This document shows positions 1 to 64,000 of a DNA stretch of 64,000 nucleotides, piece after piece. Where the stretch lies: assembly GCA_015039365.1 (NCBI GenBank), contig WION01000027.1, positions 1 through 64,000 on the forward strand, in the 5' to 3' direction. The number at the start of each line of letters is the position of its first letter. Position 1 is the first letter of the stretch. This stretch comes from Amanita rubescens. Taxonomy: Eukaryota > Basidiomycota > Agaricomycetes > Agaricales > Amanitaceae. Position numbers and translations under genes: made by a program. The notes beneath the pieces were generated by a model. It saw only the letters and a program-made list of their open reading frames with translations. It was not told where the DNA came from and did not search any database.

Positions 1-1268
1 CACCGAAGAAATTATGGGGCGTTTAGAGGCGATATGCGCTCTTCAATCTGGGCTACCGGCGGTATGTGCCGCGAAATTGGACAACGGCTCCAAAATGTAT
101 AAAAACAATGATGATCACTAATGATCATTAATGATCGTTCGTGAATCTTCGTGAACACGACAAATTGCGACAAATCATCGTGATTTATCGTTAATCACGA
201 TGAACGCTCGAGAACGGAGGTTCCATCGTAAACACTGCTTGTCTCGATAAAGCCTTCATGAACTAATTGTTATTCATGATGATGCTACGTTTGTGATGTG
301 TGATAGCTGGAGTGAGTTGAGTGCTTGGCCCAGGGCGAGGTTTGGAGTTGCCAGCGAGCATCAGTAGCGATGTAGCATTGTAGGTTCGGTAGCGGTTGAC
401 TCGACGCGTTGCTTATGGTTTGTGATCATGGTGATCGTGTGAGAGTCGAGTGCGCTGTTTGGGCAAACAGGCGAGTCCGTCGCCATTGTCGTTGTCACCA
501 GTGGTAACCAGCCATCGATTGTCAGTAGCGATGTAGTGGTTTTCGCCGTTCAGACTCGAGGGGTTGCTTGATGATCAAGATCAACTGGAGCTGTCACGTC
601 GTTCCGTTGATATCGAGGACGCGGACGGCTCGTTGAGGCTACCATAGGTGTACTGGGCCAAATCGGGCGTTTGATCCCTGGCAGGGTTGGCAAGTGCGCT
701 GCAGGGCCCCGGGACTGTTTGATCAGCAAAGATGAACCAAATGGCATGAGCGAGAAAAGCCTCCGTAGCCTAATTCGCTCAGGACCAGGTTGCGGGAGCG
801 CCATCGGCGGCCTGCGACGAGGAGAAGAAGTAAAGGCGGGACCGTCCCAATATATGTCGAGGTTTTCTTCGTACGCGCTCCAAGACCCTCCCTCATAATT
901 GTCCATAGCCCGAACAATAATTACACTCTGATCATGTGCGATAGCGTGGCACCCGAAACAATACCCTCCGAAATTCTCTGAAAAATATTTAGGCTCCTAT
1001 GCGAAAAACCTACCCGTCGTTCAGTTGATTCTAAAGTCTACTGCCATTAAATAAATCCGAGTCGAGCATGTCGAGATAAATACAAGGTCAGCAATGAGAC
1101 GATGCCACACCAAGGACCGTGAAATAGTAGACACCAGAAACAAGATCGGCAACGGTAAGAGGACATTCACGCCGGTCATAAAACTCAAACGAATTTATTG
1201 TTCTTTCACTGTAGTAAACTGACAAGTGAGAACTAGATGTCAACACATCTCGTCTTCCGCTCAACCCA
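1..1268. other. Intergenic, no supported gene
   Basis: No coding region could be supported. The first 230 bases are AT-rich with many overlapping TGATCA/ATGATC and CGTGA words, giving a loose repetitive texture. A 14-base word, cagtagcgatgtag, occurs twice (near 362 and 521). Short open frames between 550 and 980 on both strands have no recognisable domain and no convincing splice partners. Confidence 0.5.
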
Positions 1269-2637
1269 CTATACCTGGCCCGAAGTGCCCGAAGTCCCAG
1301 CCTTTTGACTGCGTAGTCCTGTGCGATCTCCACTGTGACCCGAAGTTTTTCTCTTCGGCGGCGTCGTCTTCCCATCGGAATTGCCATCGGAAGGGGAGCT
1401 GGTTCCCTTCTTAGACGATTTTGGAGACTCCTTGGGAGCAAAGATATCGCTCGGAACCTCAAATAGCGTTGGAGCTTTTGCATATGTACCCTCGGGATCA
1501 GTCGCTTCAGCACCCGCCCAATCGACAACGTTGACTGTGTAGGCGTCTTCCCCAGCGGCAGCATCTTTGTTATGCTGCCACAAATAGTTGTCGTTGCCTG
1601 CGGGGTCTCTATAACCAACCATAAGTGTTTAGTACCAATCGGAAATCAATGAACACTTACTTATGTGTTAGCTTGTGTTTGTTCTGCTGTTCCTCCAATG
1701 CCGCGGCTTTCTTATCGTTAATGTATTTCCCACCCTCAGGCGTCGTCGGATCCAACCCTTCCATCTTGTCCACCCGTTCACCCATGTTCTCCATCAAAAG
1801 GTAAAAGTGCTTCGGAGCAACTTTCCTCCGACCCCAACCGAAGAGGTGACCGACGTGATTAAGACGGCCAGCTTCAACCCGAACTGCACTGGGATCGATA
1901 CGATCATCAATGATTTTGACAACGGCCTTGCGACCATTAACAAGCTGATTAATATGGAAGACACCCAAGGACTGGCTCCCTACGCCGGCAGCACCTTCTT
2001 GCTTGATGTCTCTCAAGGCTGCCAAGAAGACAGCCCTGGAAACCAGGTTGCCCCGGGATTGGCTTCCTTGCTAAATGAGACGTTAGTTTGCGAGGTATGG
2101 TTCATAATGGGATGGAGTCGCTTACGCTCTTTGTTCGCTTGCTGGATGTGGATCGGCTTGTCTGCTAAATGAGACGTTAGTTTGCGGGGTATGGTTCATA
2201 ATGGGATGGAGTCGCTTACCTTCTTTGTTCGCTTCTTGGCGCCGGACGGAGATACGGAAGTCTCGGCATCACTCCCATCACCTTCACCTTCAGCAATGGT
2301 GGTTACCCTCTAGAACCAGAGTTAGCTTCCCAGATATCATGGTCTCTGCGAAGCAAGACCGCTTACCCCTTTCCCCTTGCGGCTACCCCTGGTGCGCTGG
2401 CGACCACGATTTGATTCATCCCCACCGCCACCATCACTGGCGCCAGCATCACCGAGGCCGGTCATTGTTTCACCTTCACCCGATCGTTTCTGATAATCCA
2501 ACAATTTAGAATAATCGGAGAAGATTTGCCCAACGACTTACGGAAAGTTCGACAGCTTGGCCGCGGAGGGGATGGATCGGCGTCGCGAAGACGGTACCGA
2601 AAAAGATGAATGCAAGAGTAACGGTTGTAAGACGCAT
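1269..2637 (-). CDS. Secreted kinase-like protein, copy A
   Basis: The start is the ATG at 2637: MRL followed by a hydrophobic stretch ending FATP, a clear signal peptide. A GTAAGT donor closes exon 1, and exon 2 opens with KRSGEGE, a Lys-Arg pair where Kex2-type cleavage would be expected. Several short exons then encode a Gly/Ser/Arg/Lys-rich disordered linker. The folded part reads like a protein kinase: AVVKIID (lysine strand), a conserved acidic helix, YLLMENMGE (hinge), HKDPAGND after a spliced junction (catalytic-loop-like) and NVVDWAGAE in the DFG position. The C-terminus is a Ser/Lys/Pro-rich tail ending at TAG 1269. Unlike copies B, C and D it appears to have a single kinase-like domain. 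Seen: signal peptide, motifs, introns. Inferred: secretion and kinase fold. Activity is unproven, and the N of the catalytic loop is shifted by one position. Confidence 0.7.
2071..2219 (-). repeat. Tandemly duplicated intron plus exon in copy A
   Basis: Two 55-base introns (2071-2125 and 2165-2219) are identical except for one base. Both begin GTAAGCGACTCC on the minus strand and end CATTTAG. The repeat unit has a period of 94 bases and includes the flanking exon bases that encode AKKRTKK-like and SKRTKS-like residues, so one small exon and its intron were recently duplicated inside the gene. Confidence 0.8.
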
Positions 2638-2713
2638 TAGAGATAAGTGGATTACGTTCAACGTTGAAAAGATGTGGAGGCCAGCCTGAGGGTTCTCTAA
2701 CGGCAGCTAGGGC

Positions 2714-2720
2714 TTTTATA
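2714..2720 (-). promoter_or_regulatory. TATA box of kinase-like copy A
   Basis: On the minus strand this reads TATAAAA, about 77 bases upstream of the ATG at 2637, a normal distance for a fungal core promoter. Confidence 0.55.
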
Positions 2721-3319
2721 CACCAAGGTGGACCCTATTCACGTAACAGGCTGACCTCCACATGACCGCCGTACCGCCTGCGTTTCATTTAGCTATGCAT
2801 GGATGGGCGCTGATCTTGGCACACGGGAATGAATTGAAAAAAAAGCCAGCCGAGACGGCTTGGAGACATTGTATGACAGGCCGGACCTTGAGTACACTGC
2901 CTTTTTGTGTATTATTGGGCCTAGGTCGAATGGCGGTGATACGGCGGCGAACAAATGAATGTAAAAATGCGCAAGCGAACCTTATTCGCATGGTGGTAAC
3001 TAGCGGTGCATCGTTAGACTCCTTTAAGCATGAATGAGTTGTAACAGGGAATCATTAGGACTTACGATCGACGCGGAACGAGCACTACAGTGCTGCAGTG
3101 AAGTAGTCCGTCTCCTGTCCGAGTCGGCAACGATGACCAAGGCGGACTTGCAATAGTTGCTTCTTTGGCCTAGGCCATGGCGCGGAATTGGTCATTGTTA
3201 CTTACGGCGATAGATATGCTGTACATCGGTTGACAGTGGCGCGTGCGCGTGACCGAATGATGCCTTGATGATCCACGTGTGAGAACTGTGCTGCCTCCAT
3301 CCACACGCCCCGTCTCACG

Positions 3320-3610
3320 TTTTCTATCCGAACTCTGCGACGGTTTCTGATAATGTCAACACTTTAGAAGAGTCGGTGAAAGGTTCATCCGAGACTTACT
3401 GATGGCAATGCAACCCAATGGATGGTACTGGATAAGACGAACACATGGATGTTGCCAATCGGTGGGTGTCTGCAGTATTCAATGGAAGGAAGCATTCCAT
3501 AATGAACCGCCCATATCTGTGTCGGCCATCGTTGCTTTAGTTCTCCAAGATGCCGTAGACCAACCGTCGGACCGCCGTTAAGCATCGGACTACGTCAATG
3601 AGGAAGAGAT
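3320..3610 (-). pseudogene. Decayed 5' fragment of a copy-A-like gene
   Basis: The stretch 3340-3410 resembles intron 1 and the exon 2 start of copy A (about 2480-2550), sharing the words tttctgataat, caacaatttaga/caacactttaga and cttac. On the minus strand the exon after the acceptor begins KPSQ, in the place of KRSGE in copy A, and soon becomes unrecognisable. A weak hydrophobic exon with a GTAAGT donor lies just upstream near 3400-3470. No kinase-like domain follows. It is best read as a truncated, diverged duplicate lying directly upstream of copy A on the same strand. Confidence 0.35.
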
Positions 3611-4155
3611 GTGGTGGACTAGGAGGAAGATCTTCTAATAATGCGTGGCATGGCTATATACCCCCAAGAACAACTTATTCACACAGCAAGTCGCCCCTTC
3701 TTCACCGTACCTTGTTGCCAGGCGTTGACGGTGGTTTCGGGTATCTCGGGATTTATTTGCAACAAATGAATTGCAAAGGCGGACCAATGTGAACTCGCGG
3801 GCACGACAAATGGGGAATGAATCACTGAAACTCACCGCCGATGCCGAACGAATGATACAACCCTCTCGGAATGGATTTTCAGTCAATGTCAGTACATCTG
3901 CATAATTTATAGGATTACGAAAATCGGCAGTATGTGATGGTCCGAGTCCTCTCGCGTCTCGCGCCACTGGCAAACCTAATTTGTCTGGCATCGTGCTGCG
4001 ATTCAGATTGGGCGGCAGCCTGTCTTAAAATGTCAAAAATAATGATGGCGGGATAGACCTGGCGCGAACGCCAGAGCAGTACTTATATATTTGATCTTCA
4101 TGTCATATATCGAATAGTAATAGTATGATGAAAATCCTGTGCTGACATCTGCTGG

Positions 4156-5495
4156 ATGAGTAATTCGCTTGACCGCGTATCGTCGTATCCTCCATCGCCA
4201 GCAAACATGTTCGCCTCTGGCTACCCCATCTTGTTTCCTCCAGAGATTCTCGATGAGATAATCGATCAAACTGACGACAAATCGACCTTGCTTTCCTTCG
4301 GCCTCATCTGCGGACGAGCTCTTGTCAAAAGCCGACGTCGTCTATTCTCCTCCCTCGAGTTCACCGACCACGAGAATTTCGACCGCTTTTTGCGTCTCGC
4401 CGGCAAGCCATGGACCAGTTTTACGTTGGCCGTCACAGAGATTCACCTGCAGGATGTGTTTCACCACAACTTCCGCTACCGTTATAAGTGGGAGCCTATA
4501 CAGGTTGCATCAAACCTCCACAACGTGAGGTCACTGAGTATATCAGCACACAAGTTCTGGAAACCCGGATGGCAGATCGTACCGCGCTCTGTCCTGGATG
4601 TTATCTTCCAGTTGAACCTACACGATCTCCAGATAGATGCGGTGGGCAAATGGCGCACGGATGATGTTGTGATGCTATTCAGCCGGCTTCCTTCTTCTGT
4701 GAAAACACTTGCCTTCCGGAGGCTACGATTCTACGAAACACCGAATCTCTCTCGCCATTTAGATACATTTCGTCGCCCTTTCCGCTTCAGAAATATCGAC
4801 AACATCTCGCTCGCTCTTCTAAGAGACGTATTGGACCCATCGAGGAACCTGGACCTTGACGTCGTCGTGCAGGCCTTCCATATTCGAAACCCCGACGTTC
4901 CCCTTGCACATGCCGACAATCTCTTGACCTCGAGATTTTTACATCACATCGGCCATCATCTTGAACAGCTTCTGATTACCTTCGGCACGCAATATCTCGG
5001 TGAGCACAGTTTTGTGTCAAATACATGATATCTCTAAGCCACCGATCTTCAACAGATTCAACCCTTGCATATTTAGAACCAACTCAAATTTCCCAATGCA
5101 TCAACATCCGCATGCTTTTTGTCGGTTTTCCAGGTTTTGCATACAAAAGACCCCTGCTTCTCTCAGCCATGTGGAAAATGTTGTCCGCGCTGCCCGCGCC
5201 GAACGCTCTACACGAATTTTGGTTCAGGTTCACGCCCTATCACGGCGCCCTCGAAGATCAAATGTCCTTGTTGGGATTCTTTGAATCTCCGAATCTCCTT
5301 CATAGATTGAGGCACATGTTTCCGAATCTGAAGATAATCAAGATTATATTGGACACTGGACGGTCAAGTTCAAGTGATTTGTACTTTGAAGGGTTGCGTC
5401 GAGTGACTGGCTTGAGAGCATTTGAGGAAATTGGTTTTGTGAAGCTCGTCGCGCAGGGAGGTATGAGGAGCATGTTGCGTGTCACTCTGTTTTAG
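4156..5495 (+). CDS. F-box protein
   Basis: Two exons: 4156-4999 and 5056-5495, joined across a 56-base GTGAGC...ACAG intron that keeps frame (QYL then DSTLAYL). The protein is about 427 residues. An F-box-like start lies at residues 24-60 (LFPPEILDEIIDQ, then LLSFGLICGRAL and RRRLFSSLEF). The remainder is the irregular leucine-rich fold usual for agaric F-box proteins, with segments such as NVRSLSISAHKF and LPSSVKTLAFRRL. Such proteins recruit substrates to SCF ubiquitin ligases through Skp1. No substrate can be predicted. The reading frame is intact, and an in-frame second methionine at 4207 is an alternative start. Confidence 0.8.
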
Positions 5496-5603
5496 AGGGC
5501 TGTAATTATTTGTTGTGAAATTACGTGGTTCCAATTGTCCGCGTGCATACCGTGTACACGGTGCCAGAAACGTTCATTCACTCGGACAACAGTGGCAGCT
5601 CTT

Positions 5604-5656
5604 ACCATTTTCCCAAAATGAAAACTGAAAATGAAGCGAAAATGGCCGAAAAATAT
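5604..5656. repeat. Dispersed A/T-rich repeat, copy 1
   Basis: A stretch reading caaaatgaaaactgaaaatg and on to aaaatggcc is matched almost base for base, in inverted orientation, by 24350-24398. Both lie roughly 50-120 bases downstream of a minus-strand gene. It may be the end of a small non-autonomous element; no target duplication could be fixed. Confidence 0.45.
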
Positions 5657-5707
5657 TTAATTTACAGGTCATGTACAAGCAATGTAGTCATTCGACACAA
5701 TAACTAC

Positions 5708-6869
5708 CTACGGATGAGTCTCGTTCCACGACTGCCCAGTCAACAACCCCGAAATTGCCGTATTCATAAGCGGCACAGGACTCACTGCAACATTCTGATA
5801 CCCCAGCGCACCCGCGGCAAACTCAAACACATTCGCCAATGTCTGGTTCGCATCTCCCCTTCCCAAGCTCCCCAATCCCCAATTCAACTCGACCGTATTC
5901 AGCGCCGAGTAGTGCGTGTAGAACGTATCGTCCGTCGTACCCTTCAAATTGTCCGGGATCACCCCGCCAATCAAGCACGCCCACACCTGGTTCCGCTTGT
6001 TCGTGCTTGAGTTCTCGTCAAACGTGATTAACACGAGCGCGTCTTGCATAAACGCTGCATCATTCAACGTTGAGTCGAGGAAATTGACAAGCCACGTCCC
6101 GGCGAACGATGCACTGGTGTCATGTCCGTCGTTGGTAATGTTCGGCGTGTAGAACGAATACGCGGGCATGTTGTTGTTGGCGATGTCGCTGGTGAGGAGG
6201 GTGGCTGCGAGGGGTGTCAGCTTTGCTTTGACTGGAGAACATCACCCTGGACCTCACCTGGAACCACGTTCGCAGACCTAGTCTGGTTCAACCCGATATT
6301 ATCGAAAATAATCGCCGGATTGTGCTTCCTGACATACGCCCCTCCAAACGCCGAATACCCTGTCCAACCAGGCGCAGGTATCTCCTCGTTATATGACTTC
6401 CACGTCAAGCCCTTCGCTTCCAGCAAATCAAATATAGACGTCTGATTCGCGGGTATATCATAATAATCGTCGTTGGTGATGCCAAAATTGGTACCAGCTG
6501 AGGCAGCGACGTAGTTGGGCTCAGAGGGGTGCGCGATCCCGTTGTAGTTGGTCAATAGGATTCCGTTCGCCGCGACGGATTATTGGTCGAGGCGAGCTAC
6601 CTTTGCATAGTCCTGTTGGGGCAAGCCGTTGGGAAGAGAGAAGAGAAGAGAAGACAGCAACGGACCGCATTCTCGAGCCAGATTTGCATAAAGTACTTGA
6701 AGACCTTCCCAACAGGCGCGCCGGGTGCATTTTGGTTATTATCCGCCGCTGCTGTCGCGTTGGGAAACGCAGAGATGATGACGGGGCTACCTGTTTGAGC
6801 GTGCACCGACGTCAAGACGGGAACGAGAGAGAGGAGCACAGTAAGCAGTCCACTGAATCCTTTATGCAT
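5708..6869 (-). pseudogene. Secreted phosphoesterase (acid phosphatase-like), copy 1, in-frame stop
   Basis: Start ATG at 6869 gives MHKG plus a hydrophobic signal peptide ending SVHA. The family is the PF04185 phosphoesterases, which include fungal acid phosphatases. Motifs: KYFMQIWLEN (metal-binding E-N), HPSEPNYVAA, and VLITFDEN. Three exons are separated by introns starting GTCCGT (ending CAACAG) and GTGAGG (ending CGCAG), both keeping frame. In exon 2 the expected CAA TAC CAA TCC is CAA TAA TCC: a 3-base deletion relative to the sister copy at 7752 creates a TAA stop before AANGILL. The rest of the frame is clean to WNETHP and TAG at 5708, so the lesion is recent or a sequencing error. 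It is the left partner of a head-to-head pair. Confidence 0.75.
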
Positions 6870-6911
6870 TGTGCGTGAGGATGTAGAGAAATCCAAAGCC
6901 AAAAAGCCCAC

Positions 6912-6919
6912 TTTTATAG
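6912..6919 (-). promoter_or_regulatory. TATA box of phosphoesterase copy 1
   Basis: Reads CTATAAAA on the minus strand, about 43 bases upstream of the ATG at 6869. Confidence 0.5.
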
Positions 6920-7707
6920 CTTGTATGTTTGTTACCCTCCCCCGTGGCAGTTATGGACCTGACACGATTTTCGCATGGTGTCAATTCCAATAGAACAACG
7001 TGCGGGGTGTTCAACACTTCTGTGTTCCTGATTTTGCCATTTGCGTGGCGCAGTGGGGCGCCTGGTACCGCAGATCTGATTCGGATATTACCCCACCTCA
7101 AACACGTGTATACGCAGATGCACTCGCGGACCTAAAAAAACAGGATACATGTGCTTGTGCGAATTTTCCGGATGCAGTGCCTGTATTCGTCCTCTAAGGG
7201 TCGTAGTACTACGTAGTAGGACGATTGTCCAAGCGACGGTGACTCTTCCACCTTTCAAGTTCATGGCTATCATTGCAATTTGGCTGAGAAATACGTGAAC
7301 GTCAAACAACGAAACACCTGAGAAGTAAGACTCGTCATCGCTTTAAAACTAAAGTGTGATCGTGACTGTGACCATTTCCTCTGCCTGTGGAGCAACAAGT
7401 GACCGACCAACGTTCAACTTACACTGCGATGTAGTCCTATGACCTCTCTGAAGACAGGCACTGCATCCGGTCGAGTTTCAAGTTACAAAATTCGCAGAAG
7501 CACATGTATCCCGTCCTGTCAAATCCACAAGCAGGGCTGGGAAGTGAGCGAACGTGGTTCAGCATCCGAATCAGATCTGCGAACTATGCGCTCCTCTGAG
7601 CTAAAATAGGAACGCAAAGCGTTTATCACCCCGTGCACATGGTTCCATCAGCATTTCGACATCGCGTCAGGTCCATCGCTTCCGTAATAATTATTAACAG
7701 CCCAAAA

Positions 7708-7715
7708 TTATAAAT
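7708..7715 (+). promoter_or_regulatory. TATA-like box of phosphoesterase copy 2
   Basis: TTATAAAT about 40 bases upstream of ATG 7752, in mirror position to the TATA box of copy 1. Confidence 0.4.
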
Positions 7716-7751
7716 TTGGGTTCTTTTTCACCTTCTCCATTCTTACGCACC

Positions 7752-8891
7752 ATGCATAAGGGACTTATCACACTCCTCTCATTTGTTCCTACTGTTATCC
7801 ACGCCCAAACGGGCAGCCCCGTCATCATCTCCGCATTTCCCAACGCGACAGCGGCGGCGGATGATAACCACAAGGCACCGGGCACGCCTGCTGGGAAGGT
7901 GTTCAAGTACTTTATGCAAATCTGGCTCGAGAACCAGGTCCGTTCCATTCTCCAAACGTCAGACTCCTTCTCAACCCCAACAGGACTACGAGACGTGCGC
8001 TGTCCTCCCCCAATACCAATCCGTGCCGCGAACGGAATCCTTCTCACCAACTACAACGGGATCACGCACCCCTCTGAGCCCAACTACGTCGCTGCCTCAG
8101 CTGGTACCAATTTTGGCATCACAAACGACGATTACTACGACATACCCGCAGATGAGAAGACTATATTTGATTTGTTGGAAGCGAAGGGATTGAAGTGGAA
8201 GTCGTACAACGAGGAGATACCTGCGCCTGGTTGGACCGGGTATTCGGCATATGGAGGGGCGTATGTCAGGAAGCATAATCCAGCCATTATTTTCGACAAT
8301 ATTGGGTTGAACCAGACTAGGTCCGCGAACGTGGTTTCGGGTGAGCAACGGTGGCTTCCAGTCAAAACCAAGCTGACCCCCCTCCCCTGCAGGTGACCAT
8401 CTCAAGAACGATATCGTCAAGAACAATATGCCCGCGTACTCGTTCTACACGCCAAACATTACCAACGACGGACATAACACCAACGCATCGTTCGCTGGGA
8501 CGTGGCTTGTCAATTTCCTTGATTCTACATTGAAAACGCCGAGTTTATGAAAGATGCGCTCGTGCTGATCACGTTCGACGAGAATGCGAGCGGGAAGAAG
8601 CGAAACCAGGTGTGGTCGTGCTTGATTGGCGGGGTGATCCCAAAGCATTTGAAGGGTACGACGGACAATACGTTCTACACGCACTACTCAACGCTGCATA
8701 CTGTTGAGTTGAACTGGGGATTGGGGAGTTTGGGAAGGGGAGATGCGAACAAGACGTTGGCGAATGTGTTTGGGTTTGCGGCAGATGTGCTGGGATATAA
8801 GAATGTGGAGGTAACGGATGTGCCGCCCATGAACGCTACGATTACGGGGTTGTTGACCGGCAAGTCGTGGAACGAGACGCATCCGGCATAG
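7752..8891 (+). pseudogene. Secreted phosphoesterase (acid phosphatase-like), copy 2, frameshifted
   Basis: ATG 7752 gives MHKGL and a signal peptide ending VIHA. Motifs match copy 1: KYFMQIWLEN, HPSEPNYVAA, LITFDEN, and a C-terminus WNETHPA. Introns start GTCCGT (46 nt, ending CAACAG) and GTGAGC (ending CTGCAG). Two single-base losses are apparent relative to copy 1: one near 8027 (tccgtgccgcg against tccgtcgcggcg), which shifts frame before AANGILL, and one near 8534 (ttgaaaacgccgag), after NFLDSTL. If the 46-base first intron is retained, the first shift is cancelled and the frame runs on through AANGILL. The second shift still breaks the protein before FMKDALV. The gene is probably non-functional, or carries sequence errors. 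Confidence 0.7.
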
Positions 8892-9470
8892 ATAATGGTT
8901 TATCGATAAATTCCTTTGCCCCCTGCTCCAATAGTAAATTTACAATGTTTGTGTACGTACTTCCAGCACAGGCAACGCCCTCATTTCGATACATGAATAC
9001 AACTGTTATTTTTTCAGGTATATTCATTGATACTACGCAGGTCAAGAAGTTAAATGAATATAGAAAGAATCACTCACGGAAATAGTAATTGACCATCAAG
9101 ACGTTTCAAAGACACCACCTATTGAACATGCGGGATGCGTGACTCATAGACGGAATGAATGACGGAGAGTATCGAGGAGGAGAATGGCATAGAGTCAGGT
9201 GCTCACCTACGCCAAAGTCGTCTGGGACATACGGTGGGGATATCGAGCTGGTATTTTTGGTCGAGCATGGTTGAACGATAGGATCGCAGAAAGGGTATCT
9301 GGAGTGATCAGCAGTGGTCACGAATGTCAGATTGTATTTGGGCCGCGTATTTCACGTATGCGATAGGCGGCATACGATATGCGAAAACAGACGAAATTGA
9401 TTAAAAAACAAGCACGAAATTCTATTTTGAATTTCCCTATTACTACAATGATGGAACACGGTGCATTCTT
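8892..9470. other. Intergenic, no supported gene
   Basis: Nothing recognisable. A short minus-strand frame at 9106-9321 lacks domain similarity and splice support. Confidence 0.4.
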
Positions 9471-11561
9471 TCACAGTCGATTGGATAACATATCATAAGC
9501 CGTTGGATGCCAAATCCCTGGTGGTGTCAACAATCCCTGCCACGACAGTGATTACACCGATGAGCCAACACACTAGAACAACAACATCAGCTTACCGTGA
9601 TTAACATGTTGGACGCGCCAAAACTCGAATCCGATCCTTCATTTCTTGTGGCGTGCGAGGGCCTTCGAACTTGAGTAAGTATGCAACAAGGCCAGCAACA
9701 TGGGGAGCAGCCTGAATCAGATGTAAGTGCCTGTCAGAAAATAGCCGTAGCCCAAGACAACGTACCCCAGATGTGCCGGAAGCCGTAGTACGGTTGGGCA
9801 CGCCACCTACAGCGCCAGGCCGAGCACCAGTAATAGTTACTCCATGGGCAAAGATATCAACCGAAGCACCGAAGTTAGAACCCCTATTTGGGCCATGAAT
9901 CCATATAAAATCGTCAATCCCAGTTGCACCAACAGCGATAACGCTTGGGGAGGTGGGCAGGGCAAGTCAAACTACGGTGTCGATATCTTGTCTATCGTTA
10001 CCCGCAGCAGCCTAGCAACAAATAAATAAAATGAAACAGTTGGTACAACAAGCCCAGAGCAACTAGGAGTGACGCACGACAACATGTATCCCAGCAACGA
10101 GTGGTCTAAGTATAAGTAAGCAAGCAGTCTCCGAGAGCAGATTGGGAAGTAAGAATTCCATACCATGAGGAAAGCAGTATGCAGTACACGACTATGCGTG
10201 TCAGTGAGGGACGGCAGGGGCTTACAGTAGAGCCAAGAGAGAATAGTTGACAACGCTAGGATTCATAGTCGCGAGAGCCCTGTCGCGAACATACTCTAAA
10301 GCGTTAATGCTGAGAATCGTTAATGAGTCTTAGGTCCGTTTTGTGCTGAAAATTGAGATTAGTAGCGTACATTGCGATAATGCCCCCGCTTTCAGTTTAA
10401 ATGGTTAGCTGGAATGGTATTTATCCTTGAAAGGCTTACGGCGAGACTTTGATGTCGATGAGCCTGCAAGTTGCATTCTGATTTTTGCAAAGGGGGTTGT
10501 ATAATGGAGTAGGAACGATCTATAATACAACACACCTTAGTCACACCGTACGCATTGCTCCCTATAATCGAGCTATAGTCATGCAATGTGAGATAGTAGA
10601 AGAGAAAATCGAAGAAGAAGCCCTTACGCGACCCAAGTTCCATGCCGGCCGTGAACTCTGGGCCTAAGCATTTATGGTGAGTTAGAGCGCTTGCGCAGAG
10701 AGTTCATAGCTAGTTACTCATTTGGTGCCGGCAACCCGGCCATTGAATTGCGGCTGTGGATCACACGTAATCAGATAATCATCTGCGTCAACTCGGAAAT
10801 GGATGACATACATGGGCGGTGTCAATACCTGGTCGGTATTTATGAATTAGTGCCATTCATACAGTTATATTGCACACTGCACAGTGAGTGAACTGACCAG
10901 TGTCTACAGGTGTATCGACTTGGATATGAGCAGGCTAAAGAGATTGGGCAGGATGTGTCTCACGTACCAAGGACGTAAATATCAACATTCCCATCATACT
11001 CCACATGGTCATTGTAACGGTACGCGAAATTGAGAAGACTAGTGGGACACAAGTATATCAGATTCTCATAGACTGCATCGGAATCGAAATCGATACTGTA
11101 CTTTGGATTACGTCCTACCAAGCCGGCAGCAGAGCTCAACCTTTCAAGGCCCCATGGTGCTGAGTTGATTGGTTCCCTGAAACAAGTCAACACCGATAGG
11201 ACGGAGAGTAAAATACCACGGACTGTTCGACAATGGCGGCGGGTTGTAAATAGGTGTCTTCTACAATGGAAGTAACCTCGGGAGATAAGGTCTTCAAAAT
11301 CGACAGGGCCGAGTCATTAAAAGCACCTTGTTTTTGCATGGCGATTAGCGGATCACATTGGCCAAAATTTCAATACATATCCCCCAAACCCGAAAAACCG
11401 TGTTTTTCGGTGCTCCACTGGTGGGCGACTGTGCTGGCCTCGTTGCCGAGTTTGGCCAGTACGGCCGACCTGGACTCATCGTCCTTGAGCGAGACGATAT
11501 ATTCACCGGTGAATCCGCCGGCGCCGGCCTTCTGGATTATAATCTCAGTGGGACGAGACAT
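9471..11561 (-). pseudogene. Subtilisin-family serine protease (S8) with I9 prodomain, decayed
   Basis: The 5' end (ATG 11561, MSRPTEIIIQ) is an I9 inhibitor/prodomain with GEYIVSLKD, HQWSTEKHGFSG and TSIVEDTYL. Next comes SAPWGLERLS, the usual start of proteinase K-type S8 domains. Downstream pieces include NPSVVNYSLL, AAGND (oxyanion region), VIAVGATGIDDF, FGASVDIFAHG and, across an intron, TTASGTS with APHVAGLVAYLL (active-site serine). Lesions: a TGA after DIDTVV, a missing catalytic Asp/His region (only GRVAGTK-like residues remain near 10730), a probable frame slip between prodomain and mature domain, and an extra GC near 9615. The protein starts with no signal peptide, so the ancestor was probably intracellular or the signal has been lost. 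TTTATA at 11634-11640 (minus) is a plausible TATA box. Confidence 0.7.
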
Positions 11562-12225
11562 GTTGGATTACGAGTTGTATGTTGGATCAAATGCTCGTAG
11601 GAAAGATAAGAGTTGTGTTGGGATAGTGCGAGCCTTTATAGTCACGGTGGGGTTTCCAGAGGAGTTGCATTGTTAGGGCAAGGACACGAGACGAGATCGA
11701 ATACTGTACATTCATCACACGTCGAATCACTGCCAGAGAGGTCACATTGAACGAGATTGCACGGCTTTTGCTCCTCTCGACACCGAGCTCAGCATAAAGT
11801 CAGAGGCAACCGCGTCAGGATTTGATTTCAATCGCTTCAATTGCAGGCTTGCAGCACTTCAGACACAGGGCCGCCATGACCAAGCCAGCAATACGGAATA
11901 TATCCTCAAACTTTAACACCCAGTGACACAAAAAATGAATGGCAATCGCAGGCGCACTCACAATGGAGAGAAAGTTGTCGTAAAGATTGATCACGCTGTG
12001 TCGCTACTGTGGGAAAGCCGTTAATAAGGATAAGGGATCTCAATTGACAACCTATCGAAATTCGATCATTTCACCTTTCATAAAAGTCGTCTTCACTTTC
12101 AGCCCCTCTTCGCGGAGTCATGAACAAGGCTAGTCCAAACCTAAGGCCTAATTAAAATTACCCACGTGAAGTTACCGTAAAATATTAAAAGATGGCCCAT
12201 CAGACCCCAAGTGGGAATCAGAAGC
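11250..12225. repeat. Left arm of large inverted duplication
   Basis: Covers the I9 prodomain start of the S8 pseudogene and about 660 bases of its upstream DNA. Complementary landmarks in the right arm include: ccgagctcagcataaagtcag (about 11790, against 13605-13625), aaaaaatgaatggcaat (about 11930, against 13470), ggcctaattaaaattacccac (about 12147, against 13375), and ccaagtgggaatcag (about 12208, against 13320). Confidence 0.75.
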
Positions 12226-12493
12226 ATGTCACAGGATTCCATATGGCAACGATTGACTCAGCTAAACCTCATCGGCGGCTGTCAGATGGTGAAAATGGGA
12301 ATGGCACCGCGGGGACCCGGGAAAGGATGTCGGTTCGGCCAACATCAGATTTCGGCCATTTCCGACTAACTTTGCCAAACAACGCTTTTCCCACTGACGA
12401 CGTCGGCTCCGATCGCTCCCCAATCCCTCCATTGCTCCGAGGTCAACACACGCGGTCCATCTCCGGCCCTACAAGCCTCATTCGCTCTCTATC

Positions 12494-13020
12494 TTCGACC
12501 CGCCTCGCGAGGATACTAAGAAAACAATCAACGATACCCTTGCTCTTGGCGTCAAGGTCCACATGGTCACTGGTGATCAGTTAGCTATTGCGAAGTAAAC
12601 GAGACGTCGTCTCTGTCTCGGAGATCGCATGTACGCCGCCAAAGCTTTGAAAGAAGGTCCAGCCCCCGGCGGCAGATTCAACACTCTCGACAACATGATT
12701 CTTGATGCGAATGGTTTCGAAATTGTCAAGCGTTTTCAAGGCCTCGGTCATCTTTGCGCTATGACTGGTGACGGTGCCAACGATACCCGAGCTCTCTCTC
12801 GTGCCGACGTCGGTATCGCTGTCGAGGGTGCCCCGGACGCTGCCCATGTTGTCTTGACGGAACCAGATCTTTCCACCATTGTCCATGGCTACTACTCTTC
12901 TCGAACGGTTTTTGTAGTCTTTAATACGCTGCCCGTGGTGCAGCTGTTATTGTCTTGACGGAACCAGGTCTTTCCATGGCTACAACTCTTCTCGAACTTT
13001 TTTCGTAGTCTTTAATGGCT
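12494..13020 (+). pseudogene. Plasma-membrane H+-ATPase (P-type) fragment
   Basis: From 12494 the frame reads [31 protein letters not shown], then TAA at 12596-12598 where the family has Glu (GAA to TAA). It continues in the same frame with LCLGDRMYAAK, GPAPGG, EIVKRFQGLGHLCAMTGDGAND, ALSRADVGIAVEGA and VVLTEPDLSTIVHG. These are the cytoplasmic P/hinge-domain motifs of fungal Pma1-type proton pumps. Short in-frame losses occur after DANGF and after GAPDAA. A second partial copy of the VLTEPGLS segment follows at about 12930-12990, so a short stretch was duplicated in tandem. The phosphorylation site, membrane segments and both ends are absent. It occupies the loop between the two inverted arms. 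Confidence 0.85.
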
Positions 13021-13314
13021 ATCAGTCACCTTCAAAGATTTCGCATCGCTACCCCACTACTTTTCTATTCATCACCTGCACCATCATTTGTATCCCATGG
13101 CAACAACAGCAATGAACATTTTTTTGACTAATTTCTGAACTGCTTATTATAAATAAGACGAAAACATCTGGAACATCATTCCCATCAGCCACCGTCGAGG
13201 GCACGACCAGTGACTACCATCGACCGCTGGATACGCGCTGCGATATCCATTGCGCCTCTCACTCGTCTCCCATCTAATATCACTGGTAAGCACTTGCCAT
13301 CGCTAAGATGACCA

Positions 13315-14608
13315 ATAGCTGATTCCCACTTGGGCCTGACGGGCCATCTTTTGATATTTTACGATAACTTCGTGTGGGTAATTAGGCCTTAGGTTTGGAC
13401 TAGCCTTGTTCATGACTCCGCGAAAGTTCCCATAGTGGCAACACAGCGTGATCAGTGTGCCTGCAATTGCCATTCATTTTTTGTGTCACTGGCAGTTAAA
13501 GTTTGAGGGTACATTCCGGATCGCTGGCTCGGTCATGGCGGTCCTGCGTCTGAAGTGGTGCAATTGAGTCAATTGAAAATTGAATCCTGATGTGGCCGCT
13601 TCTGACTTTATGCTGAGCTCGGTGACGGGAGGAGCCGAAATCCGTGCAAGCTCATTCTGGTATCATTGTAGTGAGTAACTACTATTTAACAAGAGGAAAT
13701 CCCCCTATCAGTTCACTTCCACCGACACACATATATCCGCACCTACTATCAGCCCCAGTTCTATATACACCGCCATAGACTGAAAATGCCCTAAATTTTA
13801 TGCCAGACCCCCGCAGTGACAAATGTGCTAGGGGAGGTTGCGGGCACCGCAACGCACAACGTAAGATTTCACACACCTGAATTCCAAGTCCGAGTCGAGG
13901 CTAATCTAGCACGCAATGTAGACGAGGAGGAGGAGCAGTTTTCGGCGGTGGTCGCCCCAGCAGTTTATGGGCATTTGAATCATAACTTTGTTGTACTACC
14001 GTCATTTCTGTTCAAATTTGAATGCGTTCGAAGATACTTACATGAACGAGTCTTCCTTTACCTGCTTAAACGCTTTTTCTCGGTCAATGTGACCTTTCTT
14101 GCAGTGATTTGGCACGTGATAAATGTACAGTATCTCATCTCATGTCCTTGCCCTAATAAGCAACTCCTCTGGAAGCCCCACCGTGACTATAAAGGCTCGC
14201 AATCCTGCCGCCCCATCCCAACCCAACCCAACCCTTATCTTTCCTACGAGCGTTCGATAGTACAACATACAACTTCTAATCCAACCGTGACATGTCTCAT
14301 CCCACCGAGATTATAATCCAGAAGGCCGGCGCCGGCGGATTCACCGGCGAATACATTGTCTCGCTCAAGGACGATGAGTGCAGGTCGGCCGTGCTGCTCG
14401 CACTCGGCGACGAGGCCAGCACGATCACCCACCAGTGGAGCACCGAAAAACACGGTTTTTCGGGTTTGGGGGGTATGTATTGAAATTTTGGCCGCTGTAA
14501 CCCACTAATCACCATGAAAAACAAGGTGCTTTCAATGACTTGGCCTTGTCGATTTTGAAGACCTTAGCTCCCAAGGTTACTTCCATCGTGGAAGATACCT
14601 ATCTAGAG
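13315..14608. repeat. Right arm of large inverted duplication
   Basis: Mirror of 11250-12225, ending inside the I9 gene at 14292. It carries about 450 extra bases (roughly 13635-14090) that have no counterpart in the left arm, so an insertion here or a deletion there followed the duplication. Confidence 0.7.
14188..14194 (+). promoter_or_regulatory. TATA box of I9 inhibitor gene
   Basis: TATAAAG, 104 bases upstream of ATG 14292; the mirror copy lies upstream of the S8 pseudogene at 11634-11640. Confidence 0.5.
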
Positions 14609-14611
14609 TAA
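14292..14611 (+). CDS. Stand-alone I9 peptidase inhibitor (subtilisin prodomain-like)
   Basis: Two exons, 14292-14472 and 14526-14611, joined across a 53-base GTATGT...CAAG intron to give an 88-residue protein. It begins MSHPTEIIIQ, has GEYIVSLKDD, then HQWSTEKHGFSGLGG, and ends SIVEDTYLE at an in-frame TAA. Fungal I9 proteins of this size (yeast proteinase B inhibitor 2 and oyster-mushroom inhibitor types) bind and inhibit subtilisins in the cytosol or vacuole. It is the mirror copy of the prodomain of the S8 pseudogene at 11561. There, the codons after TYL continue into the protease; here the frame stops at once. Thus a protease prodomain has been cut loose as a small inhibitor, or the reverse fusion occurred earlier. 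No signal peptide. The frame is intact. Confidence 0.75.
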
Positions 14612-15965
14612 GTACAGATCTCCGATCTACGCAGTGACATGAATCAAGCGGGTTTGTCCAGACCAGAGTCCTTTTCTGGCTGGGATGATTAGTTACGGAC
14701 GGAGTGATATGGAACGGACAGACGCAGCCGCGGAGGGACATACAGGAAACACTTGAGAGACGCGGTGGCAGTTAGTTAGGCGACCATCGATTTAATCTTG
14801 TGGACAAATCGCAATCACTCAGAGTCGGCATCCTTTGCAATGAAACGAGGTTTCCTGACTTCTTGAGAACCACTGGTGAGTGGTCGTTTGACTTGTGGCG
14901 GACATCAGAGACAACAACGGGTATTCCGGACGATGAGCATAAGGCTAGGTGAATAGAATACAAAATTCGTGCCCCAAAAAAGTCCGGGTGTTTTTGGCGT
15001 AGTCAGCGTATAGTATAATCCATATCCGTACCCCTCGCCACTTGAAAGGATTGCAAGGACATGGCAACGAATCGTGCGAAGGAATGTATATCGTACGTCA
15101 ACATATAAGAGGGATCGCAGCCCCGGACATACGTGGGTAGTAACAGCACGAGAAAAGTGACATAGAAGGTTTGCTCTCAGCCCGGCGTCTGTTGGCACGC
15201 TCTCGATTCCCCATCACCGTTTATTACGTTTCCTTCCTGAATAATACAAACGAATCGTATCTTTGGGTACTGGGTGCTTACCCTCAAAGCTGTACCGTTT
15301 GGTGACACTCATGCTCAGACATATACACCCGCCTCAACAGCTTCTGCTACAGCATCTCAGACTTAGAAAAGAAGTTGAGACAGCAAACGAAGGACACGGC
15401 GTGAAGTAGCGTACGATAGAGCGTAGGACTATGAACGAGGAGCAGTGCGTCGCTGATATTCATTTGCAAGCGCGAATTCTGGAGAAGGATCAGATACTTT
15501 CACCCAAGTTTCAGCCATAATGCATAATTACCTTCGATAGTGGGCGCCGACCGAGTGGATGGCATGAAGACGTGTATACTTGGGATGGCTGGGAAAGTAC
15601 AACAGGGCTGGGCATAGAGGTGGAATCGAAGGCAGAATAACATGATATCTGGAGTGGTGGCCCATTCACACCCTTCTTCTTTGCGGCGGCGAGGACAACG
15701 AACCCTCGGTTCTCAAAATGGGTCTAAACGGATCAGCAAGTCGACCAGAGGAAAGAAAAAAACACCGGAACTCACCCGGGCACATTGCATACTAGAAGGT
15801 TACCGTAAACGTGACGTTATCGCGATCACATGTAATCCTTGTAAAACGTGGGGGCACCGTCAGGTTTCTCGACGAAGCAATACCCCGTTTACTCATCATG
15901 TAGGCTCTGCCTCCCGCCCCGCAAAGCCTTTCGTCACTGACCACTGCAATAATCTTATCGTTTTA
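14612..15965. other. Intergenic, no supported gene
   Basis: No domain-bearing frame or convincing exon chain seen on either strand. Confidence 0.4.
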
Positions 15966-16390
15966 CAGACTACCCTCCCCCTTGCGCATCTTCGCCCAGT
16001 CCAACTCAATCCACCCTTCTCCCCCCGCCCCCGGACGCACCTTTTGGTTACTACTCTTCACCATGCTCGGCCTTTCACTTATCTCAAGATCATCACAAAA
16101 GCTAAGACCTCCACGTCAATGCAACGGGGCATGCCATTCCTCTCCTCTGCGACTCTTTACTCGCCGCCTTCGCGCGTCATAAAGAACAAGCACCGGTCCC
16201 GCACGTATGGCCGGGTACCACACCCCCTCCCAACCGGACTCAAAGGTTGCCCATCCCCAACTTCCAACCCAATTCCCCTCTCGGCCTGTCACCTGTGCTA
16301 CCAGGTTATGACGCCATCCTCGACGGGCTGGAAAGACGTAATAACGAGGACCTGCACGGCTCACGTTCTGATGATGTCTTAAAGTACCAC
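15966..16390 (+). pseudogene. Possible Pro-rich coding remnant, unknown
   Basis: Two stretches have coding character. Near 15967-16110 a Pro/Ser-rich frame reads YPPPCASSPSP and DAPFGYYSS. Near 16145-16386 another reads LLAAFARHKEQAPVPH, LSPVLPGYDAILDGL and SDDVLKYHRS before a stop. No start codon or domain is recognised. A 20-base word (acctccacgtcaatgcaacg) flanks the second stretch as a direct repeat at about 16109 and 16405. A further coding-like frame, EYMAEARKAFDG to FYPGD, lies at about 16535-16645 on the same strand. Product unknown; it may be a dead gene or a transposon remnant. Confidence 0.25.
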
Positions 16391-17045
16391 AGAAGCTAAC
16401 AACCTCCACGTCAATGCAACGAGCATCTGCTCTACAATTCCTTCCTCGCGCTGTAACATAACAATCCCGGTACTACGAAAATTTTCGTCGTGCCGCATTC
16501 ATTACTCCTTCTACGGAATCCAATTACAGGGGCGAATACATGGCTGAAGCGCGTAAAGCGTTCGATGGGCAGGAGCAGCAGGAGTTGGTGTTCTTCGTGT
16601 CGGACGAGTCCGTGGAGAATAGGCAGACGTTTTACCCAGGTGATCGTTGCGGGCGATCTACTAGAGTAACCCTCCGCATGCAAACAATTTGCGGCAAACC
16701 GTTTATCTGACGACGATCTTCCCGGCCAAGTCACGGTTGGATTATATGCGGGTATATTGAAGAAAGAAATGCGAAGATGGATGCATGAATGTTGGGTATA
16801 ATTGAGGTCGGTTACCTGAACGGATTGTGTCGTTTTATGCGCATTTTGATGCATATACAAGTAAGTCTCGATTTTTCCAGTTCCGAGTACGAAAACCAAG
16901 TGCTGATGAGGCACAGATCCGAACTTTCGAACCTGAGGGCGCAACAGTGGCCAGTACCAAAGAATACTTGCCATGGACTAAGTATAGAAGCTGTCGCCGT
17001 AAAATGCGCATACGTGATCGCTTAATATTGTACAGGTTATGATGA

Positions 17046-17120
17046 GCTAATATGATTTGAGTGAACAAAACCTGATGCAGGCAGAGGAACTTGGTTGTGA
17101 CTTTTACCACTACGTTTTCT
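17046..17120 (+). repeat. Direct repeat, copy 1
   Basis: gatttgagtgaacaaaacct through tgacttttaccacta is repeated at 18893-18962 with about two mismatches over 68 bases. Weaker similarity continues downstream (attgcatgca, acttcattcgctttc-like words). Confidence 0.65.
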
Positions 17121-17508
17121 CCCAATATCCAGACTGCTTGCCGTGACTGGGATGTCTTCCGAGATGACATGTATACAACACTGGATAACAATTGCATGCA
17201 TAGAAGTTTACTATACACGCTTTCCCTGCGACATTCGGGGATTACTTTCTAATAGCACGGCCGTTTCTGCTTCGAACCTCAACCTCTAAAACGATATTCC
17301 AAAGTGTTGCCTCCTCTGTAGTCTCATTTCCCGTCAAGAGCTCGATCTAACGTGTAAATGTGAGTTCTCTTATTCTTTTGGAATTTCTGTACAGTGCTTA
17401 CATCAGGAACAAGGCTGGAATCCTGGGCCCAGAACAAGTTTTTACCAGGTGGAAAGATCCTATGTATATCACGTCAAACTTCCGGTTGATCAGAATGTTT
17501 GCCGTGCC

Positions 17509-17888
17509 TTACTCATAAACACCTTCAGCAGTAACGGCAACTTCCCATGTATACTCGGTAGAAGACCAAACGAGCTTGTTATCCTTTACAAGTTGACAAT
17601 ATTAACGCCCAAGATGAGGTAAAAAGAGAGTAGACATACATCGTCAGGGGCGATGTACAACCCAGTCGCGCCTTGAATGGTAACAAGGGATATATTCTCG
17701 TCAGTGATATTTTTGCTCAAAATAAGAGTCTTGGATACAATCAGCGGGCCGTACAATTGGAGAATAAATATAAAATATTTACAGCAGGGTTGGATGAGGT
17801 GTTCACTGGAGCACCCACATCTTCTTCGCCAATGTAGGTGACGGATTCACCCGTCTTAACGCTTTGGATCGTGAATGTGAAAGACATT
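17509..17888 (-). CDS. Small beta-rich protein, possible beta-trefoil protease inhibitor or lectin
   Basis: ATG 17888 starts MSFTFTIQSVKTGESVTYIGEED. After a probable short intron the frame reads ILSKNITDENISLVTIQGATGLYIAPDD; after a second intron (GTATGT donor) it reads NKLVWSSTEYTWEV and ends GVYE at 17509. The alternation of short strands and the GLYIAPDD...WSSTEYTWEV pattern resemble one-domain basidiomycete beta-trefoil proteins such as the I66 (mycospin) serine protease inhibitors and ricin-B-like lectins. That is a resemblance of style, not a matched signature. No signal peptide, so cytosolic. The exact splice acceptor near 17755 is uncertain. Confidence 0.5.
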
Positions 17889-17949
17889 GCTGGATGGGTG
17901 TGCTCTGGAGTTTGAGTACTGGAGGAGTGTAGCAAACCCAGCTTGGCTT

Positions 17950-19300
17950 TATACCTTTGGATGTTACGTTGACTGAGCTTCGTATTTCGGCTGCCTCGAA
18001 ACGTTCCCAGACGAACCAAGGCCCCGGGTACGAGTGATTCTTGAAACACCAAGTTCATAAATATCGTCTATCTTCGACTGGTCAGTGTCTCGGTCTGGAA
18101 GAAAGAATAACTAACGTTTAGGGGCAAGCGAGAAGTTGAACGCCACGCTTCGGGACCTAAGTTTGTCCATATTCGATACGCCATTCCTTGCTCCGTCAAC
18201 GTCGCTTCCACAACTACGTTCACCAGTCGAAAAATGGCGAACTGACGAGTCGGAGATAGGCTCGATCGCTTATAACTCTCGTGGCCGCTATCCGAGGATG
18301 GGCTATCAAGGCGACAGCATATGTCGGTGGTGAAAGATGCTGCTCACTTCACATCGGCCCCTTTCTCTAAGCAAAAACTATCGCGCAACCATGAACAGTT
18401 CTTTATGTAACGCTTTATTGCCGGAAAACGTCCGCAAGGTTGAGAGATGACTCAACTTACCTTTTTGTCCTCTTCGCTGTTCGTCGCGGGCAACGTGGCA
18501 CGCCACTGCTCGCATCACAACGCACAGAACTGTGATATGGCGCCAACGGCATCAGCGCATTATTGTAGATCTACTCTCATGCTGCATTGACAATCTATTT
18601 CTACTACTGCTTGGCAATGCTCAACCGAAAAACCCAGGTTCCCGTGAACAACTTACGGTCACTGCGCGCACGATCACATCGCAGGTCCCACAGGAGTTTA
18701 AATGCGGCAACTAGTCAGCACTAATCTTAATTTCCCTTAGAGGGAAGTGAACAATGAACACAATAATTATTTTCGCCGTAGATTGCTTTGGACTTGACGT
18801 CGGCGCTCTCGACTCTCCCTTGTTCGGGGCATGAATCCATACTATATCCCACTCTCCACGCACATCAGAACGTCGTCAATGAATAGTAACCAAGATGATT
18901 CGAGTGAACAAAACCTGATGCGGGCAGAGGAACTTGGTTGTGACTTTTACCACTAACCCGACCCAACATCCAGCTAATCGATTGCATGCAAGAGACTTCA
19001 TTCGCTTTCGGAATCCTACCGCAATCAAGTTTAGAATCATATTCTCAGCGGCTTAAGAAAAGAAAACTCTTACGTGACGTCTTCGTTTTCGATCGGGCTA
19101 GAGGATTGTTATTTGTAGCTTGACCAGTAAAAGGAAATTGTCAGCGTACTGAAGAAGTAATACCAGATATTGATGCAATCGTGTGACTGTCAGGTTTCTA
19201 CCGTAGTAATTAGGTTCAGAAAGTAATGCAGCTCAAACAAAAAAAAGGAAGGCCTACATAATGTACGCGTTTTCGTTTTTGAGAGGCCTGGTGAGGTGTA
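17950..19300. other. Intergenic, no supported gene
   Basis: Apart from the direct repeat at 18893 nothing convincing was seen. A 65-codon frame at 18136 has no domain. Confidence 0.4.
18893..18962 (+). repeat. Direct repeat, copy 2
   Basis: Second copy of the 17046-17120 repeat in the same orientation. The pair brackets the small gene at 17509-17888, about 1.85 kb apart. They are not recognisable LTRs. Confidence 0.65.
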
Positions 19301-19307
19301 TGGGTTA

Positions 19308-22300
19308 TCAAAATGCAGTTAGTAGAAAAGTCAATTTGCGCACTGTACGCGATATCGTTATCGCCATCATGCTTTGCACGACGTTATTCATACTTGGCCG
19401 TTTCAACGGTTCCCTTACCCAGCAGCGCTGAATTACGTCCCACGCTCCATCGCTCAAAGGCTGATCAGCTAGCCGAGGTGGTCGAACGCCTCGAAAGACG
19501 AGAGACAGTATCTGCAGGTCTGATTTACCGGCAAAAGGAATATTATCATAATGGATCTTGAAAGAGATTAGCACATGAGGGATCATCATGTTCAATGTGA
19601 CGTACTTCATAATAAAGGCATCCAAAAGCATAGATGTCTGACATCTGAGTCCTGGATGGAGCGTCATCAGATGAACCTTCGTCATCCTCTGACAGTCCAA
19701 ATAACTCTGGGGCCGCAAAGTTCAGATGTAGCGCTCCCGATCTCGTTTTTGTAGCTTCTGAGAGTCGAGTCAAGCCAAAGTCGGCTATTTGGACATGAAA
19801 ATTATCATCCAAGAGGACATTCTCCTGGAGAGAAGAATTAGCATTGTAATATAATGTGTCTGAGGTAGAATAGTACCCCGCGGAGATCGCCATGAACTGC
19901 GCCTTCCGAATGGATGTATTCCATGGCTTGCGCGGCTTCCAGTATCTTCCGAGCATTAGACATAAAATGAAAGTAAGAAATAGGTAGAGGCGTACGCGTT
20001 CTTCAATGACAGCTATTGGTGGATTTGTTTGTTTCCGCCACCGGGCTAGAGTCCCGTTCTTCATATATGGTGAAACAAGGAAAATTTGTGGTGTTGTGGC
20101 CTTGATTTCATGGATTCCTAAGATTGGTAGTATGAATTTGTGCTTGAGGAATCGCCACATCAGTGCCTCTCGGCAAAAGGCCTATTGGCGGCCTTCGAAT
20201 CAGCAATCGCATTATAACAAAAAGACATACAACTTGGTTTTCAGACTTGTACAACACTTTTAGTGCCACGACTTCTCCCGATCGTTCGCCTTTGAAAACG
20301 CGCCCAAAGCCGCCACTACCAATGTAATCACGATCGTCTGGTATGCTGACTCCAGTCACGATCATGGATGGTGGAATGATAGGTATCTTTGAGATAACTT
20401 TGAGTATAAATCGTCGCAATCGCCGCGTAATATCCGTAGTGGTGAATTCCCGACCCGATACACTTGATGCAGTACGATTAGGTCCCAATTTACGATAAAT
20501 AAGAAGCATCTCAAGTAGATGATCCAATATTTGACTGGCTTCCGGCGAGGGGTCATCTATTTGAGTTGCGAGATCGACGTAATCCTCTCGAGATAGAACC
20601 TCGCACAGGAGGTCGTAGACCCCACTGTCGTGTATACTGCCATATACATACTATCGGTTCTTAAGTGTAGCACATTGGAGGTCTGAAATGGCGCACCTTG
20701 CATTCGCTATTCTTGACCGTATACAAGAGCAATGGTATGATGTATTTGTCAGGATCGTCCAGCGTGTTTGATGATGGCACAATGTGCATCTTTGAGAAAA
20801 CTGCCAACGTCAATCGTCTTCCCCGCAGGTTCATGTCCGAGCCTTGTTGGGAGAGATACTCCTCTGAGACGGAATAATCATCATCAACATAGTCAATAAT
20901 CGGCAGCGAGATCTGTAAGAAATCGAGCAGATCCTTGGCATCAGAGACTTTATGTAGCTGTGCTAGTACGTGGTCGATGTAGTCTTCCCTAGATAGGATG
21001 CAGCGCAAAAGTTCAGTCATCAGTGGGTGACCCATATCATCTTGACTCTATAACTCGTGAGAGTGTGGTTTCCAAGTTTTAAATGTCACGCACAAATTGC
21101 CCAGAATAGGTGAGAATGTGGAGCAGCAATGGAAAAGAATAGTTATCAAGATCATCTGGATTGGGTGGTGGTTCAATAGTATATGTCTTTGACATAATTT
21201 TCAACAGGAACAGTTTTTTTCGCTGGATCATGAAGTTTGCATCAGGATACATCCAACAATAAAAAAGCCGATCAAGAATCAGGTCCAATAGATTTTTGGC
21301 GTCTGCGATATGGTCAAGCTGTGCCACAATGTCCATGCAATCCTCCTGGGACTGTAGAATATTGTACATAAGGTCGCCTAGCGTGCGCCTTATATGAACC
21401 TCAGGCTCGAAGAAAGGTGCCGGCTACCAGCTCTTAGGAGAGTGTATTCCAATTTGAAATGTTGCGCACCTGTTTAGAGTCGAGTATAGTTGTGATCAAT
21501 TGGAAAATCTTGCTATGAGAATTATGCGGCGTGTTGGAGTTGGACAATGATATACCTCGAGTCTTTGCGGTGACTTCCAATATAAATCGGTTTGCTCGTC
21601 CTTTAAAGTATGCGTTATCAGAGGAGGTATGAGAATTAAGCCTGCGCAATATAAACTTCAACAGATCCCCGGCCCGTGGGTTATGGTGTAGCCCTGCCTG
21701 GGAATAGATGTCGCCCTTTCTTGATAGAATCTCGCTCATGAGATTTACTGCTAATTCATTTGTTGCAAGAGGATATCCAAGCTATCGGCCCTTAAAAGAA
21801 TACGTCCCGTGATTGAAATGCTGCGCACCTCAACATTATTAAGTATATAGAAGAGAGATGGGAACACATTGCCGTGAGGATCATACGGCGTGTTGAACTG
21901 TGGTTCGCCACACATTTTTGAGATAACTGCCAACTCAAATAGTTTAGCCCGTCCGTTCATGTCTATAGTGGCAGAATCGAGTACTCGTGAACGCTGTAAC
22001 GAATGACAAACAAGCATAGGCGCTAATGATTCCAACAAATTCATGGCGTCCGAGAATTGATTCACCTGTGAGGCGAGGGTGATGTAGTCATCCCTGGATA
22101 GAATCTCGCTCACAAGGCAGGTCGTCATAACGGAAGATTTGGGCTATTAGTTCTTAAGAATAGTTTGTTCCAGTTCGAAGTATTGCGCACCTTCTTATTG
22201 CGGAGTATAGTGAGGAGTAAAGGGAATGTATAGCTGTCAGGATCATACGGGATGTTGGATAGTGGGACATCATGCATCCTTGAGATAACTGCCAACATAA

Positions 22301-22636
22301 ATCGTTTTGCTCGTCGGTTCATGTCTACGGTGGCTAGATCCTGATTCGATAAGGCACAAAGCCAACGTCGTATGAAGTCCAACAAATTCTCGGCATCCAA
22401 AACATCGTCTAGCTGCGCCGCGAGGGTAATGTAGTTTTGCCTAGATAGAATCTCGTTCATGAGGTCGACCGTCGATGCGCATAGAGGTGATTCAGGCTAT
22501 TGGACATTAGGTGGATATACATCGGGTTTGAAATACGGTCGCGTACCTTCTTATTCCTGAGTGTAAAGAGAAGCAAAGGGAACTTGAAGATGTCATCTCT
22601 ACCAACATCATGTGACTCCATGTTGTACCCTTCCAT
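19308..22636 (-). CDS. TKL-like protein kinase with tandem N-terminal exon repeats
   Basis: Start ATG 22636 (MEGYNMESHD). Exon 1 (22547-22636) is followed by five exons, 22191-22496, 21829-22143, 21470-21781, 21094-21423 and 20697-21047. Each is a multiple of 3 and each encodes one repeat of about 102-117 residues with the pattern EILSRxxYITLA, DAxNLLDF, RAKRFMLAVISKM, then DPxxYxFPLLL. Introns of 46-50 nt start GTGCGC/GTACGC. Exon 7 (20231-20650) holds a last partial repeat fused to the kinase N-lobe. Kinase motifs: GSGGFGRVFKG, VVALKVL, FLVSPYMKNGTL, HGDLRGENVLL (across an intron), IADFGLTR, APELFG and SDIYAFGC. Lys, Asp, Asn and DFG are all present, so it is probably active; HRD is HGD. 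This architecture fits agaric-specific TKL-like kinases. The repeat's function is unknown; protein binding is an inference. Confidence 0.85.
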
Positions 22637-22640
22637 GAGT

Positions 22641-22659
22641 CGCTCCTGTTACAGGAGCG
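22641..22659. repeat. Short inverted repeat before kinase start
   Basis: cgctcctgttacaggagcg: 9-base arms around a single base, 4 bases upstream of the kinase ATG. It could form a hairpin in the mRNA leader or be a dimer-binding site. Confidence 0.4.
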
Positions 22660-23109
22660 TCCTGTTCGGCTGGTGCAGTGAAGCCAGTTACGTAGATAAT
22701 GAATCACTCGGTACAAAGCTGTGCACCATTCACGTAACCGTAACCGTGGGAATGGTGACGGGAAGACGCCGCTGATTGTAATTGGTCCAACGTTCGATGG
22801 CCTCTTAGCTTACCTAACTGAGATGAGCATGAGCATCAAACCGTTTCTCGCCTGTGTCCTGACGTTGTTACAGGCGATGGTGATCGTTAGATATTGCTGA
22901 TGAATTAATTCTTTTTTTTCTGCCCGCAACGCTACAGTTACAAAGCCATCTGCATATTGGTTTTTGCTTCACACGCCCGGCCGATTGGATTATATAATTC
23001 AAAGCAACTGTGCTCATCTTGAACAACTCCGAGTCCGTGCTCCGTGCTCCGTGCTCCAGCCAATATCTGGTCATTGAGTGTGACATTCTTTACTCGTCAA
23101 CTCAAGCGC

Positions 23110-23780
23110 ACAAGTTCTCGTTGACTCCGACTCGCGCCATGTACGCCAGGGCCCCCCGATCCGATTTAGACTACCCCGACAACAGCGATCCCTGGGAGAA
23201 GGACACCCTCCGTGACTCCGTCGAGTCCTCCCTACGATGTCTCCGAGCTCGAAGCCAACCGTTAGTACTTTGGTATCCGGGGTCCCAAGTTGATCTTCCG
23301 GACATCCAAGGATGTCTTCACAGCGCCCTCGGGGCCAGAGCAAGAACCTCGTCTCATGCGGCTTCTGCCAATCTATGAGCACCACACGCTGGGCAAGGAT
23401 GATCTGTGGACTACTATTCGTTCTAAGGTTCGTGACCTTCTCGAAGTGCAGCAATCTGCGGACTGACATCATTTCGTTCCAAGATTGTTGAACTCCTCGA
23501 CCAGCGAGACATCCAGCATCCGTCCTTCGTTTCAGCTGGGTTGAAGAGAACGAGGAGAGCGAGGACGACGAGGACGATGATGAGGATGACGAGGATGACG
23601 AGGATGACGAGGACGACAAGGATTTCGATTTCAAGGTCGCCCCGTGCGGGACAGTCGTTACCACTCCCGTCACAATCTGGGTGGGAGTCTTTCCCGATAC
23701 TCTTACTGGCGAGGTCGCATTCCACTCTTCAAATGACATCTTCTCGGCGGGCCCCATCCGAGCCAGGGGTACGCCTACAG
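23110..23780 (+). pseudogene. Inverted dead copy of the trypsin-like gene (5' half)
   Basis: Matches the minus-strand gene at 24467-26538 in inverted orientation, from the SDLDYSDYSDPWEK region (here SDLDYPDNSDPWEK) through KLIFRTSKDV, RLLP.YEHHTLGKDDLW, VRFSWFEEN-like residues and VTIWVGV.PDTLTGEVAFHSSND. Lesions: a TAG after EANR (Tyr in the parent), several small frame slips and loss of everything after AFHSSNDI, including the whole catalytic part. The acidic segment has expanded as a GATGACGAG-type repeat (about 23545-23620). Confidence 0.8.
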
Positions 23781-23812
23781 TGAGATGTCATCACAGCTGG
23801 TACTAATTCTAA

Positions 23813-24174
23813 ATGCAGCCTCCACAATCACATACCCGTGATAGGGGACAGAAATCAACCAACTGCTGGGAAGTTGCACTACAGCTCGCACAGCAGTGCC
23901 GTGATAAGTTCAAGGAGCCGGTTGAAACGGTTGATGATATCGAAAGGAATTCGACCGCAGCGTTGGAATTGTTGGCCAGGAGGTAAGTTCTGAATTTTAC
24001 CACTGCTCCCCTTCCATCCCTGAATGCTAACCACGATGTGCTGATACCAGTGTCCGGTCTATCCCTCGTGCCTCACGTTTTACGGGAGCGGCCGACCCTT
24101 CCTCTATCAAAGATCTGGCTTGTCGTATGGTTCACACGAAATACCTTGATATGATACACAACAAATTAATCTGA
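23813..24174 (+). CDS. Short hypothetical protein (two exons), possibly a remnant
   Basis: ATG 23813 opens MQPPQSHTRDRG, continuing to ALQLAQQCRDKFKEPVET and ELLARR. A GTAAGT donor and a CCAG acceptor near 24050 join to SVRSIPRASRFTG and MVHTKYLDMIHNKLI, ending at TGA 24172-24174. It is about 100 residues with no recognised domain. It follows directly on the dead trypsin-like copy and could equally be the 3' part of some other broken gene. Confidence 0.35.
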
Positions 24175-24349
24175 TGACTCGGACTCTTCTTAGTAGCCTG
24201 TCGCCTTACAACTTTTCAGGCCTGTGTTTTTATCTTTCATGCATGTGTTCCATAATCAAGTTATAGCGAGTTGGAGGGGGGTCCTTATTGTACCAAACAT
24301 GATTAACATATAATTTGTGTACTCATAGTAATAGGGTCGTTCACAGTAA

Positions 24350-24398
24350 CCATTTTTTGGCCATTTTCACTTCATTTTCAGTTTTCATTTTTGCTGAT
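24350..24398. repeat. Dispersed A/T-rich repeat, copy 2
   Basis: Inverted match of 5604-5656, differing at only a few positions over about 42 bases. It lies just beyond the 3' end of the trypsin-like gene that stops at 24467. Confidence 0.45.
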
Positions 24399-24466
24399 AC
24401 ATGCCTGCTTAGTCCGTACACTGTTGTTTGACCACCTGACTCGTGAGGCAGAAAGAAGAGACGAAC

Positions 24467-26538
24467 CTAGTTGTCGCAGCCTTCGAAGGAGAGGCTGGCA
24501 CCGGGGAACTTGGCCTCGATGATCTCCCAGAGCCAGTACATTGGCGAACCAAACGTGATGTCAGAGATATCGGTTGAACCCGTGCCACTGGTGAGGAGAG
24601 CGACAAACTTGCCCTGGGCGTCGACGATGATGGACCCAGAGTCCCCGCGCTTGGAGAACGGACCGGAGTCATTGTAATAGGGGTAGACTGCTGCTTCCAC
24701 AGAATTGCGGGTGCCTAGGGCGAAGTAACGGCGAACATGAGACTCAAATCCATTCAAACAACCGACCGTGACGAGCGTGGTGAGGCCACGTTTTATAACG
24801 TATTGTCCAGAGACACCTCTGCCATGATCTTTGTTGTTGAACGCGCGTATCTCTTCGGCGGAGAGAATGCCTTTGAGCTCGACGAGTCCATCGGCTGTAT
24901 AATTGAAATCGGACAGCGTATTGATGCGAGGGCGCATCAACCTGATGAACTTGACGAGGTCGGTCACAGGGCCTGGAATATGAACAGTAAGATTGGACGC
25001 CTTTAGCTAGACGGATCAGCACGCACCAAAGTCGAGCACGTTCCCCTTGAAGTTCTGCGAGAACTTCTCCTCATCGAGCTTGACGACGCAAATATCCTTT
25101 GTATAACTGTGAGGAGTGGTAGAGACACTGGGTGCCCAGACAACATGTCCAATGACCCGGTCCTTCGGCTTCGCCCACTGCTTCCTCATCTTCAGGAAGA
25201 ACTTCTTGAGCTCCTCAATCGCCGTTCGTGCCTTGCTCAGCTTACATTGAGTCTCCACCAGTTCTTCCGCCTGCTCAGCATTAGGGCCACCGCCCTCCGA
25301 TTTCGCCGTTAACGACGCCGTAACCCGCTCCAAGTACTTAACCGTGATATTCATGTCGTTAATATGGCGCTGGATGGATACGATGAAGTTGGTGAAAGTC
25401 TTGGTGCCCATGAGGACGACCTCCTTCTTAGGCCCGGCTTTATAGGTGTAGTCAAAATTGCGCTCATCTCGGCGGGGAAAAGAACGTACCGACGTAGGAG
25501 TATGGATTATTGCCTTCGTCTTCAGGGAACAGGACGTGGCGGGCCGTGACGGCGTAACGATCTTTACCCACTCTGAAGTAGAAGCCCATTGTTCCCTCCG
25601 TCTCGAGCATGTTCAAGCCAGCGATAGGGAGGCCAAGTGCAGTAGTCACGGGACCGATGACGGCCTTGAGGGGATCGAATTCCGAGACGGGTGCGAACAG
25701 TTCGGGACCACTGAAGCTCCTGACCACCGACTCACGGTACGCAACATCGACGTCGGAAATGCCGTGCTCCTTAAGGAGATCAAGGATGTCGTTTGAAGAG
25801 TGGAATGCGACCTCGCCGGTAAGAGTATCGGGCAAGACTCCCACCCAAATTGTAACGGGAGTGATAACGACCGTTTTCCCGTACGGGGCGACCTTGAAGT
25901 CGCCATCATTGTCGTCCTCTTCCTCATCATCCCCGTTCTCCTCGTTCTCCTCATCATCCTCGTCGTTCTTGTTCTCATCATTCTCCTCAAACCAGCTGAA
26001 ACGAACAAGGTCGACGGACGAATGCTGGATGTCTCGCTGGTCGAGGAGTTCAACAATCTTGGAACGAATGTCAGTCCGCAGATTACTGCACTTCGAGCAG
26101 GTCACGAACCTTAGAACGAATAGTAGCCCACAGATCATCCTTGCCAAGCGTGTGGTGCTCGTAGACTGGCAGAAGCCGCATGAAACGAGGTTCTTCCCAC
26201 TCTGCCCCAGTGGGCGCTGTGATGACATCCTTGGACGTCCGGAAGATCAACTTGGGGCCCCGACGTCTGTAACCCCTGAGACCATAATAGTAACGGTTGG
26301 CCTCGAGCTCGGAGACATCGTAGGGACTCGAGGAGGAGGAGTTCTTCTCCCAGGGATCGCTGTAGTCCGAGTAGTCCAAATCGGATAGGCAGTGGGCCCT
26401 GGCGTTCCTGGCGCACGCCTCGTCGAACGCTGGTGAATGCAAGACGTAATCCTCGAAATCTAGAAAAGTATACGGTGGGTCAGTACGGAAGAAGACCAAT
26501 AAAACGTAAAAGAACTCGCTTGTGAGGTTTTCAGACAT
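24467..26538 (-). CDS. Intracellular trypsin-like serine protease-domain protein
   Basis: ATG 26538 (MSENLTSEFF). Exon joins that keep frame: a GTTCGT...CCAAG intron near 26061-26112 (TIRSK to IVELLDQ), a GTACGT...TAAAG intron near 25450-25490 (YSYVA to GPKKEVVLMG), and a GTGCGT...CCAG intron near 24975-25030 (LDFG to PVTDLVKF). A highly acidic stretch lies around 25910-25990. The protease-like core shows AVTARHVLF (His), KDICVVKLDEE (Asp) and FSKRGDSGSIIVD (Ser, GDSGS), a complete triad in order, with a coiled helical insert between His and Asp (VETQCKLSKARTAIEELKKFF). It ends FEGCDN at TAG 24467. There is no signal peptide. Such proteins are common in Agaricomycetes and mostly uncharacterised. 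A dead inverted copy lies at 23110. Confidence 0.85.
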
Positions 26539-26597
26539 TGCACTATGAGAGTAGTAGCGAGAAGAGCGAGTTGAGCGCGTTAGGAGAGTGGACCTCC

Positions 26598-26605
26598 TTT
26601 TATAG
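26598..26605 (-). promoter_or_regulatory. TATA box of trypsin-like gene
   Basis: CTATAAAA on the minus strand, about 60 bases upstream of ATG 26538. Confidence 0.55.
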
Positions 26606-26708
26606 TCAGAGTCATACTGAGATCAATTGAGACCAATGTCACGCGCATCACCTTTTTTGGCAGGTAGTACGGGTTGAAAGGTATAAAAGGACCTCAGGCT
26701 GCCAGTAC

Positions 26709-27110
26709 GTGTTGCCATCGTTGGCCATGTTGCTCTTGCACAACTCTCCGAGAATTACATTGAATAAACACAGACACCCGACGTCTGCATCCTTCATTTC
26801 CAACTTGCGCACCGATATCCTGTTGCATAATTTTGACGTGCCTCGAGGGCTTCGTCTATGGCCGCATCGAACATTCCGGGCGCCGAGCGCGTCGCTGTGC
26901 GCTTGTGATGGAAATGCATTGGTTAGCCCTGGATCCTTCAGAATGATTGTGTCGGATACTTTTCAGATGACGCATACTGATTTGGTAGATGCTTTAGATT
27001 TTGTACCTCAACTGAAGTACTTATGTTGTCCTTACCGTTACTTTAGTCCAGTTCAAAGTCACCAAGTCGGACCTTTCCTCCAGGCTAATTTCCGCATACT
27101 GTGGTGTTAA
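26709..27110 (+). pseudogene. Possible F-box/leucine-rich remnant
   Basis: A single 133-codon frame contains SFRMIVSDTFQMTHTDLVDAL and DFVPQLKYLCC, reminiscent of the leucine-rich tail of agaric F-box proteins. No F-box and no downstream exons are seen. A TATAAAAGG box at about 26683 points into it. Weak evidence. Confidence 0.3.
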
Positions 27111-27486
27111 ACTCCGGCCAAAATCTGACTATGAAGGGGAGGAGTGTACATGAGTTGATGGTAGTCACAACCGTGTTAGCTTTGACTCATCCATCAGTGA
27201 CTCGGACACTTTGGTTGTCATGATCGCACTGTGGCATGTGGCAACATATGACTGCCACGCATTGAACATAGGGGCATAGAATCATCATCAGAAGCATCGG
27301 ATCATTTTACTACTTACATGAGTACAACACATCAGGTATAAGCGACAAGCCGGTACTCGCGTGTGGCATTCATGGCAGTAAGGCCGCGATCGATTTATAG
27401 TAGTAGGGTATCATTAAAGTTTCAGTCATTCCAAATAAGCAAGAAAGATAACTTCTCTCATTTACTTAAAAAATTACAATCCAAGA

Positions 27487-29147
27487 TCAGAAAAACCGTG
27501 TTTCGCCAATATCGCAAATGTCAAAGTCGCGGTGGGAGATACCCAGCTTCGTGCATTCAGAACGCAAAAGTTTGGGTGGTTCATCGACTGGTTCAGTTGT
27601 CAAGATCCACGTTCTGTTTGCGGCGTTAGACTTAACGAAAGGTAAAGAAAGGGAATGTAAACTTACCCCCAGTGCATGCCGAGTGCTTTACGAGCGCGTA
27701 TGTCCTTGAAGAGACGAACGCTGTCTTGAGGAGCGCAATGGATAGGAGACATGACCTGTCGAGGCCGATACGCCCTACAATGCACCAAGGCGTTAGTTCA
27801 GGTTGGAGGAAACGAAAAGGACTTATCTACCCACCCAATCGGTATCATGGCAAAATCAAAGCCACCAAAAACGTCTCCGATCTCTTTGAAGGCGGGACAA
27901 TGAGGGAACTTGTCTTCATCTTCGCCGCCTTTAACGGCGCGATAACCAGTGTCGCCTGCAAAGTATACTTTGACGGTTTCCCCTCGAGGGATATCCTCTT
28001 CGGGTTCGATCGCGGAGGTACCATTCTCATTGGGCTGGGTTGTGCCTGCCCCATCCCCGTTATTAGCTGTCGCATCATTCCCCGCATTTGGGACAGGTGC
28101 AGGGGCTAGAGACGGGTCGGCAGTCGTAGAGGGCGCTTCTACGACCCAGGAACACCAGAGGGTATGATAGTCGTCAACGATTATGCGTCCCGTGAAGTGT
28201 TGAGAAGGTGTACACGTTATATCAAACGTCAAGGTAGACGTGGGTGTTTCCTTGGAGGGTTCTCCGGAGGTGGTTTCGGAGGGGGTATTAATTGGTATCT
28301 GGATTTCGACGCGTTTCGACTGCCACCAGTCCATGATGTGGATATCGTTGGGGTCCGCACCGGTAGACGTTAAAAAGTCCCGGTTGCCGAGTGGGGCAAA
28401 GATGAGCGGCTTGCGCGGACGTTGGAAGATGGCCTGTAAGGTGTCAAAGTCCATGCTGGCGCGACATAATCAGACATGGATTGGATAGATCAGACCAGGA
28501 GAACTTACTGATCATAGTGGTCGTGCTGGATAACAGGGGTCAGTACGTCAACGATGACATGTAAAAACGCGGGCTTACGGAAATGATGATGACATCGATG
28601 TCCGGAACTTCCTCGATATTGCAAGGGGCGGCTGTTGGAAAATGGAGAATCAGCTCTGACGTCATCTGACGAGGTTGAGTGGCGACGCACGCGTGTACCG
28701 CTTTGGTCCGAGAGTTTGAGACGAGGAACAGCGCATGCTAAAGACCGGATCATATAGTATACGTATGCCCCTTGGGTCCGAAGGTTTCGCTGGAAGCTCG
28801 ACTAGGAAGCATGCGTGTCCGAGCCATGTTGCTTTGATCTTGTGGTTAATTCCACGTCCAACTTCCCAGTTTGGCATGATTACGGGAACGAGAGCATCTG
28901 GACTCTTCTTGGGGTACGACCAATTTAACAGAGTGAACGCCATCTGCCCGGGAATCCTTATCAGATTGTGCATGAAAGGTTCAGATGGAGAAAAAACGAA
29001 CATAAGGGGCGATTCTGAACATGGAGGGATAGATACGGTAGCTGGGCCATGGATTAACAAACTTGCTAGGAATGTTGTTCTTCCAATGCGCAGGTTTGCC
29101 CTCAGTGGTCTTCTTGGGCGGTAGAACAGTAACGGTAGTGGTAGACA
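27487..29147 (-). CDS. NAPE-PLD-type metallo-beta-lactamase-fold hydrolase
   Basis: ATG 29147 (MSTTTVTVLPPKK). Core motifs: ATWLGHACFLVELP, RILYDPVFS, PDIDVIIIS, HDHYDH (the zinc-binding HxHxDH), GKPLIFAPLGN-like residues (KPLIFAPLGNRDFL), TPSQHFTGR, LWCSWVV, VYFAGDTGY, PIGAYRPRQVMSPIH, ALGMHWG and the family C-terminus WILTTEPVDEPP...GETRFF. Known members hydrolyse N-acylphosphatidylethanolamine to N-acylethanolamine; zinc ligands are complete, so the gene looks active. At least seven exons; HDHYDH sits on a 17-nt exon (28509-28525) between GTAAGT and CCAG sites. An insert rich in Ala/Asn/Gly/Thr lies between WSWVVEAP and the GETVKVYFAGD strand, probably a surface loop. TATAAAAG at 29180-29187 (minus) lies 33 bases upstream of the ATG. 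Confidence 0.9.
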
Positions 29148-29179
29148 TTTCGAATGCTATGCATCCTGTTTTGAGGATC

Positions 29180-29187
29180 TTTTATAC
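29180..29187 (-). promoter_or_regulatory. TATA box of NAPE-PLD-type gene
   Basis: GTATAAAA on the minus strand close upstream of ATG 29147. The short spacing suggests a downstream transcription start or a later ATG. Confidence 0.4.
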
Positions 29188-29833
29188 ACCACGAGGTTGG
29201 CAGAAACAGCAATTGGCCCAATTAGGCAATTGATCTTGTTCGCAGGCCCACAATTGGAATCCCATTGTCCAGCTTGAGCCCACGCTCGGCTCCGACAATG
29301 GCTGATTGTCTGCTTTTATGGCCAGCTGGTCCTTGGACACAGCCAGCATGCTCCCGAACAATACGTAATTGCAGCCGGTGCTGTGTCAGGGCCACACGCG
29401 TCCATCGTGACATACGGAAAACGACTAACCTACCTCGTTGACAACATGAGGCTTCCTTTGTCGTCTCCCATTGGATGACTAGTAGCCGATCTTTCGATCA
29501 GATAATGCGCGACATGCATGTCCGCTTCACTCTCATCCATTGCCGATTATTGCTGCTAAAATGCAAAATGCAGTGCCGATCATCGAGCTGACCCTGACAA
29601 ATCGCCTCGTTCCCTTACGACACCTCAATGATTTTCCGCCCTTTCGCCAAATTGTTGCATTCTCGGAAACTACTGTGCAACACGCGTCCACGACGCTGCC
29701 TCGTGCAAGTAATATATCCCAGTTTTGGGCTTAGTGTTCCTCTGGACCTTCGAGAAACATTACCCCATCTTTGCTGCGTATATAAGCTCTAGCGCTTTCT
29801 CTCCTTTCCCCTGTCACCACCTCACGCACTTCA

Positions 29834-31906
29834 ATGGCGTCGGTCTCATCTCCACAACGCAGGGCCAACAGGAACTCAAGTATCGATGATCTTAATGTAC
29901 ACGGCTTGGCAAAAGCAACAAGAAAAACATTGGAACGACTAGCTCCGTTCTGTCTTCTCCGACCAACTGGGTATGCGCGTTTTTACCTCTATACACGACC
30001 ACGATTTGACGTGTTTGCAGATTGGCACAGGATGTTGGACTCACGAACCGGGTCGTCGACAAAATTAAGACCCTCATCGGCGGCATCGATATGAGCATGC
30101 TTGCAGCCCAAATGGCTCTCAAACTAGCTGACGAAGCTATTCGGCTATCAGAGATAAACGTTCCTGGACAGGAGTGGAGCATTGTCCCTCGTCGTGCTGA
30201 TGACGGATTAAGCAGCTTAGCAGGACTAGCAGCTATCGGTGACAGTTACGCACAGAAGATGACTCAGGCGTTCACGGATGTTAGGCAGGACATATACAAA
30301 GTGCGCGATGACTCCGACATACAATATTAACGATCCTGATTCATATTACTCAGGTTGCAGCATGGACGAAGGAGAAAAGGAACGTGATGGTAATCATCCC
30401 GCTCGACCCGGAACAACGTGCGGTGCAGATCGTTCCTATCCGGTCTATTATTAACTTGTTTCTTTAGCCAACCACAACCTTACCAAGTCCTTAAGAGACG
30501 TTGGCCTCGACCTTCATGCAAATGTCGGTCTCTTGGTCGATTTTGTCCACCACATCACTTCTCTTGCGAAATGGTGGGATTTCGTAAAGGAAGAACTGGA
30601 CGCTTCAGCAGCCGTGGCCGCTCTAACCAGCGATCCAAACGTACAACCCACCTCACCTACCTCGCCAGGTGCGATGGCTCTACCACCTTCACTAAACGCA
30701 GACATTTGGAAGAAAGTACAGTCAGAATATCATTCTTATTTCCGCACGGTACGTAAACTGCTCGCATACCATATACCCATTAATTAATCACTTGGAATAC
30801 AGATTAGGGAAATACAAGCTCGTTACCCGAGCCTTGTTGCAGCCTCGAATGATGCGTGGAAACCGTCAGCTCAAGTTATTTCGCTTTCCCCTAGCTCAAG
30901 CGAGTCAGACGAGAGCAGCGAAGATCGGCCCTCAGATCCTCCCCCCCTATCAAATATAGCAACGCCATCCAACACTGCAGCGAACCCCAGCGCGTCACCA
31001 ACGACGCCCACCAGCCCTACCACGTGGTATGACGCACGGAGCAGACCCATGAGCATGGGTGACGACGACGCCAACGATCAATCCGGTAGCAAAGCCGATA
31101 AATCCAACAAGAAGAAGCGGAGAGGTTTTAGCCTCTCCCACTCCAAATCCGCCTCCGGATCCGGATCTGGGGGGTCAGGGGGGTCGAGTACCTCCCCCGA
31201 GCTAACGACCGATCCGAAACTGAGCATGAAAAAAATGCGAGATTTTCTGTTCACGAGAACGGTTCCTCGTCCTGAAGTTCGTGGTTTGTTTCCCAAATCT
31301 GTGAGGATGTCAATGTCCCGGAGTAAAAGCAGCGCTGGAAAGTCGTCGGGTTTGAGCGAGCAAGAAAAGGGAAAGGGAAAAGAAAAGGACGAAGGGAATG
31401 GGAATGGGAATGTGGGGGTGGATTGTGCTAAACAAGAAAAGCTGGATCGGATTGTTTCTTTGATGAATTTGCGAGGGACGTCGTCGGAAGTGGGAGGAGA
31501 GGGGACGGAAAAAGAAGAAGAAGAGAAGCAAAACGAAAAATCGAGGCCGCCGCCCATCGTCGAGTCTGATCTGCTCGTACCGCCGCCTCTATCAAGGACA
31601 AGGTCTCACTCGCCCTCGCGTTCACCTTCACCTGCGTCTGTAAGGTCCCGTCATTCTCGTTCTTTGCTGAACGTTGAGACGCATAAAGGTGGTGCTGTTG
31701 AAGACGCCGTTGCAGAAGATTCGGATGCAGTTGGGATTGCGGACGTAGGCACGGGGTCAATTGATAGACGAGCAAACGGCCGTCAAGTCTCGTACTGGGT
31801 TTGCGATATTTCGCGTGGCGGAAGCGTTGGTGAGGGGTGGGGTGAAGACGATTTGTGGATCGTGTTTCGGGTGTGGGGATTAATGATGATATGGTATAAT
31901 TTTTAG
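29834..31906 (+). CDS. Basidiomycete hypothetical protein with disordered C-terminus
   Basis: ATG 29834 (MASVSSPQRR). Joins that keep frame: a GTATGC...TGCAG intron (RPTG to LAQDVGLTNR) and later GTAATC...TTTAG and GTACGT...ACAG junctions. The first half is helical: VVDKIKTLIGGIDMSMLAAQMALKL, SLRDVGLDLHANVGLL, FVHHITSLAKWWDF and AARYPSLVAAS-like helices. The second half is low complexity: poly Ser/Pro, a basic KKKRRGFSLSHSKS stretch, Gly/Ser repeats, EKGKGKEKDEGNGNGN and SRTRSHSPSRSPSP. It ends at TAG 31904. No named domain. The layout of a helical bundle then a long Ser/Arg/Pro tail suggests a scaffold or regulatory protein, but this is only inference. A TATATAAG box lies at about 29778. Confidence 0.6.
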
Positions 31907-32394
31907 TCTTTATGCTTTCGCTTTCGCTTTGTCAAGTGTTTTCGCAGCGCGTTTTACTACTGTATTTTTCGTGTATTCCGCTTTACGTAGTAGCTCGTAA
32001 TGATAGCTTGTTTGATAGCATTGTTGATCGATTGATCGATATCGCTTTACATGCAATTGTAATAGAGTATATGAATGATATATTAAAAGGGCCACACCAC
32101 ATCACTGAATCTTGGCAAAGGTCGCAGAGACGAGTCGTCTGCCCTTGTCCTATTGTCATTAAGGTAGTTGGGTAGGAAACCTTCATCAAGTTGAAGTATA
32201 GTTACATTTTAAACTCCTTGACTCGTAATAACAAACACGTGCCCGAACGCGTATCTAAGATAAAAGCTTGGTACGACGAAGTCGACAATAATAAATATAC
32301 AAATACGATACGTTGACTTTTTGGTTGACAAGAAAGGTATCTTCGAAACAAAAAAGACCAGCAAAAAGGCAGGAAATTTGATCAAAAAATGGTT

Positions 32395-33314
32395 CAATGC
32401 CTAATGAGGATAGAAATTCGTTGACCAGGCACGCCGACCGGATGAGAAGAATCGGTCTCCACGGTAATTCGGACCGATCCTTTACAGTCCCTCGTAAAGG
32501 AAGCCTGCAACGCCTCGGCGAGCTTGGTACCATTCGCTTGGGCCTTTTCGTCCGCGCGAAGAATTCCATTTGAACTATGCGAGTTCTGGAGAGGGGCTGC
32601 GTGCTGCTTGGAACTTGAAGAGGGTTGATCGGCATTTGCAAGACAAGAGCATGAGTACTTGATTTTAGAAAAGGAATCGAAATTTGAGATGGATCGTGAT
32701 CCTGAACTAAAATATGGAATGGATATCGTCGGTGCATGTAAGGATGAATAAACCTTACCGCAGGGGGTATTTCGCGATAGTCTTGAGTTCCTTTACCACG
32801 TTCTTTGCGCGGTTGAGGTGGTTGATGTTAAGATCCATGACAATGGAAAAGCGGCCACGGAATTCGGGCATAGACCCCGAAGCAACCTTATCCCCGAGTG
32901 CTTCGTACAACTCGTCCGAGGTCTGATATTCTGTCCACGTATTTTTGCTCAACTGTTTCTTCTGGAAGGAATGAGGCATCTGTGTGAGCGGTGAATATAT
33001 AAATCATTACCTTCTTCTTTGGTGATGGTAAGTCGGGGGAACCAACACCAATAGCGAGTTTCTGTTTCTTCTTCTTTGGCTCTACACTCGCATCTCCCAA
33101 ATTCGTCGCGCCTCCCATCTCACTTTTATTGGAAGAGAGTAGCAACGCATATTTTTCACGTTCCCTGATGCGCTTTCGTTCATTGTACTTCTTGCGCGAC
33201 TCTCTGCAACGGTCACAAGTCACCCGCCTGGTCAAGGGAAGGTATGACGTCCTTCTTTTTGCAACTGGTGCAGTCTTTGAATGACCGAGAAAGAACAGGA
33301 ATTGGTTGTTCCAT
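32395..33314 (-). CDS. Hypothetical Cys-rich/coiled protein
   Basis: ATG 33314 opens MEQPIPVLSRSFKDCTSCKKKD, and nearby another frame gives VTCDRCRESRKKYNERKRIREREKY, so two CxxC pairs face each other about 15 residues apart. They are out of frame by one base, with no room for a normal intron; this is either a real frameshift or a sequencing error. Downstream exons give EPKKKKQKLAIG, FQKKQLSKNTWTEYQTSDELYEALGD, FRGRFSIVMDLNINH, and a last exon AEALQASFTRDCKGSVRITVETDSSHPVGVPGQ ending at TGA 32395. Proteins with paired CxxC motifs followed by a basic helix are frequent hypotheticals in Agaricomycetes. A zinc-binding, possibly nuclear role is inferred from the KKKKQK stretch. It is divergent from the cyclophilin gene at 33459. 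Confidence 0.55.
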
Positions 33315-33458
33315 GAGTGCCGTTGTAAAGCTGGTGAAGCAGGAGAATCGAGATGGTGGCCTAAGGTCGATATGCGCACGTGATCGTGCGGCTTACAAAA
33401 ATAGAGCTAAATTGATGATGTGGAAAAGTTTGGCAGTCGCACCAATTCAAAAATCCAA

Positions 33459-34313
33459 ATGGTTAGTTTTCTAAGGACATTCACAACGTCGGCTTTAGGG
33501 GGACATCAACTGTGAGTCTCATAATTTAACACTATCTTTGGTTCTAACGTCTTAACCTTTTAGCGCAGATGTATTCGTAAGTTCTTCTCAAGACGTGTCA
33601 AGGCTCTATCGAATCATTTTACACAGTTCAATGTCGCTATCAACTCCAAAAATGCGGGACGCATTGTCTTCAAGTTGTATGATGACGTTGTTCCGAACAC
33701 AGCCCGCAACTTCCGAGAGCTGGCAACGGGTCAACATGGGTTTGGTTACGCCAACAGTCCATTCCATCGGATAATACCTAACGTGCGTTTACATGGAATT
33801 TTTACTTGTCTGTCTTACATGAATTGATATTCTTCGCAGTTCATGGTCCAAGGTGGCGATTTCACGAATCAGAATGGTACGGGTGGAAAGTCTGTCTACG
33901 GACAGATGTTTGCAGGTACATTGAAAATTGAAGGAAAACATAAATAACTCACAATATTTTAGATGAAAACTTCAAACTAAAGCATACCAAGCCTGGCTTG
34001 TTGTCCATGGCCAATGCCGGACCAAACACGAACGGCTCGCAGGTACGCATTTTTGTAGATTTTGTGAGGAATATGACGTACGAGTCGCTTCTAGTTCTTC
34101 ATTACAACTGCCATTACCAGCTGGGTAAGTTTCGTCTTCTTATGTTCAACTGTCAGTGAGCTTAGTTTATTGTCAAAGCTGGATGGGCGACATGTGGTGT
34201 TCGGAGAAGTTGTAAATGGGATGGACGTGGTTAGGCGAATTGAAGCTGTGGGCACGGAAAGTGGGAAGCCAAAGAAAACAGTCACAATCACCTCAAGCGG
34301 TATCGTAGAGTAA
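33459..34313 (+). CDS. Mitochondrial cyclophilin (peptidyl-prolyl isomerase)
   Basis: Seven exons: 33459-33511, 33564-33576 (only 13 nt), 33627-33782, 33840-33915, 33963-34042, 34095-34124 and 34179-34313. Start [13 protein letters not shown], a basic/hydroxylated N-terminus typical of a mitochondrial presequence, followed by [14 protein letters not shown]. Catalytic core: FHRIIP (Arg), FMVQGGDFT (Phe/Gln), [16 protein letters not shown], and [14 protein letters not shown] with the Trp that confers cyclosporin A binding. It ends SGIVE at TAA 34311-34313. Cyclophilins catalyse cis-trans isomerisation of proline bonds; the targeted form resembles yeast Cpr3. All active-site residues are present, so it looks functional. 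Confidence 0.92.
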
Positions 34314-34621
34314 TTTCGGTCTTGCTCGGCCTGCAAGGTATTCATGTCCTGTCTATTCCAAAAGTTTTAATATCGTCCTTCGAGCCTTATGAATATTGTC
34401 CGTGCATTGCTGCCTGCCGTCGGGTCGGCGAGGAGCTCCATGCCGTTATAGACCTGATTGTTACGAAATCGTCAGGGTCGCCTTTATCTCTTTCAAGCAG
34501 TGCTTGCGTCCCTGACATCAATTGCAAAGCTTTCAAACAATACTCTTCTAGTGACTACATTGCTCGGTTAATGTCATTTGCGGCCATCTAAATAGCCATC
34601 TTGGTGGCAATTGTCTGCGCA

Positions 34622-34630
34622 TATATAAAA
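34622..34630 (+). promoter_or_regulatory. TATA box of 34742 gene
   Basis: TATATAAAA, 112-120 bases upstream of ATG 34742. Confidence 0.5.
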
Positions 34631-34741
34631 GGTCCTCCATTTTTCTCTATTGTTCTCCATTCCTCGTCTTGCTTATCCTCCGTTGCTGTGCGTGACTGAC
34701 GCTTCGTGTTCTTCATTGCTAACTCTGCTCAGGAAAGCAGG

Positions 34742-35845
34742 ATGGAAAGCTTTTACGCCGATTTGCATGTCTGCCTCAACGACCCAACAACGTGCATGAA
34801 GTTGCTGCGCAGTCCTCCAGTTGAGGCCCAGGGCATCCTTATCGCGCTTGATCCGGCGTTGCCCTATTCTCCTCAGGACGCCGAGGAGATGACCCTCCAA
34901 CTCCTCAAGTCGTTTTCGTCCTGCAGGCAATTGACGTCCCTCACTCTTCCCAGAATCTCCCCCGTTCACGCGCCAATCATTGCAAATTACTCCACCATCA
35001 CGCACCTGTCAATCGGCAAAATCAACCTCTTTGTCGCCGTACACATCCTCACTATGTGCACCTCACTCCAGAACGTTGAATTCAAAATGATAACATACAG
35101 CACAAAGCAATCCATGCCACCGCTCCTCTACGACCGCCAACAACTAAAAGCCATGAAAAGCATCAAGATACACGATGCACAATGTCACTTCATGGACCTA
35201 CTCCACCACTTTGCATGTCCTGGTCTTGAAGTCTTGGACGTGACCAACAATCGGATGCAATGTTCAGTGGGCGAGCAACTACAATGGTTCTTGTCATGCG
35301 AAACTGCATTCACCGACTTCCTGCTCCACTCCGCCAGTAATTTGAAGGAGTTGTCCGTCTTTGACGATAACGAAAGCGACCCGTTGGACGTCGGGCTTGC
35401 CGAGACATTGCATTACGTCTTCAACCAAATCCTTCGCCACCCCTGTGCTCTGGAAAAGGTTTGCCTACCAAGGTTAACAGAGATGCCGTTCAAGCACAAT
35501 GGATCCGGGTTCTTACACGATCTGCGTGATGCGATTTCCCTGCTTTCTCAGGAATTGCCTGTGGACCGTGTTATGGATCCGCCTCCACCTGCTCCCGGTG
35601 CCATACGGGCGTACATTCATGATGCGGTCAGGGGTGGAGCATGTCTTCGTCCGAGAGAGGAACATGTACCGTTGGCCAAGGACCACTCGACCAACATTAT
35701 GCCGAAAGGTTACGTGTTTGCCTGTGACGACTGCCCGCAGAGGACGCGGAACGAGAAGAGCATACTAGCCGTTAGAATGTTTGCCGAACTTGCTGACTTT
35801 CATTACGATATCCGCATCGGAGACAGGATAGTTTTGAACTGTTGA
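34742..35845 (+). CDS. Leucine-rich, F-box-protein-like hypothetical
   Basis: A single intronless frame of 367 residues beginning MESFYADLHVCLND. There is a series of irregular leucine-rich units (CRQLTSLTLPRISP, YSTITHLSIGKINLF, CTSLQNVEFKMI, GLEVLDVTNNRM, ASNLKELSVFDDNE, ALEKVCLPRLTEMP) as in the C-terminal part of agaric F-box proteins. No F-box is visible at the N-terminus. The C-terminal part has a CDDC-like pair (FACDDCPQRTRNEKS) after a Pro-rich linker. Role unknown; a substrate-binding repeat is inferred. No frame lesions. Confidence 0.65.
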   Translation: MESFYADLHVCLNDPTTCMKLLRSPPVEAQGILIALDPALPYSPQDAEEMTLQLLKSFSSCRQLTSLTLPRISPVHAPIIANYSTITHLSIGKINLFVAVHILTMCTSLQNVEFKMITYSTKQSMPPLLYDRQQLKAMKSIKIHDAQCHFMDLLHHFACPGLEVLDVTNNRMQCSVGEQLQWFLSCETAFTDFLLHSASNLKELSVFDDNESDPLDVGLAETLHYVFNQILRHPCALEKVCLPRLTEMPFKHNGSGFLHDLRDAISLLSQELPVDRVMDPPPPAPGAIRAYIHDAVRGGACLRPREEHVPLAKDHSTNIMPKGYVFACDDCPQRTRNEKSILAVRMFAELADFHYDIRIGDRIVLNC

Positions 35846-36399
35846 ATAAGTATCACCACTAAGTATTCCATAATGTTATATTTTCAACATGCTGACGTGG
35901 CATTGTCGCGTTATCGATTGTAATTGCGTAATAGATCACATGAACACTACGAAAACCTGAATTTCCTTCGCATGCGATAAGCCGCGACAACACAGCATTT
36001 AGACATCAGCTCTTTCTATTCGAAAACTCTAAACGATGGTTTGGCTGGCTCACGTCAACCAAGTTACGAACTCGGTATCAACGCATGTCAATTTCTGAGC
36101 GCTGACTTCAAGGCACTGATCTTAGACCGCCTCAAGTGGGCGTATCCTCCCACGTAACACCATAGTAACCCGCAAGATAGCACCCTAGAACGCGTAAGTG
36201 TTACAGTATGTGGGTGTTCGAGCGGCGCCGCGTTACAAATCAGGTCTGATGTGAAGCTTACAGGACTTCAAATCAGTATTACTGATCATCCCATTTCGTC
36301 ACATATTTCACAGGCCACATAGTACTTATAATCAGAGACGGGCTGAGTGAAAAGCATCATCCAAAGTCTTTTGGTTTCATCGAATCTCTCTACAGAAAC
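35846..36399. other. Upstream region of OYE copy 1
   Basis: No gene. The last 150 bases (36270-36345: atcatcccatttcgtcacatatttcacaggccacatagtacttata in part) resemble 38812-38880 before OYE copy 2, so the duplication included the promoter. Confidence 0.45.
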
Positions 36400-37951
<1,552 letters not shown>

Positions 37952-38950
37952 ACTAGATGCAGAGTAATATCAATGTAGTATGTGTATGATGGATAATGAA
38001 ATGTGATGTCACTCCGTGTAACATTTCCTTATTTGAACGTCTTCTTTCAGCAAAGGCAGGTCTCCAGTGCTGTATATTTGATTCGCATCTGGAGTCTTGA
38101 CATTGTGGGCACGGCCCCGCATTTGAATTGTTCACGCTCGTCAGAGCTTCTCGGGCTTCGGAGGTTGGCTTGCGACACGCCAGTTGGTGCGTCATCCCGT
38201 CGGCAAGGATCTCTCCAACGTATCTGGAATCATCCTTTCTCGGTGGGCATGTCGGGCGGTGTGGTCTCCGTAACATTGCTAAACATCTGGTGCAGCTCGT
38301 GATGAGATCCTTCAACACGAATTCCTGGAAGCATAACTTCCATCCATTAACAATATCATCTCGTGTCGTTGCCGTGAGTACCATGCCACAAGTCTAAGCA
38401 TCGCTATGCTCAATAATGTGTCCTGCAGAAGCCTCTTGCTCTAGCAGTTGGCCGAGACAGGAAATGCTTGCTGAATATTTTATAATAACGCATATGAAGG
38501 CGATGAATGACCGTTTCCTTTCATGATCCGCAATTTTGATGCATTATTAGGTCCTCTATATCTGACATGGCCGATTCAGGATGCTGAATAATGATCTTCG
38601 AATATCAGAGTGTCTGCGACGCGACCGTTTGATGATGTCATGGAGATCGGTAAAAACTAGCGCAATGCTGATGCTGTGGCGAGCTTGCCTGTGAACAGTT
38701 TCAAACTACAATTTGTTCAGACTCTGCGTCAAAAAAAAACGGACTATAGCTGCGATCGGAATGCAATATGAAGCTTTTCGTGTTACACTTCAATATGGGG
38801 ACAAGAGCATCATGATCAATTCCGCGCCATCAAGGATATCCCACTTTGGCACATATTTCGCATGCAAGAAAATACTTATAGCGAGAAGGGTGACGACCCC
38901 CGTAGTGTGTATCCGCTCTCCACTTTATTAACAAATAACCGTGCAGAAGT
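37952..38950. other. Intergenic between OYE copies
   Basis: About 1 kb with no supported gene. The 3' end holds the promoter of copy 2, with a tacttata stretch near 38873. Confidence 0.45.
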
Positions 38951-40516
<1,566 letters not shown>

Positions 40517-40737
40517 GTTCTTTATGTTGTGTATGGGCCCGCCTTGGAATGTGGGATGCGAGTTGCACTGACAACCTGCACTTTCCATTGATCGATTAGT
40601 GATATTATTAGCATGTGCACCTTTTTACGTAAGGAGTGGCACTTCCATTTCCAGACTTCTGAGTCTTCGTACTAGCAATCGCGCCCGTCAGATTAGGAAT
40701 TCATCATCAACAGAGCCGTCTTTCTAAAAGTTCTAAA

Positions 40738-40860
40738 AGAAGGTACCGAGTTTGTCAAGACGGGCGCCGTCGTTGTGTGTTTGACATTGACACCGGCCTC
40801 CAATAATGTTCCTGGGATCAAGCATTGAGGCTTCAGGGTCAAAATGTCTTCGGATTGTAA
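40738..40860 (-). pseudogene. Possible FAD-linked oxidase C-terminal remnant
   Basis: The minus-strand frame reads IRRHFDPEASMLDPRNIIGG and then DKLGTFF at a stop, like the C-terminal 'FDPxxxLDP' ending of FAD-linked oxidases. Nothing upstream supports a complete gene. Confidence 0.25.
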
Positions 40861-41206
40861 GCCCGATTTCTCTCTAGGCTTTCGGTTATGCTGATGTACC
40901 AATTCTGTAATAATAAATCGGAAATTTTTACTCAAATAGGTCGGTTGCGCTGTGTATGCCGTCCCCAGACTTAGGCCGTACCAATCTCCTAACTTGGTGT
41001 TCAACTTCTAATCGAATCTTCCATTGGAATGTTCGTGGAGCCTACGTATTGGCAGCTCCACATAGTTTGCTATATAAGTATCCGCTCCTTGTCATACTTC
41101 GCCTAATGTCGTAATAATAACATTGGCGCCATCATCGACGGGGAGCCGAAGAGCGTCTTGAATCCCTAGCGCGACTGCATTCCTCAATACCCCCTCGATT
41201 CTGGGG

Positions 41207-41535
41207 ATGTTTGGCAAGGTTCCCTTGTCTCTGTTGTGCCTCGCAGCCGGTGGAATTGTTCATGCTGCATTTCTTATTACGGATGTTAACGAAATGTAAG
41301 CAGTTAATGTTTTTAGGATTTTCCGCCTCACGTTATTGATGCAATCTCTAGACCGCTGACCGCCGCGAACAATCAGTCTCAGGACATTGCCGCCTGTGGC
41401 ATCCGGGGCTTCTTTCCACACACTTGCTGGAGATACTGCAATAGGCCCAAGTGGTGTTGGATTCAGCCAGATACCACATGTTATCGTGATAGTGACTGCA
41501 ACTCAGATGCTCCATGCTATGGGGTCTGCGGTTGA
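41207..41535 (+). CDS. Small secreted cysteine-rich protein (8 Cys)
   Basis: Two exons, 41207-41295 and 41352-41535, joined across a 56-base GTAAGC...TCTAG intron. ATG 41207 gives MFGKVPLSLLCLAAGGIVHA, a signal peptide with likely cleavage after VHA. The mature part of about 70 residues has eight cysteines spaced C-x9-C-x3-C-x5-C-x7-C-x5-C-x5-C-x3-C near the C-terminus, ending CYGVCG at TGA 41533-41535. Even cysteine number and compact size suggest four disulfides, as in fungal effector-like, antifungal or cerato-type small proteins, but the spacing matches no family I can name. It is too short and split to be obvious as an open frame. Confidence 0.65.
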
Positions 41536-41850
41536 CTAGTACGGAAGGATTTCGTACCAGATTCTTGCGCGTACAACGATGGTTGGGATAACCTCCCCAC
41601 AAATGACTCATCAATTGATAGTAAACATATGGTCCTATGATTCCCGCTATGTAGATATAACTCGGTTCCTAGTATGCTAACAATGTGCCGTTTGTAATCT
41701 CAAAGGAAAGTTCAGTAGAAACAAAAAAAACTGCGCTTTAAAGAGATACCGCACTCATTTATGAACTTCAGTTTTAGTATTCGTTAATATTTCTACACGG
41801 CGCGGCTATAATACAACAAATTTGATACCAATGTACATCGTACTCGAGAT

Positions 41851-43338
41851 TTATCCCACAAAATTCGTGATAGGAATAAGGAGGTGCGCGAGATGTCGCG
41901 GAACGGGTGGCACATACGACAACAGCGTGGCGTTCAACCCTGGTACGCCGCGAGATGGGTTGTCCGCCAGATTCTCCATGCTGGAGATCCATTTCATGCT
42001 AAGCTGAATGTCATATTCATCGACCATGTCGAGAATACGAGAAAGCACTTGCTGCTGAAGTAGGGGATTCGCGGATTGTTTCTCGATCGCCTTCACAACT
42101 CCGGCATTGTCAGAACGAACGAGAATAGAAATTGAATTTGTGTTCCGCTCTTGCCATGTAGCCCAATGAATGGTTGTCCATAAGCCAATTTCGACAGCCA
42201 GCATCTCTGTCCAGCTGACGTCGGGCGATTTGCCTGTAAGGGGAACTGCATCCGTAAATTTCCATGCCAGCCATTGGTCATCCATCACAAATCCAATCCC
42301 CCAAGCCGAGGCATCGACGTATATTTCAACGTTTACTTCGCCACTCGGTGGAAGTTGTGGCGGATCAGATGCAGAACGTGGCCTGTTACGCCAGTTTATC
42401 AAGGCGAACCGCTGTAATTCCGTGCGTTGATCGCGTGCCGTTTGGTGAGCTGCGGCACAGAATGCCCTGACCCGTGTCAGGGCTGATTCATCTCCTGAAT
42501 GAGCGGCCTTCATGAGCGCTTGCAGGTGACCAAACGTTGTTATTGGCTTTGGACTATGAACGGGTAATGGCTTCGGGAGTGTGGGTGTGGATTTTGGAAT
42601 CGCGGGCAAAATCGTAGCTTTCCGGGAAGGCGGACTAGCCGTGACCGGCGTCTTCGGTTCCTGGAATTCGAAGGGAATCGGGATTATAGGGAGATTGTCT
42701 TGTAACGTCCTCCCCAGCTCTGTAGTCTTGTAATTGGTGACTCGGTTCGTGAGGCGATTTCCAGCGCTCGAATCATCGAGAACAGCGTCATCGTCCACAA
42801 CTTCCGACGTTGAGCAACGATCAAGATCGTCGGAAAAAACCGAGGAACCGAGTAACAAGCGCTCCAGAGTAGAGGAGTCGCTTCCATCGGAACAGCTTCT
42901 CAGCGATTTCGCCGGGCTACCGATGCCCTTTTCCTGCGATAGCTCATCGAAAGCAATTCGTAGGGCCAATACTTGATCCCGCAATAGGTCCAATTCGCCT
43001 TTCGCCACATCTAGCAGCTGTTTATGCCGTTCAAGATTTTGAACGGCCTGATCTCGCTCCTCCCTGGAACGCGTCAGCAGTGCCATATCATGCTCCTCCT
43101 GCAGTAGCCGTCCTTCACGGACGCCATCAAGGAAGGTTGAGGAGAGGCGCACCTCCCTCTCACTGAGGGCATCCTTGAACGATTGATCATTGCTTTGTTT
43201 CGCAGTCACTAGGTGGGCCACGTAGGAACGGCATATCGCGCAACTCATCGGGTGAACTATGCCAAAGTTTGGTCTGAAAGTCCATGCCAACGCAGTCTCG
43301 TCGATGGGAGTGCGCTCGGGATCAACGACATCGTGCAT
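41851..43338 (-). CDS. RNase H-domain fusion protein, retroelement-derived
   Basis: A single 495-codon frame from ATG 43338 (MHDVVDPERTP). The N-terminal third is a coiled coil (SFKDALSEREVRL to LDLLRDQVLALRIAFDEL). The middle is Ser/Pro-rich and includes LRAFCAAAHQ-like residues (RAFCAAAHQTARDQRTELQ). The C-terminal 170 residues form an RNase H-like domain: IYVDASAWGIGF (first Asp), WTEMLAVEIGLW (Glu), LVRSDNAGVV (second Asp) and ENLADNPSRG (fourth acidic residue with the typical ADxxSRG). This layout is that of RNase H domains of Ty3/DIRS-type retroelements, yet no reverse transcriptase, integrase or LTR is adjacent. It could be a domesticated protein or the remnant of an element. Confidence 0.7.
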   Translation of the reverse strand: MHDVVDPERTPIDETALAWTFRPNFGIVHPMSCAICRSYVAHLVTAKQSNDQSFKDALSEREVRLSSTFLDGVREGRLLQEEHDMALLTRSREERDQAVQNLERHKQLLDVAKGELDLLRDQVLALRIAFDELSQEKGIGSPAKSLRSCSDGSDSSTLERLLLGSSVFSDDLDRCSTSEVVDDDAVLDDSSAGNRLTNRVTNYKTTELGRTLQDNLPIIPIPFEFQEPKTPVTASPPSRKATILPAIPKSTPTLPKPLPVHSPKPITTFGHLQALMKAAHSGDESALTRVRAFCAAAHQTARDQRTELQRFALINWRNRPRSASDPPQLPPSGEVNVEIYVDASAWGIGFVMDDQWLAWKFTDAVPLTGKSPDVSWTEMLAVEIGLWTTIHWATWQERNTNSISILVRSDNAGVVKAIEKQSANPLLQQQVLSRILDMVDEYDIQLSMKWISSMENLADNPSRGVPGLNATLLSYVPPVPRHLAHLLIPITNFVG

Positions 43339-43339
43339 A

Positions 43340-45143
43340 ACGGTGAAAATGGGGGAGAGCTCGGGGTGGGATGAAGTGGGATGGGTATACGGATAACATG
43401 CTTAGTGGACAGCCTTGTTGTATATGTGGGCGATGCACGTGCCCTGGGAACCTTGCGCCCGCACGCTGTACTCACGTTGTATATCCGTTTACATCCACAC
43501 CATTCGAGAAGACAACGATGCACGGCCCTGCTAGTTGTTCACCATGCTACGAATACACGTGTGTGCACAGTGCTTTCTCAAAGAACAATGACACTTACAA
43601 GCTGATATAGCGGAATAAATCGGTTCGGACAAAGAAGTACAAATTGATGAGCGCGGAGATACTAGGGCGCTCCGCCTGGGATCCGAGCTAAATGTCATTC
43701 TTCAAGCTTCAAATGCCCAGAGATGATTCGATGATGAGTTGTATCCTTGCAATGCCGTCAGCGCCTATTTCGCCACTACTGGCTCAACCACAAAATCAGA
43801 CGACGCACATCTCTATGGGCGGCGGGCGAATCAACGGATGTTAGGTGCAGCAAACCGAACTTCCGTACGTCCCAAAACGTTTGTACTCTGTTGCGCAATA
43901 CCTAATTGACCTAGGGGCGAACGTTAAAAGCCTCTTCACGAGGTCTTGATCCTTTTTCTGGGACTTCAAAGACAAAGGGAACGCCGGGCTTTCACGACTT
44001 ATGATAATGATTCCGTGTGGGGCTCTGTACCGGCTTCGAGTGCGCGCCAAGCACCAAGCTTTTCCGGAAAGAAAGCTACAAACAAAATCGTTATTGCTCT
44101 GCTCATCACCGTACTTTCAACATTCCGCACCATGTAATTGTCTAGCTTGGCTCATGACCATACTGTATATGCGATGTGTTTGGTGAGGTTGCGAATGCGC
44201 AGCCTTGTGCAACCAAAGCCTTGGCGCTGCACCTGCTGCGGTCGTCTATTTAGCGTGGAAAATCGGACTCGTCGACACTTACAAGTCAAGTTCATCTCAG
44301 ATTATTTGTTTGTATCTGTCACAATATGCAACACCCTTGTATGCAAACTTTGCTTTAAAATTGCCTGGACAAGCTAGCGCGAATTGTATTTGCTGATGAG
44401 GTGGTATGTGTCCCGTAGCTCGTTTGTCAGCTTCTCCATTCAGGAACTGATGTGACATTTCGGTGTATGCGAGCTCGGTGCCATTCCGGCCTTCCCAGAG
44501 GCTTCGTAGGACGCCAAGGAACCCTTGTTGCCATCTGGAAATCGGCCGCTTTGATGTTGTACGTATGACGCTTCTCCGAATCGAACCAATCTAAAAATAG
44601 ATTCGCCCTGATGCCTACATCCGACGCCCCCTTGAATAATCCTCCAGAATAATGCCTGACATATTGACTAAGTATCTGGAAGACCTGTCATGTTTTTTAT
44701 GAGAGGAAGCTTGCCTTTTCCGAGTTAACCTCTGCCGCAAATCAAATTTTACGGACGGTGGGCCTTCTTCTGTGCTTTCCGTGAAAAGATCATACTTTAG
44801 ATTATCACGACTCCGGCCACCGCGGCCACCGTGACACTTCTATTTTCGTCGTTTGTGTTCTCTTGTTGTATACTGCTTGAAAAAAATATCGAGCTGGCCT
44901 GTGTATCGTACACAAAATAACAAACCAGAACTCGGTGGATGCCGCTGAATGCTAGTTAGGAAGCAAGACATCTTTCCCAGTCATTATCTCTCAGAAACCT
45001 TCGCGCCATCCCCTCGTATGACACCTCAGGGTCTAGAAGATTTCGACTTCTATTTAGCAAATCTGGCGACCCCCACAGGATCGACAAAAATGTTCACTAC
45101 TTTCTCTCAATTTTTACCTTCGCTGATTTTTCGCTTCGCCCAG
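43340..45143. other. Intergenic, no supported gene
   Basis: About 1.8 kb. Short frames on both strands only. A CTCCGRLF...RRH-like stretch near 44235 resembles half of a C2H2 zinc finger but is isolated. Confidence 0.4.
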
Positions 45144-46868
45144 GAATAGCTCCGAAGCACCACTTTGGCAACCAAGCGTCTTTCAGCTACCCGACGATCT
45201 CTTCTCTATAACCAGTTCCGCAGAGGACGACCTCGTCTCTGTCCTATTGAGGGACATTCAGTCCAGTAACTTTGATAATCGCATTGGTGACGTGCCGTCG
45301 ATTTGTGATTTTCTGGACACAGAATTTAGTCATGAGTTTGACGTGCACGACGTCCTACACTACGAGGACAAAGAGATTAATGCTTCAGTACCGAGCGCCG
45401 TGACAGCGGCCGTTGACACTAACGAAAATGATACAGAATGTGGCGACAAGCTAGCGTGCCAGTTTCCGGAGGTGGCCTCTGATGAAACTTTGTCAGCGGA
45501 AACTGTCCACAATGCAGTTTCCCGACAGTCTGATGTCACAGGCCACCATGCAGCAAGGGATCAGTTCTCTGTCAACTCCGACGAAGACAGAACCCAGCGC
45601 GGCATAATTGATGCATCCGTTCCGGCAAAGCCACCGCACAGGCGAGAAATCAGTCCTCCTTTGTCTAGGCCACAAACCAGGCGCTCCAATCAAAGACCAA
45701 CAGATTCGCATGCTGCCACGCACCCTCCTCGTCCTGACAATGCCAAAGGCGAGCTTTCATCTTATCCTGATTTTAACAGTATTTCAATACCACAACGCAG
45801 ATACAAGTGACATGGGCGCGCCGAGCCCCAAAAATATGCATGAGGAGCATGGTGGCGTCGACGAACACCTTCCGAGGTAATTCGACGCGTCTCTCTAGCG
45901 GAAACATTCCTTACTGAACGTGGAGAAGCCCGACGCGTGAAAGTGCGCATATACCCGATACTCCCGCCAGTAAACTCCAAATCTGGCTGAAGCCAAGATT
46001 AATCAAAACGCCAGCCGGGTGCGAAGTTGCAGATGCCACTAGCCCGACATTTCACCCGGCCCCAGTCCAATATCATCTTCCTCCAATTCGCGGTCGTCCT
46101 CGTGGCTCAAAGACAGGCGGGAAACAGAATCACACTAATGCATCCTCAGGCTCCGGTTTGGGCGACGCGCCACAGCTTTTTGATTCTTCCACACCAACAA
46201 CGACTCTAGATTCTACAACAGAGAAGCAGAAAAAGGCTAGAGCCAAGCCAAAGAAAGTCGTCCAACCAAATCCCTACCCAGATTTATCAAAGTATCCTGC
46301 GAGAGGCGAAAAACGCACTAATGACGATATTTCCACTCCACGGTCCCCAACGACATCTTCTTGTGGCTCCGATTCCGTCATCGGTAATACTACCTTCTTC
46401 CATTCGATAGGGAGTCCACCGACGATGCATTACCCTTTGTCGATCCCGGACGATCCAGGGTTCTTTGTTCTGACAAACGCTGAATGGGACAGCGCGTCTC
46501 AGGCACCCAGCGCTCGCCCTTATGGCCCGACATGTCGCGGCGATCGCTTCCTTTGTTCTTCTAATGAAACTTCAGTCCCGGAGGGATCACTGGTCTATCC
46601 TGTCCTGATGCCTCCAGACGCTCCGTCAAGTTTCTTGACTGCGTTGACTGACACCTCGTGTGGGAAGCGGAAGCGGGTTATGGACGACAATGAACTGGTT
46701 GAAACAAAGAATAGCCACAAACGACGGGCTCTGAAAGCCTCAAGTTCCTCACGGCAGGGATTGTATGGCAATCGTGTCGCAGCTATCTCATCTACACCTA
46801 CGCGCAGTATCTACGAGAAGGTCGATTCATCAGGAAATTTAGTCTCCGATGACCAAAAAAGACGATAA
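45144..46868 (+). CDS. Disordered AT-hook protein, 5' end unresolved
   Basis: The frame opens after an acceptor at 45143 (NSSEAPLWQPSVFQLP) and runs through SAEDDLVSVLLRDIQSS, CDFLDTEFSHEFDVHD and a Ser/Thr/Glu-rich segment. A probable intron from GTGACA at 45809 to GGAG at about 45925 joins RRYK to SPTRESAHIPDTP. The second exon contains PIRGRPRGSK, an AT-hook DNA-binding motif at about 46083-46112, KARAKPKK and GKRKRVMDD (nuclear localisation-like), ending DQKRR at TAA 46866. About 490 residues, mostly disordered. A nuclear, DNA-contacting role is inferred from the AT-hook and basic clusters. The first exon is probably near 45022 (MTPQGLEDFD), but no matching donor was found. Confidence 0.5.
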
Positions 46869-47269
46869 GCCATAGCAGATCTGCAGAGAGATTTGCGAAG
46901 CTATAACCTTACATCGTCGTCGCCCCATAGAGAGCACCCAGCGTCAACCCATTGTACCATACACGCCATGTACAAGAAATAGGCCTAGTCGGCAGGAAAG
47001 AGTAAATTAGCGAATGATGTACACTAAATAGTAAATCAAATAATCATAAACGACGTGCTGCAATTCTTGCCAAGTAGTTTCTGTTCCCCTGGTGCTCGAT
47101 CTTTGTGATGGTATCAAAGGGCTAATCTAACACACCCCGTCTCATAGTCTATGGCGAAGATGCGTTACACATTCAAAAGGTCAGATCAAGTGTTGCGATC
47201 GGAATCACCAACTAACTAACTACGTTCATATAGCACATAGTAGTAAGTATACCGGGAGTCATCAGGCAT

Positions 47270-48845
47270 TTAGGGTGCTGCGGTGGATGGCGTCGGAACT
47301 TGTGAAGATAAGAAAGAGCAGATGACTTACGGCAAAATTCATATAGGGTGCCGGAAGGAAGATCTACATGCCGTGCACTTGACCAGTCATATATGAACGC
47401 CATAAGATCGCTTCCCCCAATCCTGTAGTAGGTAAAATATTTATCGGATAGTTTCCTGAGAACCAATTAAGATAAGTATATCCGGCAAAGAACGCCGACA
47501 CGTACGTATTTACCATCTTGTACTCTTTCCTATACTTCTCTATGGCAAGTGTTTGAAGCCTTTCCTTCGTTCCATAATGCAGGCCCAGCTCATTTGCATT
47601 CTTTCCTGGGAACTTGATGATAAGGAATGATATAAGCATAACTCCCTCAAACTCCACCGACCCGCCAGCGATGAATTGGTCAACCATCTTCAAGTTTGAA
47701 ATCTCTGCAAAAAGGGACTGCCATTTCCGCATGTTCCCGTGAAATTGGACTTTGAGACCAGCCGGAAAACCTTCGACGGGGAGACGGAATTTGTAATAAC
47801 TAGCTTCGTCATTCGCCCATAGAAAATCATAAGCGTCGTGTCTTAAAATGAGTTTTTCAAGCGTAGGAAGCCCCTATGAACATAAGCAAGGATCAAACTG
47901 GTTATGATAAGTACGATGGGTTTTAGGTACGCACTGATGCCGGGGGGCGATGTACAGGGACCAATCGGGGTATTGGTGCGCGCGGTGGTGGTGGTCGCGG
48001 GAGGCCCAAAGACCAATAAAATACTTCTAATGCTTCGTACTCGGGAACTTTCTCATATTGTGCACATCCCCAATCCACTAGCTTCAGATGTGAGTCGTCG
48101 TCCTTATCATGAGCAAAATTTTTGATATACGGATCCCTGCGGTCAGTACAAACCAGTTAGCAGACGGGTGAATTATAACGCTATACGCATACATATGAAC
48201 CATGCCGTGTTTGAGCTTATATTCGGCCCTAGTAGATTCCTTGAGCTTTTCATGCTTAGCCCTGTCCTTGTCATTTTCCGGATCCAATGCAACACCCATG
48301 TTCTTCAGCAAGAGATACACATCATTCTTCCGTTCAGCGGTTCTTACGAACCCGCCAGCAATATAGTGCTGAACTTGCTTCAGGTTTGTGACTTCGGTGG
48401 TAATCTCCTTCTTCATCTCTGAGTCGCTCTGGCTTCTGTACACTTTCAGAACGGGATTCTCGTTCCCCATGTAGTTTCCTTTGAGTATTCGCACTTCGGA
48501 ATTCTTGCTGTGCACCGTTTTGGCTACTTCCATCTTCATCCAAACAGGAGTAGGGAGGCCACATGGCTGGAGGGAGGGCGCGAGTAAGACTAGTTATACA
48601 TATAGGAATGGTGAGAACGTACTTCAGGAGTACGATTTACGGGTTTAGGCAAGAGTACTCGGGTGTGATGTCTATCGGGAGGCGTCCTTTTCTGGAGAGA
48701 ATGAGCGATGTTTAACGAAGTTAGAAGCAACTCGCTGAGGATGGTCAACACTTACGAAAATGTCTGCCTCGCATGCTACGACGTTTACTACAAGCCATGA
48801 GCATATGGTGGAGACAAGGACGACAGCGGATGCGAAGAGGCGCAT
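47270..48845 (-). CDS. Secreted tandem kinase-like protein, copy B
   Basis: ATG 48845 gives MRLFASAVVLVSTI and a signal peptide ending VVACEAD. After a GTAAGT intron the next exon starts KRTPPDR, with the Lys-Arg pair in the same place as in copies A, C and D. Domain 1: VRILKGNY, PVLKVYRS (lysine), EVTNLKQVQHYIAGG, VYLLLKNMG, then HMDPYIKNF across an intron (HxD....N) and LKLVDWGCAQ (DWG for DFG). Domain 2: AGLKVQF, EISNLKMVDQFIAGG, FLIIKFPGK, KYRKEYKMVN, then FIYDWSSARHVDLP without a recognisable HxD....N loop. Thus two kinase-like units, the second probably inactive. The 3' end is uncertain: a 35-base intron would give an end at 47270. Secretion is inferred from the signal peptide. Confidence 0.7.
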
Positions 48846-49384
48846 GCCAGAGGCGTTTCCACGGTTTGAAATACGCCGTACATAGCTGGCATAGCTTGCG
48901 GTTCCGGATCCCTAATCAAAGATGGTCGCCTCCGCGCGCTAAAGTGGTGGTAGCAAGTTCTGATCCGCCTCGGCCGTTGCCATTGACGACCTCCCCGGGT
49001 GAGAGTGTCCGAAGGCTTGATCTTGGTGAAAAGATATCTCCCACGACGTTATGTCATGAACTCGAACAGGGAATTCACAACTCCTCATGCCCAGTCAAAA
49101 ACGATTCTGTGAGAAACAGGCCAAAACCGCGTGGTTCCGTATGCAGCGGGATGGGACGGGTTTCAAACGCTTCTACGCCGTCACAATGTCCGATCTCGTC
49201 AAAATTTCCGCTCAACTCATCTCGAAACCGTTTGTCATACAAAGCATGCATTTGCCATTGGAAAATGTACAACCGTCTATTTCCGCTCCTCCCCGCTCGT
49301 TCCCGCTCCTCCCGCTCATTCCCGCTCCTCCCCGCTTGCTCCTGCTTCTCTCCGCTCCTCCCCGCCTGTTTCCGCTCACCCTCT
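48846..49384. other. Intergenic with pyrimidine-rich repeat tract
   Basis: Between about 49285 and 49380 the + strand is almost entirely pyrimidine, built of imperfect cgctcctcccc and cgctcattccc units. It lies directly beyond the stop of the minus-strand gene at 49385, probably in its 3' untranslated region. No other gene seen. Confidence 0.45.
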
Positions 49385-50632
49385 TCACTCACACCTATCC
49401 CTGCTTCCCTCATCGTTCTCCCCATTCTCCTTGTCATCTTCTATCACTTTTTTCGACGTTGCTTTCGTATTCCCCTTCATCGGGTTTTGCGCCAAGAAGT
49501 TGTTGGGCGGACTGGATAGTGACTTGACGGAAGCTTGCGCTACATAAAGGAAAGAAGTTGTAAATCAAAGAATAACAGGAATATGACTTGAATCCTTACC
49601 TCGAGACTGATCAACTTTGTATTCCTGTATAACGTAGGTACATATCAATCGAATTACGTCGCCCGTTATCTGACATACCTGTATCTACTAAGTGTCTGGA
49701 CGAGTCTGTAAGTGCCGCCCAAACCTCATTAAACAGTGGTCGTGCATTCCTTTGTTGTTGTGCATCTTCCAGAAATTGATGTTAAAAAGATTCATATTCA
49801 TATTCGTCAGCCAAGTCTTGCCGTTGTGTGAATATGACTTACTCGCGGCTGTGTTATACTTAGTGATGCGTTTGATTGCGCTCCCGTTACCAGTTGTCCT
49901 AGCTCGCTTTCCATTCGTGTTAGCGTTGGTATTGTTATTAGTGACGGAAGCCTTAGCTGTACTCTGTCGTATAAGATTTGGTTCGATTGCGTTATTTAAC
50001 TATAAAGGTTTTTGAGCGTCATCAAATGATAATGAAAGTCGGTTTGTAGTGGGAGAGGTGGACATGGGATTCTTGGGAATATTGATCTAAGTGATCCGTA
50101 TGACTCGTCTTGATGTGAACGACACTTGCCATTGTCTAGATATCAGCCGATTGTTGAGTCTTATCAGCGGTGGTGTGCGATCTTCTTCAGAAGCCGGAGT
50201 CAGAGTGCTGCCGGCTGAAGTTGTCTACAAAACTCCCAGTTCTCAGAAGACTCAAGGCGACCGTTATCGCCGTGAGAGGGTGGTCGTACTTACCTCTGTT
50301 GTTTGACCAGGTGTTTCTGCTTCTCGAGGAATTGAAGTGTTGTAACTGTCAGCCATGGTTTGTGAATCAGAAGTACTGGTGCCAAAGGTCTTCACTTTTG
50401 CTTGTTGCTGGGATGCAGAACCAGCCTCTGCTTCGTCTTCATCTGTTGGTCTCGGCTTATTGACATCTTTTTCATGTAAGGCCGAGTTTGAAATTGGGTG
50501 GCTGTTTAATGCACTGTCAAGAATACGTTATGACATAAATCTGGTAGTAGAGTTAAATGAACACACCGAGTTTATGGGCTTAATTATGTGAGAAGGAGAC
50601 GCTTCCGAGCCTTGTAGAACTTGAGGAGACAT
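49385..50632 (-). CDS. Multi-exon disordered hypothetical protein
   Basis: Assembled from short exons. The probable start at 50632 is MSPQVLQGSEASPSH. Then ALHEKDVNKPRPTDEDEAEAG and ETPGQTTE, a GTAAGT intron, TTSAGSTLTPASEEDRTPPLI, and an intron from GTGTCG to TATAG leading to LNNAIEPNLIRQ. Next come NGKRARTTGNGSAIKRI, a GTAAGT intron to NAQQQRNARPLFNEVWAALT, EYKVDQSR, and the last exon AQASVKSLSSPPNNFLAQNP with KKVIEDDKENGENDEG, ending at TGA 49385. Ser/Thr/Asn/Lys-rich with one helical segment (FNEVWAALTDSSRHLVD). Most joins keep frame; those near 50520 and 49630 do not resolve cleanly. Basic clusters suggest a nuclear protein. Function unknown. Confidence 0.5.
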
Positions 50633-51042
50633 GCTCGAGAATCAAGATGAGGAATGCCAGTTTGAGAAAAAGCTGCTGATGAATGAGTTAGCCCAAGCTG
50701 GACGCGCATATAGGGAGGTTGACCCTAACCCCGACTCCGCCCCCGACGACTGATATTCGATCCTTGGGCATTATCAATCCCCCTTGGCATATTCATGCCA
50801 TTGCCCATTAAATTAGGGTATTCGGGGTGTTCTATGTGGGTAGCAAAGCGATTGTGAATGGGAGCAGAGAGAAAGATAAAGATACCACGTGACGTGCACA
50901 TTGATGCGCTTTCGACGCGCCCCAATGCTGAGTGCATAAATTGGTAAGATATTAATTAAACGGTAATTCTACAAGCCGTTATACTCTCATACAACAATGA
51001 AGCCATTTTAGCTACAAACCCTCCTGTTTACTGAGCCAATGA

Positions 51043-51525
51043 TCACATTATAGGCTGGTACTCTCCTCCCGGAGTCCCAGTCGCGACCAAGACCACGCCA
51101 GCACCATTATCGCAGCCCCAGTCGCCTTTCCCGCAGTCATCACTGTCATAGAAATAGATTTCATAGTCTAAATCGTCTTCGCTATCATCGCTATTCTCCC
51201 CTCGACCGAGTTCGCGGGCGAGGTCAATGCCAACTTCGTACTTGTCTGCTATAATGGGAATCCAACCACGCTGAGAGTATTCGCAGCGAACCCAGTCAGG
51301 AGGAAAGGACTGTATGGCTTCTTTAAGTTTGGAGTTTGCGCCCATCTGAGGATCGTCATCGACTTTGTGCCAAATGCGCCACTCTTCGAGAACATCCTTG
51401 AGCAGCAGAAGAGGGAGACTGAAAAAGAGACCTTCTGAGCAACCAGTGGCAGACTTGGCCTCTTGGCCGTCGACAAAGGTAGGACTAACGGATGACAGGA
51501 AGAAGGGTGCAGCCAAGTTGGAGCC
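51043..51525 (-). pseudogene. SMI1/KNR4-like fragment
   Basis: The frame after an acceptor at 51525 reads FVDGQEAKS, LLKDVLEEWRIWHKVDDDP, PPDWVRCEYSQRGWIPIIADKYEVGIDLARE and ends GGEYQPIM. The run EEWRxW...D.DP...WV..YS.RGWIP is characteristic of the fungal SMI1/KNR4 (SUKH) domain, which in yeast links to cell-wall integrity and beta-1,3-glucan synthesis. The expected GNYIGVDLAP segment is altered (EVGIDLARE) and followed by an acidic stretch, and no N-terminal half was found upstream. It is a truncated or diverged relative. Confidence 0.5.
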
Positions 51526-51705
51526 CTATCTGTGGGATGTCATATTTGAGGGTATCACGGGGATCTGGATATCTGTGGGTGAGCCATGCGCACAGCCTGT
51601 TCTAGGTTGTGATAAGAGAAGGATAAGTGGGAAAGAGGGCGGTGGATGGGTATAGAGCGCCTCTCGAGCAGAATCTCACTATGCATCTACTAAAGTGATG
51701 AGCTA

Positions 51706-52390
51706 GTATGCGATTATAGCGAACGCACGTTCATTTGTACAGAGGTCACTGTTTCTTGTCGAGGACGCAGTATCATTATCGCCAAACTTCTCGTCAATTT
51801 CATCATCAGAATCAGCCTTGCCATGTTGACTTAGATCATCTCCTAGCTCCTCATCCAGTTCATCACCACCTGCGCTGTAGAAATGAGATGGGTTCGTATT
51901 GGTAAAGGGGCTCGAGAAGAAAGCCGCGATGGACTCTAGGTGCCTCAGGTGTTAGCACACGAGGTGGAAGCAGAAAAGGACTGGGCGCACTCGGAGATAG
52001 AAGTGACAGAGGACTAGGTACGTTCGGAGTTGGAAGCAACGAGGGACTAGGTGTTCGAGGCGACCCGGTTTGGCCAAATGAGATTGTTGTTGAACATGTG
52101 TAGAGCGGGGACGAATGCTATCCATTATCATCACCGTCTGCATCATGGGGATGAGGTGACTCAGGTGAGGATGTAGGCAGTGTTTGTATTGGTGTAGGTG
52201 TCAGGGAAGAGAGCCGTGATGGGCTTGGTGGTGGTGGGGAATGTACCTGAGGCGTTGGCGCACGAGAAGGGAGCGAAGGAGGACTAGGTGATCGAGGGGA
52301 CTCGTATTGGTATCGTTCCTTCACGGTTTGTACCAGATCAGGCTGCTCTGGAACATGTGTAGAGCATGGACGGACGCTCCTGCTCTATAC
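51706..52390 (-). CDS. Pro/Ser-rich and acidic hypothetical, possible gene
   Basis: Two related Pro/Ser-rich units face the minus strand. One is VRPCSTHVPEQ, then SPRSPSPPSLPSRAPTPQ and LSSLTPTP; the other is IRPRSTHVQQQ, then PRTPSPSLLPTPNVPSPL. They suggest an internal tandem duplication. Further 3' a frame gives AGGDELDEELGDDLSQHG and DSDDEIDEKFGDND, which is coding-like and highly acidic. Reading frames change between segments, so introns or lesions are needed; no ATG was fixed. No domain is recognised. Confidence 0.3.
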
Positions 52391-53090
52391 CTCGGTCAAG
52401 ACAAGACTAATGTGATCATATCAAGCACATACCATATTGCTAGGTGCACGAGGAGGGCTGAGTCCGGGTTACAGCAAGCTGTACATGGCTCTGAAACTGC
52501 CAAGTCGTGCTGCTCGGCAAGTAGGAGATGTTTATGGCGTAATTACTATGTCCTTGGTTGCACCCATTGACCGCCTTCTACAGAACTTCTGTGGAGGCAG
52601 CAGTTGGAACGTTGAGTTCATGTGTGGACTTAGCAGATTTCGCGCCAGGTGTGTAACGTGTAAAATCCATTGCATGACGTGCCAGTACAAGCGTGTAAAA
52701 ACGTCGAACTACGGAGTTGCGCGGGTTGGCGCGGCTGGGGTGCTGTTTTGCACTGTTTTGCACGGACCCGTGCGGGCTACCCGTGGACCATTTTTGACTG
52801 GGCCTCATGCTTCAAGCGTTCCCCATGCCTCGCCGTGTGTTTTGCGCAGGATCCCGCCGAAAGCTGGGATCCTAGGACAGCGTAAGTCGCAATTACCGAA
52901 ACGTTGGAATATTTCAAACTCGGACAGCAGGTAGAATCTGCAGGAAGCCAACGAGTTAACTCACGCTAGCCGTTAATGAGTGCTCGCGACGAGGTTACTG
53001 GAGCTACGTGTCCCGTTGTGACTCGGATTGCCGTTTTTCAAAAGTTCGTCCGCAACCCCATTTTCCTTTATCTCCTTTTAATCTATCGCA

Positions 53091-55040
53091 ATTAGCGGCC
53101 CCGTTACTTTGCTTGCACTCCCCCACGATTTGCTCGAACGAATTTTCCTGTATCTAGACGCCCAAGACGTCAGAAGGCGCACCTTTGTATCAAGGCGAAT
53201 CAACAATTTCGTACCTTCCTCGGTGATTCTACGGTATCGCTTGGCCTGTCATGCGGCAGGCGTCGTTGACAACCCGTGTTGCAACCTCTCGTTTGCGGAA
53301 CGCTACGAGGCTCTAATAAAGCGAGAAAAGGCGTGGTGGAGGTTTCAGCCAGCTTTTATAAAGACGTTTCATGATGCGTTTAAGGCATCCCCCATATGCA
53401 GCTTAACATCGGGTGTCCATCTGTACGGCGAAAGCGGGGGCCGTAATCTGCACTATTGCTTCCTTCCATCCACACCAGACGATGTTCTACGATGGACAAC
53501 CATACCCAGCCATGCTCCAGTCAAGAACTGGATCGTCCCTTTGCACATATCCGTCAGGTGGGCATGGCCGGTGGTGATAATGATCTCATGGTCCTCGTCA
53601 TCTCGTGCGTTCGTCAAAACCTAATTGATGAATGATGATTCTCACTTTAACACCAGGTCGACGAATGAGGATCAAGCACGCGTCTGGTATTCATTATACA
53701 TCACTCTTCTTCAATTCTCCACCGGAGAACACCATCCGTTGGCTCACCGTCCACGAATTGACGTAGGAGAATACGAAATGGGCCAGCATGTTTTTCTGGA
53801 AGTCGCCGGCGACAACATTGCTCTCCTAATTGACACTTACGGGATATCACAACTATCTATTTTTGACTGGAAGACGGGCCTTAAGAAATTGGTACGCAGC
53901 TACACTAATCTGTCTCCCATTTCTTTCCTAAATATTTGCCCCTCTTGAGACAGCAACATCACACTTTAGAGACGGCCTACTGTCGTCTTGCTTTCGTATC
54001 ACCTGAAATTCTTCTCGTACCCAACGCGATCAAGGGCCAATACGAAGTTTGGAGGATCCCATGGAAGCAGATGGCGTTCCATATCAGATGTTAGGTCTTT
54101 GTTTTCCTGCTCTATCCAAGGGGCATTCTATCATCGGGTTTGAAGATTGCCGTGGTAGACCTAACCCACATAATATGCTGCGAACTTCACCTAAACCATT
54201 CCACACTTCTCCGGACGAAACCGTGATCATCACCATAGTCAATATCGCTATTTCCCCAAACCAATTTGGCACAAGATTGGCCCTTTTCATCCGCCGCCGA
54301 TATCTTCTAGAAGCCATTACGAATCTCACACAGTCAGGCGTGCCTCCCCCATTCGATGTCCGGCATCATTTCAATGATGTGGAGGTCAATTATGACGACT
54401 CTGGAACACGTACACCATACTCTTTCACTTCACCTCCTCCACCACGGGCTCTCAGGCTGCCTCTAGCCATGGAAAGGGGTATAGCGTGAAATCCATTCCT
54501 TGGTCTGAATGGGGACCGCCTGTATCAAGGTGGTTCAGTACTGGGAACGGGGATCAAACCTGGAGTAATACTTCCGGACAAAGATAGGTGTTCCTTGAGC
54601 CTGTTGATGATGGTGATGAAAGGTACCGATTGGGCATAATCGATTTCAACTCTCATAACGTCTACAATCCTCAAGACAATTTACCGGGCGATTTGGTTGT
54701 AAGACGAAAAGGAGACTACTTCGATCATAGTAATGTTTTTGCGGAGGAGATCGAGATGAGATTGGGCTGTACGATATACACGGCTCCCCAGGCGTATGAT
54801 CATAATACGTGGTTCATAAACGACGAGAGTGTGTTGGCTTTAAAGGTACGTGCGAGGTATAGCTTTTTTTTGCCTTTTTACTTATGGTTGGCAGACTGTC
54901 GCTTACGAAGGGCGTGTGGTTGGAAATATGACCTTATTCCATTTTGGCTGAGAATTAATGTGTCCACTCGTCGTTGCTACTCGTCAGACATATATCACTT
55001 CTTGGAACCTGCTGTCTTCAGATCTATAACACTATGATAA
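53091..55040 (+). pseudogene. F-box protein pseudogene
   Basis: Begins with an F-box, LLALPHDLLERIFLYLDAQD and VSRRINNF, but with no ATG in reach. It continues in agaric F-box style: ENVWYSLY-like residues, GQHVFLEVAGDNIALLID, SIFDWKTGLKKL, then across a GTACGC...ACAG intron LETAYCRLAFVSPEILLVPN and EVWRIPWKQ. Lesions: a frame slip between PLHISV and VGMAGGDNDLMVLVIS (about 53550), another before VKSIPWSEWGPPVSRWF (about 54486), and a TAG after GQR (54585) where the frame otherwise runs on into VFLEPVDDGDERYRLG. Total span about 1.95 kb. Several independent hits make a functional product unlikely. Confidence 0.7.
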
Positions 55041-55129
55041 ATGACTAAAATTAAGCTATTTGCTGCTCTACTGACCTCCCCGTTCCCAAAAGACGCTAAT
55101 GAGCAAGCTACCTTTTCCTAGCCCTTGTT

Positions 55130-55390
55130 GACTCCACCACGCTAACCGTCACCAGTTCTCCCCACTACGAACCAGTTCTGCCCGCGCTGTCCAAGGATCA
55201 TTCTATCGTGCTACGCGTTTCGCCCACGCTCCTACGGATGTATCGCTTTTTTCCCAAACGAATTTGGCCCAACATTTGCTCTTTTCACGCGCCGCCGATC
55301 TCTTCTAGAAACCGTTACAAGCTTCACGCAAACAGATGTGCCGAATGTCCGGGAACATTTTAATAAAGAGGTGAACGACTTGGGGGTTTC
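55130..55390 (+). pseudogene. Second fragment of the same F-box gene
   Basis: Repeats part of the preceding pseudogene (about 54095-54385): LPALSKDHSI against FPALSKGHSI, then PNEFGPTFALFTRRRSLLETVTSF against PNQFGTRLALFIRRRYLLEAITNL, and REHFNKEVND against RHHFNDVEVN. No F-box and no further exons. It is a direct, partial, diverged duplicate. Confidence 0.65.
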
Positions 55391-55631
55391 CCTGATCTTC
55401 GCAACATTTATATAATATCGCAACATATACATAAGTAATTCACGTATTCTCCCTATGCCCTCTCGGTAGAAAAAATGCAGGATAGAGGGTGGAAAAGTAG
55501 GTAGGTGTATTAGAGAGTGATATGGGCGCGGCTCGAACATTGGTGGTAGGCGAGCGCACGCTTGGATCGAGTTTCTGTTGCACGCTCGGAACTACTATAT
55601 GTCTCGAAATACTCCAGCCTAGTGTGGTACT

Positions 55632-57358
55632 TCAGGCCTTCGTATGTTGACTCTTGAGTGCAGCATCTTCCGTGCAATATTCCTTCCCGATAGCCCTAAG
55701 GTCCTCGTGGCCCTGGTTAGGCAAAGCTTTTGACAGAGATTAAACAGAGTTGATTATTCAGCTTGAAACTTACGGCAAATGTAATCCAATGTGCCGTCTG
55801 GGAGATCTACATGCCGTGCGCTTGACCAGTCGTATATGTACGCCTTGAACTTGTTATCGACGTCCTTGCCGTAGATAAAATATTTATCTATTGGATGCCT
55901 GAGCGATATCAAATGATTGACACACTTCATCAGCTGAGAACGACAACACTTACGTATTTACCATCCCGAAGTCTTTCTTATACCGTTCTATTGCTTCTTG
56001 TTTCAGCTTTTCTCGCTCTTGATCATCTAGGCCCTTCACGTCCATCTCACCCTCAAACTTCACAACCAGATACACCACAGTTATGCTGTTCTCATCATTT
56101 ACAAGCAGCGACCCCCCTGTAAGGAATCTTTCAACCGCCTTCAAGTTTGTAACCTCGTGTACAAGGTGCTGTTGTTTCCGGGTTCCTTCGACCCAGAATA
56201 CTTTGAGGGCAGCCGGGAAACCATCAACGAGGCCACGTAATTTGTAATAATTAGCTTCGGCATTACCCCAAAGATGAACTGGCTGGTCTTTAATGATGAA
56301 TTTCTCGAGGTCAGGAAGAAGCTAAGAACAGGAACAGGTATCAAGCTGAGTATGATAGATACGAAAGTCTTGTGTACGTACTACGTGATCTTTGACTCGG
56401 AGGCCTTGCGGTATGGGCTTCGGTGGCGGTGGAAGTGCTCTGCGGTCGCCAGGCAAATAAAACGTATCTAAGAAGGGCCATTCCAGGCCCGGAAGTTTCT
56501 TATACCTCGCATGGGCCCAATCAAGCAATCTTAGCGAGTTGGAGGAGCGCGCATCCGGGCCATTAGCATAATTGGCGATATACTTATCCCTGTTGTCGGC
56601 ACAAACTGGTTAGCGGATATAATACATTTCAACGCTATACACGTACATGTGAATCATCCCATACTTTTGCTTATATTCTTCCCTAGTCTTCGCCCCCAGC
56701 GCTAGAAACTTAGCCCTATCCCCCCCAATTTTCGGATCCAATGCAACCCCCATGTTCACCATCAGGAGATATATGTTCATCTTCAGCGGACCGGCAGGCC
56801 ATTCGAACACGCCGTCAATATACTGCCCAACCTGCTTCAGATGTGAGACTTCCGCGAGAATAAATTTCATGTCTTCCTCGGTTTGGTCTGTATACACCTT
56901 TACGACGGGATTGATATACTTCTTGACGTGACTCTCGGTATATGTTCCTTTGAGAATCAGGACGCATGCATGTTTGCTGAATATAGTTTTCTTTTGTACA
57001 TTCTTCAAAAGCAGCCAAGCAGGGAACTCATCACGACGCTTCTATAAACCCCAGATATAGCAAGATTGGTTATACATCAGGGCAAGGTAAGTACGTACTA
57101 GTTTCGGCATCAGTTGACCGACTCGTTGTCCTGACGGAGGTCCACAAATAAGAGTACGTTGATCATTTACAGGTGTAGTATTCCCTCTCTCTCCCGCCCT
57201 TTTCTGGAAAGATGTAAGGTGAACAAGGTCAAAATGTCGCAAGAACAGTCGGCACGTACGACGATGGTCATTGGATCATTCTCGCAGGCTAATACGTTTA
57301 TCGCAAACCACGAACATAGCATGGAGAAAGCGAAGACTATGATTACAAGGAGGCGCAT
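55632..57358 (-). CDS. Secreted tandem kinase-like protein, copy C
   Basis: ATG 57358 (MRLLVIIVFAFSML) with a signal peptide ending NVLACEND. Exon 2 begins KRAGERGN (Lys-Arg site), then CGPPSGQRVGQLMP. Domain 1: KRRDEFPAWLLLKN, LILKGTY, PVVKVYT (lysine), AEVSHLKQVGQYIDG, NIYLLMVNMG, then HMDKYIANY across an intron (HxD....N) and LRLLDWAHARY. Domain 2: AALKVFW, EVTNLKAVERFLTGG, YLVVKFEGE, RYKKDFGMVN, HPIDKYFIYG (no Asn), YIYDWSSARHVDLPDG. The last exon is CPLPNQGHEDLRAIGKE to HTKA at TGA 55632. All joins at GT-AG sites keep frame. It is closely related to copy D (same-strand tandem, about 2.1 kb offset). Domain 1 keeps catalytic-type residues; domain 2 looks like a pseudokinase. Substrate unknown. 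Confidence 0.75.
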
Positions 57359-57745
57359 GGTGTGACTGGCGCAGTGAAGACTTCAAAACGTAGAGGTTGC
57401 TTGAGTAAAATTGACAAGGGTACTAAAAGATACCGCATCTGGTAACGGGCACAGCCCGCGACGTATTACCATCACTTGTGGTCGTTGCCTTGTGATGTGC
57501 CTACCCGTGCCGCCCGATACCTTGACTCGGAGCCGATCATGATGTGATGAAGTGGATCCGCCTCGGCAGTTGCAAGTGACGCTTTGCGCGTGCGTAACAA
57601 GCTGCGTTCAAAGTAAACTAAACTTCGAAGAAAGATGAGGTAGATATGCCAGAGATAACAAAGAGCGCTTGAGCGTTGGTGATGAGCGAGTTGCGATATC
57701 AGAACTAGACTATTATGTGTGAGTACCGCCGCCTAGCAGTGGATT

Positions 57746-59469
57746 TCACGCTTTGATATGTTGACTCTTGCGCGCGGCGTCCTTCGAGCAATATTCATTC
57801 TCGATTCTCCTAAGGTCCTCATAGCCCTTGTTAGGCAAAGCTTTTGGTAGGGATTAAACAGAGTCGATTATTTAGCTTGAAACTTACGGCAAATGTAATC
57901 CAAGGTGCCGTCTGGGAGATCTACATGTCTTGCACTTGACCAGTCATATATGTACGCCTTCAACTTGTTATCGATGTCCTTGCCATAGATAAAATATTTA
58001 TCTATTGGATGCCTGAGCGATATAAATAATCGGCACACTTCATCCGCTGAGACTCGAGAGCGGCAACACTTACGTATTTACCATCCCGAAGTCCGTCTTA
58101 TACCGTTCCATTGCTTCTTGTTTCAGTTCTTCACGCCTTTCTGGAGTCAGGCCCTTTACTTCCATCTCGCCTTGAAACTTCATCACAAAGTACACCACAC
58201 TTATTTCCCTCGCCCCATCCACCCTTAGCTGCCCGCCTGCAAGTAAACCTTTAACCGCTATCAAATTTGTGATCTCATGATAAAGGTACTGGTGTTTCCG
58301 GGATCCTTCGACCCAAGATACTTTGACGACGGCCGGGAAACCATCGACGAGTTTGTGTAATTTGTAATAATTAGCTTCGGCATTGCCCCAAAGATAGACA
58401 GGCTTGTCATTAATGATGTTCTTCTCGAGCGTAGGAAGAAGCTAAGAACATGAACGAGAATCAAGATAAGTATGATAGATACGAAATGTTGTGTCGTACT
58501 GAGAAACCTTTGGTCCCGAGGTTTTCTGGTATGGGTTTTGGCGGTAATGGAAGGCCGCCAGACTTTCCGGGCCAATAAAACGCTTCCAACCAGTTAGAGG
58601 GTGGGGCCCCAATGCCCGGAACTTTCCAATACCTTGCGTGGGCCCAATCAAACAGGTTCAGACGTGAATTGGAGTCATAGTCATGAGCGGAATTGGCCAT
58701 ATGTAGATCCCTGACATTGGTACAAACTAGTAATCAGAAATGATAAAATCCAACTACATGCACGTACTTATGAATCATGCCATACTTGTGCTGATATTCG
58801 CGATTAGTTGTCATCATCAGCGCGGAATACTTTGCTTTGTCCTCTGCATTATTCGGATCCAGTGCAACACCCATGTTCACAAACAGGAGATATACATTCA
58901 TCTTCAACTGACCGGCAGGCCATTCGAACACACCGTCAATATACTGCTCAACCTGTTTCGAATTCGAGACTTCTAATAGGACAGATTTCATATCGTCTTC
59001 GGTTAGGCCTCTGTACACTTTCAAGACGGGATTGATATACTGCACGACACGGCGGTCTAATTGCTGATGATTGTATGTTCCTTTGAGAATCAGGACGCAT
59101 GAATGTTCGGTGAGAATAGTTTTCTGTATGGCCATTTCTAGCCAGGCTGGAAATTGTTTTCGACGCTTCTAGAAATCCCGGCCAATAGCAAGACTAGTTA
59201 TACATACAGAGCAAAGTAAGTACGTACTAGTTCCGGCATCACCTTTCCGAGTCGTTGTCCTGGCGGAGGTCCACAGGAGATATTGATAGGATTTGATGCT
59301 TTCTTTCCTGCCCTTTTCTGGAAAGGTGTAAAGCGAATAGGGTCGAAATATCGCAAGGATAGTCAGCACGTACGACGATGAAAACGGCATCATTCTTGCA
59401 GGCTAAGACGTCAGCTACAAGCCACGAGCATAGCATGGAGACAACGAAGACCACGGCTGAGAGGCGCAT
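57746..59469 (-). CDS. Secreted tandem kinase-like protein, copy D
   Basis: ATG 59469 (MRLSAVVFVVSMLCS) with a signal peptide ending DVLACKND. Exon 2 starts KRAGKKAS, followed by CGPPPGQRLGKVMPEL. Domain 1: KRRKQFPAWLEM, LILKGTY, PVLKVYR, LEVSNSKQVEQYIDG, NVYLLFVNMG, then HKDLHMANS across an intron, the most kinase-like catalytic loop in the family (compare HRDLKPEN), and LNLFDWAHARY. Domain 2: EITNLIAVKGLLAGG, YFVMKFQGE, RYKTDFGMVN, HPIDKYFIYG, YIYDWSSARHVDLPDG. The C-terminal exon CPLPNKGYEDLRRI ends HIKA at TGA 57746. The frame is intact and the gene is a tandem duplicate of copy C. Confidence 0.78.
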
Positions 59470-59793
59470 GAGTTGACTGGCGCAGTAAAGGCCTGTACTA
59501 TCGCAGAACGTTGAACAGTCCAGGAGCCAAGGCAAGTCGAGGAAAATTAAGCAGGAGATCACATCTAGCGACCGCCAACGGGCGTCGGGCACAGCCTTGA
59601 GCTCGCGATTGGTCGTCAGGGTGGCCCTGTGATGGGGCCTACCCGTACCACCCGATCACCAATCTGCCTGCAAGACTTGATGCCAATTCATTTTCGATAA
59701 GTAGACACTACTGGCGCCAGCGTGAAACGACGCCCCACTAGATAACATTTACAGCGCCTTTTCGGTGACCCTTTGCTAAAGCCTAAGACCAGG

Positions 59794-60126
59794 TTATATG
59801 ATTTTCGTCGATTGAGTCGTGACGGAAGGACGTAACCCTAAACTATGGTCACCGAACCACAATCGTCCACCTGATTCTCCTGCTAGCTTCCTCTTCTTCC
59901 AGTACCAGCAATCCACCTTGTCCAACGCAACGTCAAAAAGCTGGCTGACGCGTGAAGTCGAAACATCGCCGTTCGCCAGGAAGGTTTTCTTGGCGGTAGC
60001 AACATCTTCGCGCGAGCCCGAGACAGATGGCTGGTAGACGTGCCTTCGTGTTATACGAAAATGTGTGCGCGCCAAGGCCGGATGATGACAAGGTGTTTTG
60101 GCAGAGAGGTACGTGTACTCTGGCAA
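59794..60126 (-). CDS. Uncertain hypothetical open frame
   Basis: A 110-codon frame, MPEYTYLSAKTP, then RTHFRITRRHVYQPSVSG, FLANGDVSTSRVSQLFDVALDKVD and WKKRKLAGESGG, has coding-like composition in its second half but no domain and no splice partners. It may be spurious. Confidence 0.2.
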   Translation of the reverse strand: MPEYTYLSAKTPCHHPALARTHFRITRRHVYQPSVSGSREDVATAKKTFLANGDVSTSRVSQLFDVALDKVDCWYWKKRKLAGESGGRLWFGDHSLGLRPSVTTQSTKII

Positions 60127-60375
60127 GGAATTGTGACATGCCAGTGAAGGCCTATTAACCTCTTCCTTGCGTATGTGTAGATTGGCATTTGCTACCGACG
60201 TTCCAATCCTGGTTCACCCCCACGTCTGGCTCCTGACGTGTAGACTCTGCGCTCTCCCTCCCCCACACGCGTCCAGGGACTTATAGACCACTTCTTCATC
60301 TATATTGAAGATAGGATCAGGACGGTTCTCCACCTTCAAAAGCTATCGAACCATACACATTCGTCTCCTCATTTT

Positions 60376-60847
60376 ATGTCAATCCAAACGCATCCCCCGA
60401 CCTCGTCATCCGGCAAACCGCTTGGACGGACTCCAGACCGGCTTGTTACGCGCCAAACGAAAATTTTCAAAGAACAATGGATGGGTTTAGGTCCATCCTT
60501 CGATCTGGCGCTTGTGCAGGGTGATACGGAGATGACATCGATGACAGCTGCCATCTGGCGGAACTTTCTAGGCGCCCGGGGCGCGCGGAATTGCGTACCC
60601 ATCAAGCACAGAATTATCAACCTATAGACGCGCCGTTAACCTTGTCGGCGGTGAAGTTGTTAATGTCGCCAAGATTGATGTGGACAAGGAAGAACTCGAA
60701 GACGACGGATCGGGTGTGCATGATTACCCCCCTCAAGAGGTCGAGAAGTATGTCAAATTGATGTTGGAGCTGGTCGAGTATATGAGGAGGGAGCTAGCTA
60801 GACTTGACGTAGCCTGCCAAAAGTTTCACGTTGTTAATTATCCATAG
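60376..60847 (+). pseudogene. CBP3 (UQCC1)-like complex III assembly factor, C-terminal fragment
   Basis: Reads FKEQWMGLGPSFDLALVQGD and TAAIWRNFLGARGARN, then, after a one-base slip at about 60624, YRRAVNLVGGEVVNVAK and EVEKYVKLMLELVEYMRRELARLD. This order is that of the C-terminal half of Cbp3/UQCC1, the mitochondrial chaperone for cytochrome b: MGLxxSYDxGLxxGD, AAxWRNxxGARG, then YVRRELxRLD. The N-terminal half and mitochondrial presequence are missing; the ATG at 60376 is followed by an unrelated low-complexity lead. It is a truncated, shifted copy; the functional gene is presumably elsewhere. Confidence 0.6.
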
Positions 60848-60885
60848 TAGTCACACGTCACACGTCACGCGTGATCAATCGATAC

Positions 60886-62251
60886 TATGGACACCGACAG
60901 TTTGCTGACTTCAGAACAACTTCAAGCGCTCAGACAGTCTATCTCATCCCATGCACCATTTTGTAGCGGCGTCTTGCCAGTGCCCAATCCCGTAGACTTG
61001 GCCTTGTACTATGGGAAAGGAGAAAACGCTCGGTGACTTGGGCTCCTTGACATCTTGCTTGCAATACTTAACAGGCTCTTCATAGCTGGATCGATCTCTA
61101 TCGGCCTTCAAATGAATCCATATCAAACTTTGTCAACGCATGCGAACCTGCAACATTTGGTTTCAAGGGCGAGGACGTGTATGATGAATCTTACAGAAAA
61201 GCCGGAAAGCTCGACTCCACCTCATTTCGGCCTATGCTCGACATTTTGAGCCTCGGTCTCGTCGCGATTGTACGCGATGGCCTTTTACATGGGATGGAGG
61301 CGCAGAAACCTATTCGAGCCGAGCTGTACAATTTGAACGTCTATGGTGTCGTCTTACATCTGAAACGTGTCGCACACGTACTAATGCGTTTTCGTAGGAG
61401 AAGGATCATTCTTCAAGGCACACAGGGATACTCCCCACGGTCAAAAGATGTTCGGATCTCTAGTCATCTTCTACCCAACTTCCCACCAAGGCGGTAGGTT
61501 GCACATCAGGAAAGACGACAAGGAATGGTATTTCGACTCTGAAACATTGACCGAAACCGAGGAGCCTCACATCGGCTATGTCGCCTTGTACAGCGATGTC
61601 GAACACGAAGTTGATTTGGTCAAATCCGGCCACAGAGTATCGATCACCTACAATCTCTTCTACGAATCGGACCACTTTGTGCAGCATCCTACTTCCTTGT
61701 CTCCTAATGCTCTTGCTTTTAAAAACTTGTTGCAAGGCCTTTTGGATGATCCGACGTTTCTCCCGGACGGAGGGTGGCTTGGTTTCGGCCTTGAATATCA
61801 CTATCCGCTACCCACTGCTACCAAACACATCAAACTGGACAAAATCTCCAACAACCTTAAAGGAAGCGACGCGGAAATCATGCAAGTCGCGGAACAACTT
61901 GGTCTTAACGCGTCGCTCTGGTGCCTGGTCGAGTCTGCCCGTGCCAAGGTGGCATGCAAAGGAATATTACCTGATATAAGTGGGATGGAATTTGGCGAAA
62001 ATACAATCGCTCTCGACTCATTCCTCCGCGAAGAAGTCGGGGCCAAGATGTTGCAAGAAAGCGAGGAAGGAGAGGTTGACGAGAGGTGTTACATCAATTG
62101 GGTCACGCGTCCGACTGGTACGAACCGTACCCGGACGGCTTACCTGTATTATGGAAACGAGACAACCTCCGAATATGCATATAACACGGTTTGTTTGGTT
62201 ATACGAGTGGAGAAAAGAGGGCAAAATCAGACCCAGAATCCTAGTGACTGA
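60886..62251 (+). CDS. 2-oxoglutarate/Fe(II)-dependent oxygenase (prolyl-hydroxylase-like)
   Basis: ATG 60886 (MDTDSLLTSEQLQ). Joins: GTGACT...CATAG (ENAR to WIDLYRPSNES) and GTGTCG...CGTAG (NLNVYG to EGSFFKAHRD). Iron-binding facial triad: AHRDTP (His and Asp) and DVEHEV (His), with GHRVSITYNL supplying the 2OG-binding Arg. The core is the double-stranded beta-helix of Fe2OG oxygenases (FGSLVIFYPTSHQGGRLHI, IGYVALYSDVEHEV). About 420 residues with a C-terminal extension (RTAYLYYGNETTSEYAYN) that recurs in agaric members. Substrate unknown; such proteins hydroxylate proteins or small molecules. Ligands complete, frame intact to TGA 62249. Confidence 0.85.
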
Positions 62252-62332
62252 TATGCTCCGGTTTATGCATGTATATATCCCGTCAATGTTCTGTCTATTT
62301 CATTTCGTCTACGTTGAATCCAAAAGTCAATT

Positions 62333-63382
62333 TCAAAGTCTTGTAATGCTCCACTTCATCCAATGGGCTATCTCACCACCTCTATCGACCGGAAAAACTT
62401 CCGTCTCTACCTTGACAGTGCCCTTTTCGAATATTTCACCATCCCAAAGTTCGTTCCAAGAATTGGACGAATGACAAAATATTTGATGCTGCACGCCATC
62501 CACCAAGGTATATCTTGCTCCCTTCACAAGTGCCCCGCGATTCGCCCCGAATATAGTTGATCCAGGAAGCGGTGAGATTAAAGACCCGAATTTCTGTGCG
62601 ATATCGCGCTGCCCTGCTTCATCAAAGAGATGGAAGAATGAGGATGCGCAAATGGCGGAAACGTGACCTTGGAGAGGATTCAAGCTGGTTAAGGATTTGA
62701 GATTGGCAGGGCGAGGATTGATATTGAGGGGTGGATTGGAGGAGTAGAAAGGAGCGCGTGGTGTACTAAGCATTGCTGCGTCAAATATGTCACCAGCGAT
62801 GAATGCCGCTGGGAATGTTTCGGGAGTGCTCCGGAAGAGCTCATGGCCGTAGTCCCAAAAAGCTATATACAACGTCAGTTAAGAGTAAGAAGATTTCGTG
62901 GATGCTCGCCTTGACGCAGTTCGAACCCCATTACATTCTCCGCCTGCCAGCCATCAGCTACGGCTTTCCTCAGGTCGCATCCGACTTGAAAAAAATAAGA
63001 TCAGTTGGCAATTAAATAAGGGGGAAATTATCTCGTACAACAACATCCAACGTCGAGTAAAATCGCGTCCTTTCTTTCTTTAGCGAGTTCCAAAACACGC
63101 GGGTAAACAGATACGTTGGACGCTCGAAATCTTGTCATTCCCAAAGTCAGCAATATATAATGACGCAACTTATTTTAAGAGCAACATACTTGGTAAACAT
63201 GAACCTGCTAATGCAGCCATATGGGAATACACTGTACGCCTTGGCTTGAACAGCGAAGATGTGGTTCTTCAGTTCGTCATCGTCATCATCCCAGTTTGAG
63301 CTTTGAAAAAAGCAAGCTCGACTTCGGTGAGAGAAAGGGTTTCCTCGGTCCCTAACACGTTGGAAGGCAGCATGTTTGACAT
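62333..63382 (-). CDS. SAM-dependent methyltransferase, copy 1 (possible frameshift)
   Basis: ATG 63382 (MSNMLPSNVLGTEE), then LSLTEVELAFFKAQTG. The next exon gives DDDDELKNHIFAVQAKAYSVF but is one base out of frame at about 63295. Later exons: FRASNVSVYPRVLELAKER, AILLDVGCCFGCDLRKAVADG (SAM-binding motif), VMGFELRQ, then AFWDYGHELF joined across a GC-AG intron (donor GCGAGC). The last exon has AAFIAGDIFD, LQGHVSAICASSFFHLFDEAGQ, GSTIFGANRGAL, FCHSSNSWNELWDG and ends WSITRL at TGA 62333. This is the Agaricomycete UMTA-like/methyltransferase-11-type family, whose substrates are mostly unknown. The upstream slip may be a sequencing error; otherwise the gene is broken. Confidence 0.75.
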
Positions 63383-63584
63383 GGGAGTGCGCACACGAGT
63401 GATCTTATATAAACACTACAACGGTTACGTTATTTCGGCTATGTATGAGTCAAAACTCGGATATCCCAATCCGTTCAAATTACTGTCACCTCAGATTGCT
63501 TGACGTACTGACCTGCAAATGAATCGTGTATTTCACTTCGCCCACATTGAACATCCAAGTTTGAACGTACGTCTAAAGTCAATT

Positions 63585-64000
63585 TCAAAGTCTGGTAACA
63601 CTCCATCTCATCCAATGGGCTATGTCACCGCCTCTATTGACTGGAATAAGTTCCGTCTCTACGCGAACAGTGCCCTTTTCAAATATTTCACCGTCCCAAA
63701 GCTCATTCCAAGAATCGGGGGAATGACAAAAGACGTGGCGCTGCACGACGTTCGGCGAGGTGAGCCTGGTTCCTTTGACAAGTGCTCCGCGATTCGCCCC
63801 GAATATAGTTGACCCAGGAAGTGGTGAAATCAGCGACGCGAATTTCTGTGCGATATCACGCTGCCCTGCTTCATCAAAGAGGTGGAAGAACGAGGATGCG
63901 CAAATGGCAGAAACGTGCCCCTGGAGAGGGCCCAAGCTGGTTAAGAATTTGAGATCAGGGCGAGAATCGAGGGGTGGATTTGAGGCATAGAAAGGAGCAT
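63585..64000 (-). CDS. SAM-dependent methyltransferase, copy 2 (runs off window)
   Basis: Last exon only: APFYASNPPLDS, LQGHVSAICASSFFHLFDEAGQ, GSTIFGANRGALVKG, FCHSPDSWNELWDGEIFEKG and WSVTRL at TGA 63585. Nearly identical to the last exon of copy 1 in the same orientation, so a tandem duplicate, with the SAM-binding part beyond 64000. Confidence 0.8.
   Translation of the reverse strand, partial: APFYASNPPLDSRPDLKFLTSLGPLQGHVSAICASSFFHLFDEAGQRDIAQKFASLISPLPGSTIFGANRGALVKGTRLTSPNVVQRHVFCHSPDSWNELWDGEIFEKGTVRVETELIPVNRGGDIAHWMRWSVTRL

Follow-up and report, generated by a model that had tools for sequence, protein, structure and literature searches.

The four kinase-like genes in the window, the 64,000-nucleotide stretch of Amanita rubescens DNA analysed here, are part of an expanded family. 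Their products may be secreted, minimal kinase-like proteins that are trimmed by a Kex2-type protease and work either extracellularly or inside a partner organism, an explanation that we regard as evenly balanced. The kinase-like fold is supported by profile searches, by predicted N-lobes with a fold search, and by the residue pattern. Gene anatomy, the conserved dibasic pair, the residue pattern, the extent of the family beyond the window and a dN/dS close to 1 in copies of the A type are direct results; secretion, cleavage, catalysis, the absence of C-lobe helices, the target and an effector role are inferred. A preliminary description of the window had noticed the four copies. Added here are the two-domain layout of three of them, the apparent pseudokinase nature of the second domain, the seemingly shortened C-lobe and the larger family.

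All four copies (A, B, C and D) lie on the minus strand. In silico removal of GT-AG introns of 47–64 bases leaves uninterrupted frames of 365, 411, 464 and 461 amino acids for A, B, C and D, respectively, and these frames end where the preliminary description had put them. Splice sites in the family models were picked by eye in scripts, and the models derive from genomic sequence alone. Copy D (59469–57746) has seven exons (59469–59374, 59317–59228, 59168–58768, 58710–58500, 58441–58074, 58012–57888 and 57840–57746). Copy C (57358–55632) also has seven (57358–57260, 57203–57099, 57041–56647, 56589–56382, 56321–55954, 55898–55774 and 55726–55632), with the same intron phases as D. Copy B (48845–47270; exons 48845–48756, 48691–48623, 48566–48193, 48136–47935, 47873–47506, 47455–47331 and 47277–47270) ends in an uncertain exon of 8 bases, and its frame continues if the last intron is left in. 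Copy A (2637–1269) is built from exons 2637–2542, 2489–2367, 2309–2220, 2164–2126, 2070–1661 and 1608–1269. It encodes one kinase-like domain, while B, C and D encode two each. In D, domain 1 spans exons 3 and 4 (59168–58500) and domain 2 spans exons 5 and 6 (58441–57888).

The four copies share an intron within the catalytic loop. A phase-2 intron interrupts the codon preceding the catalytic Asp, inside the His-x-Asp motif of domain 1 (D 58767–58711, C 56646–56590, B 48192–48137, A 1660–1609), and an intron of the same phase sits at the equivalent place in domain 2 (D 58073–58013, C 55953–55899, B 47505–47456). A family profile was run against all 1714 window reading frames of at least 25 amino acids. 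It matched 14 frames, all of them exons of A–D, and none of the 1714 reversed frames. Because A–D are among the source sequences of the profile, this result indicates that the window holds no further recognisable copies, and does not bear on the relatedness of the four. The earlier count of four copies therefore stands for the window but not for the family, as ten more genes were modelled elsewhere.

The window also contains other features. The interval 20000–28000 is probably a mobile or repetitive element, with many genome-wide matches, at 72–99% identity over long pieces, and an internal inverted match. On the plus strand, one reading frame has an F-box (53082–53621) and another a 2OG-Fe(II) oxygenase domain (61385–62248); on the minus strand, a third has a tyrosine/serine-threonine kinase domain (19549–20181).

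The genome to which the window belongs (75.7 Mb in 786 contigs) was searched with B, A, L063 and L062 as queries. Further family loci were found, some in tandem, such as four on contig C152. Ten additional genes (L057–L063, L073, L074 and L076) were modelled, giving 14 models with A–D, and further places, for example on C46, C78, C109, C152, C289 and C495, are known as search matches alone. One locus, L064 on C41, carries an in-frame stop and is near-identical to the intact L062. The family is thus expanded and larger than the four window copies. The C–D pair is present on six contigs. Among the five other copies of D, frames are open to the end in two (C154 and C535), and several scattered small deletions occur in three (C758, C736 and C313). 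These deletions resemble sequencing error in small contigs, so the contig count of the pair is not a copy number. Segmental duplication of the pair was rejected on the same ground, as the deletions point to redundant or unpolished contigs. A subtelomeric setting was not supported, with three CCCTAA units found at 0 of 64 loci. A search that detects close relatives only, run with L063 against viral contigs and a collection of bacterial and archaeal genomes, found no relative.

Each of A–D opens with MRL and then a hydrophobic stretch. Exon 1 (D 59469–59374, C 57358–57260, B 48845–48756, A 2637–2542) encodes this stretch as a putative signal peptide, with a putative short propeptide, and is followed by a phase-0 intron. 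Lys-Arg codons then open exon 2 (D 59317–59312, C 57203–57198, B 48691–48686, A 2489–2484), forming a putative Kex2-type site. The phase-0 first intron followed by Lys-Arg had been pointed out in the preliminary description and was recovered in all four copies, as KRSG (A), KRTP (B), KRAG (C) and KRAG (D). Across the family, exon 2 starts with a dibasic pair after a phase-0 intron in 14 of 14 models, KR in 12 and RR in two (L074 and L076). The codons of this pair vary among the 14 models, with AAA or AAG for Lys and CGA, AGG, CGT or AGA for Arg; the Arg codon of the KR pair is CGA in A and AGG in B–D. Beyond the pair, exon 2 aligns poorly across the family. A conserved dibasic pair with synonymous codon changes is the pattern expected from selection for a Kex2-type site, at which the proteins would be cleaved.

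Upstream of the dibasic pair, V-x-A precedes the likely signal-peptide cut in 13 of 14 models, and V-x-S does so in L076. The hydropathy maximum in a 9-residue window ranges from 2.32 to 3.60 across the 14 N-termini. Only 5 of the 14 exceed 2.6, a level met by 6.3% of 589 background starts, so hydropathy alone is no proof of a signal peptide. Taken with V-x-A/S and the dibasic pair, the hydrophobic N-terminus gives indirect support to secretion of the family proteins and to their cleavage by a Kex2-type protease.

A TATA box lies 79–88 bases ahead of the ATG at nine loci (A, L057–L061, L063, L064 and L073), at 83 bases in copy A. B, C, D and L076 lack it. The upstream sequence of L062 and L074, at 65 and 58 bases, is too short to show such a box. 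Its presence at the nine loci and its absence before B–D raise the possibility that the two branches differ in expression. Some members (A, L057, L058, L059, L060 and L073) carry K[KR]x[KR] motifs in the linker, and L061 has none. Nuclear targeting of the members with these motifs is a lead only.

The remainder of each protein reads as kinase-like, with motifs as the preliminary description had listed them. For A, B, C and D in turn, the lysine strand is VVKI, VLKV, VVKV and VLKV, the hinge is YLLMENMG, YLLLKNMG, YLLMVNMG and YLLFVNMG, and the loop is HKD, HMD, HMD and HKD; DW is present in all four.

Single proteins match known kinases weakly. Copy B matches the protein kinase model PF00069 at E 0.0005 (20 bits against a curated cut-off of 31.7), and L063, at E 0.00032, is the sole one to match among the eight members of a full-length alignment (A2). 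Whole proteins A, C and D have no Pfam match at E ≤ 10, L073 and L074 have none by hmmscan, and L076 gives three weak rows, unrelated or APH. When the 17 single domains were compared with PF00069, six matched at E ≤ 1, the best at 6.3e-5 and 22.9 bits, which does not reach the cut-off of 31.7. No Pfam model reaches its cut-off on any family member scanned. DUF5898 (PF19250) matched one domain weakly (E 0.00072, 19.9 bits against 28.9) and was set aside; this model has no match across the genome and none in 14 control genomes either, and so is little informative. Plk4_PB1, Bmp, PyrI, DUF4426 and other weak Pfam rows were dismissed as chance.

Profiles built from the family's domains recover kinases more clearly. 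A profile of the seven window domains, run against PDB sequences, returned 32 rows at E ≤ 1, all of them kinases, with TNIK the best at 6.1e-5. With all 17 domains, 100 PDB sequences fell at E ≤ 0.1, and the best 60 of these 100 are all protein kinases, the top one at 4.3e-5. The full-length A2 profile is noisier, its 33 rows at E ≤ 1 (best 0.059) comprising 26 protein kinases, one capreomycin phosphotransferase and six coiled-coil constructs. Copy C alone found a single unrelated row (E 0.38).

Structures were predicted for the N-lobe exons only; an intron interrupts the catalytic loop. Domain 1 was modelled on exon 3 of C (57041–56649) with a pLDDT of 74.5, and domain 2 reached 61.3. Among the Foldseek matches listed, kinase-fold structures account for 49 of 50 for domain 1 and 50 of 50 for domain 2, and none of the matches listed for either lobe has E below 0.001. 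This is the structural check that the preliminary description had proposed, and for the N-lobes it came out in favor of a kinase-like fold. A kinase N-lobe in the family's domains is known by prediction only.

The residues expected of a kinase active site are kept in first domains and partly lost in second domains. In an alignment of 17 domains (A5), the strand-3 Lys, the helix-C Glu and the Trp are the same in 17/17. All 13 first domains have His, Asp and Asn plus the Asp of Asp-Trp, with the Asn column less sure because several rows adjoin alignment gaps. Domain 1 of D, for example, has the Lys, the Glu, HKDLHMAN and FDW. With the residue set whole, domain 1 looks catalytically complete, and we suppose that it would be active. 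Domain 2 differs. In D it retains the Lys, the Glu and DW, and in all three second domains (B, C and D) Asn, His or Lys, and Tyr replace the His, Asp and Asn of the catalytic loop while Asp-Trp remains. From the loss of these residues, domain 2 of B–D looks like a pseudokinase. The earlier kinase-like reading is accordingly upheld by the profiles, the predicted N-lobes and the residue pattern, but the second domain of B–D is better termed a pseudokinase. In the partly read L075, His-x-Asp is gone and Asn-Trp is present. In an unrooted tree of the 17 domains, the first and second domains of B–D form one group (support 97/93). From the matching same-phase intron in both domains, the second domain is probably the product of a duplication that carried the intron along.

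A standard kinase continues for more than 100 residues beyond the DFG position. Downstream of Asp-Trp, eleven single-domain models have 36–100 residues, three of them (L062, L074 and L076) only 36–39. Pfam and most PDB matches stop near the DFG position. The short tail and the early end of these matches suggest that the activation segment and helices F to I are missing or much reduced. By length and sequence, there seems to be little or no C-lobe after Asp-Trp.

Copies of the A type change quickly. All 12 paralogue pairs compared show greater similarity in their introns than in the kinase exon (Fisher p 0.036 to 3.4e-8); the pairs share genes and are not independent, and six of them use intron 1 alone since intron numbers differ. 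In the C–D pair, the His-x-Asp intron by itself is less similar than the exon. Among exons, exon 1 shows the highest conservation in 10 of 10 copy-A-type pairs. A codon model of six copy-A-type genes gave omega values of 0.56 for exon 1, 1.05 for the linker, 1.10 for the kinase region and 1.39 for the tail, none significantly different from 1 (p 0.15, 0.78, 0.52 and 0.07, respectively). Pairwise dN/dS exceeds 1 in some regions, such as the kinase region of A versus L057 (1.71) and the tail of L059 versus L060 (2.48), yet given the codon-model values we did not accept positive selection. For C versus D, dN/dS is 0.39. Rapid change thus characterises the copy-A type, in which diversifying selection is suggested, not shown. 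Gene conversion or constraint on introns may play a part, since some pairs have an exon dS above their intron divergence.

In the mechanism we propose, the signal peptide would take the protein into the secretory pathway, where a Kex2-type protease would cut behind Lys-Arg and free the mature form. Domain 1 would bind ATP via its Lys and Glu and transfer phosphate by means of His-x-Asp, Asn and Asp-Trp. In B–D, the catalytically degenerate second domain may regulate domain 1 or dock a partner. Once mature, the protein would work extracellularly or within a partner, be it a host, a rival or a mating partner, and contact with changing targets there would account for the faster change of copy-A-type exons relative to their introns.

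The same gene anatomy is also compatible with kinases that enter the secretory pathway and are trimmed, but whose substrates, in the Golgi or outside, are cell-wall or secreted proteins of the fungus itself, with no foreign target. The ordinary constraint between C and D fits such a role. Housekeeping genes would not usually form a large family expanded in tandem, with omega near 1 in one type of copy (A), however, and the members scanned give no Pfam match to known secretory kinases. We consider resident kinases unlikely. No more probable, in our view, are secreted pseudoenzymes, in which the fold is kept as a nucleotide- or protein-binding scaffold and no domain transfers phosphate, the C-lobe substrate platform being missing. 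The few residues past Asp-Trp in the eleven single-domain models, the Pfam and PDB matches that end near DFG, and the loss of the catalytic Asp from domain 2 and L075 all agree with a scaffold. Against it, every one of the 13 first domains retains His, Asp, Asn and Asp-Trp, though much of the protein changes.

A far less probable explanation is that the genes are mis-modelled, the hydrophobic exon belonging to another transcript than the kinase exons and the encoded kinase relatives being intracellular. Models drawn from genomic sequence with splice sites chosen by eye leave room for such an error. It would have to recur, however, in 14 of 14 models with a like exon 1, phase-0 intron and dibasic start, and it sits poorly with a TATA box at a near-constant distance from the exon 1 ATG in nine loci and with exon 1 being the best conserved exon in all ten copy-A-type pairs.

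Secreted, Kex2-trimmed proteins acting outside the cell or in a partner, our preferred reading, can be set beside several known systems. Like eukaryotic protein kinases (PF00069), the family has the catalytic Lys, Glu, His-x-Asp, Asn and Asp pattern, a predicted N-lobe, and profile matches up to E 4.3e-5, with MAP4K/STE20 and CAMK members as the nearest solved structures. It differs from them in that no scanned member reaches the Pfam cut-off, in having Asp-Trp in place of Asp-Phe-Gly and little sequence past it, and in its putative signal peptide and dibasic site. By residue pattern and predicted N-lobe fold, we therefore describe the family as kinase-like. Some structures of the aminoglycoside/choline kinase-like fold (APH, PF01636) are among the Foldseek matches listed, and we take Asp-Trp for Asp-Phe-Gly and the HxDxHxxN-like loop of L063, L073 and D to be APH-like features. 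Only one member reaches E 0.12 with PF01636, however, and the profile search ranks protein kinases first.

FunK1 (PF17667) is likewise kinase-like, fungal and expanded in this genome, with at least 131 matches, although its model is not specific and also matches in 6 of 14 control genomes. A–D and their ten relatives differ in having no PF17667 match by hmmscan, and no family gene is among the 131 FunK1 genome matches listed (107 of 238 candidates scored). Together with the short introns, the abundance of FunK1 matches would suggest a basidiomycete source. FunK1-type matches cluster on C135, C41 and C289, and one (C135:188817–190722) lies about 4 kb from L062 (194765). FAM20C/VLK and fungal CotH are kinase-like proteins that enter the secretory pathway; no Pfam match to their models was reported for any family member scanned.

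The bacterial effectors OspG and NleH, small kinases whose C-lobe is reduced, act inside another organism. Their export route differs, and any likeness to our family would lie in this outline. A bolder and more tentative reading, which we hold to be somewhat doubtful, makes the family an independent eukaryotic counterpart of these minimal-kinase effectors: exported, Kex2-matured mini-kinases, some of them kinase–pseudokinase tandems, that keep the catalytic set, have dropped most of the C-lobe and are in an arms race with targets of another organism. To our knowledge, few kinases leave the cell that produces them. An expanded family that joins a common plan of export and maturation to a reduced kinase fold and rapid protein change would form a candidate group of secreted fungal proteins overlooked in surveys that rely on Pfam, since none of the scanned members scores above the cut-off of any model. 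It would also offer a compact model of how little kinase suffices and of the way in which duplication yields a pseudokinase partner.
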